DNA from: Clostridium sp.
GTDB taxonomy: Bacteria; Bacillota; Clostridia; Lachnospirales; Lachnospiraceae
Direction: 5' to 3'
Length of the DNA: 44,540 nucleotides
NCBI GenBank assembly: GCA_023664385.1
Contig: JAMPFU010000024.1
Location: forward strand, 1-44,540
Made by a program: the position numbers and the translations under genes. Under the pieces are notes generated by a model. That model made no database searches. It saw nothing but the letters and a program-made list of their open reading frames with translations, and was not told the DNA's origin. Shown here piece after piece: positions 1 to 44,540 of the stretch; within the stretch, counting starts at the first letter, position 1; the number at the start of each line of letters is the position of its first letter.

Positions 1-216
1 CGAAAAAATGGAGAGCAGATTATAGAGGACAAGGAGAGTGCGGAAATAGCGCGGGGCTACTGGACTGATATAAACGATTGGCGAAATAGAATCGTTGCTG
101 GAAGCTCTGAGGAAGTTCAGGAGGCAATAAATCTTGTAAATCAGAGAATGGGTGCTGTCCGTTTGTTGGAAATGTCACGGCAGGCGGTAAAGATATTATG
201 GAAGCATACATTGTAA
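1..216 (+). CDS. C-terminal end of an unidentified protein (cut by window edge)
   Basis: An open frame runs from the first base to a TAA at 214-216 and gives 71 residues with no start codon in context, so this is the 3' end of a gene that begins outside the window. The tail is charged and probably helical (YWTDINDWRNRIV, then EEVQEAINLVNQRM). It contains a Trp-rich patch but no motif I recognise. It ends 10 nt before the next ATG, with an AAGGAG ribosome binding site in between, so it is probably in the same operon as the three small helical proteins downstream. By that context it may belong to a type VII secretion or LXG-effector module; this is inference only. Confidence 0.6.
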   Translation, partial: RKNGEQIIEDKESAEIARGYWTDINDWRNRIVAGSSEEVQEAINLVNQRMGAVRLLEMSRQAVKILWKHTL

Positions 217-226
217 GGAGAATAAA

Positions 227-667
227 ATGGACAAATGGGTGTTAAGAAACAAAATACGGAATTATGAGGGGATGATAGCAGAAAATAAACAAGAAATTTA
301 TGTATTGGAATGTAAGCTTGAAAAAATTAATGGTGTAAAACCAAAACTTACAGAGATACAGGAGCAAATAAGTGATAATTATATAGCGAAAAGAAATAAA
401 TTTGATGCATATTTGGCAATTGCCAGAGGACGTGCCATAAAGAGCCTTTTATCAAAGGGGTTTGAGATGTATAGCAATACAAATTGTGATACACAAATAA
501 ATCGTTTGGATAATATAATATTTTTTATCAATGAAAATATTAGCAAAATAGAAGAAATGATTGCTGAAAAGAAATGGGAAAATAATCATTATTATTCTGC
601 AATCAAAGATTGTGAGTGGAAAATTGATGAAATAGAGAGAAAGGAAAGGATAAAAGAAAATGTATAA
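227..667 (+). CDS. Coiled-coil protein, DUF5082/YwqH-like LXG-effector partner (tentative)
   Basis: A 146-residue protein, almost entirely helical, with heptad-like charged stretches at about residues 8-55 and 90-146 and no signal peptide or membrane segment. The start has a good AAGGAG site 6 nt upstream. Its length, coiled-coil make-up and position before two short WXG100-sized proteins match the YwqH (DUF5082) member of Bacillus ywqH-ywqI-ywqJ operons, where such proteins accompany LXG toxins exported by the type VII system. Seen: length, composition and gene order. Inferred: the family, because no diagnostic residue is visible. It overlaps the next gene by 8 nt, a sign of translational coupling. 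An unrelated coiled-coil protein remains possible. Confidence 0.55.
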   Translation: MDKWVLRNKIRNYEGMIAENKQEIYVLECKLEKINGVKPKLTEIQEQISDNYIAKRNKFDAYLAIARGRAIKSLLSKGFEMYSNTNCDTQINRLDNIIFFINENISKIEEMIAEKKWENNHYYSAIKDCEWKIDEIERKERIKENV

Positions 668-953
668 TTTAATTATCGATGATGAAGAATTTGAGGGGTT
701 TTCAGAATCAATAGGGTATCTGACAACCTCATTGGAAAACAGATATGCATCAATTGTAAATAAATTGAGGTTACTTTGCACTGAGGGTGTGACGGAGGGC
801 GCTTTTCATGATAATCTTGTAGCATACGTTGAAGCCTTAGATATGATGCAGGGACAGCTACAGTTTGTAACTGAGGAATTACAGAGACTATCAGCAGAGT
901 TTATTGCTAAAATTGATGAAATTGACGGTGCAGTATACGATGAAGAAAGGTAA
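660..953 (+). CDS. Small helical WXG100-size protein, LXG-associated (tentative)
   Basis: A 97-residue acidic protein predicted as two long helices (about residues 12-45 and 52-90) separated by a short turn near CTEGVTEG. That is the hairpin layout and length of WXG100-fold secretion partners, although no W-x-G is present at the turn. The ATG lies inside the last codons of the preceding coiled-coil gene (8-nt overlap), with AAAGGA about 13 nt upstream. LXG-associated small proteins of the DUF5344/DUF3130 kind have this size and sit between a DUF5082-like gene and the toxin gene, which supports the reading but does not prove it. No signal peptide or membrane segment is present. Confidence 0.5.
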   Translation: MYNLIIDDEEFEGFSESIGYLTTSLENRYASIVNKLRLLCTEGVTEGAFHDNLVAYVEALDMMQGQLQFVTEELQRLSAEFIAKIDEIDGAVYDEER

Positions 954-959
954 AAAGGT

Positions 960-1247
960 ATGGGAAATTTAAAGGTAAGCTATGCAGAGATTGACAATGT
1001 TATAAGTGAATTGAGGCTTATAACAAATCACCCGGAGGATATTTATATAACATTAGGGAGATTAAACAACCATTTTTCCACAAGTAATAGTGATATGGCA
1101 AATAAAATGGTGGCGACACTGAGCAGATATAGGGAAGCATATGATTTAATGTTGGATTTATGCAGAAATTCTGTAAATATGCTTACTGCGGCAAAATATT
1201 TATATGAGGATATGGATGTAACGCAGTCGGAAGAAATCGGAAATTAG
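960..1247 (+). CDS. Small helical WXG100-size protein, second paralogue-like partner (tentative)
   Basis: A 95-residue protein, again two helices (about residues 5-45 and 48-85), lacking a signal peptide. It starts 6 nt after the previous stop, with an AAAGG site inside the preceding gene's end. It resembles its neighbour in size and layout but not in obvious sequence, so the two could form a heterodimer like WXG100 pairs. No LXG toxin gene follows: the operon seems to end here and 323 nt of non-coding DNA come next. So either the effector lies upstream of the window or the module has lost it. Function is inferred from context only. Confidence 0.5.
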   Translation: MGNLKVSYAEIDNVISELRLITNHPEDIYITLGRLNNHFSTSNSDMANKMVATLSRYREAYDLMLDLCRNSVNMLTAAKYLYEDMDVTQSEEIGN

Positions 1248-1570
1248 AAAGAATTGCACAACTGAGATTAATAGTTGGTAAGGTGAGGTTATATATAATA
1301 TATGTATTTTATCTTATCCTGCTGCCTGCTGTGACAGCCTTACTTTTTTCCTTTTACGTCATTTAAGATGCTTTTCACGCTGTTTTCCCTTTTTCTAAAA
1401 AAATCCTGCCGATATAAATTTTGGATTTGATAATGCTATTGAAGTATGTCATTTCCAGAAAAAGAATAAGGAGGTGAAAAAATAAGCGCTTGGACCTTTT
1501 AGGGAAGCGGCAAGGCTTTTGAACGACAGAGAAAGCCGAAAAATTGTATAAGTGAAAGGAGCAATATTTT
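1248..1570 (+). other. Intergenic region, no gene seen
   Basis: This 323-nt gap has no convincing ORF. A strong Shine-Dalgarno-like AAGGAGGTG lies near 1470 but no ATG follows at proper distance. A stem of seven pairs (GGCTTTT at 1514-1520 with GAAAGCC at 1531-1537) lies just before the ribosome binding site AAAGGA of the gene starting at 1571 and could affect its translation. GCCGATAT at 1408-1415 equals the sigma-D -10 octamer of Bacillus, but no TAAA lies at the right distance. I could not match the region to a known riboswitch. Confidence 0.4.
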
Positions 1571-2515
1571 ATGGGTGTGATAGGAGTAAACAACATACCA
1601 GAGGAGTTGTACCCAAACATCAAAGGGTATAAAAATATGAAAAGAACCAATCATTATTTTACGGATATGCTTGAGGGCGCATACAACGAAGCATATTATA
1701 AGAGGGCGTCCAAGATAACATCTGCTGATAACGTAAATAAAACGAATGACATAAGTAACGTCAATCAGACAGCAGGAGCAAACGACATACAAGGCTTTGA
1801 TAACTATTTTCCAGGCTATCATGTTATTACAAAGGTAGGAAACTGTGACATTTCAAGTGCAAACTGGCAGAGAAACGATTTCCCATATTGGAACTATTTT
1901 AGGGAAAATACTTCGGCAGACTGCAATAATGATTGGAAACCAAAGGGTGCAAATCCAAGTCAGATGGAGGGCTGGCTGCAAAGGCAGATGGGAACGGTAG
2001 CTTCGGGACAGGTAAGCATTTTGATACCTGATGAACTACAGAAAAAAATGGATGCAGACCCTGCCTATGCTGAGGAGATATATAAAAAGGTGGCAAAGTG
2101 GAAGGAAGATTACGACAGAAGGGATAATGCCCTTGCCGCCTCTTATGGAATGGATGTATTTGAGCATCAGGCAAGCAAAAGCTATGTAATGCAGCTTGAC
2201 GAAAACGGTGACGTTAAAAATGCTACAGTTTGTGGCGGCGGACGCATTACAGGACCGTCAGAGGAGGAGCTTCGGGAAATTGAAGCGGAACAGAAGAAAA
2301 AGCGGGCAAAAAGGCTTCAGTATACGGAGCAGCTTCAGGAAAATGCAATGGAGCGGGCTGACATTATAAAAATGATGCAGCTATATTATTATAAGAGTAT
2401 CTTTTCAAACAGCCTTGGAGGATTTGGCAGTCTCGGAAGCTTTGACGGCTTCGGCTCATTTGGTTCATATGGTGCAGGCTTTTTAAATTCAAGCGGCAGA
2501 TTTGGATTGTTTTAA
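1571..2515 (+). CDS. Unrecognised 314-residue protein with Gly/Phe-rich tail
   Basis: I do not recognise this gene with certainty; it may be one of the DUF6033-like Lachnospiraceae proteins. It has no signal peptide or membrane segment. The N-terminal third is polar and Asn-rich (about residues 50-75). The middle (about 75-215) has the ordered look of a domain, with SILIPDELQKKM, AEEIYKKVAKWKEDYDRRD and a Gly cluster CGGGRITGPS. A Lys/Glu-rich helix follows at about 230-275. The last 35 residues are a low-complexity tail of Gly, Phe and Ser (SLGSFDGFGSFGSYG). The start has AAAGGA 10 nt upstream. The gene at 2533 follows after 17 nt and is probably co-transcribed. Surface or appendage association is possible but unproven. 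Confidence 0.75.
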   Translation: MGVIGVNNIPEELYPNIKGYKNMKRTNHYFTDMLEGAYNEAYYKRASKITSADNVNKTNDISNVNQTAGANDIQGFDNYFPGYHVITKVGNCDISSANWQRNDFPYWNYFRENTSADCNNDWKPKGANPSQMEGWLQRQMGTVASGQVSILIPDELQKKMDADPAYAEEIYKKVAKWKEDYDRRDNALAASYGMDVFEHQASKSYVMQLDENGDVKNATVCGGGRITGPSEEELREIEAEQKKKRAKRLQYTEQLQENAMERADIIKMMQLYYYKSIFSNSLGGFGSLGSFDGFGSFGSYGAGFLNSSGRFGLF

Positions 2516-2532
2516 GAGGAGGCGCATTTTTT

Positions 2533-3183
2533 ATGAATGTAACGTTAAATACATATGCAAATAATGTTTCGGCATATAATATGGAGGAAATGGCGGCAAA
2601 TCAAAAACAGGCGGAGCAGCCGAAAACTGAAAAAACAGAAGATTATACCGTTTTTTCTGATGAAGGGATGAATGCAGTCTTAGAGCAAAAAAATCCGTTT
2701 AGAAAAATGGAGGCGGCTGTATATCATGGTGATGTTGAGGCTTTAAAAAAGGCTGCAAAGGAGTATTGTAAAAACACGCTTCCTGTAAATTGGGACAGGG
2801 TCGTTGACCCTGACAGAAAGATATATGGGGCGGCATATGTTGAGTCGCTGCTTACGCAATATAAGCAGCAGGAGGAAAAGGTAATTAGTTATTACGCAGA
2901 GGCGCATCAGGAAAATCTCACATATGACGACCCATACAAGCATATTTTAATGAAATATGTATTTAAAAATTCGCCTTTTTTCAGGGCAGATATGAGTGCG
3001 ACCGAAAGGCAGAAGGCACTTGAGCAGGAGAGAGCCTTGCTGTGGGGAGGCAGCATAGACATGGCTGACCCATATGCATTAAAAAATCAGGGTGGAGCGA
3101 TAAATATTAAGGAGGCGGATAAAATCGCCCATCAGGCGGCGAGGGATAAAATAGACGAGCTTATAAGAAGGGTGCATATTTGA
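2533..3183 (+). CDS. Unrecognised 216-residue protein, partner of the preceding gene
   Basis: No family is recognised. The protein opens like its neighbour, with an Asn/Tyr-rich segment (MNVTLNTYANNVSAYNMEE), then a Gln/Lys-rich linker and a soluble helical region (about residues 55-216) containing YHGDVEALKKAAKEY and a Trp-containing core WDRVVDPDRKIYG. The end is basic (RDKIDELIRRVHI). It has no signal peptide or membrane segment. The start is set by a GAGGAGGCG site at 2515-2523. The spacing of 17 nt to the upstream gene and a terminator overlapping the stop codon mark 1571-3183 as a two-gene operon. The shared N-terminal character suggests the two products act together, which is inference. 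Confidence 0.75.
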   Translation: MNVTLNTYANNVSAYNMEEMAANQKQAEQPKTEKTEDYTVFSDEGMNAVLEQKNPFRKMEAAVYHGDVEALKKAAKEYCKNTLPVNWDRVVDPDRKIYGAAYVESLLTQYKQQEEKVISYYAEAHQENLTYDDPYKHILMKYVFKNSPFFRADMSATERQKALEQERALLWGGSIDMADPYALKNQGGAINIKEADKIAHQAARDKIDELIRRVHI

Positions 3184-3196
3184 TGCACCTTTCTTT
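3167..3196 (+). terminator. Intrinsic terminator at the end of the 1571-3183 operon
   Basis: An 11-bp stem with one G-U pair (GAAGGGTGCAT at 3167-3177, ATGCACCTTTC at 3183-3193) and a 5-nt loop is followed by TTT. The stop codon of the upstream gene lies inside the hairpin. The U-tract is short, so termination may be incomplete. Confidence 0.6.
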
Positions 3197-3268
3197 GTGG
3201 TATTTTAGAATAAAGTATGTTATCATAATACTGTAGATAAATGAATTTATTATTTGGAGGTGAAGCAA

Positions 3269-3349
3269 ATGCTTTGTCATTTAATTATAGATTTGAGCAT
3301 TTTGCTCTGTACAGGGTCTGATGAAAGGGCGAAATCTGTACAGAGGTAA
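3269..3349 (+). CDS. 26-residue leader peptide before the MFS exporter
   Basis: An ATG at 3269 preceded by a strong TTGGAGGTG site 6 nt upstream opens a 26-codon frame that begins MLCHLIIDLSILLCTG and ends SVQR before TAA. The peptide is hydrophobic for about 15 residues and then charged. The second half of the ORF is the place where a perfect 10-bp inverted repeat forms. It ends 66 nt before the exporter start. Drug-resistance genes of the erm/mef/msr kind often carry such translated leaders, on which a drug-stalled ribosome changes RNA folding. The ORF and its ribosome site are seen; the regulatory role is inferred. Confidence 0.6.
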   Translation: MLCHLIIDLSILLCTGSDERAKSVQR

Positions 3350-3401
3350 AAACTCGTCCGCATCGGATTTTGTACATATAATTGGATTTATAAATTATAT
3401 G
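3305..3401 (+). promoter_or_regulatory. Candidate attenuator (nested inverted repeats) upstream of the MFS gene
   Basis: Three elements can be read directly. CTCTGTACAG at 3305-3314 is perfectly complementary to CTGTACAGAG at 3336-3345, inside the leader ORF. A third TGTACA at 3371-3376 could pair with the second arm instead. CATATAATT at 3375-3383 is complementary to AATTATATG at 3393-3401, which runs into the GAGGAG ribosome site (3401-3406) of the exporter. Mutually exclusive pairings of this sort fit translational or transcriptional attenuation triggered by a stalled ribosome. No U-tract follows the first stem, so translational control is the more likely mode. Confidence 0.5.
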
Positions 3402-3415
3402 AGGAGTGAAATTCG

Positions 3416-4690
3416 ATGAATAATTATAAAAGATATATTATATTTTGGTTAAGCCAAAGCGTTTCCCAGCTAGGCAGTGCAATGACGGCATTTGCCCTTA
3501 TATTGCTTACGTATGAGCAGAAAAACTCTGCAATGGCAGTTTCAATTATGACATTCTGCAATTATGTTCCGTTTATCATTGTGAGCCTGATTGCAGGTTC
3601 GTTTATTGACAGACATAGCAAAAAAGCAATTATGCTTGTTTCTGACAGCATTGCCGCCTTATGCACCCTTGCAGTTCTCATTTTATGGACGACGGGAAGC
3701 ATTAAGCTGTGGAATATTTACGTTGTAAATATCGTGATAGGGTTTATGAATGCATTTCAGCAGCCTGCCTCCGCAGTAGCCGTAGGAAGGATTGTTCCAA
3801 AGGAAAAGCTGTCAAATGTAAGCGGCATGAATTCATTTTCAAGTAATTTAATTACAGTTTTAAGTCCTGTATTATCCGCATTTATTTTTTCTTTTTGCGG
3901 ATTGGGGACGATACTGATGATTGACCTGATAAGCTTTCTGTTTGCGTTTCTTGTGCTTTTGCTGCTTATCCGTATACCTGAGGATAATACTAAGGTTAGT
4001 GATAAATCAATTTTGGATGGCACAAGAGAGGGCTTTCGGTTTCTCAAGGGAGAAAAGGGACTGCTTTACATTATGCTTACAATGGCACTTATCAATTTCT
4101 TTTCAAGGCTTACCTACGAGAATATCCTTTCGCCGATGATTTTATCAAGAAGCGGAGGAAGCAGCAGAACCCTTGGAATTGTAAATGCAGCCATGGGAAT
4201 CGGAGGAATTGCAGGAGGTTTTATCGTATCGCTGAAAAAGGCATCAAAGAAAAACGCAGGGATGATATATATTTCAGCCGCAATTTCCTTTTTGCTTGGC
4301 GATATTATGATGGCTGTCGGAAGAAACGCTTTCATGTGGTCTGCAGCAGGGATTGCGGCAAGCCTGCCGATACCGTTTATTATGGCGGGACAGAATGTGA
4401 TTATGTACAGTAAAATTCCTGATGAAATGCAGGGGAGAGTGTTTGCAGTGCGAAATGCAATACAGTTTGGCACAATTCCGTTTGCCATTCTGCTTGGCGG
4501 TTTCCTTGCAGATCATGTTTTCGAGCCGCTTATGAGGTCAGACCACGCCGTTGCAGATTGTCTGAGGGTTATTGTTGGACACGGCAAGGGAAGCGGTATG
4601 GCAGTTATGTTTTTAATGACAGGAATAACAGGGTTTCTTATCAGTATTTTTTCTTATAGAAAACGTGAAATAAGGGAGCTTGATATGTAG
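3416..4690 (+). CDS. MFS exporter, Mef/macrolide-efflux-like (MFS_3 type)
   Basis: A 424-residue integral membrane protein with about 12 hydrophobic segments, the size of the Mef/TIGR00900-type drug:H+ antiporters. The loop after segment 2 carries GSFIDRHSKKAIML, a version of the MFS motif A (GxxxDRxxRK). The opening RYIIFWLSQSVSQLGSAM also resembles Mef proteins, where WxSQ-x-x-S-x-LGS is usual. The substrate cannot be read from sequence; macrolides or other lipophilic drugs are an inference from family. The start ATG has GAGGAG 9 nt upstream. The leader ORF and nested inverted repeats in front suggest inducible expression. A palindromic repeat begins 6 nt after the stop and may end transcription. 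Confidence 0.85.
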   Translation: MNNYKRYIIFWLSQSVSQLGSAMTAFALILLTYEQKNSAMAVSIMTFCNYVPFIIVSLIAGSFIDRHSKKAIMLVSDSIAALCTLAVLILWTTGSIKLWNIYVVNIVIGFMNAFQQPASAVAVGRIVPKEKLSNVSGMNSFSSNLITVLSPVLSAFIFSFCGLGTILMIDLISFLFAFLVLLLLIRIPEDNTKVSDKSILDGTREGFRFLKGEKGLLYIMLTMALINFFSRLTYENILSPMILSRSGGSSRTLGIVNAAMGIGGIAGGFIVSLKKASKKNAGMIYISAAISFLLGDIMMAVGRNAFMWSAAGIAASLPIPFIMAGQNVIMYSKIPDEMQGRVFAVRNAIQFGTIPFAILLGGFLADHVFEPLMRSDHAVADCLRVIVGHGKGSGMAVMFLMTGITGFLISIFSYRKREIRELDM

Positions 4691-4696
4691 CCTATC

Positions 4697-4836
4697 AATT
4701 GTTGGTTTCGGGTATTTCTATACTTTATAAGAAAGTTCTCCGAACTTCCTTATAAGGCAGGATTAAAAATCCTGCTAGGATTCGAACTACAGCGTCGGAG
4801 ACGCTTTGTTCTATAAGAATATCCGAAACCACAATT
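4697..4836. repeat. Palindromic repeat P, long copy with three internal hairpins
   Basis: Outer arms AATTGTTGGTTTCGGGTATT (from 4697) and the matching right arm ending at 4836 form an imperfect stem. The same arms occur in the short copy at 7819-7874, so this is a dispersed family and not just a terminator. Between the arms lie three further hairpins: 4726-4738 with 4742-4754 (one mismatch), GCAGGATT with AATCCTGC (4757-4775, perfect), and AGCGTC with GACGCT (4791-4805, perfect). Read as RNA, this gives a multi-branched cloverleaf-like shape. The right arm directly adjoins a half copy of the 93-bp element R. No coding capacity is seen. Confidence 0.7.
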
Positions 4837-4882
4837 ATTTAGGGAATTTCTTGGATATGACGGAATATTTGAAAGGCAAATC
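4833..4882 (+). repeat. Upstream element R, half copy (R1)
   Basis: These 50 bp align without gaps to the 3' part of the copies at 5731-5823 and 7159-7251; 45 of 50 positions equal the 5731 copy. The 5' half is absent and the palindromic repeat P sits in its place, so P probably inserted into or recombined with a full R. The gene at 4924 starts 41 nt after the element. Confidence 0.7.
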
Positions 4883-4923
4883 AGGAGTTATAGGTAAATG
4901 ATATAGCTTTGCAGAGGTACTAT

Positions 4924-5601
4924 ATGAATATAAACTATGAAAAAAAACTGCATGAAAAAGTGAATCGCTTTAAGTGCAGAGCCGATAAAGATTATCCCAA
5001 TTGGAGCGAAAGCAATGATAATGGAGAGTGGGAAATCGGTCTTTTTGAGTTTGACGAAATGTGCAGTGTTATTTTTGATATAATCGAAAGTGCATCATAT
5101 GCAGAAGCCACGGAACAAATGCTTGATGATATGTTGTTTGGGATTGCGAGAGATAATGAATGTTCCCGTATCGTGAATAGGATGATTGATTATTCCGGGT
5201 GGTACTCTGTACTATGCAGGAAGTCTTTATCAACGGATTATAGGAATGCGAAATGGCAATTCGCCGAGAGCTTGAAGGATTATAAAGGACAAGATAATCT
5301 TCGTGAGCTGATTTATGAATTTTTGAAAATTGATGACGAATATACAGAAAGGCTTGCCCTAATGTCACTGGCATATATTTATCCGGAACAAGCTGAAAAA
5401 TACGCAATTGATTTTTGGCATAGAGATAAATATAAGGATGATGATTACGGGAATGAATATCAGAAAATAATGGTGCTTCATGTACTGCATACGATTCGTT
5501 CTGATAAGCTGAATGAGTATTTAGATTTGGCTGATCAGTCAAAGTACCATTATTTGAAAGAAAATTCCAAGAGACTTCGGGAAGAATTGTTAGAAGGTTA
5601 A
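4924..5601 (+). CDS. HEAT-repeat-like soluble protein, function unknown
   Basis: A 225-residue acidic protein without signal or membrane segments. A TTG start 15 nt upstream is possible, but the ATG at 4924 has GAGG 6 nt before it and fits better. The C-terminal part (about residues 110-225) shows successive helical pairs such as LRELIYEFLKIDDEY, ERLALMSLAYIYPEQAEKYA and YQKIMVLHVLHTI, the pattern of HEAT-like repeats that act as protein-binding scaffolds. The N-terminal part contains aromatic and acidic residues (YPNWSES). No partner gene is evident. It is preceded by the half element R1 and followed by element R2, so it appears to be one member of the repeat-linked accessory series. Confidence 0.7.
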   Translation: MNINYEKKLHEKVNRFKCRADKDYPNWSESNDNGEWEIGLFEFDEMCSVIFDIIESASYAEATEQMLDDMLFGIARDNECSRIVNRMIDYSGWYSVLCRKSLSTDYRNAKWQFAESLKDYKGQDNLRELIYEFLKIDDEYTERLALMSLAYIYPEQAEKYAIDFWHRDKYKDDDYGNEYQKIMVLHVLHTIRSDKLNEYLDLADQSKYHYLKENSKRLREELLEG

Positions 5602-5640
5602 TAGGTAATAAATCCAACCTTGAATATATAATGAAAATTT

Positions 5641-5681
5641 ACATTTCGCGAAAATAAAAATATTCATTTTTTGCGAAATGT
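5641..5681. repeat. 14-bp inverted repeat (ACATTTCGC core)
   Basis: The arm at 5641-5654 pairs with 5668-5681 over 14 bp with one G-U, around a 13-nt A/T-rich loop. The left arm also contains the self-palindrome TTTCGCGAAA. No U-tract follows on the + strand, so it is not a clear terminator. It could be an operator or a mobile-element scar. Confidence 0.45.
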
Positions 5682-5730
5682 GCATTGTAATAATTTTGAG
5701 ATGAGTTAGTTTGAAAATAAAAGAAAGAAC

Positions 5731-5823
5731 ATAGAAATAGAGAGTGCAATTTTCATAAATATATTGGCAGAAAATTATTTAGGGAATGTCTTGGATATGA
5801 CAGGACATTTGAAAGGTAAATCG
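5731..5823 (+). repeat. Upstream element R, full copy (R2)
   Basis: A 93-bp stretch that matches 7159-7251 without gaps at 86 of 93 positions. It holds a short inverted repeat AATGTC/GACATT around the core TTGGATATGACAG and ends 21 nt before the ATG of the acetyltransferase at 5844, just upstream of its GAGG site. I see no clear promoter inside it. The conservation exceeds what unrelated flanking DNA would show, so it is either a recent duplication, a recombination site or a shared regulatory leader. Confidence 0.8.
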
Positions 5824-5843
5824 AAGTTTGTGAGGATATAAAA

Positions 5844-6338
5844 ATGGAGTATAGAAAATTATCCGTGAATGAAGCGGAACAATTTTGGAGTTTGATGAAT
5901 CAATTGGATTATGAAACAAAGTATATGTTATACGAACCGGGTGAGAGGACAAAGAATCTTTCTAGAACTGAGTCTTTAATACGAGATTCCGTGGAAGGAC
6001 AAGATTTCCTTCTCGTTGCCGAAACAGATAATAAACTTATAGGATACATATCGGCACAAAAAGGCAGATTGAATCGTATCGCTCATTCTGCATATATAGT
6101 TGTTGGTATTTTAACGGATTATCGTGGCAAAGGAATTGGAACAGAGTTTTTTAAAAGATTGAATGTTTGGGCTGAAGAAAATAAAGTTGTTCGCTTAGAG
6201 TTGACTGTAATTTGTGAGAATGAAACTGCAAAACACCTGTACACAAATAATGGCTTCGAGATAGAGGGTATAAAACGAAAATCGGTTTGTGTAGATGGAA
6301 AGTATTTGGATGAATACTATATGGCAAGGGTAAGATAA
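5844..6338 (+). CDS. GNAT-family N-acetyltransferase
   Basis: A 164-residue protein, the usual length for a single GNAT domain. The acetyl-CoA-binding motif A is visible as YRGKGIGTEFFKRL (R-x-x-G-x-G type), preceded by the strand SAYIVVGILTD. Motif B follows as LELTVICENETAKHLYTNN and GFEIEG, typical of RimI/RimJ-like enzymes that modify protein N termini or small amines. The acceptor substrate cannot be told. The start has GTGAGG 8 nt upstream. It sits directly behind element R2 and 264 nt before the toxin-antitoxin pair, which has its own promoter. The second GNAT gene at 7274 is not a close copy of this one. Confidence 0.88.
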   Translation: MEYRKLSVNEAEQFWSLMNQLDYETKYMLYEPGERTKNLSRTESLIRDSVEGQDFLLVAETDNKLIGYISAQKGRLNRIAHSAYIVVGILTDYRGKGIGTEFFKRLNVWAEENKVVRLELTVICENETAKHLYTNNGFEIEGIKRKSVCVDGKYLDEYYMARVR

Positions 6339-6502
6339 ATTCCAATTATGGGAGCGATAAATTCCGGTTTATTTGTTAACTATCTTAGCTTTTCGCTGCT
6401 TTCAAAACTTTGTGGTATGTCGAACCTCAAAATATGTACCCTTTTCCTTTGTTTTTGCCCTTATGGGTGTTTTACAGGGAAAGTATTGTTTTTATATGTT
6501 TG

Positions 6503-6521
6503 TACAATGCAAAACATTGTA
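6503..6521. promoter_or_regulatory. Inverted repeat upstream of the toxin-antitoxin promoter
   Basis: TACAATG (6503-6509) and CATTGTA (6515-6521) form a perfect 7-bp inverted repeat with a 5-nt spacer, 20 nt before the -35 box of the antitoxin promoter. It may be a binding site for the antitoxin, though such operators usually overlap the promoter. Confidence 0.35.
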
Positions 6522-6541
6522 ACACAAAAACACTCATTTTA

Positions 6542-6570
6542 TTGACAACGCTTGCATTCGCACATATAAT
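6542..6570 (+). promoter_or_regulatory. Consensus promoter of the RelB/YafQ-like operon
   Basis: TTGACA at 6542-6547 and TATAAT at 6565-6570 are separated by 17 nt, a perfect sigma-A consensus. Transcription would start near 6577, giving a 5' leader of about 26 nt with the AGGAG site at 6588-6592. So strong a promoter implies tight repression by the antitoxin complex. Confidence 0.85.
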
Positions 6571-6602
6571 AAAATCAACATTAAACGAGGAGTGATACTT
6601 AT

Positions 6603-6884
6603 ATGGCAACTACAAATATTAATGTACGTGTAGATTCTGCATTAAAGCAGGAAGCGGAAGCACTTTTTGGTGACCTTGGATTAAATATGTCTTCTGCAAT
6701 TAATATGTTCCTGCACTCAGCGGTCAATTACAATGGCATTCCATTTGAAGTAAAACGTCCGATGCCCAATGCAGAAACAAGAGCCGCAATGGACGAATAT
6801 AAGGAAATGCAAAAAAATCCGGATAAATACAAGCGTTATAAATCCTTTGACGAAATGTTAGATGAGGTACTTGCCGATGCTTAA
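6603..6884 (+). CDS. RelB/DinJ-family antitoxin
   Basis: A 93-residue protein of the RelB/DinJ family. The N-terminal ribbon-helix-helix is visible as TNINVRVDSALKQEAEALF (DNA-binding strand and helix 1) and LGLNMSSAINMFLHSAV (helix 2, with the usual NMSSAINMFL). The C-terminal part from about residue 50, starting at GIPFEVKRP and with an acidic end FDEMLDEVL, is the toxin-wrapping region. It binds and neutralises the product of the overlapping gene and would repress its own consensus promoter. The start has CGAGGAG 10 nt upstream. The stop overlaps the toxin start by 8 nt. This is a complete type II pair with no sign of decay. Confidence 0.92.
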   Translation: MATTNINVRVDSALKQEAEALFGDLGLNMSSAINMFLHSAVNYNGIPFEVKRPMPNAETRAAMDEYKEMQKNPDKYKRYKSFDEMLDEVLADA

Positions 6885-7149
6885 AATAGTTCCGTCTAAT
6901 CAGTTTAAAAAGGATTTAAAGCTTGCAAAAAAACGTGGTTGCAAAATAGAGCATTTACGGGACGTTGTTAATGCATTAGCAAATGGGCGAAAGTTGGATG
7001 AAAAGTACCATGACCATGGATTAGCAGGTAATTACAATGGATTTCGGGAGTGTCATGTTGAACCGGATTGGCTTCTGATTTATCGCATCAATCAAGATGC
7101 CCTTGAATTATTTTTATTCCGTACTGGGACACATTCTGATTTATTTTAA
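6877..7149 (+). CDS. YafQ/RelE-family mRNA interferase toxin
   Basis: A 90-residue RelE-superfamily endoribonuclease of the YafQ branch, which cuts mRNA in the ribosomal A site. Visible signatures are the opening KIVPSNQFKKDLKLAKKRG, the central HDHGLAGNYNGFRECHVEPD and the end LLIYRINQDALELFLFRTG followed by THSDLF. The His residues near the middle (YHDHGLAGNY) and the terminal H-x-x-x-F match YafQ (His50, His63, His87, Phe91 in the E. coli enzyme). The ATG at 6877 is chosen over an upstream one at 6862 because it overlaps the antitoxin stop in the ATGCTTAA arrangement common in such operons, giving coupled translation. It appears intact. Confidence 0.9.
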   Translation: MLKIVPSNQFKKDLKLAKKRGCKIEHLRDVVNALANGRKLDEKYHDHGLAGNYNGFRECHVEPDWLLIYRINQDALELFLFRTGTHSDLF

Positions 7150-7158
7150 ATGAATTTT

Positions 7159-7251
7159 ATAGAAACCGAGAGTACAATTTTCACAAATATATTGGCAGAA
7201 AATGATTTAGGGAATGTCTTGGATAAGACAGAACATTTGAAAGGTAAATCG
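7159..7251 (+). repeat. Upstream element R, full copy (R3)
   Basis: This 93-bp copy of element R has 7 differences from 5731-5823 and no gaps. It starts 10 nt after the toxin stop and ends 23 nt before the ATG of the second acetyltransferase. The inverted repeat inside it is weaker (AATGT/ACATT) because one arm base has changed. Confidence 0.8.
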
Positions 7252-7273
7252 GTGTTTACGGGGGATAATAATT

Positions 7274-7732
7274 ATGGAGTTAGTAAAATTTCAAGAGAAA
7301 TATAGACAAGCGTTTATTGATTTTAATACGGATTGGATTGTTTCTAATTTTGGATTTCTTGAGGAAAACGATAAGGAAACATTTGAGAAAATCGATGAAG
7401 AAATAAAAAATGGAGCAATGATCTTCTTTGCCGTTGAGGATGAAATTCCGTTAGCCTGCTGTATGTCTATGCCGATGAAAGATACGACATGGGAAATCTG
7501 TAAATTAGGTTCAAATAAGAATGTACAACATAAAGGAGCTGGCAGCTTGGTGTTTCAGGCATCAATGGAATGGGCATTGGAGCATGGTGCAAAACGTTTG
7601 TTTATACTTTCAAACAGTAAATTAAAACCTGCATTACATATTTATAAGAAAAACGGATTTAAAGAGATAAAGCTTGATGATTATGAATATGTGCGGGGTG
7701 ATATAGCGTTTGAGTATATTTCAGAAGAATGA
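7274..7732 (+). CDS. GNAT-family N-acetyltransferase
   Basis: A 152-residue single-domain GNAT enzyme. Motif A is seen as NKNVQHKGAGSLVFQASMEW (Q-x-x-G-x-G), after the strand TTWEICKLGSN. Motif B is RLFILSNSKLKPALHIYKKN with the following GFKEI, the shape of YjgM/RimI-like acetyltransferases. The acceptor is unknown. The start follows GGGGGAT by 7 nt. It lies directly behind element R3, as the other GNAT gene lies behind R2, but the two proteins differ in length and in most of their sequence, so the shared element is not explained by a recent duplication of the whole gene. Confidence 0.88.
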   Translation: MELVKFQEKYRQAFIDFNTDWIVSNFGFLEENDKETFEKIDEEIKNGAMIFFAVEDEIPLACCMSMPMKDTTWEICKLGSNKNVQHKGAGSLVFQASMEWALEHGAKRLFILSNSKLKPALHIYKKNGFKEIKLDDYEYVRGDIAFEYISEE

Positions 7733-7783
7733 CAAAAACCAGTTTCATGAAATGGATAAAAGGCAAATAGCAGGAGAATATAT

Positions 7784-7879
7784 ATGCCAATGAATGTAGA
7801 TGAGATGAAATCCTTTTTAATTGTCGGTTTCGGCTATTCTTATTTTTACATAAGAATATCTGAAACCGACAATTTTTAA
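7784..7879 (+). pseudogene. Gene start interrupted by palindromic repeat P
   Basis: A good GCAGGAGAA site and ATG at 7784 open a 31-codon frame that begins MPMNVDEMKSF and then reads through the palindromic repeat (7819-7874) to a TAA. A short stretch before it (about 7757-7776, AAAGGCAAATAGCAGGAG) resembles the 3' end of element R1. The likely reading is a fourth accessory gene whose first 11-12 codons survive and whose body was cut by the repeat. The rest cannot be identified. Confidence 0.45.
7819..7874. repeat. Palindromic repeat P, short copy
   Basis: The 25-nt arms at 7819-7843 and 7850-7874 pair with two mismatches around a 6-nt loop. Both arms share AATTGT, GGTTTCGG and TATTCTTAT with the arms of the copy at 4697-4836, but the three internal hairpins are missing. 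A T-rich stretch follows (ATTTTTAAT), so the element could also end transcription of the upstream acetyltransferase gene. Confidence 0.7.
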
Positions 7880-7934
7880 TTATATGGGACTGTCGCCCAA
7901 AGTGCCAACATTGTGGCAGTATAAGGGGTTTTGA

Positions 7935-8036
7935 AGGTACTTTGTTCTTGTGGATAACGGCGTCAACTTATGGTATAGCGTATTCAACGGCAGGTATATT
8001 GTAAATCCTGTCAGGTTAATTTATCATAATGCTTAG
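7935..8036 (+). pseudogene. Remnant of an unknown gene (C-terminal 33 codons)
   Basis: After a TGA at 7932-7934 an open frame of 33 codons has protein-like composition (YFVLVDNGVNLWYSVF, NPVRLIYHNA) but no start codon or ribosome site, and stops upstream in the same frame. It looks like the decayed end of a gene, perhaps the one broken at 7784. The rest of 7880-8152 contains only short traces and no intact ORF. Confidence 0.35.
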
Positions 8037-8152
8037 AAATTTAAAAACACGATACCAGTCTGTTTGCTGAAAGAAACTTCATGCTTATCGGCAGTGCATA
8101 AGGGAGCGTGTTAAAGAATGGACTGACGCTAAAAAGCTGGGAGGCAAAGAAT

Positions 8153-8920
8153 ATGAATCAGGAAAAAATCGGAAAGCATATTGCAGATATGCGGAAAAAA
8201 CAAAATCTAACGCAAAAACAGATGGCAGACTTACTTTGTGTGACGGATAAGGCTGTGTCGAAATGGGAATGTGGCAAATCAATGCCTGAAATTTCTAAAA
8301 TTGAGCCCTTGTGTAATGTGCTTAACATAAGCGTGAATGAATTACTTTCGGGAGAGTGTATCGAAGAACCCCTATACTCCAAAAAAGCAGAGGAAAATAT
8401 GCTGCAATTGATTTCTGAATGTGAAGATAATGAGAAAACAGGCGGTGCATCTATTGTAGTTGTAATGTCAATGTTAGCGGTATTGTTTTGTATTGGATAT
8501 ACCATTGCAATTAATATAGGATTTGAGGATGGGTATAAATGGATTGATGTATCTTCCGTTATGACTTTAATTTTTGTAACACTGATATACCTGTTAAGTA
8601 CAAGAACGATGAAACCGTTTTTTAGGTCATTTGTGATAGGCAGTAAAAAACGGTCATATTTGAAAGAGGAAATTTATTCTTCCATGATTTCAGTAAAGCT
8701 AGTCCAAAGGACTATGCTTACAACGGGATTTTTGATTAGCTTATTGAGTTATATATCAACTAATATTATGGTTTCGGATGCTTCATTTGATGGATATATT
8801 GTTTCAAATTTTGCAGTTGCTTCCTTAGGATTTTTATATGGAATCATTGCTTTTTTATTATTGATACCGATAAGGGCAAAATTAGAGCTGTATTTAGGGT
8901 TGGTAATGGGGGAAAAGTGA
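8153..8920 (+). CDS. HTH (XRE) regulator with four membrane segments
   Basis: A 255-residue protein. Residues 4-60 are an XRE-type HTH: IGKHIADMRKKQNLTQKQMA, then VTDKAVSKWECGKSMPEI and LNISVNELLSGE. Four hydrophobic segments follow at about residues 100-120, 135-150, 182-202 and 212-238. Such membrane-anchored HTH regulators commonly sit beside an ABC exporter in Clostridia. The ATG at 8153 follows GGGAGG by 8 nt; a GTG start 45 nt upstream is weaker. The ABC ATPase gene begins 1 nt after its stop, so the two are one operon. A regulator of drug or peptide export is inferred; the signal is unknown. Confidence 0.85.
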   Translation: MNQEKIGKHIADMRKKQNLTQKQMADLLCVTDKAVSKWECGKSMPEISKIEPLCNVLNISVNELLSGECIEEPLYSKKAEENMLQLISECEDNEKTGGASIVVVMSMLAVLFCIGYTIAINIGFEDGYKWIDVSSVMTLIFVTLIYLLSTRTMKPFFRSFVIGSKKRSYLKEEIYSSMISVKLVQRTMLTTGFLISLLSYISTNIMVSDASFDGYIVSNFAVASLGFLYGIIAFLLLIPIRAKLELYLGLVMGEK

Positions 8921-8921
8921 T

Positions 8922-9674
8922 ATGTCGGAATGTATATTTAAGTTAATGAATATAGAGAAAAAATATAAGAGGAAATATGTATTAGATTCAGTATCATTAG
9001 AAATTCATAAAGGAAAAATATATGGGTTGTTGGGAAATAATGGGGCAGGAAAAACAACACTTATGAGAATTATTACAGGTGGGTGCAGACAGGACAAGGG
9101 GCAGATTATTTTATGCAATGGTAATGAAGAAAGCACTGGTGAAAAGGAAATGACAGCCCTTAGAAGTAAAATTGGCAGCTTGATTGAAAAACCAGCATTA
9201 TATAGCCGTATGTCAGCATGGGAGAATTTATACCTTCAAAGTGTGATATGTGGGAAAAGGAATGATAGTTACATAAAAAACTTATTAGAATTAGTTGGAC
9301 TAGGCAGCGTGGGGAAGAAAAAAGTCAAAGATTTCTCATTGGGAATGAAACAAAGGCTTGGCATTGCAAAGGCATTGGTTAATAAACCCGAGATTTTAAT
9401 ATTAGATGAACCGATTAACGGATTAGACCCGATGGGGATGCTTGAGGTCAGAAGATTATTAAAAGAATTAAATGAAAAATACAACATAACGATAATAATT
9501 TCAAGCCATATTTTAAGCGAATTATATCAACTTGCAAATGAGTATATTTTTTTAAAAGACGGAAGGCTTATAGAAACTACAGGTTACGAGGCATTAAGCA
9601 GTAAGATAGAAGAAAAGGGATGCAGCTTAGAAGAATATTTTGTGGAATTGCATAGAGGAGGGTATCATGGTTAA
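8922..9674 (+). CDS. ABC transporter ATP-binding protein (bacitracin/lantibiotic-export-like)
   Basis: A 250-residue ABC ATPase. Walker A is GNNGAGKTT (about residues 38-46), the signature is FSLGMKQRLGIAKAL, and Walker B is ILILDEPINGLDP followed by the switch in ISSHILSEL. The order and the short C-terminal tail match BcrA-like ATPases of peptide-antibiotic resistance exporters. It is preceded by the HTH-membrane regulator (1 nt gap) and overlaps the permease start by 8 nt. The domain looks complete, but its permease is frameshifted, so the exporter may not function. The start has a G-rich site (GGGGGAAAAG) in the end of the previous gene. Confidence 0.9.
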   Translation: MSECIFKLMNIEKKYKRKYVLDSVSLEIHKGKIYGLLGNNGAGKTTLMRIITGGCRQDKGQIILCNGNEESTGEKEMTALRSKIGSLIEKPALYSRMSAWENLYLQSVICGKRNDSYIKNLLELVGLGSVGKKKVKDFSLGMKQRLGIAKALVNKPEILILDEPINGLDPMGMLEVRRLLKELNEKYNITIIISSHILSELYQLANEYIFLKDGRLIETTGYEALSSKIEEKGCSLEEYFVELHRGGYHG

Positions 9675-10277
9675 CCTTATAAAGGCAGAACTTTATAAAT
9701 TGAATAAATCAATTAGTTATAAGGCACTCTTGATAGGTGTATGTATTTATGCATTGACTGATATGTATTCTATGAATGGGGAACTTGAGACAGTAAACGG
9801 ATTTGAAACAGTAATCGATTCCTTTTCGTTTTGGGGAAGATGTTTAATGCTGTGTGGTATATTTGCAGGCGTATTTATTGCAGGTGACTTTCATAACCGG
9901 ATTTTTTATTCAGAGATTGCTGTTGGTAATAGCAGGAGGAAAGTATTGGCTGCGAAATCAATGGTATATTGGCTGGCATGCATCATAATAGAATTATTTT
10001 ACCAAAGCATGGAAATTGTATATATGACTTGTACATATGGATTTGGGTATTCGTTATCAAAAGTGCAATTATTCAGCTTATTAAAGCTGGAGCTTCGTTA
10101 TACCATACTTCCATAAATGAATATGGCGTACCTTCATTAAAATTATTGCCGATGGAAAAGGTTTTTGAAATTATAGAAAATCAACAGTATATCGGTGCTG
10201 TTTTCATTAGTTTATTTACGATGCTGATTACAATAGTTATATCCATGTATCTTTTTAATCGGGCAGAGCTTAAGTAA
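9667..10277 (+). pseudogene. ABC-2 permease, frameshifted and probably internally deleted
   Basis: From ATG 9667 (GGAGG site just upstream) the frame gives MVNLIKAELYKLNKSISYK, a typical ABC-2 permease start, and three membrane segments, then ends at 10116. The continuation lies in another frame up to 10277 and ends LLITIVISMYLFNRAELK, a typical last segment and terminus. The change of frame falls near 10060-10090. The joined product would be about 203 residues against roughly 240-250 for the family, and the region expected to hold segments 4 and 5 is absent, so a deletion that also shifted the frame is likelier than a simple base-call error. The upstream ATPase and regulator remain intact. 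Confidence 0.7.
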
Positions 10278-10410
10278 AGGCAGAACTATGAAAACAAAGG
10301 ACAGGTTCTATCCCACATTCTTCTTGATAAAAGCCCCCTTTTATGGCATAATACTGACATAAAAATTTAATCGGGAGATGCACATCTGGTAATGGGTGGG
10401 CAGTTGGATA

Positions 10411-10439
10411 AAAAATACCATTATTTGGTGTTTTTTATT
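10411..10439 (+). terminator. Intrinsic terminator
   Basis: AAAAATACCA at 10411-10420 pairs with TGGTGTTTTT at 10426-10435 (one G-U) around a 5-nt loop and is followed by further T residues. It separates the broken ABC operon from the beta-glucosidase gene. Confidence 0.65.
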
Positions 10440-10496
10440 TTATGCCGTCAAGCATAGATTGCTGATGTGCTATTTGTTTATACAGGAGGTCAAACG

Positions 10497-13295
10497 ATGA
10501 AATACACATTGGACTGGAATGAATACGAAAATATTGCAAGAAAAGCAGTTGCAGAGGGACTTGTTCTGCTAAAAAATGACAATCACGTGCTGCCATTTAC
10601 AAAGGGAATGGAGATAGCAGTATTCGGACGTATACAGACAAATTATTATAAAAGCGGAACAGGCTCAGGGGGTATGGTAAACGTATCTCATGTGACAAAT
10701 ATCGTAGAAGGTCTTATGGAAAGTAAGGTTGTTACTGTTAATCAAGATCTGCTCAACGCCTATGTGGAGTGGGAAAAGTTAAACCCCTTTGTTGTAGGGC
10801 TTGGCTGGGGCATGGAGCCTTGGTCCCAGGAGGAAATGCCCGTTAGTGACGCCCTTGTGCAAAGCGCCTCTGAAAGCTCGGATGCGGCGCTTGTCATTAT
10901 AGGAAGAACGGCAGGAGAGGATAAGGACAGCACAGATACGGCAGGCTCGTACCGTCTTACCGATAATGAGTACAATATGATGAAGCTTGTAAGAAGTAAA
11001 TTCTCAAAAATGGTTGTGCTCCTAAATGTAGGCTGTGTCATGGACATGAATTTTGTTGACGACATAAAGCCTGACGCTGTTTTATATGGCTGGCAGGGCG
11101 GCATGGTTGGTGGACATGGAACGGCAGATGTGCTGACAGGTAAGGTATGCCCATCAGGAAGGCTTACGGACACCATTGCATATGACATTAAGGACTACTA
11201 TGCAGATAAGAATTTTGGAGATCCCGTTGAAAACTGTTACACGGATGATATTTATGTGGGCTACAGATATTTTGAAACCTTTGCGCCTGACAGGGTAAAA
11301 TATCCGTTTGGCTATGGACTTTCCTACACGGAATTTAACATGGAGGCAGAGGGCTTTACCTGCGATAAGGAAAACAGGAAAATACACGCAAAAATTAAGG
11401 TTACAAACACAGGTAAATGTGCAGGAAAGCAGGTTGTACAGCTTTATGCTTCGGCGCCGCAGGGGAAGCTTGGAAAGCCTGCAAGGGTGCTTGCTGCCTT
11501 TGGAAAGACAAGAACGCTGAATGTAGGCGAAACGGAAGCTGTAACGCTTGAAGCTGATTTTTATGATTTCTGCTCCTATGATGACAGCGGCATTGTGAGC
11601 CCGTACTGCTTTTTGCTTGAGGAGGGTGACTACAGCTTTTACTATGGAAATGATGTAAAGGACGTAACGCTTATAGAAACAGTAAGACTTGACCTGACGG
11701 TTTTAAATAGATGTTCACAGGCACTTGCGCCTTACAAAAAACTTAAAAGGATAAAGCCTGTTGAAAATACAGGTCAGGAAGATGCGGATAGCTCTTACAT
11801 AATAGCCGAGGAGAATGTACCGCTTGCTGTTTTAACTCAGGAGGAGAAAAGCCTTTTAAATCTGCCTGAGGACATTCCGTATACAGGACATAAGGGCATT
11901 ATGCTTGCCGACGTGCTGCGGGAAGAAGCTGACAATGAAGCATATACTGAGAAGATGCGGGAATTTATTGCACAGCTTTCCGACGAGGCGCTTGCCTCCA
12001 TAATACGCGGCGAGGGAATGGGAAGTTCCCTTGTGACACCGGGAACTGCTGCGGCATTTGGAGGCGTTTCAAAGGCATTACGGGAGCTTGGCATACCGGT
12101 TGCCTGCTGTGATGACGGACCATCCGGACTTCGTTTTGATTGTGGTGCAAAGGCTTTCAGCCTGCCAAATGGAACGCTCCTCGGCTGTACATTTAATGAG
12201 GAATTAAATTGTGAGCTGTTTGAATTTCTTGGGCTTGAGATGATTTCCAACAAGGTTGAAAATGTATTGGGACCGGGAATGAATATTCACAGACACCCGC
12301 TGAACGGACGGAATTTTGAGTATTTTTCAGAGGACCCGCTTGTAACGGGAAGAATGGCTGCCGCACAGCTTAAAGGCTTGAAGCACTATGGACTTAGTGG
12401 AACGGTTAAGCATTTTTGTGCCAATAATCAGGAGTTTAGAAGAAGGCATACAAATACCGTCGTGTCCGAGCGTGCGCTTAGGGAAATTTATCTTAGGGGC
12501 TTTGAAATTGTCGTAAGAAGTGGATATTGCGACAGCATAATGACAACCTACGGTAAGCTGAACGGTCGGTATACTGCTAACTTATATGATTTGACAACAA
12601 CCATACTTCGTGGTGAGTGGGGCTTTAGGGGGATTGTCATGACCGACTGGTGGGCTGCCATAACCTCACGTCCTGACGGTGGACAAAAAACAACTGATTT
12701 TGACCAGATGACGCGTGCGCAAAATGATATTTACATGGTATGTCCTGACGGAGAGACAAATGCTTCGGGTGATAATACCCTTGAGGCGCTTGCCACAGGG
12801 ACTGTTACAAGAGGCGAGCTTCAACGGAATGCCATGAATATATGCGATTATGTCATGCATACCGAGGCGATGAAAAGGCTGATGGGAACCGGCACGGAGG
12901 TTGTAATCATAAATCGTCCTGAGGATAAGGATGATTTTGATATGACGGATGTTGAGTATCGTATCTTGGACAAGGAGATTACCATTTCCTTGGAGGATGA
13001 ACCGTCTGAACTGGGTAAAAATTACGTTTTTGCATTTGATGCAAAGACCTTTGGAAAATACAGAGTGATACTTAGCGGAAGCTCTACATTAAGCGAGCTT
13101 GCACAGATGACGTGTACGCTGTTTATCAACGGCTTTCCAATCAGTACAATGACATTTCATGGCACGAATGGGGAGATTGATACAATATCAAGGGAAATTA
13201 AGATTGGACAGCGTTTTACGATACTGCGGCTGTATGTGGGGGCAGCAGGACTTACGCTGAAGGATATTAAATTTATACTGAAGGATAACGTTTAG
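10497..13295 (+). CDS. Glycoside hydrolase family 3 beta-glucosidase, circularly permuted
   Basis: A 932-residue intracellular enzyme (no signal peptide) predicted to remove terminal beta-linked glucose from oligosaccharides. The domain order is reversed. Residues 1 to about 280 are the GH3 C-terminal domain (LVLLKNDNHVLPF, AGEDKDSTD, YPFGYGLSYTEF); about 290-385 is a fibronectin-III-like domain (VTNTGKCAGKQVVQLY); about 480-780 is the GH3 TIM barrel (DDGPSGLRF, NIHRHPLNGRNFEYFSEDP, KHFCANNQE). The nucleophile is Asp717 in VMTDWW. A C-terminal domain of about 120 residues follows. The same permutation is known in beta-glucosidases of Butyrivibrio and Ruminococcus albus. The ATG at 10497 has AGGAGGT 6 nt upstream. 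Confidence 0.92.
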   Translation: MKYTLDWNEYENIARKAVAEGLVLLKNDNHVLPFTKGMEIAVFGRIQTNYYKSGTGSGGMVNVSHVTNIVEGLMESKVVTVNQDLLNAYVEWEKLNPFVVGLGWGMEPWSQEEMPVSDALVQSASESSDAALVIIGRTAGEDKDSTDTAGSYRLTDNEYNMMKLVRSKFSKMVVLLNVGCVMDMNFVDDIKPDAVLYGWQGGMVGGHGTADVLTGKVCPSGRLTDTIAYDIKDYYADKNFGDPVENCYTDDIYVGYRYFETFAPDRVKYPFGYGLSYTEFNMEAEGFTCDKENRKIHAKIKVTNTGKCAGKQVVQLYASAPQGKLGKPARVLAAFGKTRTLNVGETEAVTLEADFYDFCSYDDSGIVSPYCFLLEEGDYSFYYGNDVKDVTLIETVRLDLTVLNRCSQALAPYKKLKRIKPVENTGQEDADSSYIIAEENVPLAVLTQEEKSLLNLPEDIPYTGHKGIMLADVLREEADNEAYTEKMREFIAQLSDEALASIIRGEGMGSSLVTPGTAAAFGGVSKALRELGIPVACCDDGPSGLRFDCGAKAFSLPNGTLLGCTFNEELNCELFEFLGLEMISNKVENVLGPGMNIHRHPLNGRNFEYFSEDPLVTGRMAAAQLKGLKHYGLSGTVKHFCANNQEFRRRHTNTVVSERALREIYLRGFEIVVRSGYCDSIMTTYGKLNGRYTANLYDLTTTILRGEWGFRGIVMTDWWAAITSRPDGGQKTTDFDQMTRAQNDIYMVCPDGETNASGDNTLEALATGTVTRGELQRNAMNICDYVMHTEAMKRLMGTGTEVVIINRPEDKDDFDMTDVEYRILDKEITISLEDEPSELGKNYVFAFDAKTFGKYRVILSGSSTLSELAQMTCTLFINGFPISTMTFHGTNGEIDTISREIKIGQRFTILRLYVGAAGLTLKDIKFILKDNV

Positions 13296-13380
13296 CAATA
13301 TAGGTAAAAAAATATTCAATGTCAAGGATATAGTTGACATGGAGAGCCAATTGGGATAAAACAGTTTTGAGGTGATTTAA

Positions 13381-14742
13381 GTGTCAAAGACATATGCCAT
13401 AGATATGTGCGAGGGTACAATCCTTCCTAAAATGCTTAGATTTGCATTACCACTTATGTGCTCAAGCATATTGCAGCTTTTGTTTAATGCTGCCGACGTG
13501 GTTGTTGTGGGAAGATTTTGCGGGGAAAATTCAATGGCGGCAGTGGGCTCTACCACGCCGATTATCAATCTTATGACAAATTTGTTCATGGGCCTTTCCG
13601 TAGGTGCAAATGTTCTTGTTGCAAAATACTATGGAGCCAAGGAGGAAAAAAAGGTACATGAGGCAGTGCATACTGCGGTTGCCCTGAGTATTCTCAGTGG
13701 AGTGATACTTACGGTAATAGGCGTAATATTTACAAAGCAGATCCTTATGTGGATGAATACGCCAGAGGATGTTTTCCCGCTTGCATCAAAATATTTGAAA
13801 ATATATTTTTTGGGAATTGTGTCCGTAATGCTCTATAATTTTTGCAATTCTATATTAAGGGCAGTAGGAGATACAAAAAGACCGCTTTACTATCTGTTGT
13901 TTGCAGGCATTATAAATGTAGCTTTGAATTTGTTTTTTGTTATTGTCTGTAAGCTTGACGTGGCAGGCGTTGCACTTGCAACCATAATATCACAGTGCGT
14001 TTCGGCATTTCTTATTATCAGGTGCTTGTGCAGGGAACAGGCAATGTACCAGCTTTTTTTGGGAAAGATAAAATTTTACGGACATGCCTTAAAAAGAATC
14101 CTGCATATCGGTATACCGTCAGGTATTTACGGCACAGTGTTTTCTCTGTCAAATGTTGTTATACAGTCCTCCGTAAATTCCTTTGGGGCAACTGTTATGG
14201 CAGGAAATGCAGCCGCCATGAATATTGAAGGCTTTGTATATATGGCAATGAATGCATTTCATCAGACGGCGATATCCTTTGTCAGCCAAAATTATGGAGC
14301 GGGAAAAATAAAACGAATATGGAAAATTGCCCTGTTAAGTCAGATGTGCGTGATTGTGACGGGACTTGCCTTGGGTCAGCTTACCGTGCTGTTTGGAAAT
14401 CAGCTTTTGGGCATCTACTCATCGAAGAAGCTTGTTATCAAGGCGGGGCTTATCCGGTTGAGCTATATTTGTGGACCATATTTTTTGTGCGGCATGATGG
14501 ATGTCATGGTAGGAATTTTAAGAGGACTTGGAAGGTCTGTAATTCCTACAATCGTGTCAATGATAGGTGCATGTGGACTAAGACTTGTGTGGATATTTAC
14601 AATATTTGCGGAGGAAAAATATCATACAACAAGGATGCTGTATTTGTCCTACCCGCTGTCTTGGGGCATAACCACACTGGCACATGTGATATGTTTCTTG
14701 ATTGTATGGAGAGGAATCAAAAAAGGGCATGCCACAGAGTAA
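13381..14742 (+). CDS. MATE-family efflux transporter
   Basis: A 453-residue integral membrane protein with about 12 hydrophobic segments in two homologous halves. The N-terminal half has the MATE pattern PLMCSSILQLLFNAADVVVV then GRFCGENSMAAVGSTTP; the second half has IGIPSGIYGTVFSLSNVVIQ and NIEGFVYMAMNAFHQTA. Members are Na+- or H+-coupled exporters of cationic drugs and toxic metabolites; the substrate here is unknown. The gene starts with GTG at 13381, 6 nt after GAGGTG. It lies 85 nt after the beta-glucosidase, so it may export a product or inhibitor linked to glycoside breakdown, but that is only suggested by adjacency. Its last codons form one side of a terminator. Confidence 0.92.
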   Translation: MSKTYAIDMCEGTILPKMLRFALPLMCSSILQLLFNAADVVVVGRFCGENSMAAVGSTTPIINLMTNLFMGLSVGANVLVAKYYGAKEEKKVHEAVHTAVALSILSGVILTVIGVIFTKQILMWMNTPEDVFPLASKYLKIYFLGIVSVMLYNFCNSILRAVGDTKRPLYYLLFAGIINVALNLFFVIVCKLDVAGVALATIISQCVSAFLIIRCLCREQAMYQLFLGKIKFYGHALKRILHIGIPSGIYGTVFSLSNVVIQSSVNSFGATVMAGNAAAMNIEGFVYMAMNAFHQTAISFVSQNYGAGKIKRIWKIALLSQMCVIVTGLALGQLTVLFGNQLLGIYSSKKLVIKAGLIRLSYICGPYFLCGMMDVMVGILRGLGRSVIPTIVSMIGACGLRLVWIFTIFAEEKYHTTRMLYLSYPLSWGITTLAHVICFLIVWRGIKKGHATE

Positions 14743-14761
14743 ATGCTTCCTGTGGCAGCCC
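14725..14761. terminator. Terminator hairpin between convergent genes
   Basis: GGGC plus GCCACAG (14725-14737) pairs with CTGTGGC plus GCCC (14750-14761), with a small bulge. The stem lies between the end of the MATE gene and the end of the - strand gene at 14772. The flanking A-run (14719-14724) acts as a T-run on the - strand, so the hairpin best serves the leftward gene. Confidence 0.65.
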
Positions 14762-14771
14762 ATAAAAGCTG

Positions 14772-15206
14772 TTATAAAAATTTGCGGAGCTCTTTGTTAA
14801 GCTCCTCCTCGATGGATATAAGGCGGTTACATATATCCCTTGCCTGATTGTCTGCGGCCTTATATTGGTTCAGGTATTTATTTAGGGATTTAATTCCCAT
14901 GTCGCAGCCCTCGGTCATAAGGTCTGCTATGGTTTCATCTCCCTCATGTATACCGATTTTTACATTTGTTTTCATCCATGACATGCCTTTTGCCATAGGA
15001 TTTGGCTCCTTGGACTCAATGCCGTATTCATTTAATATGGCATGAAGGTCATTGCCAAGCTTGGAATGATGCTCCCTGCTTTCTGTAAGAAGCTTTCTAA
15101 ATTCAGAGCTCTCAACCTTGTCAAGTACCTCGTCAATGGAGGAAACAGCCATTTTTGAGCCTGAATCACATTCCTTGAGAAGCTCTATTGTATCATGATT
15201 ACACAT
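14772..15206 (-). CDS. DUF2383-like four-helix (ferritin-like) protein
   Basis: A 144-residue helical protein resembling the DUF2383/PA2169 ferritin-like family. Visible segments are DTIELLKECDSGSKMAVSSI, FRKLLTESREHHSKLGNDLH and ETIADLMTEGCDMGIKSLNK, three of an expected four helices, with Glu and His (E-x-x-x-H-H) placed as in ferritin-like bundles. Metal binding is unproven. An upstream ATG (15242) would add 12 residues but lacks a ribosome site, whereas the chosen ATG follows GGAAAGGAA by about 10 nt. It reads leftward, after the XRE gene at 15279 with a 73-nt gap, and could share its transcript. The role is unknown; stress-related functions have been suggested for the family. Confidence 0.7.
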   Translation of the reverse strand: MCNHDTIELLKECDSGSKMAVSSIDEVLDKVESSEFRKLLTESREHHSKLGNDLHAILNEYGIESKEPNPMAKGMSWMKTNVKIGIHEGDETIADLMTEGCDMGIKSLNKYLNQYKAADNQARDICNRLISIEEELNKELRKFL

Positions 15207-15278
15207 ATTGCACTTGTTCCTTTCCTGTAGATATATTTTCATTAGTATATCCGCAAAAAAGGTTATTTAAACGTAAAA

Positions 15279-15611
15279 TTATATGTCCAAAAGCTTATCA
15301 ATGGCATCCTTGTATTCAGGATGCTCCCTGTATGAGTCAATTAGCTTGCGCTCATGGTTGGAGAGGACGATTGGTGTTTCATCAGGCTCCGAATATCCAA
15401 AGGTGGAAAGAATATCGTCAATCTTATATAAATAGCATAGATACATGAAAATATCTGCATCAGGCTGAGTACGTCCGCTTTCCCATCCATATATTGTTTT
15501 TGTTGCAACCTCAATTTTACTGTCATACAGATAATCGGCAACCTGCTGGACACTATAATGATTTAGTTTTCTGTAATATTTAAGCATTTTTGAAATGTTA
15601 GGATTTTTCAT
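15279..15611 (-). CDS. XRE-family transcriptional regulator
   Basis: A 110-residue protein with an N-terminal XRE helix-turn-helix (about residues 6-62): ISKMLKYYRKLNHYSVQQVA, then KTIYGWESGRTQPDADIFMY. The C-terminal part is a short helical tail (LSNHERKLIDSYREH) like that of many phage or stress regulators of this size. The start is set by AAGGAGG 7 nt upstream. It is read leftward, away from the small HTH gene at 15800, and the DUF2383-like gene follows it on the same strand. Its targets are not known; the divergent arrangement makes the shared 15612-15799 region a likely operator. Confidence 0.88.
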   Translation of the reverse strand: MKNPNISKMLKYYRKLNHYSVQQVADYLYDSKIEVATKTIYGWESGRTQPDADIFMYLCYLYKIDDILSTFGYSEPDETPIVLSNHERKLIDSYREHPEYKDAIDKLLDI

Positions 15612-15668
15612 TTAAATGCCTCCTTATTTGAATAGAATCCTATATGTGATTCTTTCTCTGTCTAGGCT

Positions 15669-15698
15669 ATAGTAACAAATGTTTTTTTATGGTGTCAA
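15669..15698 (-). promoter_or_regulatory. Possible promoter of the leftward XRE gene
   Basis: On the - strand TTGACA (15693-15698) and TACTAT (15669-15674) are 18 nt apart. The -35 box is perfect, the -10 box weak. It lies about 60 nt upstream of the start at 15611. Confidence 0.4.
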
Positions 15699-15728
15699 GG
15701 TTTCCGTACCAAAGTATTCAGTAAATTA

Positions 15729-15757
15729 TTGAATTTCTCTCGAAACAAGGATATAAT
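15729..15757 (+). promoter_or_regulatory. Promoter of the small HTH gene
   Basis: TTGAAT (15729-15734) and TATAAT (15752-15757) are 17 nt apart, a good sigma-A promoter about 42 nt upstream of the start at 15800. The GAGGTGG site lies at 15790-15796. Confidence 0.7.
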
Positions 15758-15799
15758 AGATATTATCTCTCAAAATCCAAGAAAAATCGAGGTGGTTAC

Positions 15800-15982
15800 A
15801 TGGATATTACAAAAAGAATAATAAACTACATTGAAAAAAATTCTCTGTCAATTGAAGTGGTTGCAGATAAAACAGGTGTAAGTGCAGATTTACTGTCAGA
15901 TAATAGCAAAAGAAAATTGAATGCAACAGAAATGCTAGAAATTTGTAATTATCTTGATATTGACCCCAAAAGTCTGTTATAA
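15800..15982 (+). CDS. Small XRE-like helix-turn-helix protein
   Basis: A 60-residue protein that is little more than one HTH: helices KRIINYIEKNSLSIEVVADK, TGVSADLLSDNSKRKLN and ATEMLEICNYLDIDPKSLL. The last helix, with the D-P-x-x-L end, is characteristic of XRE/Cro-type domains. It has its own promoter (TATAAT at 15752) and a GAGGTGG ribosome site 3 nt before the ATG, and it lies back-to-back with the leftward XRE gene. The unknown 138-residue gene starts 45 nt downstream and may be in the same transcript. A Cro-like repressor role is likely; the target is unknown. Confidence 0.75.
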   Translation: MDITKRIINYIEKNSLSIEVVADKTGVSADLLSDNSKRKLNATEMLEICNYLDIDPKSLL

Positions 15983-16027
15983 ATAATAAAAGGGTAATTA
16001 TAATTTATATAATATAAGGAGGATGAC

Positions 16028-16444
16028 ATGCTTATACATACCGATAAAGGAGAAATTAAATTAGTAAAGAGTGAGGGTGGTATGGAAGTGCTGCCTGAGT
16101 TTTGCTTTGCATGTGAGCTTTTAAGTGAAACGCTACGTGACGAGGTTAAAGCCTTGATTGTAAAGGACAAGCAGAAAATGTTTGATGCGAACAAAGCATA
16201 TTTTACTAAATTGGGCTATAGCAGTGTTGCAGAGTTTGAAGCGGAAAATGTTATGAATGAATACAGCTATATTGTTTTGTTTCTGCAAAAGGACTCGGAG
16301 CGGGTTGATGCTGTATACGAAGAAGGTGGTACGGATAAAATGGGATTTTTGGATTACAATGCGACTGTAAAGCTTGAGATAAAAGAAAGTAAGCAGGAGT
16401 TTAAAGAACTTATTTTATCTGTTTTGGAGGATTGCTTTTTCTAA
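16028..16444 (+). CDS. Unrecognised 138-residue soluble protein
   Basis: No family is recognised. The protein is acidic and soluble, with mixed strand and helix: LIHTDKGEIKLVKSEGGME, a helical stretch CELLSETLRDEVKALIVKDK, FTKLGYSSVAEFEAENVMNE and an acidic C-terminal helix ELILSVLEDCFF. The start has a strong AAGGAGGATG site immediately upstream. It lies between a small HTH gene and the next XRE-TPR gene, which has its own promoter. No terminator is evident after it. It carries no signal peptide or membrane segment; whether it is controlled by its HTH neighbour is unknown. Confidence 0.7.
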   Translation: MLIHTDKGEIKLVKSEGGMEVLPEFCFACELLSETLRDEVKALIVKDKQKMFDANKAYFTKLGYSSVAEFEAENVMNEYSYIVLFLQKDSERVDAVYEEGGTDKMGFLDYNATVKLEIKESKQEFKELILSVLEDCFF

Positions 16445-16515
16445 AATAATAGAAAGCCTTGTCTGATAAGTTTCGTGCAGGTTGATTTTTTAAATTAAAA
16501 TATCGTATTGTTCGG

Positions 16516-16543
16516 TTGTCTTTCCCTCATTTATATTTATAAT
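16516..16543 (+). promoter_or_regulatory. Possible promoter of the XRE-TPR/ABC operon
   Basis: TTGTCT (16516-16521) and TATAAT (16538-16543) are 16 nt apart, about 33 nt upstream of the ATG at 16576. The GGGAGG ribosome site is at 16563-16568. Confidence 0.55.
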
Positions 16544-16575
16544 ATAAAAAGAATATAAAGTTGGGAGGGCTTGCT

Positions 16576-17691
16576 ATGGGTATGCTTAGGCTACCGGATA
16601 ATTTGGTTATGCTAAGGCATAAAAAGAAAAAGACGCAGGAGGAGGTAGCTGATTTTATTGGTGTCACGAAGGCATCTGTGTCCAAATGGGAAAATGGACA
16701 GAGTATGCCTGACATCATGCTGTTACCGCAGCTTGCGGCTTTTTTTGATGTTACGATTGATGAGCTTATGGGATATGAACCGCAGCTTAGCTATGAGCAG
16801 ATTAATAAGCTCCATGAAAAATTGAAAATAAGCTTTGCGGAAAAAGGGTTCGATTATGCAATAGGTGAATGCCGTGAGCTTGTGAAAAAATATTATTCTT
16901 GTTATAGGTTCTTGTATACAATCTGTTGTCTGTATATCAATCACTACAATATGACAAATGATGAAGCCATGCAGAAAAATATTCTCGCTGAGGCTTCGGA
17001 GCTTGCAGGACATATTCTTGAAAACTGCAAGGACATACGGGTCTACAACGATACGCTGGCAGTTAAGGCGATTGTGGATTTGATGGCAGGCAAGCCTGCT
17101 GATGTTGTAAACACGCTGGAGGACATGATTAACAACAGCTTCATGTATTTAAGCAACGGAACCGTACTCATTCAGGCATATCAAATGCTTGGGGATATTA
17201 AAAAGGCAAACAAGACCTCTCAAATGGGGCTTTATGTGTCCGTTTTTTCTTCCATCAGCATTGCCATACTGTATTTAGCCTCCAATGCAGGCAATAAAGC
17301 GGTCTGTGACGAGACAATAGAAAGAACAGGGAAGCTGATTGAACTATATAAAGTAAATGAGCTTCACCCGAACATGGCGGCAAATTTTTATTTTCAGGCG
17401 GCGGTTATAAAGTGTACCCACGGCGATTTTGATGCTGCACTTCGTATGCTGGAGCAGTATGTTGATGATGTTTGCCGTCTTATGCTTGTAGATAAGCTTA
17501 CCATTCATGGAGATGAATATTTTGATTTGTTTGAAGAATGGTATTCGGATTACAACATGGGACTGGGTGCTCCTAGAAATGAGGCGCTCGTATGGGAAAG
17601 TGCAATAGAAGTATTTGACAATCCTGTGTTTGAGCCGCTCAAGGAAAATAAAAAATTTCAGATGCTTAAAAATAAAATTGAGAGGAGATAA
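16576..17691 (+). CDS. XRE regulator with TPR-like C-terminal domain
   Basis: A 371-residue protein. Residues 4-68 are an XRE HTH (RLPDNLVMLRHKKKKTQEEV, VTKASVSKWENGQSMPDI, LAAFFDVTIDELMGYEPQ). The remainder is helical with the repeat-like pattern of TPR domains (FDYAIGECRELVKKYYSCY, AANFYFQAAVIKCTHGDF followed by DAALRMLEQYVDD). Such XRE-TPR proteins often sense a peptide or ligand through the TPR part. The ATG at 16576 is preferred over an upstream TTG at 16561 because GGGAGG lies 7 nt before it. A PLDc_N protein, an ABC ATPase and a permease follow with 0-5 nt gaps or overlaps, so it very probably controls them. Confidence 0.87.
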   Translation: MGMLRLPDNLVMLRHKKKKTQEEVADFIGVTKASVSKWENGQSMPDIMLLPQLAAFFDVTIDELMGYEPQLSYEQINKLHEKLKISFAEKGFDYAIGECRELVKKYYSCYRFLYTICCLYINHYNMTNDEAMQKNILAEASELAGHILENCKDIRVYNDTLAVKAIVDLMAGKPADVVNTLEDMINNSFMYLSNGTVLIQAYQMLGDIKKANKTSQMGLYVSVFSSISIAILYLASNAGNKAVCDETIERTGKLIELYKVNELHPNMAANFYFQAAVIKCTHGDFDAALRMLEQYVDDVCRLMLVDKLTIHGDEYFDLFEEWYSDYNMGLGAPRNEALVWESAIEVFDNPVFEPLKENKKFQMLKNKIERR

Positions 17692-17696
17692 AATTT

Positions 17697-17912
17697 ATGG
17701 AAAACATGATGGAGCAGATAAAGGAATATTTACCGTTTCTCATACCGCTTGTGATTGTGCAGTTTGCACTTCTTATTTACGTGATAAGGCATATTTTAAC
17801 ACACGAAACCTACAAGCGGGGAAATAGGGCGCTGTGGCTTGTTGTTTCGATTGTGCTTATGAACTTTGTGGGACCAATCCTTTATTTGATTTTTGGGAAG
17901 GAAGATGCATAG
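17697..17912 (+). CDS. PLDc_N-domain membrane protein (YxlE-like)
   Basis: A 71-residue membrane protein with two hydrophobic helices (about residues 12-32 and 46-66). The pattern RGNRALWLVVSIVLMNFVG then PILYLIFGKED is the PLDc_N (phospholipase D nuclease N-terminal) signature, found as a free-standing small protein in Bacillus YxlE. In the sigY operon YxlE lies directly before an ABC ATPase and permease, exactly the order here. The catalytic HKD motif is absent, as expected. It starts 5 nt after the XRE-TPR gene and ends at the ATG of the ATPase gene. Its role is unknown; in Bacillus it affects the anti-sigma system, which is not seen here. Confidence 0.82.
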   Translation: MENMMEQIKEYLPFLIPLVIVQFALLIYVIRHILTHETYKRGNRALWLVVSIVLMNFVGPILYLIFGKEDA

Positions 17913-18842
17913 ATGGATATACTGAAAATATCAGGTCTTTCAAAGTCCTTTGGACAAACCAAGGTTATCAGGGATTTGAATTTGACAGTGCCTGAAAATA
18001 CGATATACGGATTTATCGGTCAAAACGGTGCAGGAAAAACAACGACAATGAAAATGATTCTTGGATTTCTTACACCTGACAACGGGGAGATATTTGTTAA
18101 GGGAGAAAAGGTTTCGCAAGGAAAAAACAGCACAAATAAATACATAGGGTATCTGCCTGATGTCCCTGAATTTTATAGCTATATGACACCGATGGAATAT
18201 CTTAGCCTCTGCGGGGAGATAACGGGCATGGCGAAGGCTGACATTAAAAAAAGGGCGAATGAGCTTTTGGAGCAGGTTGGTCTTGCCGGAAGCAATAAGA
18301 AAATTAAGGGCTTTTCAAGGGGTATGCGCCAAAGGCTTGGGGTAGCGCAAGCCTTGTTTAATAAGCCGTCGCTTTTAATATGTGATGAGCCCACCTCTGC
18401 CCTTGACCCATTGGGAAGGAAAGAGCTCCTTGACATTCTGAAATCGGTAAAGGGAGAGACAACGGTGTTGTTTTCGACGCACATACTTTCCGATGTGGAA
18501 AAAATCTGTGACAAAATTGCATTTTTATATGACGGCAAAATAGCAATAAACGGAACACTTGAGGAGATAAGGGCTTCAAGAAAAGGACAGGGGCTTGAGA
18601 TTGCATTTGAGACGGCAGAAGACGCTGGGGAATTTCAAAATGCATTTCCAGACGGTGAACCAAATAAAAATACGTCCCTGATATTTAAGAGAAGAACAAA
18701 GGCTGACGCTGCATGCTTTATGAAATATATTGCAGAGCATCATATTTCCATACAAAGATTTGAAATTCTTGAGCCTGCGCTTGAGGACTTATATGTCAGC
18801 ATGATGGAACAGGCAAAGGAGGATAAAAATGAGAGTCTATAA
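17913..18842 (+). CDS. ABC transporter ATPase (YxlF-like)
   Basis: A 309-residue ABC ATPase. Walker A is GQNGAGKTT (about residues 35-43), the signature is FSRGMRQRLGVAQALF, and Walker B is LLICDEPTSALDP with FSTHILSDVEKICD. After residue about 215 it carries a C-terminal extension of about 90 residues (IAFETAEDAGEFQNAFPDGE and following), typical of YxlF/CcmA-type exporter ATPases. It starts directly after the PLDc_N stop and overlaps the permease start by 14 nt. The substrate is unknown; proteins of this type export peptides, lipids or antibiotics or act in membrane stress. Confidence 0.92.
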   Translation: MDILKISGLSKSFGQTKVIRDLNLTVPENTIYGFIGQNGAGKTTTMKMILGFLTPDNGEIFVKGEKVSQGKNSTNKYIGYLPDVPEFYSYMTPMEYLSLCGEITGMAKADIKKRANELLEQVGLAGSNKKIKGFSRGMRQRLGVAQALFNKPSLLICDEPTSALDPLGRKELLDILKSVKGETTVLFSTHILSDVEKICDKIAFLYDGKIAINGTLEEIRASRKGQGLEIAFETAEDAGEFQNAFPDGEPNKNTSLIFKRRTKADAACFMKYIAEHHISIQRFEILEPALEDLYVSMMEQAKEDKNESL

Positions 18843-19596
18843 AGCATTTCTGAAAAAGGAATTTATGGAAATGGCTAGAGGCGGCAAGCTTGTCACATTG
18901 GGAGTCACGTTTATTCTTCTTGGCATTATGAATCCTGCTGTTGCGAAGCTTACGCCTATGATTATGAAAATGGCATCTGAAAGCATGGATGGCATGGGCA
19001 TTGTGATTGAGGATGTTGTTATAAATGACATAGCCTCATGGACGCAGTTTTATAAAAATGTGCCTTTGGCGATTATTATGCTTCTTGTTGTATTTAGTGG
19101 AATTATCACAACAGAATATCAAAAGCAGACGATTGTACCGATGCTCACAAAGGGCATAAGTCCTGCAACGGTATTTTTTGCAAAATTTACGGCAGTGCAG
19201 CTTACATGGGCATTGGGGTATGCGGTTACCTATTGCATAACCTATTTCTATAATGAATATTTTTGGGGAAATACTGTGGAGCATGTCGTATTTAATGCAG
19301 CGTGCATCTATATTTTAGGCGTTTTTCTGCTTTCGGTCATGTTTTTTATGTCTGTGATATGTGAGGGAAATATTGCTGTGATGGTAGCCACGGCAGTTAT
19401 ATTTTTTGTGGTTTATATGCTTGGCATGATACCTGCCATAAGGGATTACCTGCCTACAAAGCTCATGGCGTCAAGTGAACTTATGGTTGGCAAATCGGCT
19501 TCTTCGGATTATACTGTAAGTATGGTCGTTACCATAACAGTATCTGTTATATGTGCGGCTGCTTCAGGGTTATTGATAAGAAGAAAGGCGATTTGA
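18829..19596 (+). CDS. ABC-2 type permease (YxlG-like)
   Basis: A 255-residue membrane protein with six predicted segments and the ABC-2 layout: an N-terminal amphipathic stretch (VYKAFLKKEFMEMARGGKL), a long first extracellular loop, and the conserved TTEYQKQTIVPMLTKGISPA before segment 3. It ends RRKAI. Its ATG lies in the last codons of the ATPase gene with GGAGGAT just upstream, so translation is coupled. Together with the XRE-TPR, PLDc_N and ATPase genes it forms one operon. Transported substrate unknown. Confidence 0.88.
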   Translation: MRVYKAFLKKEFMEMARGGKLVTLGVTFILLGIMNPAVAKLTPMIMKMASESMDGMGIVIEDVVINDIASWTQFYKNVPLAIIMLLVVFSGIITTEYQKQTIVPMLTKGISPATVFFAKFTAVQLTWALGYAVTYCITYFYNEYFWGNTVEHVVFNAACIYILGVFLLSVMFFMSVICEGNIAVMVATAVIFFVVYMLGMIPAIRDYLPTKLMASSELMVGKSASSDYTVSMVVTITVSVICAAASGLLIRRKAI

Positions 19597-19618
19597 GTAA
19601 AACGCAGGGGTTTTTTAG

Positions 19619-21034
19619 GTGGCTATGAGTAAATACGAGCATAAAATAAAAGCAGTTTATCCGGGATCTATTGCCGAGGAGCTTGAAATAGAAGCTGGCG
19701 ATGTTTTGCTTGCCATAAACAAGGAAGCTGTGTCAGATGTGTTTGATTACAGGTACCTCATAAATGATGAGTATATTGAGGTGCTTATCAGAAAGGCCGA
19801 TGGTGAGGAATGGCTTTTAGAGATAGAGAAGGAATTTGACGAGGACCTTGGCATAGAGTTTGAAAATGATTTGATGAGCGAGTACAAATCCTGCCATAAC
19901 AAATGTATTTTCTGTTTTATCGACCAGATGCCGCCTAATATGCGGGAAACGCTGTACTTTAAGGACGATGATTCAAGATTGTCCTTTTTGCAGGGAAATT
20001 ACATTACCCTTACAAATATGACGGACGAAGATATAGACCGAATCATTAAAATGCAGCTTGCACCTATAAACATATCCGTTCAGTCAACAAATAAAGAGCT
20101 TCGGTGTAAGCTTTTAAATAACCGTTTTGCAGGGGACAAGCTGAACTATATAGACAGGCTCTATGAGGGGCATGTTGAGATGAACGGACAGATTGTGTGC
20201 TGCAAGGGCGTAAATGACGGAGAGGAGCTTTTAAGAAGCATAGAGGATTTGTCTAAGTATCTGCCCTTTATGAAAAGCGTGTCTGTTGTTCCTGCCGGAA
20301 TTACAAAATACAGGGAGGGACTTTATCCCATAGAGCTGTTCAATAAAAAAGAGGCGGAAGAAATTATAGACATGGTGGAGGCGCATCAGAAAAAGTATTA
20401 TGAGGAATTTGGCTTGCATTTTATACATGCAAGTGATGAGTTTTATATACTTGCAGAGCGTGAGCTTCCTGAGGAGGAACGGTACGACGGTTATATACAG
20501 CTTGAAAACGGCGTAGGAATGATGCGGCTTTTAATGACGGAATTTGAAGATGCGTTTTCCTCCTTAAAAAAATCCAAGAAGTATAAAGCACTTTCAAAAA
20601 AACTTTGCCGTACAGTTACAATCGCCACCGGAAAATTAGCGTACCTTGTAATCAAGGAGCTTGCAGATAAGCTTATGGGGGCGTTTGAAACCCTTTCCGT
20701 CAATGTATGCTGTATCAGAAATGATTTCTTTGGCGAAACCATAACCGTATCAGGACTGATAACGGGTCAGGATTTAATCAAGCAGCTTCAGGAAAAAAAG
20801 GCTTCGGGATACGACCTTGGAGATACGCTTATTATTCCTGCCAATATGCTGAGAACAGGAGAAAAAGTATTTTTGGATGATATTACAACCGATGATGTAA
20901 AAAAGGCGCTTGGCATAAGCGTTGTTGCTGCCGAGACAAACGGGTATCATTTGATTGAGGCTGTGCTTAACAGGGAATATGAGATGGACAGAATCAATGA
21001 TGCGGGGTTTGTGTATATAAAAGGGTATCGTTAA
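19619..21034 (+). CDS. DUF512-family Fe-S (radical-SAM-like) protein with PDZ domain
   Basis: A 471-residue protein of the DUF512/TIGR03279 family. The N-terminal PDZ-like domain (about residues 5-70) includes VYPGSIAEELEIEAGDVLLA. Next comes a cysteine motif C92-x3-C96-x2-C99 (CHNKCIFC), followed by FIDQMPPNMRETLYFKDDD and SRLSFLQGNYITLTNM, all hallmarks of this family; the C-x3-C-x2-C spacing fits a 4Fe-4S cluster. The DUF512 domain fills the rest. The reaction is unknown; in other genomes the family is often beside the GTPase gene der. The GTG at 19619 (AGGGG upstream) or ATG at 19625 could be the start. It follows the permease by 22 nt with no terminator between. Confidence 0.88.
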   Translation: MAMSKYEHKIKAVYPGSIAEELEIEAGDVLLAINKEAVSDVFDYRYLINDEYIEVLIRKADGEEWLLEIEKEFDEDLGIEFENDLMSEYKSCHNKCIFCFIDQMPPNMRETLYFKDDDSRLSFLQGNYITLTNMTDEDIDRIIKMQLAPINISVQSTNKELRCKLLNNRFAGDKLNYIDRLYEGHVEMNGQIVCCKGVNDGEELLRSIEDLSKYLPFMKSVSVVPAGITKYREGLYPIELFNKKEAEEIIDMVEAHQKKYYEEFGLHFIHASDEFYILAERELPEEERYDGYIQLENGVGMMRLLMTEFEDAFSSLKKSKKYKALSKKLCRTVTIATGKLAYLVIKELADKLMGAFETLSVNVCCIRNDFFGETITVSGLITGQDLIKQLQEKKASGYDLGDTLIIPANMLRTGEKVFLDDITTDDVKKALGISVVAAETNGYHLIEAVLNREYEMDRINDAGFVYIKGYR

Positions 21035-21085
21035 TTGAAGCATATGTTTTTTTAGGTATCGGCGGATATTTGACCTTTATTTTTA

Positions 21086-21114
21086 TTGTGTAAAAATTTT
21101 TTTTATGCTATAAT
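21086..21114 (+). promoter_or_regulatory. Promoter of the small lipoprotein gene
   Basis: TTGTGT (21086-21091) and TATAAT (21109-21114) are 17 nt apart, with an extended -10 TG at 21106-21107. It lies about 49 nt upstream of the start at 21163. Confidence 0.65.
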
Positions 21115-21162
21115 CCTTGACTGTAAATGATACAATATGTTATTTTATGAGGAGGATTTCAA

Positions 21163-21399
21163 ATGAAAAAAGCAATTAAGAAGGCAGGCTTACTCGTAAG
21201 CATGGTTGGGCTTATGTCCATGACGCTTGTCGGCTGTGCAAAAAAGACAGAGTGTGAAGCGTGCGGGGAAACAAAGAAGTGCTATGAGTATGAAATGTCA
21301 TTAGAGGGAGAGACAGAAACAGCCTGGTATTGCGATGATTGTGCTGAGGAAATGGAGTCTCTTATCACATCATTCGGCGGAACATTTAAGAAAAAGTAA
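21163..21399 (+). CDS. Small lipoprotein with two CxxC pairs
   Basis: A 78-residue protein exported and lipidated at Cys25: the leader MKKAIKKAGLLVSMVGLMSM ends in a lipobox LVGC. The mature part carries C31-x2-C34 and C57-x2-C60 with a lone C40, separated by an acidic stretch (MSLEGETETAWY). That is the layout of a small zinc-ribbon or a redox-active protein facing the outside of the cell. I cannot assign it to a named family. It has a good promoter at 21086-21114 and an AGGAGG site 7 nt before the ATG. The TPP riboswitch begins 45 nt after its stop, and no terminator separates them. Confidence 0.8.
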   Translation: MKKAIKKAGLLVSMVGLMSMTLVGCAKKTECEACGETKKCYEYEMSLEGETETAWYCDDCAEEMESLITSFGGTFKKK

Positions 21400-21443
21400 T
21401 TTTTCACATACATAAGTAACAAAACAAAAATTGAATATGATAA

Positions 21444-21540
21444 TAGCTGGGGGAGCGAAACACATATTTTATGTGGAATAGCTGAGAGATTATATCGACC
21501 CTTGGAACTTGATCCGGATTATACCGGCGTAAGGAAGCTT
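21444..21540 (+). ncRNA. TPP (THI-box) riboswitch
   Basis: The THI-box core is clear: GGGGGAGC at 21449-21456, GCTGAGA at 21481-21487, CGACCCTTGGAACTTGATC at about 21496-21514 and CCGGATTATACCGGCGTAAG after it, closing with AAGCT that pairs with AGCT at 21445. It binds thiamine pyrophosphate. A hairpin terminator lies 27 nt further on, so binding of TPP should stop transcription of the uptake genes at 21629-24545. The segment GATTATAT (21488-21495), inside the aptamer, is perfectly complementary to ATATAATC (21542-21549), a possible alternative pairing. Confidence 0.97.
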
Positions 21541-21566
21541 AATATAATCTTTGTTTTTATGTGTAC

Positions 21567-21600
21567 AAAAGGTTTTTGGAGGTTTCCGAAAACCTTTTTT
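21567..21600 (+). terminator. Riboswitch-controlled terminator
   Basis: AAAAGGTTTT (21567-21576) pairs perfectly with AAAACCTTTT (21589-21598), a 10-bp stem with a 12-nt loop, followed by T residues. Its place between the TPP aptamer and the first gene of the uptake operon marks it as the expression platform. Confidence 0.9.
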
Positions 21601-21628
21601 ATTTTATAATTTTTAGGAGGAAAAAAAT

Positions 21629-21925
21629 ATGAATGCAAGTGTAGCAATTCAGGTATTGCCAAATGTAACAGATGACAACGAGGTAATCAGAATCGTGGAC
21701 GAGGTGATAGCGTATATAAAAAGCTTTGGGCTTTCAACCTCAGTGGGACCGTTTGAGACAACCATTGAAGGGGACTATGACCAGCTGATGGAGATTGTAA
21801 AGGGCTGTCAGAAGGTTGCCATAGCCGCAGGCGGAACAAATCAGGTTTCAACCTATGTGAAAATTGTGTATAAGCCTGAAGGCGAGGTGCTGACAATTGA
21901 GAAAAAAGTATCAAAGCATCATTGA
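21629..21925 (+). CDS. MTH1187/YkoF-family thiamine-binding protein (DUF77)
   Basis: A 98-residue protein of the thiamine-binding DUF77 family (MTH1187 type). Visible marks are NASVAIQVLPNVTDDNEVIR, SVGPFETTIEGDYDQLMEIV and TNQVSTYVKIVY, the pattern of a ferredoxin-like fold that binds HMP or thiamine. In Firmicutes such proteins accompany ABC transporters for hydroxymethylpyrimidine (thiXYZ, ykoEDCF). It is the first gene after the TPP riboswitch, with AGGAGG 8 nt before the ATG. Its end overlaps the permease start by 29 nt. A role as an intracellular carrier or sensor for the imported precursor is inferred. Confidence 0.9.
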   Translation: MNASVAIQVLPNVTDDNEVIRIVDEVIAYIKSFGLSTSVGPFETTIEGDYDQLMEIVKGCQKVAIAAGGTNQVSTYVKIVYKPEGEVLTIEKKVSKHH

Positions 21926-22664
21926 TTTTGTATTTCATATATTGCTTTTTGCAGGCTTTATATTACTTTGGCAAATGCTTTGTATGCTGAAAATTCTGCC
22001 TGAATATATGCTGCCGTCGCCGCTTAACGTGTTTCGGGCATTTATCAATGATTTTAGTCTGCTTATGTCCCATGGAAGGGTTACAATCTATGAGACGTTT
22101 GTAGGGCTTGCTGTAGGTACGGCGCTTGGCTTTTTGCTTGCAGTTATCATGGATTGTTTTAGCTGGGTATACAAATGTCTTTATCCGATACTGATTGTTA
22201 GCCAGACAATCCCTACGGTAGCGCTTGCACCCTTGCTTGTGCTTTGGATGGGCTATGGCGTTGCGCCTAAAATAACGCTCATTGTGCTGATTGTTTTCTT
22301 TCCAATTGCAGCATGTCTCATTGACGGCTTTCAATCGGCTGATAAGGATGAGATACGCCTTTTGGAAACAATGGGCGCAGGAAAATTTCAGATTTTTTAT
22401 CATATAAAGCTGCCGGGCAGCATAGGCAATTTCTTTTCAGGGCTTAGAATTTCCGTTGCATATGCAGTGGTGGGCGCCGTTATATCCGAATGGCTAGGCG
22501 GATATAAGGGACTTGGCGTTTATATGACGAGAGTAAAAAAATCCTATTCCTATGACAAAATGTTTGCGGTTATATTTCTGATATCGTTTTTAAGCCTGCT
22601 GCTGATAAAGCTTGTTGATGTGGCAAATAAGGCGGCTATGCCATGGAGGAAAGAGGAACAATAG
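21897..22664 (+). CDS. thiX: ABC permease for HMP/thiamine precursor (ThiX-like)
   Basis: A 255-residue inner-membrane permease with six predicted segments. The EAA loop is visible as ETMGAGKFQIFYHIKLPGS, the site that touches the ATPase. It is of the SsuC/ThiX type, members of which import taurine, nitrate or pyrimidine compounds; the thiamine context and riboswitch point to a hydroxymethylpyrimidine precursor. The TTG at 21897 serves as start (GAGGTG 7 nt upstream), inside the previous gene, which fits translational coupling. The substrate-binding gene follows 42 nt later and the ATPase gene after that. The symbol thiX is assigned by context. Confidence 0.87.
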   Translation: MRKKYQSIIDFVFHILLFAGFILLWQMLCMLKILPEYMLPSPLNVFRAFINDFSLLMSHGRVTIYETFVGLAVGTALGFLLAVIMDCFSWVYKCLYPILIVSQTIPTVALAPLLVLWMGYGVAPKITLIVLIVFFPIAACLIDGFQSADKDEIRLLETMGAGKFQIFYHIKLPGSIGNFFSGLRISVAYAVVGAVISEWLGGYKGLGVYMTRVKKSYSYDKMFAVIFLISFLSLLLIKLVDVANKAAMPWRKEEQ

Positions 22665-22706
22665 GCAATTGCCTAAAAGAGGAACAAAGATAAAAGGAGA
22701 ACAAAA

Positions 22707-23705
22707 ATGAAAAAAAAGCTAGCATTAATTTTAGCAATATGTATGGTATTGTCATTTACCGCTTGTTCATCGGACAAGAAAAATACGGCGGATGGTGAAA
22801 AGAAGGAGATAACAATTGTTCTTGACTGGACGCCGAATACAAACCATACGGGACTTTACGTTGCAGATGCGCTTGGCTACTTTGATGAAGCAGGGCTTAA
22901 CGTAAATATCATACAGCCGCCGGAAAATGGAGCAACCGACCTTGTTGCATCAGGGGGAGCGCAGTTTGGAATCGATTTTCAGGAATATCTTGCACCTGTT
23001 TTTGGTACGGATAATCAGCTCCCTGTAATCGCTGTTGCAGCAATTTTACAGCACAACACATCGGGAATTGTATCACTTCGGGAAAAGGGAATTGACAGCC
23101 CTGTTAAGCTTGAGGGTATGCGCTATGCAACATGGGAAATTCCTATTGAGCAGGCAATCATAAAGGATTCTGTCACGAAAAACGGCGGGGATTTCAGTAA
23201 GGTTGCACTCATTCCAGCCTATGTTGATGATATTGTTGCAGCACTGAATACGGATATTGATTGTGTTTGGATTTATTATGGCTGGGACGGAATGAAGCTT
23301 CAGCTTGAAAATATTGATACAAATTTCCTTTACATAAAGGATATGTACGGTGCATTTGATTTTTATAGTCCTGTAATCATTGCAAATACTGATTACCTTG
23401 AAAGTAATCCTGATGAGGCAAAGGCATTTTTAAATGCAGTGAAAAAAGGCTATGAATATGCTGCCCAAAATCCAAAGGAGGCTGCGGATATTTTGCTAAA
23501 GGCTGTTCCGGAGCTTGACAGCGACCTTGTACATGCAAGTCAGGAGTATTTAAGCAGTCAATATATAGCAGACGCTGAAGGCTGGGGCTTTATCGACCAG
23601 ACGAGGTGGGATGCATTTTATCAATGGGTCAATGATAACGGGCTTGTAGAGAAGGAAATTGAAGCGGGGGCAGGCTTTACAAATGATTACCTGAGTGGGA
23701 AATAA
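22707..23705 (+). CDS. thiY: Thiamine-precursor-binding lipoprotein (ThiY, NMT1/THI5-like)
   Basis: A 332-residue lipoprotein with a leader MKKKLALILAICMVLSFTAC, lipidated at Cys20 of the lipobox FTAC. The mature protein carries NMT1/THI5-like signatures: LDWTPNTNHTGLYVADALGY, PPENGATDLVASGGAQFGID and WIYYGWDGMKLQLE. It should bind a pyrimidine precursor (formylamino-HMP or HMP) outside the cell and hand it to the permease at 21897. The yeast THI5 enzyme uses a cysteine cluster that is absent here, so this is a binding protein. It has AAGGAG 7 nt before the ATG. Confidence 0.9.
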   Translation: MKKKLALILAICMVLSFTACSSDKKNTADGEKKEITIVLDWTPNTNHTGLYVADALGYFDEAGLNVNIIQPPENGATDLVASGGAQFGIDFQEYLAPVFGTDNQLPVIAVAAILQHNTSGIVSLREKGIDSPVKLEGMRYATWEIPIEQAIIKDSVTKNGGDFSKVALIPAYVDDIVAALNTDIDCVWIYYGWDGMKLQLENIDTNFLYIKDMYGAFDFYSPVIIANTDYLESNPDEAKAFLNAVKKGYEYAAQNPKEAADILLKAVPELDSDLVHASQEYLSSQYIADAEGWGFIDQTRWDAFYQWVNDNGLVEKEIEAGAGFTNDYLSGK

Positions 23706-23710
23706 GTACC

Positions 23711-23771
23711 CCATGTATGCCAAAACAATCAGAATGGAAAACAAGCCACGTATGCCAAAGCAATCAGAATG
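23711..23771 (+). repeat. Two direct copies of a 26-bp repeat
   Basis: A 26-bp unit (core TATGCCAAA, then CAATCAGAATG) occurs at 23711-23736 and 23746-23771 with 24 of 26 bases equal and a 9-bp spacer (period 35 bp). It lies in the gap between the binding-protein and ATPase genes. The origin is unknown; it may bind a protein or be a local duplication. Confidence 0.6.
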
Positions 23772-23816
23772 TACGGGATATAAAAATTGTGAAAAGAAAG
23801 CTTTAAGGAGAGGTTT

Positions 23817-24545
23817 ATGAAGCTTGAGGTAAAAAATATAAATGCTGCCTACGGTGATAATGCGGTATTGCAGGATATTAATATTGAAATTCATTACGGC
23901 GAATTTATTTCCCTTGTAGGTACAAGCGGAGTTGGAAAGACGACGCTTTTTAACATCATTGCAGGACTTATGCTGCCGGGCGGCGGCGATATATTGCTTG
24001 ACGGGGAAGCTATAACAGGAAAAACAGGCTTTGTAGGCTATATGCTTCAAAAGGATATGCTGCTCCCGTATAAAACCGTGATTGATAATATTGCCCTGCC
24101 CCTTGTGATAGGAGGGGAAAATAAAAAAAATGCAAGACAAAATGTTCTGCCATATTTGGAGGAATTTGGGCTTAAGGGCTATGAGTACAAATATCCTGCA
24201 AGTCTTTCAGGTGGAATGAGACAGCGGGCGGCATTTCTTAGAACCTATATGCAAAAAAAACAGATTATGCTTTTGGACGAACCATTTTCTGCCATTGACA
24301 GCATAACAAGGGCAAATCTTCATGAATGGTACAGCAGTATTGCAAAAAGGCATAAGCTTTCAACAATACTGATTACACACGACATAGAGGAAGCAATTGC
24401 TCTTTCCGACAGGGTTTATATTATGTCGGGAAAACCGGGAACAATAAAGGGTGAGCTTACGATAGCAAGGCAGGGGGCTTTAAGTGAATTTCTGCTTTCC
24501 GATAAATTTCTGAATTATAAAAGGCAGATACTTGGTATGCTTTGA
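23817..24545 (+). CDS. thiZ: ABC ATPase for thiamine-precursor uptake (ThiZ-like)
   Basis: A 242-residue ABC ATPase. Walker A is GTSGVGKTT (about residues 36-44), the signature is LSGGMRQRAAFLRTYM, and Walker B is IMLLDEPFSAIDS, followed by the H-loop LITHDIEEAIALSD. The sequence is of the nitrate/taurine/HMP (SsuB/ThiZ) class and pairs with the permease and lipoprotein genes upstream. AAGGAGAGG lies 6 nt before the ATG. It is the last gene of the TPP-controlled operon; a separate promoter precedes the next gene. The 26-bp direct repeat in the preceding gap could affect its expression relative to the binding protein. Confidence 0.92.
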   Translation: MKLEVKNINAAYGDNAVLQDINIEIHYGEFISLVGTSGVGKTTLFNIIAGLMLPGGGDILLDGEAITGKTGFVGYMLQKDMLLPYKTVIDNIALPLVIGGENKKNARQNVLPYLEEFGLKGYEYKYPASLSGGMRQRAAFLRTYMQKKQIMLLDEPFSAIDSITRANLHEWYSSIAKRHKLSTILITHDIEEAIALSDRVYIMSGKPGTIKGELTIARQGALSEFLLSDKFLNYKRQILGML

Positions 24546-24575
24546 ATGATTGGATTTTATGACGAATATAATCTA

Positions 24576-24604
24576 TTGCTTTTAGCGTAAGATAAAATTA
24601 TAAT
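24576..24604 (+). promoter_or_regulatory. Promoter of the metallophosphoesterase gene
   Basis: TTGCTT (24576-24581) and TATAAT (24599-24604) are 17 nt apart. The -10 box is perfect, and the GGAGGTG ribosome site is at 24617-24623. The TTG start lies 5 nt after that. Confidence 0.65.
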
Positions 24605-24628
24605 AAGTAATATATGCGGAGGTGAATT

Positions 24629-25495
24629 TTGAAGCTTTTAATTATATTACTTATTATTTTTTTTGTGGCAGCTTTCATCGTATTTGCAGAGAGCCTGCGG
24701 GAATGTAAGCTGCTTGATACAACGGTATATGAAATAGATACAAAGGGTGTTTTTTCAAATGAAGCTCCTGTTACAATTGCTGTCCTTGCCGATTTACATA
24801 ACAGCTTTTCAAATGAGGGTGAAAGGATTATTGATGCGGTAAGAAAAGAGCACCCTGACATAATTATAGCGGCAGGAGATATGCTTTTAAGTCACAGCGA
24901 CCAGCAAAGAAAAAACAAAAAAACAGCGGAGCTTATGAATGGACTTTGTGAGATTGCACCATTGTTTTACGGCATGGGAAACCATGAAACGGCAGTGTCA
25001 AATAGAAGCTATCTAAAGCATTTATGGCCTGATTTTTTAAATAATATAAAAAATAAAGAAACGCTGCTTAGAAATGAATCAAAAAATATTTACGTAAAAG
25101 GAAAAAAAATAAATATATATGGCTTGGAGCTTCCTGAAAAATATTATAAAAGATTTAATAAATTAAAGCCAACAGGGGAAGAAATTGATAATTTGATAGG
25201 AAAAAGTGATAATGATGCCTACAATATCCTAATTGCACATCATCCGGACTTTTATAAGCAGTATGCAAAGTGGGGTGCAGACTTGATTTTATCGGGACAT
25301 AATCATGGCGGCATGGTAAGAATTCCCTTTTTTGGCGGAGTGATTTCCCCAAGACCTGCCATTTTTCCCAAATACGATTACGGTTTGTTTCAGGAGGAAG
25401 CTGCCATAATGATAGTAAGTGGAGGCTTAGGTTCCCACTCAATCAAAATCAGGCTGAACAATAAGCCTGAGCTTGTAATCGTAAAGCTTGTTTAG
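24629..25495 (+). CDS. Membrane-anchored metallophosphoesterase (YkuE/YaeI-like)
   Basis: A 288-residue enzyme with one N-terminal membrane helix (LLIILLIIFFVAAFIVF) that holds a calcineurin-like phosphoesterase domain. All metal ligands are visible: D-x-H in LADLHN, G-D in AAGDML, G-N-H-E in YGMGNHE, H in LIAHHPD and G-H-x-H in LSGHNHGGM. Members hydrolyse phosphodiesters of lipids or nucleotides such as UDP-diacylglucosamine; the substrate here is unknown, though the membrane anchor suggests an envelope role. The start is TTG, 5 nt after GGAGGTG. It has its own promoter, and an L,D-transpeptidase gene follows with a separate one. Confidence 0.9.
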   Translation: MKLLIILLIIFFVAAFIVFAESLRECKLLDTTVYEIDTKGVFSNEAPVTIAVLADLHNSFSNEGERIIDAVRKEHPDIIIAAGDMLLSHSDQQRKNKKTAELMNGLCEIAPLFYGMGNHETAVSNRSYLKHLWPDFLNNIKNKETLLRNESKNIYVKGKKINIYGLELPEKYYKRFNKLKPTGEEIDNLIGKSDNDAYNILIAHHPDFYKQYAKWGADLILSGHNHGGMVRIPFFGGVISPRPAIFPKYDYGLFQEEAAIMIVSGGLGSHSIKIRLNNKPELVIVKLV

Positions 25496-25566
25496 AAAAA
25501 GCTTTTTATGCGTATGTTGTATATGTGTATAACGTTAATTGTATGTGTTTTTGGACGTTATTTTAG

Positions 25567-25595
25567 TTGAAAAAAATTACATTTTAATATATTAT
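25567..25595 (+). promoter_or_regulatory. Possible promoter of the L,D-transpeptidase gene
   Basis: TTGAAA (25567-25572) and TATTAT (25590-25595) are 17 nt apart, about 105 nt upstream of the likely start. An imperfect hairpin (GAATG to CATATTC) follows at about 25598-25620. Confidence 0.5.
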
Positions 25596-25699
25596 ATGAA
25601 TGTTGTTCTTTCATATTCAAAAAATATGATTTTTTTAAGACAACAAATGACTTTAAATTCAAGTTACAGTGGGAAACTGCTATGTTTCGGGAGAGAGCT

Positions 25700-28015
25700 A
25701 TGGGAAGAAGAAATAGGAAAAGAAACAGAAAACAAAATAAGACAAGAGAAGCGGAAAAAAAGATAATTTCAACGGATAAGGAAGATGTGTCCGTTGATAA
25801 AAATGACGATTTGGAAAAAGAAATTTTATCCGAAATACAGGATAAAAAAAATAACCCTGCCTCCGAGGATAAAAATGAAAAGCGTGACCTGCTGTCTGAA
25901 ATTGTAGAGGACGTAAAAAGAGAAGCTGCCAAGAAAGACGCTGAAGCAGACGAGGAAAAGACGTCTGACAGTAAGGAAGAAACAAAGGCAGACGAAGAAA
26001 AAGCAGACAAAGAAAAGACGTCTCTTAACAAGGAAGAAGCAAAGGCAGACGAAGAAAAAGCAGACGAAGAAAAGACGTCTGACAGTAAGGAAGAAGCAAA
26101 GATAGACGAAGAAAAAGCAGATGGAGAAAAGACGTCTCCTAGCAAGGAAAAAGCAAAGACAGGCGAAAAAAAAGCAGATGGAGAAAAGATGTCTGACAGT
26201 AAGGAAGAAGCAAAGGCAGACGAAGAAAAAGCAGAAGCAGAAAAGACGTCTCCTAGCAAGGAAGAAGCAAAGGCAGGCGAAGAAAAAGCAGACGAAGAAA
26301 AAGCAGAAGCGGAAAAGACGTCTCTTAGCAAGGAAGAAGCAGAAAAAGACAAGGACGAAAAGGAAAAAACTGACAAAAATAAGAAAAAAATAGGCAAAGA
26401 TAAGAAAGATAGAAAAGAAAAAAAACATAAGGAAAAGTCTGATAAAGAAAAAGCGGACGATAAGAAGGAAGAAGCAGAAAAAGACGATACAAAAAAAGAT
26501 AAGGACGATAAGGAAGACTCTGCCTCCGATAAAGGAAAGGATGAGGCGGCGGCAGCAATTGCCCTTGACATGCCGCTTCCATATATCGATCCAAGCATTG
26601 TAAAATACAAAAAAAAGAAAAAAACGGCAAGGCTTGCATGGATTGTATCTGTATCCGTTGTTGTGGCAGTCTATATCGGCGGCTTTATTATAAGCAGCAT
26701 ATTTTTCTATGGAAATACAAAGGTCAATGGAATTGATGTATCGGGCATGAAGGTTACAGAGGCGCAAAAGCTTCTTGTAGATGATATGAATACCTATACC
26801 CTTGAGGTTAAATTTTCAAATGGTACGGAAACCCTTAAGGTTGGTGATGGAGGACTTTCCCTTGCCCTTGCACAGTCTATGAAGGATATTAAGAAAAAGC
26901 AGCAGCCGTACTTGTGGTTTATGCATTTTGGCAAAACCTACGAGTATGATGTTAAATTTATTGCCTCTTTTAATGACAGTGAAATGAGCGAATTTTTAAT
27001 GTCATATGATGCAATGAAAAAAGAAAATATGACAAAATCAAAAAACGCCACGGTAGATATGTCTTCGGGGGTGGCACAGATTATTCCTGATGAAACAGGT
27101 ACAGTGCTTGATACGGACAGTGTATATGACGTTGTGAGCAAGGCACTTGAAAATGGTGACGCTTCGGTAGATATAGCCGAGGCAGGCTGTTATGTTGAGG
27201 CGGACATTCAGGCGGATTCGCCATCTATTGTCAGTGGCTACAGTGCAGCCGAGGAGTTTCTTTCCATAGATGCAGTATATGATTTTGCAGGCTGCAAAAT
27301 TGCAATTCCAAAGGAAGAACTTGCAGCTATGGCATATTTGGATGGAAGCGGAAACTTAAAAATTTCCAAGGATAAGGTATATTCATATGCGGCAAAATTT
27401 GCCGAGCAGTATACGACTGCAGGGACGGAACGGAGGTTTAAAACCCATGATGGCGACATTATAGGAATTTACGGTAAAAACTATGGCTGGATTATTGATG
27501 AGGAAAAAGAGGCTGAGGAGCTTTATGAGCTGATATGCAAAAAGGAAAGCTTCACAAAGGAGCCTGCCTGTAAAAAGACAGGCTATGCCATGGGTGAAAT
27601 GAACGATATTGGAGATACATATATTGAAATTGACCTTACCAATCAGCATCTTTACTATTATGTTGACGGCAAATTGGTGTTGGATAACGATATTGTAAGC
27701 GGATGGCTGTATAATCCAAATAATTACAAAACTCCGGGCGGGCTGTTTGGTATGGATAACAAGGCATACAAGGTTGACTTGGTGGGTGAAAATTACAGAA
27801 CGCCCGTAAATTACTGGATGGGCTTTAATGGTGGAATTGGAATCCATGATGCTACCTGGAGAAGCCGTTTTGGTGGGGATATATACAAATATGACGGCTC
27901 TCATGGCTGTATCAATCTGCCTCTTAGCTTTGCGGCACAGGTATATGAGATAGCAGAGCCCGGAATGCCGGTTCTTTGCTATTGGCTTGACGAGGTAACC
28001 TTTTACAGCGAATAA
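25700..28015 (+). CDS. L,D-transpeptidase (YkuD) with long charged repeat tail
   Basis: A 771-residue protein that crosslinks peptidoglycan. Residues 1 to about 290 are a cytoplasmic Lys/Glu/Asp-rich tail containing six tandem units based on KTSxSKEEAKADEEKADEE. A membrane helix follows (RLAWIVSVSVVVAVYIGGF, about 310-335). The outside part has a peptidoglycan-binding-like region and a YkuD domain from about 640 with His716, Ser735 and catalytic Cys737 in H...SHGCIN (IHDATWRSRF then GSHGCINLP). The ATG at 25700 has GGGAGAG just upstream; 25682 is an alternative that would add 6 residues. The tail length of nearly 300 residues is unusual for the family, where the cytoplasmic part is mostly short. 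The enzyme domain looks complete. Confidence 0.9.
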   Translation: MGRRNRKRNRKQNKTREAEKKIISTDKEDVSVDKNDDLEKEILSEIQDKKNNPASEDKNEKRDLLSEIVEDVKREAAKKDAEADEEKTSDSKEETKADEEKADKEKTSLNKEEAKADEEKADEEKTSDSKEEAKIDEEKADGEKTSPSKEKAKTGEKKADGEKMSDSKEEAKADEEKAEAEKTSPSKEEAKAGEEKADEEKAEAEKTSLSKEEAEKDKDEKEKTDKNKKKIGKDKKDRKEKKHKEKSDKEKADDKKEEAEKDDTKKDKDDKEDSASDKGKDEAAAAIALDMPLPYIDPSIVKYKKKKKTARLAWIVSVSVVVAVYIGGFIISSIFFYGNTKVNGIDVSGMKVTEAQKLLVDDMNTYTLEVKFSNGTETLKVGDGGLSLALAQSMKDIKKKQQPYLWFMHFGKTYEYDVKFIASFNDSEMSEFLMSYDAMKKENMTKSKNATVDMSSGVAQIIPDETGTVLDTDSVYDVVSKALENGDASVDIAEAGCYVEADIQADSPSIVSGYSAAEEFLSIDAVYDFAGCKIAIPKEELAAMAYLDGSGNLKISKDKVYSYAAKFAEQYTTAGTERRFKTHDGDIIGIYGKNYGWIIDEEKEAEELYELICKKESFTKEPACKKTGYAMGEMNDIGDTYIEIDLTNQHLYYYVDGKLVLDNDIVSGWLYNPNNYKTPGGLFGMDNKAYKVDLVGENYRTPVNYWMGFNGGIGIHDATWRSRFGGDIYKYDGSHGCINLPLSFAAQVYEIAEPGMPVLCYWLDEVTFYSE
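25958..26350 (+). repeat. Tandem 57-bp repeats encoding a charged linker
   Basis: Five units of 57 bp start at 25958, 26015, 26072, 26129 and 26186; a sixth at 26243 is 72 bp long (15 bp more, an additional EKADE-type block) and a partial seventh begins at 26315. Each encodes a 19-residue block K-T-S-x-S-K-E-E-A-K-x-x-E-E-K-A-D-x-E. Copies differ at several bases. Such repeats expand and contract by slippage or recombination, so length is likely to vary between strains. Confidence 0.85.
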
Positions 28016-28058
28016 AATACATTGAAAAAATACAAGGATAAAACTTATTGGAGAAGGA

Positions 28059-30479
28059 ATGAACAGAGAATTATTCAAACAATTAATTGAACAAAAGCTT
28101 ATTTTTCTTGATGGGGCGACAGGAAGCAATCTGATGGAGGCAGGAATGCCTGTGGGCGTATGCCCTGAAAAATGGATACTTGAAAATCCCAAGGCAATTA
28201 TAAAGCTGCAGAGAAATTATATAAAAGCAGGCAGTAACATACTGCTTGCACCAACCTTTACTGCAAATAGAATTAAGCTTGCAGAATACGGTCTTGAGGG
28301 AAAAATTGAAGAAATAAATAAAGGGCTTGTTGCCCTGTCTAAGAAAGCCGTAGCCTGTGAGGGCTATCGGGCATATGTGGCAGGTGACATTACAATGACG
28401 GGAAAGCAGCTTGTCCCTATCGGAACATTGGAGCTTGAGGAGCTGATTGACGTATATAAGGAGCAGGCACGTATTTTATGTGATGCAGGCGTAGACCTTT
28501 TTATTGTTGAGACGATGATGAGCGTTGCAGAAGCAAGGGCGGCCCTGATTGCTATAAGGGAGGTATGCGATCTGCCTGTTATGGTAAGCATGACCTTTAA
28601 TGAGGACGGTAAAACCCTTTTTGGACAAACGCCTGAATCCTGCGTGGTTGTGCTTCAATCCTTAGGCGCAGATGCGGTAGGCATCAACTGTTCAACGGGA
28701 CCTGCTGAAATGCTGCCGCTGATTAATAAAATGATGGAATATGCAAGCGTTCCGATTTTTGCAAAGCCAAACAACGGTATGCCGGAGCTTGTTGACGGCA
28801 AAACAGTATATACGATGACGCCTGAGGAATTTGCGGAATTTGGAAGAAGGCTTGTGGACGCAGGCGTAAGCATCATAGGCGGCTGCTGTGGAACTACGCC
28901 AAAGCATATTGAGGTTTTAAAAAGAAGCACAAGAGGCGTACATGATACGGAGAAAGCCCCTGTAAAAGAAAGGGTACTTTCCAGTGCAAGCAAGGTGATT
29001 CCAATTGATTTATCAGGACGCTTTTTGGTAATTGGAGAGCGCATCAATCCTACTGGCAAAAAAAAGCTTCAGGAGGAGCTCAGACAGGGAAAACTGGATA
29101 TGGTTGCCGCCTTTGCCGAGGAGCAGGAGTCGTGCGGCGCTGATATTCTTGATATTAATATGGGAACAAACGGCATCAGCGAGCTTGATATGATGAAGCG
29201 TGCAATCTATGAGGTGTTATCCGTCACTGATTTGCCGCTTTGCATCGATTCAAGCCATATTGATGTGATTGAGGCAGCGCTCAGGATTTATCCGGGACGT
29301 GCGCTCATTAATTCCATTTCCTATGAGGAAAAAAAGTGCAGGCCGCTTATGAAGCTTGCGAAAAAATACGGTGCTATGTGTATTTTGCTGCCTCTTTCCG
29401 ATGAGGGAATACCAGAGACCTTTGAAAAGAAAAAGGAAATCATATATAAGCTTCTTGAGGCTGCGAAGGAGGAGGGTCTTTCGAAAGAAAGCCTTGTGAT
29501 AGACGGACTTGTTGCAACGGTTGGTGCGGACAAGGATGCGGCAAAGCCTACGCTTGACACAATAGAATTTTGTAAAAATGAGCTTGGAATACCTACCGTA
29601 TGTGGTTTGTCAAATATTTCCTTCGGACTTCCAGAGAGAATCAATGTCAATACTGCATTTCTTACCATGGCGATAGCAAAGGGTCTTACCATGGCAATCT
29701 GCAATCCATGTCAGGCACAGCTAATGAATGCCGCATATGCAGCGGATTTGCTTCTTGCAAAGAAGGACTCGGATAACATATATGTGGAGAGGGTTGTTCC
29801 CCTGTCTCCTGTGGCGGCTTCAAAAGCGGTTGCCGATAAATCCGAGGCGATTGAAGGAAGTAAAATTTTTATTGATGTAGTAAAAGGAAATAAAGCCTCC
29901 ATCATACATGACGTGGAGGAGGCGCTTGCCAAAGGAGAAAAACCACAGCATATTATTGACAACGACCTGATACCTGCCGTAAATAGGGTGGGAGAGCTTT
30001 TTGAACAAAAAAAATATTTTCTTCCACAGCTTATTGCAGGGGCAACCGTAATGGATATGGCGATTGAGCATATCACGCCGCTGCTTAGCGCTAAGAATAA
30101 GGGCAAGGAAAAGGGATGCGTTGTAATAGCCACAGTTGAGGGGGACATTCACGATATTGGCAAAAACCTTGTTGTGCTTATGCTTAAAAATTATGGCTAT
30201 AAAGTGATTGATTTAGGAAAGGATGTTCCAGCAGAGACTATCATTGCGGCAGCCAAGGAGCATAAGGCACAGATTATTGGTCTTTCGGCGCTTATGACAA
30301 CAACAATGATGAGAATGAAGGATGTTGTTGACATTGTAAAAAAGCAAAAGCTTCCGTTTAAGGTCATAATAGGAGGCGCAGTCGTCTCACAAAATTTTGC
30401 GGATGAAATAGGCGCAGATGGCTATTCAAAGGATGCCAATGAAGCCGTAAAGCTGGTGGAGAGACTATTGACAGACTAA
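28059..30479 (+). CDS. metH: Cobalamin-dependent methionine synthase (MetH, short form)
   Basis: An 806-residue enzyme that moves a methyl group from methyltetrahydrofolate via cobalamin to homocysteine. Domains in order: homocysteine methyltransferase (residues 1 to about 300) with zinc-binding GGCCGT at 274-279; pterin-binding domain (about 318-560, FLVIGERINPTGKKK, GADILDINMG); cobalamin cap and binding domain (about 590-806) with the D-x-H-x-x-G motif GDIHDIGKNLV near 695. The C-terminal SAM-dependent reactivation domain of E. coli MetH (total about 1227 residues) is missing, as in other clostridial forms that need a separate activator. AGAAGGA lies before the ATG. I see no cobalamin or SAM riboswitch upstream. 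Confidence 0.93.
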   Translation: MNRELFKQLIEQKLIFLDGATGSNLMEAGMPVGVCPEKWILENPKAIIKLQRNYIKAGSNILLAPTFTANRIKLAEYGLEGKIEEINKGLVALSKKAVACEGYRAYVAGDITMTGKQLVPIGTLELEELIDVYKEQARILCDAGVDLFIVETMMSVAEARAALIAIREVCDLPVMVSMTFNEDGKTLFGQTPESCVVVLQSLGADAVGINCSTGPAEMLPLINKMMEYASVPIFAKPNNGMPELVDGKTVYTMTPEEFAEFGRRLVDAGVSIIGGCCGTTPKHIEVLKRSTRGVHDTEKAPVKERVLSSASKVIPIDLSGRFLVIGERINPTGKKKLQEELRQGKLDMVAAFAEEQESCGADILDINMGTNGISELDMMKRAIYEVLSVTDLPLCIDSSHIDVIEAALRIYPGRALINSISYEEKKCRPLMKLAKKYGAMCILLPLSDEGIPETFEKKKEIIYKLLEAAKEEGLSKESLVIDGLVATVGADKDAAKPTLDTIEFCKNELGIPTVCGLSNISFGLPERINVNTAFLTMAIAKGLTMAICNPCQAQLMNAAYAADLLLAKKDSDNIYVERVVPLSPVAASKAVADKSEAIEGSKIFIDVVKGNKASIIHDVEEALAKGEKPQHIIDNDLIPAVNRVGELFEQKKYFLPQLIAGATVMDMAIEHITPLLSAKNKGKEKGCVVIATVEGDIHDIGKNLVVLMLKNYGYKVIDLGKDVPAETIIAAAKEHKAQIIGLSALMTTTMMRMKDVVDIVKKQKLPFKVIIGGAVVSQNFADEIGADGYSKDANEAVKLVERLLTD

Positions 30480-30578
30480 GTTTAAGTGGTTAAAATAAAG
30501 CTTAATCAATTTTTCAAAATAAGAAAGCCCTTAACAGAGCATACTTTTGTTAAAAGGGGTGAAAGGTGGATACATAAT

Positions 30579-31064
30579 ATGAGAAAGATGGTTTTATCAT
30601 TGTTGGTTGACAACACGTCAGGCGTTTTAAGCAGAGTATCAGGCATGTTCAGCCGTAGAGGATATAATATTGACAGCTTATCCGTGGGTGTGACCGAGAA
30701 CCCACAATATTCACGTATGACTGTTGCAGTGAGCGGTGACGACAGAATATTAAGTCAGATAAAAAAGCAGCTTCTAAAGCTTGAGGACGTCATTGCAATT
30801 AAGGAGCTCAAGGACGGTGCATCAGTGTGCAGGGAGCTTCTTCTTGTAAAGCTTAAGGCAACACTTGACGAGAGACAGCAGATTATATCCCTCACAAATG
30901 TTTTCAGGGCGAATGTTGTTGATGTGTCCACAGATTCCGTTATGATTGAGATAACGGGAAATGTTAATAAAATCGAAGCGTTTATCTCACTTCTTGACGG
31001 ATTTCAGATTGAGGAGATGGTTCGTACAGGACTTACGGGACTTACAAGAGGAAACGGTGAGTAA
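30579..31064 (+). CDS. ilvN: Acetolactate synthase small (regulatory) subunit
   Basis: A 161-residue protein, the usual length for IlvN/IlvH. Its N-terminal ACT domain (residues 4-78) includes VLSLLVDNTSGVLSRVSGMF and RRGYNIDSLSVG, the site where valine binds for feedback inhibition. The C-terminal domain has RELLLVKLKATLDERQQI and TGNVNKIEAFISLLDGF. It activates and regulates the catalytic subunit IlvB, which is not in this window. An upstream ATG at 30486 would add 31 residues without homology; the chosen ATG follows GAAAGGTGG by 9 nt. It lies between metH (99 nt) and ilvC (75 nt), probably in one transcript with ilvC. Confidence 0.92.
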   Translation: MRKMVLSLLVDNTSGVLSRVSGMFSRRGYNIDSLSVGVTENPQYSRMTVAVSGDDRILSQIKKQLLKLEDVIAIKELKDGASVCRELLLVKLKATLDERQQIISLTNVFRANVVDVSTDSVMIEITGNVNKIEAFISLLDGFQIEEMVRTGLTGLTRGNGE

Positions 31065-31086
31065 GTCATCCGCTATATACGATGTC

Positions 31087-31104
31087 ATTACTTTCGAAAG
31101 TAAT
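31087..31104. promoter_or_regulatory. Perfect 18-bp palindrome between ilvN and ilvC
   Basis: ATTACTTTCGAAAGTAAT is fully self-complementary. It is not followed by a T-run, so it is not a plain terminator. It may be a repressor operator or an RNA hairpin with a 4-nt loop acting on ilvC, whose AGGAGG site starts about 20 nt downstream. Confidence 0.45.
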
Positions 31105-31112
31105 AACTATAA

Positions 31113-32165
<1,053 letters not shown>

Positions 32166-32186
32166 AAAATAATAATAACTAAAAGA

Positions 32187-32231
32187 GCTGCCGCACGAAG
32201 CGTATTTATCCTTGATGCGGCAGCCCTTTTT
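32187..32231 (+). terminator. Intrinsic terminator of the ilv operon
   Basis: GCTGCCGCA (32187-32195) pairs perfectly with TGCGGCAGC (32216-32224) and is followed by CC and a T-run. It closes the metH-ilvN-ilvC region. Confidence 0.88.
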
Positions 32232-32234
32232 CTA

Positions 32235-32263
32235 TTGAAATATTATAATATTTTTGGTAAAAT
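32235..32263 (+). promoter_or_regulatory. Promoter of the chemoreceptor gene
   Basis: TTGAAA (32235-32240) and TAAAAT (32258-32263) are 17 nt apart, directly after the ilv terminator. The spacing and sequence fit sigma-A, with no sigma-D (flagellar) promoter visible. Confidence 0.65.
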
Positions 32264-32301
32264 GTATTCATATTTTTACTAAGCATAGGGGGACATACGA
32301 C

Positions 32302-34032
32302 ATGGATGATATAAGAGATAAGGTTATGGACAGGGTTAGAGGCAAGGTCAAGGTGTTTTCTTCCATCAGGACAAGGGTAACACTTGCACAGATTGTACTT
32401 GTTGCAATTGCGGGCTTGATTATCTATTTTACATTTGCCGTAAATGTGGAAAAATCAATAAAGGATGTAAACAAAAACTACATTGCTGATTTGGCAATTG
32501 CCTATGGACAAAGTGTTGACCTTAACATCGAAATCAATGGTCTTGACAAGGCGATTTCGCCTGAAACCTTGGAGATAATGCTTGCGGGCGTGGGATTGGA
32601 AGGCGTTAAAAGCAGCTATATTTATGTGGTGTCGCCTGACGGCACGATGCTCTATCATCCGACTCCTGAAAAAATTGGACAGCCTGTAGAAAATGCTGCC
32701 GTAAAAAAGACTGTGTCGGAAATTTCGGCAGGCAAGCAGGTAAAAAATGAGGTAATACAATATGAATTTAAGGGCGCCCAAAAATATGCAGGCGTATATG
32801 TAAACAGTGAGCAGCAGTATATTCTCGTATGTACCGCAGATGAGGACGAGTTTCTTTCTGCTGTTAATGACGTGAAGCGTGCATCTGTTGTAAGGCTTGT
32901 TATCGTGTTTATTCTTTCCGTGCTGATAAGCGTTGCCGTAACAACATTTGTCATTATGCCGTTAAACCACATATCAGAGGCTACATTGAAGGCTGCTACC
33001 ATGGATCTCTCTGCAAGTGCGGAGCAGGGACATCTCAATGAACGCCATGATGAGGTAGGAAGAATCAGCCGCGCCCTTTCCAAGCTCTTGGAGGAAATGA
33101 CAAGAATTGTGGGAGAAATCAAAGGCAAAAGCGATAATGTCATGAATGCTGCCGAAGCCTTAAATTCCGACGCAATGGAAACGGCAACAACCATTGAACA
33201 GGTGGAAACTGCCGTACATGAAATTGCAGAGGGCGCTTCATCCCAGGCTGAGGAAACACAAAAGGCGACTGAAAATGTTATGGTTATGGGCAATATGGTT
33301 CTCGAAACCCATGATGAGGTTACGAAGCTTCTTACATATGCAGAGAATATGAAGGAGTCGACGGATTATGCTAAAAATATACTTACGCAGCTTGGAGAGG
33401 TAAACAGAAGGGCAGAGGAATATATTGACGTAATTGCAAACCAGACAAATACAACAAATGAATCTGCACTTAGAATTAGTGAGGCTACAAAGCTGATTAC
33501 ATCCATAGCGGAGGAGACAAATTTACTTTCCCTGAATGCTTCCATTGAGGCGGCGAGGGCAGGTGAGCAGGGCAGAGGCTTTGCCGTTGTTGCTGCTGAG
33601 ATACAGAAGCTTGCAGAGCAGTCAGATGAATCAGCAAGACGGATTGAGGATATTATACAGGTGCTTCTTGCAGATTCCGAGAAGGCTGTTGAGACAATGT
33701 ATGATGTGAAAGAAATCATACGTGCACAGAGCGAGCAGGTTGAACAGACAGATTCTGCCTTTGATCAGATTAATGACGGTGTAAAGCAGTCCATAGAGGG
33801 CATTAACCGTATATCCGAAAAGTCGGAGCAACTTGACGAGGCAAGAGTGAATGTGGTTGATGTTGTTCAAAACCTTACTGCAATTGCAGAGGAAAATGCG
33901 GCAAGCGCACAGGAGACGTCGGCGTCAGTTGCAGAGGTTACATCAATTATTGAGGATATTTCAAGCAAATCTCAGGAATTAAAGGAGATTGCAAAAGGGC
34001 TTGATGAGAGTATGGATATTTTTGTAGTTTAA
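32302..34032 (+). CDS. Methyl-accepting chemotaxis protein
   Basis: A 576-residue chemoreceptor. Residues 24-46 are the first membrane helix ([19 protein letters not shown]); about 47-194 lie outside and form a Cache-like sensor with [20 protein letters not shown]; about 195-220 are the second helix ([18 protein letters not shown]); a HAMP follows ([12 protein letters not shown]). The long cytoplasmic coiled coil ends in the signalling tip [20 protein letters not shown] then [18 protein letters not shown]. It should work with CheA and CheW, not in this window. The ATG at 32302 follows AGGGGGA by 8 nt; a longer frame from 32254 lacks a site. The ligand is unknown. Confidence 0.94.
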
Positions 34033-34070
34033 TATGATTAATATTATGATGAAGGGGAGACGCTTGTAAC

Positions 34071-34616
34071 ATGACATGCTTAGAGGCACAATCGAATATT
34101 TTGTCTTTTGTTGAAAAGAATCTTCCTGAAGATAAAAAAATAGAATTTGTTAAGCACATACGTCATTGCAATGACTGTAAGGAGGAGCTTGAAATATACT
34201 ATACCCTTATTGTGGGAATGAGAAAGCTTGACAACAATGAGGATATGTCCTTAGATTTTAGAAACCGTCTTGATGATGAGCTTAATAGGATTGAGGCTCG
34301 GGCGAAAAAGGCAAAGCGGTTCAGAGTGTCAAGCTTTGGAATTGTTTTTACGGCACTTGTATGTGTTATGTTTGTATTTTATGGCAGATGTCTTGCAAAG
34401 GTATATGACGTGGAACAGTTCCTGATAAAGGAGAAGCAGGGGAACACGTATTTTTATGATACGTTTGGTGATGATTTATATTCATACCATAATGACGTAA
34501 TTGCGGAAACTGAAAAAGAAGCTATCGTTGTTCCCATAAGCTTTTATGAAAAAGTCCATATTTATAATGTCATAGCTTCTCTAGATATTTCTGAATTTGC
34601 TGATGGAGGTCTTTAA
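34071..34616 (+). CDS. Zinc-finger (zf-HC2) anti-sigma-like membrane protein
   Basis: A 181-residue protein with an N-terminal zinc-binding anti-sigma domain: C3 and H29-x3-C33-x2-C36 (HIRHCNDC), the ZAS pattern of anti-sigma factors such as RsiW. One membrane helix lies at about residues 87-106 (SFGIVFTALVCVMFVFYG), followed by an outside domain of about 75 residues. Such proteins bind an ECF sigma factor, but none is encoded near. It starts 39 nt after the MCP gene with GGGGAGA before it, and its stop overlaps the polA start by 1 nt. Coupling to polA is unusual and may reflect only local gene packing. Without its sigma partner the function is inferred. Confidence 0.8.
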   Translation: MTCLEAQSNILSFVEKNLPEDKKIEFVKHIRHCNDCKEELEIYYTLIVGMRKLDNNEDMSLDFRNRLDDELNRIEARAKKAKRFRVSSFGIVFTALVCVMFVFYGRCLAKVYDVEQFLIKEKQGNTYFYDTFGDDLYSYHNDVIAETEKEAIVVPISFYEKVHIYNVIASLDISEFADGGL

Positions 34617-37243
34617 TGAATAAATTATTGCTTGTCGACGGTAACAGTATTTTAAACCGTGCATTTTATGGATTGCCAGAGCTTACGACAAAGGACGGCA
34701 TCCATACAAACGCCGTTCTTGGATTTTTGAATATTATATTAAAGGTGATTGATGAGGAAAAAGCAACACATATTTGTGTTGCTTTTGATGTGAAAAAAGA
34801 AACCTTCCGAAACAATATCTATAAGGAATATAAGGGCACAAGAAAGCCTATGCCTGATGAGCTGAGAGAGCAGCTTCCGATTATCAAGGAGGTTTTAGCC
34901 TCCATGAATATATGCACTGTCGGAGTGGAGGGCTATGAGGCAGACGACATATTAGGCACCCTCTCAAGAATGGGAGATGCACAGGGCTACAGCGTTACTG
35001 TGTTGTCAGGCGACAGGGATTTACTGCAGCTTGCAACGGAAAAAATATTAATCAGAATCCCAAAGACAAAGGGCGGCAGAACCGTTGTTGAAAGCTATTA
35101 TCCAAAGGATGTTGAAGCACTTTACGGTGTTACGCCTGAAATATTTATTGATATGAAGGGACTTATGGGTGACACATCAGATAACATACCGGGTGTTCCC
35201 GGCGTTGGCGAAAAGACCGCATCAAAGCTTCTTGTTGAATATGGCTCCTTAGATGGTGTATATGCAGCCATAGACGACATGAAAAAAAGCAAGCTGAAAG
35301 ACAATCTGATAGCGTATAAGGAGCAGGCATATATGTCAAGGGTGCTTGCCACGATTAAGCTTGACTGCGAATTGGATGTAAAGCTTGAGGAAATGGAGTA
35401 TAGCGACCCGTTTAATAACGAAAGCTATGAGCTTTTTAAAAAGCTGGAGCTTAAGAGCCTTCTTGGAAGATTTGATTTATCGAAAAAGCCTGCTAAGCTT
35501 GAGCCTGATATCGTTGTGCCAAAGGATGGGGACGAGTGTGGCCGGGTTTTGGAGGAGCTTGATAATTATAATGAAATAGGCTTTTCCTACCTTTTTGGGA
35601 ATGACGGTGCCGTTGGCGTTTCCCTGTGTGTTAAGGAAAACACGGCATATATTATTGATTTTATTCATGTAAGCGAGGAGGCTGTTACCGAAAGGCTTTT
35701 GTCACTTTGCAAAAAGGGCGTGAAGCTTATATGCCTTGACGTAAAGGAGCAGCTTTCGGTTATTGGGTTACATGAGGAGGATTTTGTATTTGACTGTGGC
35801 GTGGGAGCCTATCTTTTAAATCCCGTAAATGAAAAATACGATTATGATGATATAGCTGCTGCATTTCTTAGTATGGAAATTCCTGCAAGAAAGGAGCTTG
35901 TGGGAAAAAAGGATATAAATGCATTTGTATTTATGGATGAGGATATAAAGCGGCATTTTGCCTACCTGTCCCTGATACCGTTTATGGCGGAGAAGGAGAT
36001 ACGAAAAAGACTTGAGGAGGACGGGCTTTTAAAGCTTTATACTGATATTGAGCTTCCATGTGTATTTTCCCTTTACGACATGGAGAAAAACGGAATCCGG
36101 GTTGATAAGCAGGGACTTAGCGAATTTGGCAACAGGCTGAAGGAAAAAATTGCCGTTATTACGGATGAGATATATAAGTTGTGCGGCTGTGAATTTAATA
36201 TTAATTCTACAAGGCAGTTGGGAGAAATATTATTTGAAAGGCTTGGCTTAAAAAGCGGAAAAAAGACAAAGACGGGCTATTCCACAAGCGTTGAGGTTTT
36301 GGAAAAGCTTGCAGGTGAGCATCCGGTTATCCCGCTGATACTTGAGTACCGCCAGCTTACAAAATTAAATTCCACGTATGTGGAAGGAATGTCCGTATTT
36401 ATATGTGAGGACGGAAGAATACACGGAAAGTTTAACCAGACCGTAACCGCAACGGGAAGAATAAGCTCCACGGAGCCGAATCTTCAAAATATCCCTACAA
36501 GGCTTCCACTTGGCAGGGAGATAAGAAAGGTGTTTATCCCTGAGGAGGGTTATGTATTTCTCGATGCAGATTACTCTCAGATTGAGCTTCGTGTGCTTGC
36601 GCATATGTCGGGAGATGAGACGCTGATAGAAGCATATAACAAGGATTCGGACATACATTCCATAACGGCGTCAGAGGTTTTCGGCGTGCCGTTTGATGCA
36701 GTTACGGATTTGATGAGAAGAAAGGCAAAGGCTGTTAATTTTGGAATTGTTTACGGAATCAGCTCCTTCGGTCTTGGACAGGATTTGGACATTTCAAGAA
36801 AGGAAGCGGAGGAGTATATACAAAAATACTTTGATACCTACAAAAAGGTAAAGCATTTTATGGATGATATGGTAGCGTCGGCAAAGGAAAAGGGATATTC
36901 CCTTACCATGTTTGACAGAAGGCGTCCGATTCCTGAGCTTAAATCGTCAAATTTTATGACAAGAAGCTTTGGCGAGCGGGCGGCAATGAATTCGCCGATT
37001 CAGGGAACAGCGGCAGACATCATAAAAATTGCTATGATAAACGTAAACAAGGAGCTGAAGAAAAGAAACCTAAAGTCAAGGCTGGTGCTTCAGATACACG
37101 ATGAGCTGTTGGTGGAAACCTATCACGATGAAGTTGATGAGGTAAAGAATATTATGATAACCAATATGGTAAATGCAGCAAAGCTTTCCGTTCCGCTGAT
37201 TGTGGATTTAAACAGTGGTACAAGCTGGTATGACGCTAAATAA
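34616..37243 (+). CDS. polA: DNA polymerase I
   Basis: An 875-residue replication and repair enzyme. Residues 1 to about 290 are the 5'-3' exonuclease (LLLVDGNSILNRAFYGLPEL, YEADDILG, GDTSDNIPGVPGVGEKTA). The middle (about 300-480) has the fold of the 3'-5' exonuclease but lacks the D-x-E start (GFSYLFGNDGAVGVSLCV), so proofreading is probably absent, as in Bacillus. The polymerase part has motif A (DADYSQIELRVL, 649-), motif B (RRKAKAVNFGIVYG, about 700) and motif C (QIHDELLVE, about 825). The ATG overlaps the previous stop (TAATG). coaE follows after 19 nt. Confidence 0.97.
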   Translation: MNKLLLVDGNSILNRAFYGLPELTTKDGIHTNAVLGFLNIILKVIDEEKATHICVAFDVKKETFRNNIYKEYKGTRKPMPDELREQLPIIKEVLASMNICTVGVEGYEADDILGTLSRMGDAQGYSVTVLSGDRDLLQLATEKILIRIPKTKGGRTVVESYYPKDVEALYGVTPEIFIDMKGLMGDTSDNIPGVPGVGEKTASKLLVEYGSLDGVYAAIDDMKKSKLKDNLIAYKEQAYMSRVLATIKLDCELDVKLEEMEYSDPFNNESYELFKKLELKSLLGRFDLSKKPAKLEPDIVVPKDGDECGRVLEELDNYNEIGFSYLFGNDGAVGVSLCVKENTAYIIDFIHVSEEAVTERLLSLCKKGVKLICLDVKEQLSVIGLHEEDFVFDCGVGAYLLNPVNEKYDYDDIAAAFLSMEIPARKELVGKKDINAFVFMDEDIKRHFAYLSLIPFMAEKEIRKRLEEDGLLKLYTDIELPCVFSLYDMEKNGIRVDKQGLSEFGNRLKEKIAVITDEIYKLCGCEFNINSTRQLGEILFERLGLKSGKKTKTGYSTSVEVLEKLAGEHPVIPLILEYRQLTKLNSTYVEGMSVFICEDGRIHGKFNQTVTATGRISSTEPNLQNIPTRLPLGREIRKVFIPEEGYVFLDADYSQIELRVLAHMSGDETLIEAYNKDSDIHSITASEVFGVPFDAVTDLMRRKAKAVNFGIVYGISSFGLGQDLDISRKEAEEYIQKYFDTYKKVKHFMDDMVASAKEKGYSLTMFDRRRPIPELKSSNFMTRSFGERAAMNSPIQGTAADIIKIAMINVNKELKKRNLKSRLVLQIHDELLVETYHDEVDEVKNIMITNMVNAAKLSVPLIVDLNSGTSWYDAK

Positions 37244-37262
37244 AATATAGTAGGTAATTATA

Positions 37263-37883
37263 ATGAAAATACTTGGTATAACCGGCGGCGTCGGCTCGGG
37301 GAAAAGCAGGATATTGTATGATATAGAGCGGGAATACGGGGCATATATTGTTGAGGCTGATAAGCTGGCGCACAGTCTTATGGAGCATGGAATGTCCATT
37401 TATAATGCTGTCGTTACGGAATTTGGCAAGGAAATTTTACAGGATATACCGCCCTATGAGATTGACAGGAAAAAGCTGGGTGAAATTGTATTTCGCGACA
37501 GGGATAGTTTGGAAAAGCTGAATAACATAAGTCATCCACTTGTAAAGGAACACATTATTTCCCTGATTGAGCAAAAGAAAAAGGAGGGAAGCTGTAAGCT
37601 TTTTGTCATTGAGGCGGCGCTTTTGCTTGAGGACGGATACAAAAATATATGTGATGAAATATGGTATATTTGGGTTGATACCGAGGAGAGAATCAATCGT
37701 CTGATAAAGCAGCGGGGGTATACGAGACAGAAATGTATGGATATTTTTAACAGTCAGAGCGATGATGAATACTACGAAAAAAATGCAGATTTTATTATAA
37801 ATAATCAATTAGACTATGCGAATTCATCAAAACAACTAAAAGCGAGGTTGAATAAATTTTTGTGTAATGATATAATAGCTTAA
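37263..37883 (+). CDS. coaE: Dephospho-CoA kinase
   Basis: A 206-residue enzyme that phosphorylates dephospho-CoA at the ribose 3' hydroxyl, the last step of CoA synthesis. The P-loop GGVGSGKSRI lies at residues 7-16. Other conserved parts are VEADKLAHSLMEHG, NISHPLVKEHI, FVIEAALLLEDGY and IWVDTEERINRLIKQRGY followed by FNSQ. Length fits the family. It begins 19 nt after polA with a weak AGTAGGTAA site and is clearly part of the polA operon, an order common in Firmicutes. The next gene starts 22 nt after its stop. Confidence 0.96.
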   Translation: MKILGITGGVGSGKSRILYDIEREYGAYIVEADKLAHSLMEHGMSIYNAVVTEFGKEILQDIPPYEIDRKKLGEIVFRDRDSLEKLNNISHPLVKEHIISLIEQKKKEGSCKLFVIEAALLLEDGYKNICDEIWYIWVDTEERINRLIKQRGYTRQKCMDIFNSQSDDEYYEKNADFIINNQLDYANSSKQLKARLNKFLCNDIIA

Positions 37884-37905
37884 ATATGCATACTGGAGGA
37901 AATGT

Positions 37906-40008
37906 ATGGCTAACATGACCAAATATCCCGAACCGTTGGTTTTTGGACTTGATATAGGGACAAGAAGTATTGTTGGAACAGTGGGATATAAGGAACAGAA
38001 TAAATTTAATGTTGTTGCCATGGCTGTCAAGTACCATGATACAAGGTCCATGGTTGACGGACAGATTCATGATATTGGCAAGGTGAGCGAGGATATTATT
38101 TTTGTTAAGAATGAGCTGGAAAAGCAGCTTAACGGAAGAAAGCTTACGGATGTCTGTATAGCAGCAGCCGGACGTGTCTTAAAAACTGCGGTAGGTCATG
38201 GGGAGTATGAGTTTGCGGAAAACTCCGTTGTAACGCAGGAATACATCCACTCCATTGATTTAATCGGTGTTGAAAATGCGCATAACAAGATACTTGACGA
38301 GCTTGCCGAAAGTGCTGAGACGACAAAGTATTATTGTGTGGGATATACGGTTATCAAATATTTTTTGAATGACTATGAAATACACAATCTGGAAGGACAT
38401 AAGGCAAATAAAATCGGTGCAGACGTTCTTGCTACCTTTTTGCCGGAGGAGGTTGTAAGCAGTCTTTATTCTGCTGTTGAGGCGGCAGACTTGTACGTTA
38501 CAAATCTTACCCTTGAGCCGATTGCGGCGATAAATGTTGCAATACCTGAAAGCTACAGGCTGCTTAATATTGCCCTTGTTGATGTGGGGGCGGGTACCTC
38601 GGATATCTGTATTACAAAGGACGGAAGTATTATTGGTTATGGCATGATTCCGTCAGCAGGTGATGAGCTTACGGAGGCATTGATAAAGAAATATCTGATT
38701 GATTTTGACACTGCGGAAAAGCTTAAAACAGTAAGCCCGAAAAAGAAAGTGATAAACTATAAGGACATTATGGGTATCGCCCATAAAATTACCGTTGATG
38801 AAATATACGACACCATGGAGAGCGTAAAAAAGGATATTACGTCAAAGATTGCGTCAAAGATTATTTCCCTGAATGGGGACATGCCTGTCAGCGCTGTGTT
38901 TGTAGTGGGAGGCGGCGGAAAGCTTACCGGCTTTACGGATTATCTCGCAGATAAATTAAAGCTTTCCCATGACAGAGTTGCGTTAAGGGGACAGGAGGTT
39001 ATGAATGACATTAACTTCCTTGTTGAAAACGTGAAAAAGGATTCACTTTATGTTACGCCTGTGGGTATCTGTCTAAGCTTTTTTGACCAGAAAAATAATT
39101 TTATTTTTGTAACGGTAAATGGAAGCAGAGTAAAGCTTTATAACAATGACAAGCTTACAATATTTGACGCGGCAGTGCAGTATGGCCTGCCAAATGAAAA
39201 TCTGTTCCCGAAGCGCGGTGCTGACATTACATTTAAGGTAAACGGAAAGTCACGCATTGTAAGAGGCTATAACGGTGAGGCGGCAGTGATAAAGCAAAAC
39301 GGCAATATTGTCGGGATGAATGCTATCATCGAGGCAAATGATAAAATTGAAATAACGGAGTCGACGGCAGGGGAGCCTGCTAGCATTGAGCTTGGTTCAC
39401 TTCCTGAGTTTAACGGTAAATTAACCTTTATTGTAAATCAAGCAGAGATTATCTGTCCTAAATTTGCAGTTGTAAATGGCAAGCCGGAAACACAGTATTA
39501 CAATATCTGCGACGGCGATAAAATTGAAATGCAGGCATATTACACGGTAGAACAGCTTTTATATTTTATGGATGTTTCGCCGGCAGGAAAAATTTATATC
39601 AACAATGCTGAGGCTTCCATGCATGATAAAATATACGAAAATTTTGTTGTCACGTGGAAGGATGATATTGCATTTGAGGATTTGAAGGAAGATGAGATTG
39701 AAGCTGTGGATGAGACTTTGTCTGATGGCTCTGACGATGAGGCTGCGATTTCATCTGTGGTAATAAATGAAGCGGAAGCGGTTAAGGAACAAAAAAAGGC
39801 GGTTGACCTTCACATTCTTGTCAATCATATGCCGGTTACGCTGAAGGGAAAGTCAGATTACATGTTTGTCGATGTATTTGATTTTTATGATTTTGATTTG
39901 GAAAATGTTAAGGGAAGCAAATTGAATACAATCGTAAACGGTCATCATGCAGATTATATGGAAGGCATAAATGAAGGCTCGGTTATTGAAATTTATTGGG
40001 AGAAATAA
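37906..40008 (+). CDS. Long FtsA-like actin-fold ATPase
   Basis: A 700-residue protein whose first 390 residues are an FtsA/PilM-like actin fold: phosphate 1 LDIGTRSIVGTVGY (14-27), phosphate 2 VDVGAGTSDICI (near 226), adenosine motif VVGGGGKLTGF (near 334). FtsA usually has 400-450 residues and ends in a membrane-binding amphipathic helix; here about 310 extra residues follow, with at least two beta-rich segments (TFKVNGKSRIVRGYNGEAAV, KKAVDLHILVNHMPVTLKGK) that look like repeated strand domains. No signal peptide. GGAGGAA lies 6 nt before the ATG. coaE precedes it and a GGDEF gene follows 2 nt after, so it is co-expressed with both. A division or polar role is inferred. Confidence 0.8.
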   Translation: MANMTKYPEPLVFGLDIGTRSIVGTVGYKEQNKFNVVAMAVKYHDTRSMVDGQIHDIGKVSEDIIFVKNELEKQLNGRKLTDVCIAAAGRVLKTAVGHGEYEFAENSVVTQEYIHSIDLIGVENAHNKILDELAESAETTKYYCVGYTVIKYFLNDYEIHNLEGHKANKIGADVLATFLPEEVVSSLYSAVEAADLYVTNLTLEPIAAINVAIPESYRLLNIALVDVGAGTSDICITKDGSIIGYGMIPSAGDELTEALIKKYLIDFDTAEKLKTVSPKKKVINYKDIMGIAHKITVDEIYDTMESVKKDITSKIASKIISLNGDMPVSAVFVVGGGGKLTGFTDYLADKLKLSHDRVALRGQEVMNDINFLVENVKKDSLYVTPVGICLSFFDQKNNFIFVTVNGSRVKLYNNDKLTIFDAAVQYGLPNENLFPKRGADITFKVNGKSRIVRGYNGEAAVIKQNGNIVGMNAIIEANDKIEITESTAGEPASIELGSLPEFNGKLTFIVNQAEIICPKFAVVNGKPETQYYNICDGDKIEMQAYYTVEQLLYFMDVSPAGKIYINNAEASMHDKIYENFVVTWKDDIAFEDLKEDEIEAVDETLSDGSDDEAAISSVVINEAEAVKEQKKAVDLHILVNHMPVTLKGKSDYMFVDVFDFYDFDLENVKGSKLNTIVNGHHADYMEGINEGSVIEIYWEK

Positions 40009-40010
40009 CG

Positions 40011-41711
40011 ATGGAAAAGCTCGATGTATTAAAATTTATAAAAAGAAAATCCATATATCGCAGAATCATATATATCCTTATGATTGCCATGCTTGTAATT
40101 TCTAGGCTGGCTAATATATATATGAATACAAAGGTTATCGTTATATATGCCTTTTTCCTTGCAGTATGTGCTGTTCTTGAATACATACTTTCACAAAAGA
40201 AAAGCGATGCTTCTGATGTGGTGCTGTATGTCTCAAAATGGGTTCAGCTATATGCTGCGATGCTATTTGAATATTTTGTGATCGAGCATACGCTTTTATT
40301 AGTTACAACCGGACTTTTGGAATTAATTTCCATTATTGAGCTTTTGCTTCATAAAATGGATTTTGATGCGTTTGATATCGGTATGAAAAAGATATTTTGT
40401 GCATTGCCCGCCGCTGTTCTTGCATTTATGATGTATGGCAAGTTTGGTGAGCTTGCATGGATATATTATATTGTTTATAAAATCTGTTCCTATGTCATTG
40501 CATTTTATATTGTAGCGTTTTTTGTTAATCAGGAAAAGTCGTACCGTACCAAGAACAACAAGCTGCAGCTTGAAAATTCCAATTATGAAAGCATAAATGC
40601 TAAGCTTATGGAATATCAGGAAAAGGTTGAGGCAGTCAATGAACAGATTAATTACCAAAAGATTGACCTAAATCGTGCCTATAAGGATTTGGAGAAAGCA
40701 AATGTTGAAATAGAGTCCCAAACGGAGCTTATGAAATATATGGCGTCAACCTTTGATGTGCCGGAGTGTATGAAGGTGATTGTTGATACAATTATTGAGG
40801 TTAAAAAGGCTAAAATATGTGCAATGTATATTGATAAGAATGTATACATGAATAATCTGCCTACCTGTGTAGTAAAATCTGCATATACCTCTATGACGGA
40901 CAGGTTTAAAAAGGAGGCAGATGATATATTTGCTGATTTTTCTTCTGACAGCTATTACCCGAAGCTGTTTAAGAACGAGCAAATTAGACAGTTTAAATTT
41001 ATCGGGGATACAAGCCTTCGTGCAATTTCTGTTTTGCCTTTAATAAAGGATGATAAGAAATACGGTTATGTGATGATTGGCTCCGACAAGGAGGGCTTCT
41101 TTGATAAAGGCTTTACATATTATGAAAACTGTATTATGCAGTTTAATATTTCCATAAAAAGTATTTTGCTGTATCTTCAGATGCGAAGCATGGCAAGGCG
41201 TGACGGACTTACAGGAATTTATAATAGAGTTTATTTCACTGAGCTTTTTGAAAAGGCAAAGGCATCTGCAAAAAAATACGACTACAAGCTGTCCGTTGCA
41301 CTTTTTGATATAGACAAGTTTAAGCTTGTAAATGATACTTACGGTCATCTTGCAGGAGATGAGGTCATAAAAATGGTTGCCTCCATAGATGACAAATATG
41401 CAGAAAAACACAGTGGATTTGCATGCAGATATGGTGGAGAGGAGTTTCTTCTCGTCCTTCCCGGAAAGGGTAAGGAGGAGGCACTTGAAATATTGGAAAG
41501 CATGCACGAGGAGATAAAGTCTACGGTTGTTAATTTCAATGGCACTGAAATCAACATTAACGTATGCGTAGGTCTTTCCGTATATCCTGATATATGCGAC
41601 AATGCAGATATACTCGTTGCAAGGGCAGATAAAGCCATGTATTATGGAAAACAAAACGGCAGGGGAAGACTTGTTGTTGACAATCCTGAAATTGATGCGG
41701 CGCTTGGATAA
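40011..41711 (+). CDS. Membrane GGDEF diguanylate cyclase
   Basis: A 566-residue protein that should make cyclic di-GMP. About five or six membrane segments lie in residues 20-170. A coiled coil of about 70 residues follows (KNNKLQLENSNYESINAKLM and onward), then a GAF-like domain (about 250-385, SVLPLIKDDKKYGYVMIGSD) and a GGDEF domain (about 400-555). The active-site loop reads RYGGEEF near 472-478, with MARRDGLTGIYNRVYF and FDIDKFKLVNDTYGHLAGDE upstream, all needed for activity. No R-x-x-D inhibitory site is seen before the loop. The start follows GGGAGAAA by 6 nt, directly after the FtsA-like gene. Confidence 0.92.
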   Translation: MEKLDVLKFIKRKSIYRRIIYILMIAMLVISRLANIYMNTKVIVIYAFFLAVCAVLEYILSQKKSDASDVVLYVSKWVQLYAAMLFEYFVIEHTLLLVTTGLLELISIIELLLHKMDFDAFDIGMKKIFCALPAAVLAFMMYGKFGELAWIYYIVYKICSYVIAFYIVAFFVNQEKSYRTKNNKLQLENSNYESINAKLMEYQEKVEAVNEQINYQKIDLNRAYKDLEKANVEIESQTELMKYMASTFDVPECMKVIVDTIIEVKKAKICAMYIDKNVYMNNLPTCVVKSAYTSMTDRFKKEADDIFADFSSDSYYPKLFKNEQIRQFKFIGDTSLRAISVLPLIKDDKKYGYVMIGSDKEGFFDKGFTYYENCIMQFNISIKSILLYLQMRSMARRDGLTGIYNRVYFTELFEKAKASAKKYDYKLSVALFDIDKFKLVNDTYGHLAGDEVIKMVASIDDKYAEKHSGFACRYGGEEFLLVLPGKGKEEALEILESMHEEIKSTVVNFNGTEININVCVGLSVYPDICDNADILVARADKAMYYGKQNGRGRLVVDNPEIDAALG

Positions 41712-41718
41712 ATTTTTG

Positions 41719-41747
41719 TTGTGTGAGGTTATATTTTTTATTATAAT
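41719..41747 (+). promoter_or_regulatory. Promoter of pta
   Basis: TTGTGT (41719-41724) and TATAAT (41742-41747) are 17 nt apart, 37 nt upstream of the GTG start. The same -35 hexamer occurs in the lipoprotein promoter at 21086. Confidence 0.6.
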
Positions 41748-41783
41748 AAATTATGAATTCTAATACTGAAGGAGAAGGAAACA

Positions 41784-42785
41784 GTGGGATTTATTGATAA
41801 TATCAAAGAGAGAGCAAAGAAAAACAAAAAAACAATTGTGCTTCCTGAGACAGCAGATATGCGTACGCTTGAAGCGGCACATAAAATCCTCAAGGATGAG
41901 CTTGCAAATATTATCCTTGTAGGGGACAAGGCTGACATTTTAAAGCGTGCAGGCGGCTTTGATTTAAGCGGTGCAGTTTTTGTTGACCCTTATAACTGTG
42001 ATAAGCTTAATGAGTATGTGAACCTTCTTATTGAGATTAGAAAGTCAAAGGGTATGACCTCAAGAGAGGCAAGGGAGCTTCTTCTTACGAATGTACTTTA
42101 TTTCGGATGCATTATGGTAAAGGCAGGAGATGCTGACGGCATGGTTGCAGGGGCGGTTAATTCCTCGGCAAATGTACTTCGTGCAGCACTTCAGATATTA
42201 AAGACGGCACCGGGAACAAAGCTTGTTTCTGCCTTTTTCCTTGTAGTTGTGCCAAACTGCGATATGGGAGCAAACGGAACATTTATATTCTCTGATGCAG
42301 GACTCAATCAAAGCCCTAATTCGGAGGAGCTTGCCGCTATCGCTGAGAGCTCTGCCAAATCCTTTGAGCTTTTGGTTGAGGAGGAGCCGATTGTGGCAAT
42401 GCTTTCACATTCCACAAAGGGAAGCGCAAAGCATCCTGAGGTTGATAAGGTAATAGAGGCATGTAAAATTGTAAATAAAGAATGTCCGAATTTAAAATGT
42501 GATGGTGAGCTTCAGTCTGACGCTGCAATCGTACCTGCTGTGGCATCTTCAAAGGCACCGGGAAGCTCAGTTGCAGGTAAGGCGAATGTACTGATATTCC
42601 CTGATCTTGATGCGGGAAATATTGGATATAAGCTTGTCCAAAGGCTTGCAAAGGCAGATGCCTATGGTCCTATTACACAGGGCATTGCAAGACCTGTAAA
42701 TGATTTGTCAAGAGGCTGCTCTGCTGACGACATTGTCGGTGTTGTTGCAATTACGGCTGTACAGGCACAGGCACTTGATGCCTAG
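41784..42785 (+). CDS. pta: Phosphate acetyltransferase
   Basis: A 333-residue enzyme that swaps CoA for phosphate on acetyl-CoA to give acetyl phosphate. Visible family features are KKTIVLPETADMRTLEAAHK, DGMVAGAVNSSANVLRAALQ, FIFSDAGLNQSPN, MLSHSTKGSAKHPEVDKV and LIFPDLDAGNIGYKLVQRL. The length matches the short Pta class without the N-terminal regulatory domain. The start is GTG with AAGGAGAAGGAA upstream. With the next gene it makes acetate and ATP, the main fermentation route of this group. A promoter lies at 41719 and a long hairpin separates it from ackA. Confidence 0.97.
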   Translation: MGFIDNIKERAKKNKKTIVLPETADMRTLEAAHKILKDELANIILVGDKADILKRAGGFDLSGAVFVDPYNCDKLNEYVNLLIEIRKSKGMTSREARELLLTNVLYFGCIMVKAGDADGMVAGAVNSSANVLRAALQILKTAPGTKLVSAFFLVVVPNCDMGANGTFIFSDAGLNQSPNSEELAAIAESSAKSFELLVEEEPIVAMLSHSTKGSAKHPEVDKVIEACKIVNKECPNLKCDGELQSDAAIVPAVASSKAPGSSVAGKANVLIFPDLDAGNIGYKLVQRLAKADAYGPITQGIARPVNDLSRGCSADDIVGVVAITAVQAQALDA

Positions 42786-42807
42786 AAAATATATGCTTTT
42801 AGGAATC

Positions 42808-42860
42808 GTATACCCATAATGAATACCGTTGCTTTTGGCATAGGTTCGTTATGGGTATAT
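42808..42860 (+). promoter_or_regulatory. Hairpin between pta and ackA
   Basis: A stem of about 16 bp (arm ATACCCATAATGAA at 42810-42823 with TTCGTTATGGGTAT at 42845-42858, G-U pairs allowed) has a 21-nt loop and is followed by a weak T-tract (GAATTTTTAAAT). It could partly end transcription after pta or protect the 3' end of pta mRNA, so making the two genes differ in expression. Confidence 0.6.
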
Positions 42861-42906
42861 GAATTTTTAAATATTATAAATATAATGAGTTTGGAGGTTT
42901 TTTGGA

Positions 42907-44097
42907 ATGAAAATTTTAGTGATTAACTGCGGCAGCTCGTCGCTTAAGTATCAGCTCATTGACTCTGACAGTGAGAATGTTCTTGCAAAGGGTATCTGTG
43001 AGAGAATAAAGCTTGATGGAACGCTTACCCATCAAAAGACGGGAGGGGCCAAGCTTACCATGGAGGCAGATATGCCTGACCATAGCGCCGCAGTAAAGCT
43101 TGTTTTAGATATGCTGACTGACAGTGAGCAGGGGGCAATAGCCTCCCTTGACGAGATAGATGCAATTGGACACCGTGTCGTTCATGGAGGAGAAAAATTT
43201 GCCAAGTCGGCAGTGATTACAGATGAGGTTCTAAGTGTCATAGAGGAGTGTAATGATCTTGCACCGCTTCACAATCCTGCAAATCTGATAGGGATAAGGG
43301 CATGTATGGAGCTTATGCAGGGAGTGCCTCAGGTTGCGGTTTTTGACACAGCATTTCATCAGACGATGCCGGATTATGCATATACCTATGGTATACCATA
43401 TGAATATTACGAAAAATACAAAATAAGACGCTACGGCTTTCATGGCACAAGTCATAGCTTTGTATCAAAAAGAACTGCCGAGCTTTTGGGAAAACCGCTT
43501 AGTGAAACAAAAATTATTGTATGCCATCTTGGAGGCGGGGCAAGTATATGTGCAGTGGAGGGCGGTAAGTCCATTGACACAACCATGGGTCTTACACCCC
43601 TTGAAGGTATTACAATGGGAACAAGAAGCGGCAACATTGACCCTGCAATTATAGAATTTATTGCCGCTAAGGAGAATAAATCCATAACCGAAATCATGTC
43701 TATGCTGAATAAGTCCTCAGGCGTTTATGGTATTTCGGGCGTATCTAGTGATTTCAGGGATTTGAATAAGGGGATTGCCGAAGGGAATAAGAGATGTGAC
43801 ATAGCCATGAAGGTTTTTTGCTATCAGGCGGCAAAGTTTATTGGCGGATATGCCGCTGCCATGAATGGCGTTGATGCTATCGCATTTACTGCGGGCGTTG
43901 GGGAAAACGACCCTGTAGTGAGAAAGCTTACTTGTGAGAGATTGTCTTATCTTGGAATTAACATAGATGACGAGGCAAACAGCATCAGGGGTGAGGAAGT
44001 AAGAATTTCTACGGATGCTTCTCCTATTAAAGTATTTGTTGTTCCTACAAATGAGGAGCTTGCCATAGCAAGGGAAACCGTTTCTCTTGTAAAATAA
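42907..44097 (+). CDS. ackA: Acetate kinase
   Basis: A 396-residue enzyme that makes acetate and ATP from acetyl phosphate and ADP. Visible motifs are MKILVINCGSSSLKYQLI (N-terminal ASKHA signature), HRVVHGGEKF, VFDTAFHQTMP with YGFHGTSHSF, IVCHLGGGASI, TMGLTPLEGITMGTRSGNID and FTAGVGENDP, all in the usual order. Length fits. The start has TTTGGAGG upstream, 9 nt before the ATG. It lies 121 nt after pta; the hairpin in between may tune the ratio. The ribosomal protein gene rpmF follows after a separate consensus promoter. Confidence 0.98.
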   Translation: MKILVINCGSSSLKYQLIDSDSENVLAKGICERIKLDGTLTHQKTGGAKLTMEADMPDHSAAVKLVLDMLTDSEQGAIASLDEIDAIGHRVVHGGEKFAKSAVITDEVLSVIEECNDLAPLHNPANLIGIRACMELMQGVPQVAVFDTAFHQTMPDYAYTYGIPYEYYEKYKIRRYGFHGTSHSFVSKRTAELLGKPLSETKIIVCHLGGGASICAVEGGKSIDTTMGLTPLEGITMGTRSGNIDPAIIEFIAAKENKSITEIMSMLNKSSGVYGISGVSSDFRDLNKGIAEGNKRCDIAMKVFCYQAAKFIGGYAAAMNGVDAIAFTAGVGENDPVVRKLTCERLSYLGINIDDEANSIRGEEVRISTDASPIKVFVVPTNEELAIARETVSLVK

Positions 44098-44122
44098 TTT
44101 AGCAAATAATTTTAATTTTCAG

Positions 44123-44151
44123 TTGACAATATATAACATAATTTGTATAAT
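44123..44151 (+). promoter_or_regulatory. Consensus promoter of rpmF
   Basis: TTGACA (44123-44128) and TATAAT (44146-44151) are exactly 17 nt apart, a perfect sigma-A promoter, as expected for a ribosomal protein gene. The leader to the ATG at 44206 is about 48 nt and holds AAGGAGGTG. Confidence 0.9.
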
Positions 44152-44205
44152 AGCAAAAGTGTGATTATTTACGCCAAGGTAAAGAGATAAAGGAGGTGTA
44201 ACCAT

Positions 44206-44385
44206 ATGTCAATTTGTCCAAAGAATAAAAGCTCAAAGTCAAGACGTGATAAGAGGAGAGCAAACTGGAAGATGACCGTTCCGGGTTTGGTAAAGTGCAG
44301 CAAGTGCGGCGAGCTTATGATGCCTCATAGAGTATGTAAGGCTTGTGGTTCTTACAACAAGAAGGAAATTATAAGTGCAGAGTAA
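44206..44385 (+). CDS. rpmF: 50S ribosomal protein L32
   Basis: A 59-residue basic protein of the large ribosomal subunit, too short to pass a 60-residue ORF cut-off. It opens with MSICPKNKSSKSRRDKRRAN and continues WKMTVPGLVKCSKCGELM and PHRVCKACGSYNKKEI, with the zinc-ribbon C-x2-C pairs (CSKC, CKAC) that mark the zinc-binding L32 form. AAGGAGGTG lies 8 nt before the ATG, behind a perfect promoter. The usual YceD (DUF177) gene does not precede it; ackA does. A terminator-like hairpin follows at 44403. The zinc-binding form needs zinc, unlike the cysteine-free paralogue some bacteria switch to. Confidence 0.97.
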   Translation: MSICPKNKSSKSRRDKRRANWKMTVPGLVKCSKCGELMMPHRVCKACGSYNKKEIISAE

Positions 44386-44402
44386 TTTTTGATAAAATAA
44401 AA

Positions 44403-44464
44403 AAGGGGCTGTCGCAGTAAGGATTTAAGGCACATAGCTGTTTACCCGTGACAAGCCCTCTTTT
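44403..44464 (+). terminator. Terminator after rpmF
   Basis: GGGGC-TGTC-GC at 44405-44415 pairs with the complementary GTGACAAGCCCTC at 44448-44460 (bulged stem, long loop) and is followed by TTTTATTTT. The region 44466-44540 beyond it shows no gene within the window. Confidence 0.65.
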
Positions 44465-44540
44465 ATTTTGTATTTTTATAACCTATGCTATCTAAGCATA
44501 TTAAGATATTTTGCTTTTCTATTATGGCTTGTGGGGCACT

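What the first reader, a model, noticed from the sequence alone, without database searches (positions are those of the whole stretch)
4690..7880. Series of accessory genes each preceded by a shared 93-bp element
Element R occurs as full copies at 5731-5823 and 7159-7251 (86 of 93 bases equal, no gaps) and as a 50-bp 3' half at 4833-4882 (45 of 50 equal to R2). A vestige may lie at 7757-7776. Each sits 21-41 nt before the start of an unrelated gene: a HEAT-like protein, two dissimilar GNAT enzymes, and a truncated ORF. The genes differ while the element is kept, so it behaves like a fixed boundary or leader of exchangeable gene units. It could be a recombination site, a shared regulatory leader or a mobile-element end. 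I see no recombinase in the window and no clear promoter in the element.
Basis: partly seen in the sequence, partly recalled or inferred. Interest (0 to 1): 0.72.

Follow-up and report, generated by a model that had tools for sequence, protein, structure and literature searches.

The report
Gene-cassette junctions at integrase core sites
The repeated 93-bp element is the decayed tail end of one particular gene, and it stops on a short site that looks like the landing site of a mobile-element integrase, so this stretch looks like a worn array of swappable single-gene units, similar in layout to an integron but with a different integrase.

Summary
The repeat is real (R2/R3 86 of 93, R1/R2 45 of 50). 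It is the 3' end of a ~188-aa protein gene, intact in a same-genus genome and in other Firmicutes; here only decayed tails remain. Each tail ends on a 14-nt core (AAAYYNNRRTTTRT) that, in other Lachnospiraceae genera, marks the integrase-side end of a mobile element. With a matrix trained outside the genus, 13 of 15 unit ends in the window and three sibling genomes score at least 9.5, against 0 of 31 control ORF ends (1 of 31 at 9.0). Siblings show unit exchange: behind the same R1-gene pair, the frame R-core|X|core-T holds GNAT1 in the window and an SdpI-like gene in G445; in G451 the block is absent. R2 and R3 are hardly closer to each other (86/95) than R2 is to a sibling copy (85/95), so recent tandem duplication is unlikely. 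Beside the integrase end elsewhere, 9 of 40 loci show core|one ORF|core (shifted null mean 1.5, max 7). Best reading: a decayed, integron-like array of single-gene units built by a non-IntI, IME-type tyrosine integrase. Integration and excision are inferred, not shown.

The parts
4703..4831 (.). MITE-like element with imperfect 20-nt terminal inverted repeats (TGGTTTCGG.TATT); abuts R1 on its left, where the gene tail is cut short
   Evidence: inverted repeats; inside the 2358-nt stretch 97% identical to sibling G445 C31
4833..4882 (+). R1: last ~15 codons of the 188-aa gene; the stop position now reads CAA
4878..4891 (+). core at R1 (AAATCAGGAGTTAT), matrix score 11.3
4924..5601 (+). cargo 1: 'HEAT-like' protein (no Pfam, NCBIfam or PADLOC family); no convincing core at its end (7.0)
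5731..5819 (+). R2: last 28 codons plus stop (TAA 5817-5819) of the 188-aa gene
5818..5831 (+). core at R2 (AAATCGAAGTTTGT), score 15.1, best + strand position of the window
5844..6338 (+). cargo 2: GNAT1 acetyltransferase
6335..6372 (.). two cores at and behind the GNAT1 stop (6335, 13.6; 6357-6359, 18.0)
6358..6487 (.). T: relic of the integrase-side end of an IME-type element; 80% over 99 nt (6390-6487) to T beside an intact integrase gene in G339, 80% over 93 nt (6358-6449) to sibling G445
6542..6570 (+). 12 of 12 sigma-70 consensus match (TTGACA-17-TATAAT) before relB
6603..7149 (+). relB-yafQ toxin-antitoxin pair (6603-6884, 6862-7149); remnants 98% identical in G419 in front of the same R junction
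7129..7144 (.). core within the last 20 nt of yafQ (10.3)
7149..7247 (+). R3: 3' end of the 188-aa gene from the yafQ stop on; two in-frame stops inside, own stop TAA 7245-7247
7246..7259 (+). core at R3 (AAATCGGTGTTTAC), score 9.6
7274..7732 (+). cargo 3: GNAT2 acetyltransferase
7732..7745 (-). core at the GNAT2 stop (9.5)
7757..7793 (+). possible vestige of a fourth tail (fits R1 only, with gaps)
7819..7874 (.). 56-bp palindrome related to the ends of the 4703-4831 element

Best explanation
4.8-7.75 kb is the decayed remnant of an array of single-gene units joined at attachment cores of an IME-type tyrosine integrase. R is the 3' end of a ~188-aa protein gene whose stop codon overlaps such a core; it recurs in front of different cargo genes because the cargo was inserted at, or carried together with, that gene end. 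Proposed working: the integrase recombines AAAYYNNRRTTTRT cores; a unit (Shine-Dalgarno, gene, stop in or near the next core) leaves or enters between two cores; older units decay, here losing the integrase (only flank T is left) and the 5' parts of the 188-aa genes. Shown by sequence: what R derives from, the core positions, different units in the same frame in siblings, an empty site. Inferred: integrase action at these cores, circular units, the direction of each event.
For: Gene-tail origin: in the 188-aa loci, blastn matches of R2 and R3 fall on the gene's 3' end; the gene is intact in same-genus G439. Exchange: G445 C31 is 97% identical over 2358 nt through MFS-R1-HEAT, then has R'-core|SdpI|core-T instead of R2-core|GNAT1|core-T. 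G451 has 60 nt where the window has 4691-10476. A second place, behind an ExbB-like gene, is empty in G429, G453, G451, holds 188-glyoxalase in G439, relB-yafQ remnants-R-227-aa gene in G419, and a truncated 188 gene plus an integrase C-terminus remnant in G445. Core: matrix from 24 cores of other genera; 7 of the 12 window sites scoring >=9.5 lie in the 3.2-kb array (shuffled array: mean 1.1, max 6 in 300); 13 of 15 unit ends >=9.5 vs 0 of 31 control ORF ends. Generality: 51 of 397 family genomes match the T-plus-integrase-end query (33 of its 64 listed places include T). G339 has five genes there, four with a core within 25 nt of the stop, and repeated ~125-129-bp spacers, 92-93% alike, ending on cores. 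ORF stops at non-T cores: 6 of 77 (null mean 0.77, max 5 in 2000) and 5 of 80 in a second set (0.66, max 4). Core|one ORF|core-T: 9 of 40 loci (null mean 1.5, max 7 in 1000).
Against: No integrase of this family in the window (tblastn best E 0.008, a partial match inside the gene at 10467-13295); the own genome gave no DNA match to the T-integrase query at 1e-6 and was not searched by protein. The HEAT end has no convincing core in either genome (7.0 and 0.0). The core is short and AT-rich; shuffled arrays reached 6 sites. The register was set by eye, 6 of 30 loci dropped, after I had seen the motif near R. relB, inside the TA pair, was left out of the 15 ends (it scores -5.1). Without G339 the first-set result is 3 of 71 (P 0.008); 3 of 56 reverse ORF stops also lie at cores (no null). 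Three of the nine single ORFs are reversed. Why several units carry the tail of the same gene is not explained by simple core-to-core insertion. Only 7 of the 54 188-aa genes examined have a core at the stop.
Confidence: 0.62

Rival explanations
1. R copies are only pseudogene tails: the 188-aa gene was present several times (transfer, homologous recombination between copies), decayed, and what remains in front of other genes is leftover plus a ribosome-binding region; the cores are incidental AT-rich gene ends.
For: R1 and R3 are clearly decayed; relB-yafQ is 98% identical to G419 while R is 88% and the right side unrelated, which homologous recombination in R would also give.
Against: Cores at 13 of 15 unit ends vs 0 of 31 control ORF ends at 9.5, among them ends of unrelated cargo (GNAT1, GNAT2, SdpI-like, glyoxalase, 227-aa gene); T, an integrase-side end, directly behind two different cargo genes.
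Confidence: 0.22
2. Classical accretion of CIMEs: each unit is a decayed IME/ICE that kept attL and attR, stacked at the same site; no dedicated single-gene cassettes. This shares the integrase-at-cores part with the best explanation, so the odds overlap.
For: T and the integrase remnant in the siblings are IME parts; stacking of decayed elements at att sites is described (PMC5704250, passages read).
Against: Units are about one gene long with the stop in or near a core and a Shine-Dalgarno-like sequence behind the next core; no conjugation gene among those identified between cores.
Confidence: 0.35
3. R is a conserved regulatory leader (RNA element or translational coupling) selected in front of accessory genes.
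For: R ends 20-41 nt before starts and has a Shine-Dalgarno-like sequence behind it; R2 folds better than its shuffles (z -3.2).
Against: R3 and R1 do not (z -0.7, +0.75); no credible Rfam match; promoter-like sites at chance; it is a gene end.
Confidence: 0.06
4. R1, R2, R3 arose by local tandem duplication of R plus gene.
For: Same strand, same place.
Against: R2-R3 86/95, R2-G445 C9 85/95, R3-G445 C9 83/95; R1 is orthologous in G445 (47/50); the cargo genes are unrelated or distantly related.
Confidence: 0.03

Closest known systems
Integrons and their gene cassettes (IntI, attI, attC)
   Same: single-gene units, mostly one direction, candidate recombination site at the gene's 3' end, array beside a tyrosine integrase gene in G339; one G339 gene matches PF14526 'Integron-associated effector binding protein'
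   Different: integrase scores 64 bits against the integron-integrase cut-off of 265; the site is a short near-palindromic core, not a known folded attC; in G339 the array genes point toward the integrase
CIME accretion beside IMEs/ICEs (described in PMC5704250, passages read)
   Same: remnants bounded by att-like sites, stacked, later decayed
   Different: units here are single genes with the stop in or near the core; to the eye the host sequences left of the core in 30 loci are unrelated
Lachnospiraceae element with tyrosine integrase and MobA/MobL (A. rectalis plasmid NZ_CP143948)
   Same: its integrase-side end is homologous to the T-integrase stretch of sibling G445
   Different: the window has only the flank; no integrase of this family there, relaxase not searched for

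Membership tests
Integron | IntI-type integrase | tested here: not met
   no integrase of the related-locus family in the window; related-locus integrases 64.2 and 54.5 bits vs cut-off 265
Integron | attC sites (folded, conserved structure) | tested here: inconclusive
   predicted fold of R2 not shared by R3 or R1; no attC model was run
Integron | array of single-ORF units each with a site at the 3' end | tested here: met
   exceptions are the HEAT unit and one of five genes in G339
CIME / accretion array | att sites flank elements lacking their own recombinase | tested here: inconclusive
   cores flank units and no such integrase is in the window; that the cores act as att sites is inferred
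CIME / accretion array | excision or mobilisation by a related integrase | not testable with these tools
   needs cells or reads
IME | integrase plus relaxase or oriT | tested here: not met
   only T found; integrase of this family absent from the window; relaxase and oriT not searched
Conserved RNA leader | conserved structure or known family | tested here: not met
Tandem duplication | copies clearly closer to each other than to copies in sibling genomes | tested here: not met

The most novel reading that the evidence does not exclude
A gene-cassette system of Gram-positive gut bacteria that is not an integron: an IME-type tyrosine integrase captures and shuffles single-gene cassettes whose stop codon sits in or near a short AAAYYNNRRTTTRT core, with repeated boundary elements between them (R in this genus, other repeats in G339), carrying small accessory genes (GNAT, glyoxalase, NUDIX, SdpI-like, toxin-antitoxin).
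Probability: 0.4. Interest if true: 0.86.

Novelty: new variant of a known kind. Interest (0 to 1): 0.68.

Why it matters
If units really move by this integrase, a large family of gut bacteria (51 of 397 sampled genomes match the integrase end) has its own way of collecting and exchanging single accessory genes outside IntI integrons, and it can be looked for with a short sequence matrix. It makes testable how small accessory genes such as acetyltransferases come and go in Lachnospiraceae genomes.

Tried and rejected
Rfam match of R: two microRNA families far below their gathering scores, on the 7819-7874 palindrome, not on R. R in plasmid and phage records: none. 188-aa family in viral contigs: 25 pattern matches, none confirmed; phages none; 7 distant plasmid records. 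R as a widely dispersed repeat: 7 of 397 family genomes at E<=0.001, of which only the own genome and G175 have long matches, the other five 22-34 nt. The transporter gene at 8922 as a synteny anchor: too many paralogues. 188-aa protein function: AlphaFold model confident (pLDDT 94.6), mostly helical; no PDB match with Foldseek E<=0.001 (best 0.17), no PDB sequence match, no PADLOC model, no NCBIfam family. HEAT-like name of the 223-aa protein: no Pfam support. Bacillales repeat searched as letters in papers: 19 papers with a 10-mer, none with the longer strings, taken as chance from the listing. Literature on integron-like systems in Gram-positives and on accretion: listings; I saw none that I recognised as describing this, but only titles and abstract starts were seen, plus passages of PMC5704250.

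Names not backed by a family search: the 219-aa partner of the ExbB-like protein is called ExbD-like by position only (Pfam gave only a sub-threshold match to another family); the gene at 10467-13295 (GH3-like), the 8922 transporter and the 285-aa neighbour in L028 are named from memory.
Full report
Observation. In the own genome no other place matches R2 better than E 0.04.

What R is. A search of 397 genomes drawn from the family gave one further long match, in G175, where it is the last part of an intact 188-aa ORF followed by a GNAT gene. In that frame R2 reads as 28 codons and a stop, R3 has two in-frame stops, and R1 has lost the stop. The gene family is widespread (94 loci confirmed in one collection of one genome per species, 80 kept), and in those loci R2 and R3 match the 3' end of the gene. 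So R is the decayed 3' end of a gene. The protein is predicted with high confidence as a small, mostly helical protein of unknown function.

Relatives in the genus. Of 37 genomes, five match R3: the own genome, G439 (intact gene, then a glyoxalase), G419 (R behind relB-yafQ remnants that are 98% identical to the window's, then a 227-aa gene), G445 (three places) and G452 (33 nt only, not followed up). In G445 contig 31 a 2358-nt stretch with the MFS gene, the MITE-like element, R1 and the HEAT-like gene is 97% identical to the window; then comes another R tail and an SdpI-like gene instead of R2 and GNAT1. In G451 the MFS gene is followed after 60 nt by sequence that in the window starts at 10,477; so the missing block is larger than the array. 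At a second place, between an ExbB-like gene and its 219-aa partner, three genomes have 42 to 76 nt and no gene, two have different genes with R or the intact 188-aa gene, and in a third (G445) the contig ends behind a truncated 188 gene. The own genome has no such ExbB-like gene at E<=1e-40.

A second shared element and an integrase. Behind GNAT1 in the window and behind the SdpI-like gene in G445 lies a shared stretch, T (80% over 93 nt). In G445 contig 9 the same kind of stretch follows R directly and leads into the reversed C-terminus of a tyrosine integrase. A homologous end on an Agathobacter rectalis plasmid (69% over 248 nt) lies beside a full tyrosine integrase gene, HTH genes and a MobA/MobL gene. 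The query of T plus integrase end matches in 51 of 397 family genomes; 33 of the 64 listed places include T, the others only the integrase part or a part of T. At the outer side of T, where host sequence that looks unrelated begins, stands a near-palindromic core AAAYYNNRRTTTRT (by eye).

Core test. A 14-nt matrix was made from 24 such cores, none from the window's genus. I had already noticed the motif near R before building it and set the register by eye, so this is a semi-independent test. In the 44.5-kb window 12 sites score 9.5 or more; seven lie in the array, each at or within about 20 nt of a unit end: R1, R2, R3, two at GNAT1, yafQ, GNAT2 (shuffled arrays gave 1.1 on average and at most 6). 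Among 15 unit ends in the window, G439, G419 and G445, 13 score at least 9.5; the HEAT end fails in both genomes. relB was not counted as a unit end (score -5.1), and R1 of G445, 9.5, was not in this list. Of 31 mechanically picked ORF ends in the window outside the array, none reaches 9.5 and one reaches 9.0; three ExbB-like gene ends and the MFS end score below 1. In G175, outside the genus, cores lie 33 nt before the 188-aa gene, at its stop and 12 nt behind the GNAT gene. In L028 there is one at the stop of the next gene but none at the stop of the 188-aa gene. Across 54 loci with a 188-aa gene only 7 have a core at the stop, four of them in Bacillales, so the core is not a fixed property of the gene.

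Generality. I fetched 40 of the 64 places. In the first 20, 6 of 77 forward ORF stops fall within 25 nt of a core other than the T core (shifted-core null mean 0.77, maximum 5 in 2000); in the other 20, 5 of 80 (null 0.66, maximum 4). G339 weighs heavily: without it the first set gives 3 of 71, P 0.008. Three of 56 reverse ORF stops also lie at cores. Nine of 40 loci show core, one ORF, core, T (null mean 1.5, maximum 7 in 1000); three of these nine ORFs are on the opposite strand, so orientation is not strict, and 31 of 40 do not show the pattern. G339 is the clearest: five genes, among them a NUDIX, an epimerase and a Cass2/GyrI-like protein; four have a core within 25 nt of the stop, the fifth stops 88 nt before the next core; and two kinds of spacer repeat of about 125 and 129 bp, 92-93% alike, begin or end on cores.

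Mechanism. The simplest account is site-specific recombination at the cores by this integrase family, with later decay. It explains the unit ends, the common frame with different genes, and T. It does not by itself explain why the tail of the same gene recurs in this genus; either the 188-aa gene and its cargo travel as a pair, or its end is a preferred target. Ordinary homologous recombination between tails may add to it. Nothing here shows recombination in action.

Known kinds. The layout resembles integrons, but the integrase is not IntI by the curated cut-off and the site is different; the history resembles CIME accretion (PMC5704250, passages read). I file it as a new variant of site-specific accretion arrays that works like a gene-cassette system. 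In the paper searches I saw no description of it, but only listings were read and the library is partial.

Noticed in passing
L144-L155 (Bacillales genomes G397, G400, G403): Behind the 188-aa gene in several Bacillales lies a hairpin repeat TTCAACTAACGGGTGCTTTAGTTGAA that recurs in long arrays, with all copies on one strand within each of 12 fetched stretches, about 0.1-9 kb apart (133 nhmmer hits); 40 matches each in G400 and G403, the number scored, on both strands over the whole genome. By inspection it does not contain the gene tail. Looks like another, larger cassette-like array system.
   Followed up: partly
L190, L192, L191, L204-L206: An ExbB-like gene and its 219-aa partner have an insertion slot between them: no gene there in three genomes, different contents in three.
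   Followed up: partly
window 4703-4831 and 7819-7874: A MITE-like element and a short palindrome with related ends flank the array on both sides; a 50-nt piece of the first also matches G419 elsewhere.
   Followed up: no
window 227-3183: Small proteins and two with weak DUF6033/DUF4885 matches upstream, perhaps a type VII secretion-type cluster (family names; the secretion reading is recalled, not tested).
   Followed up: no
window 6542-6570: A 12 of 12 sigma-70 consensus match stands before relB.
   Followed up: no
L063, L070, L072, L073, L075-L077, L079 (Clostridia): A divergent branch of the 188-aa gene is followed in eight loci by a similar ~370-aa gene (starting MKKIIINENQ or close to it), a stable pair unlike the variable neighbours elsewhere.
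   Followed up: no
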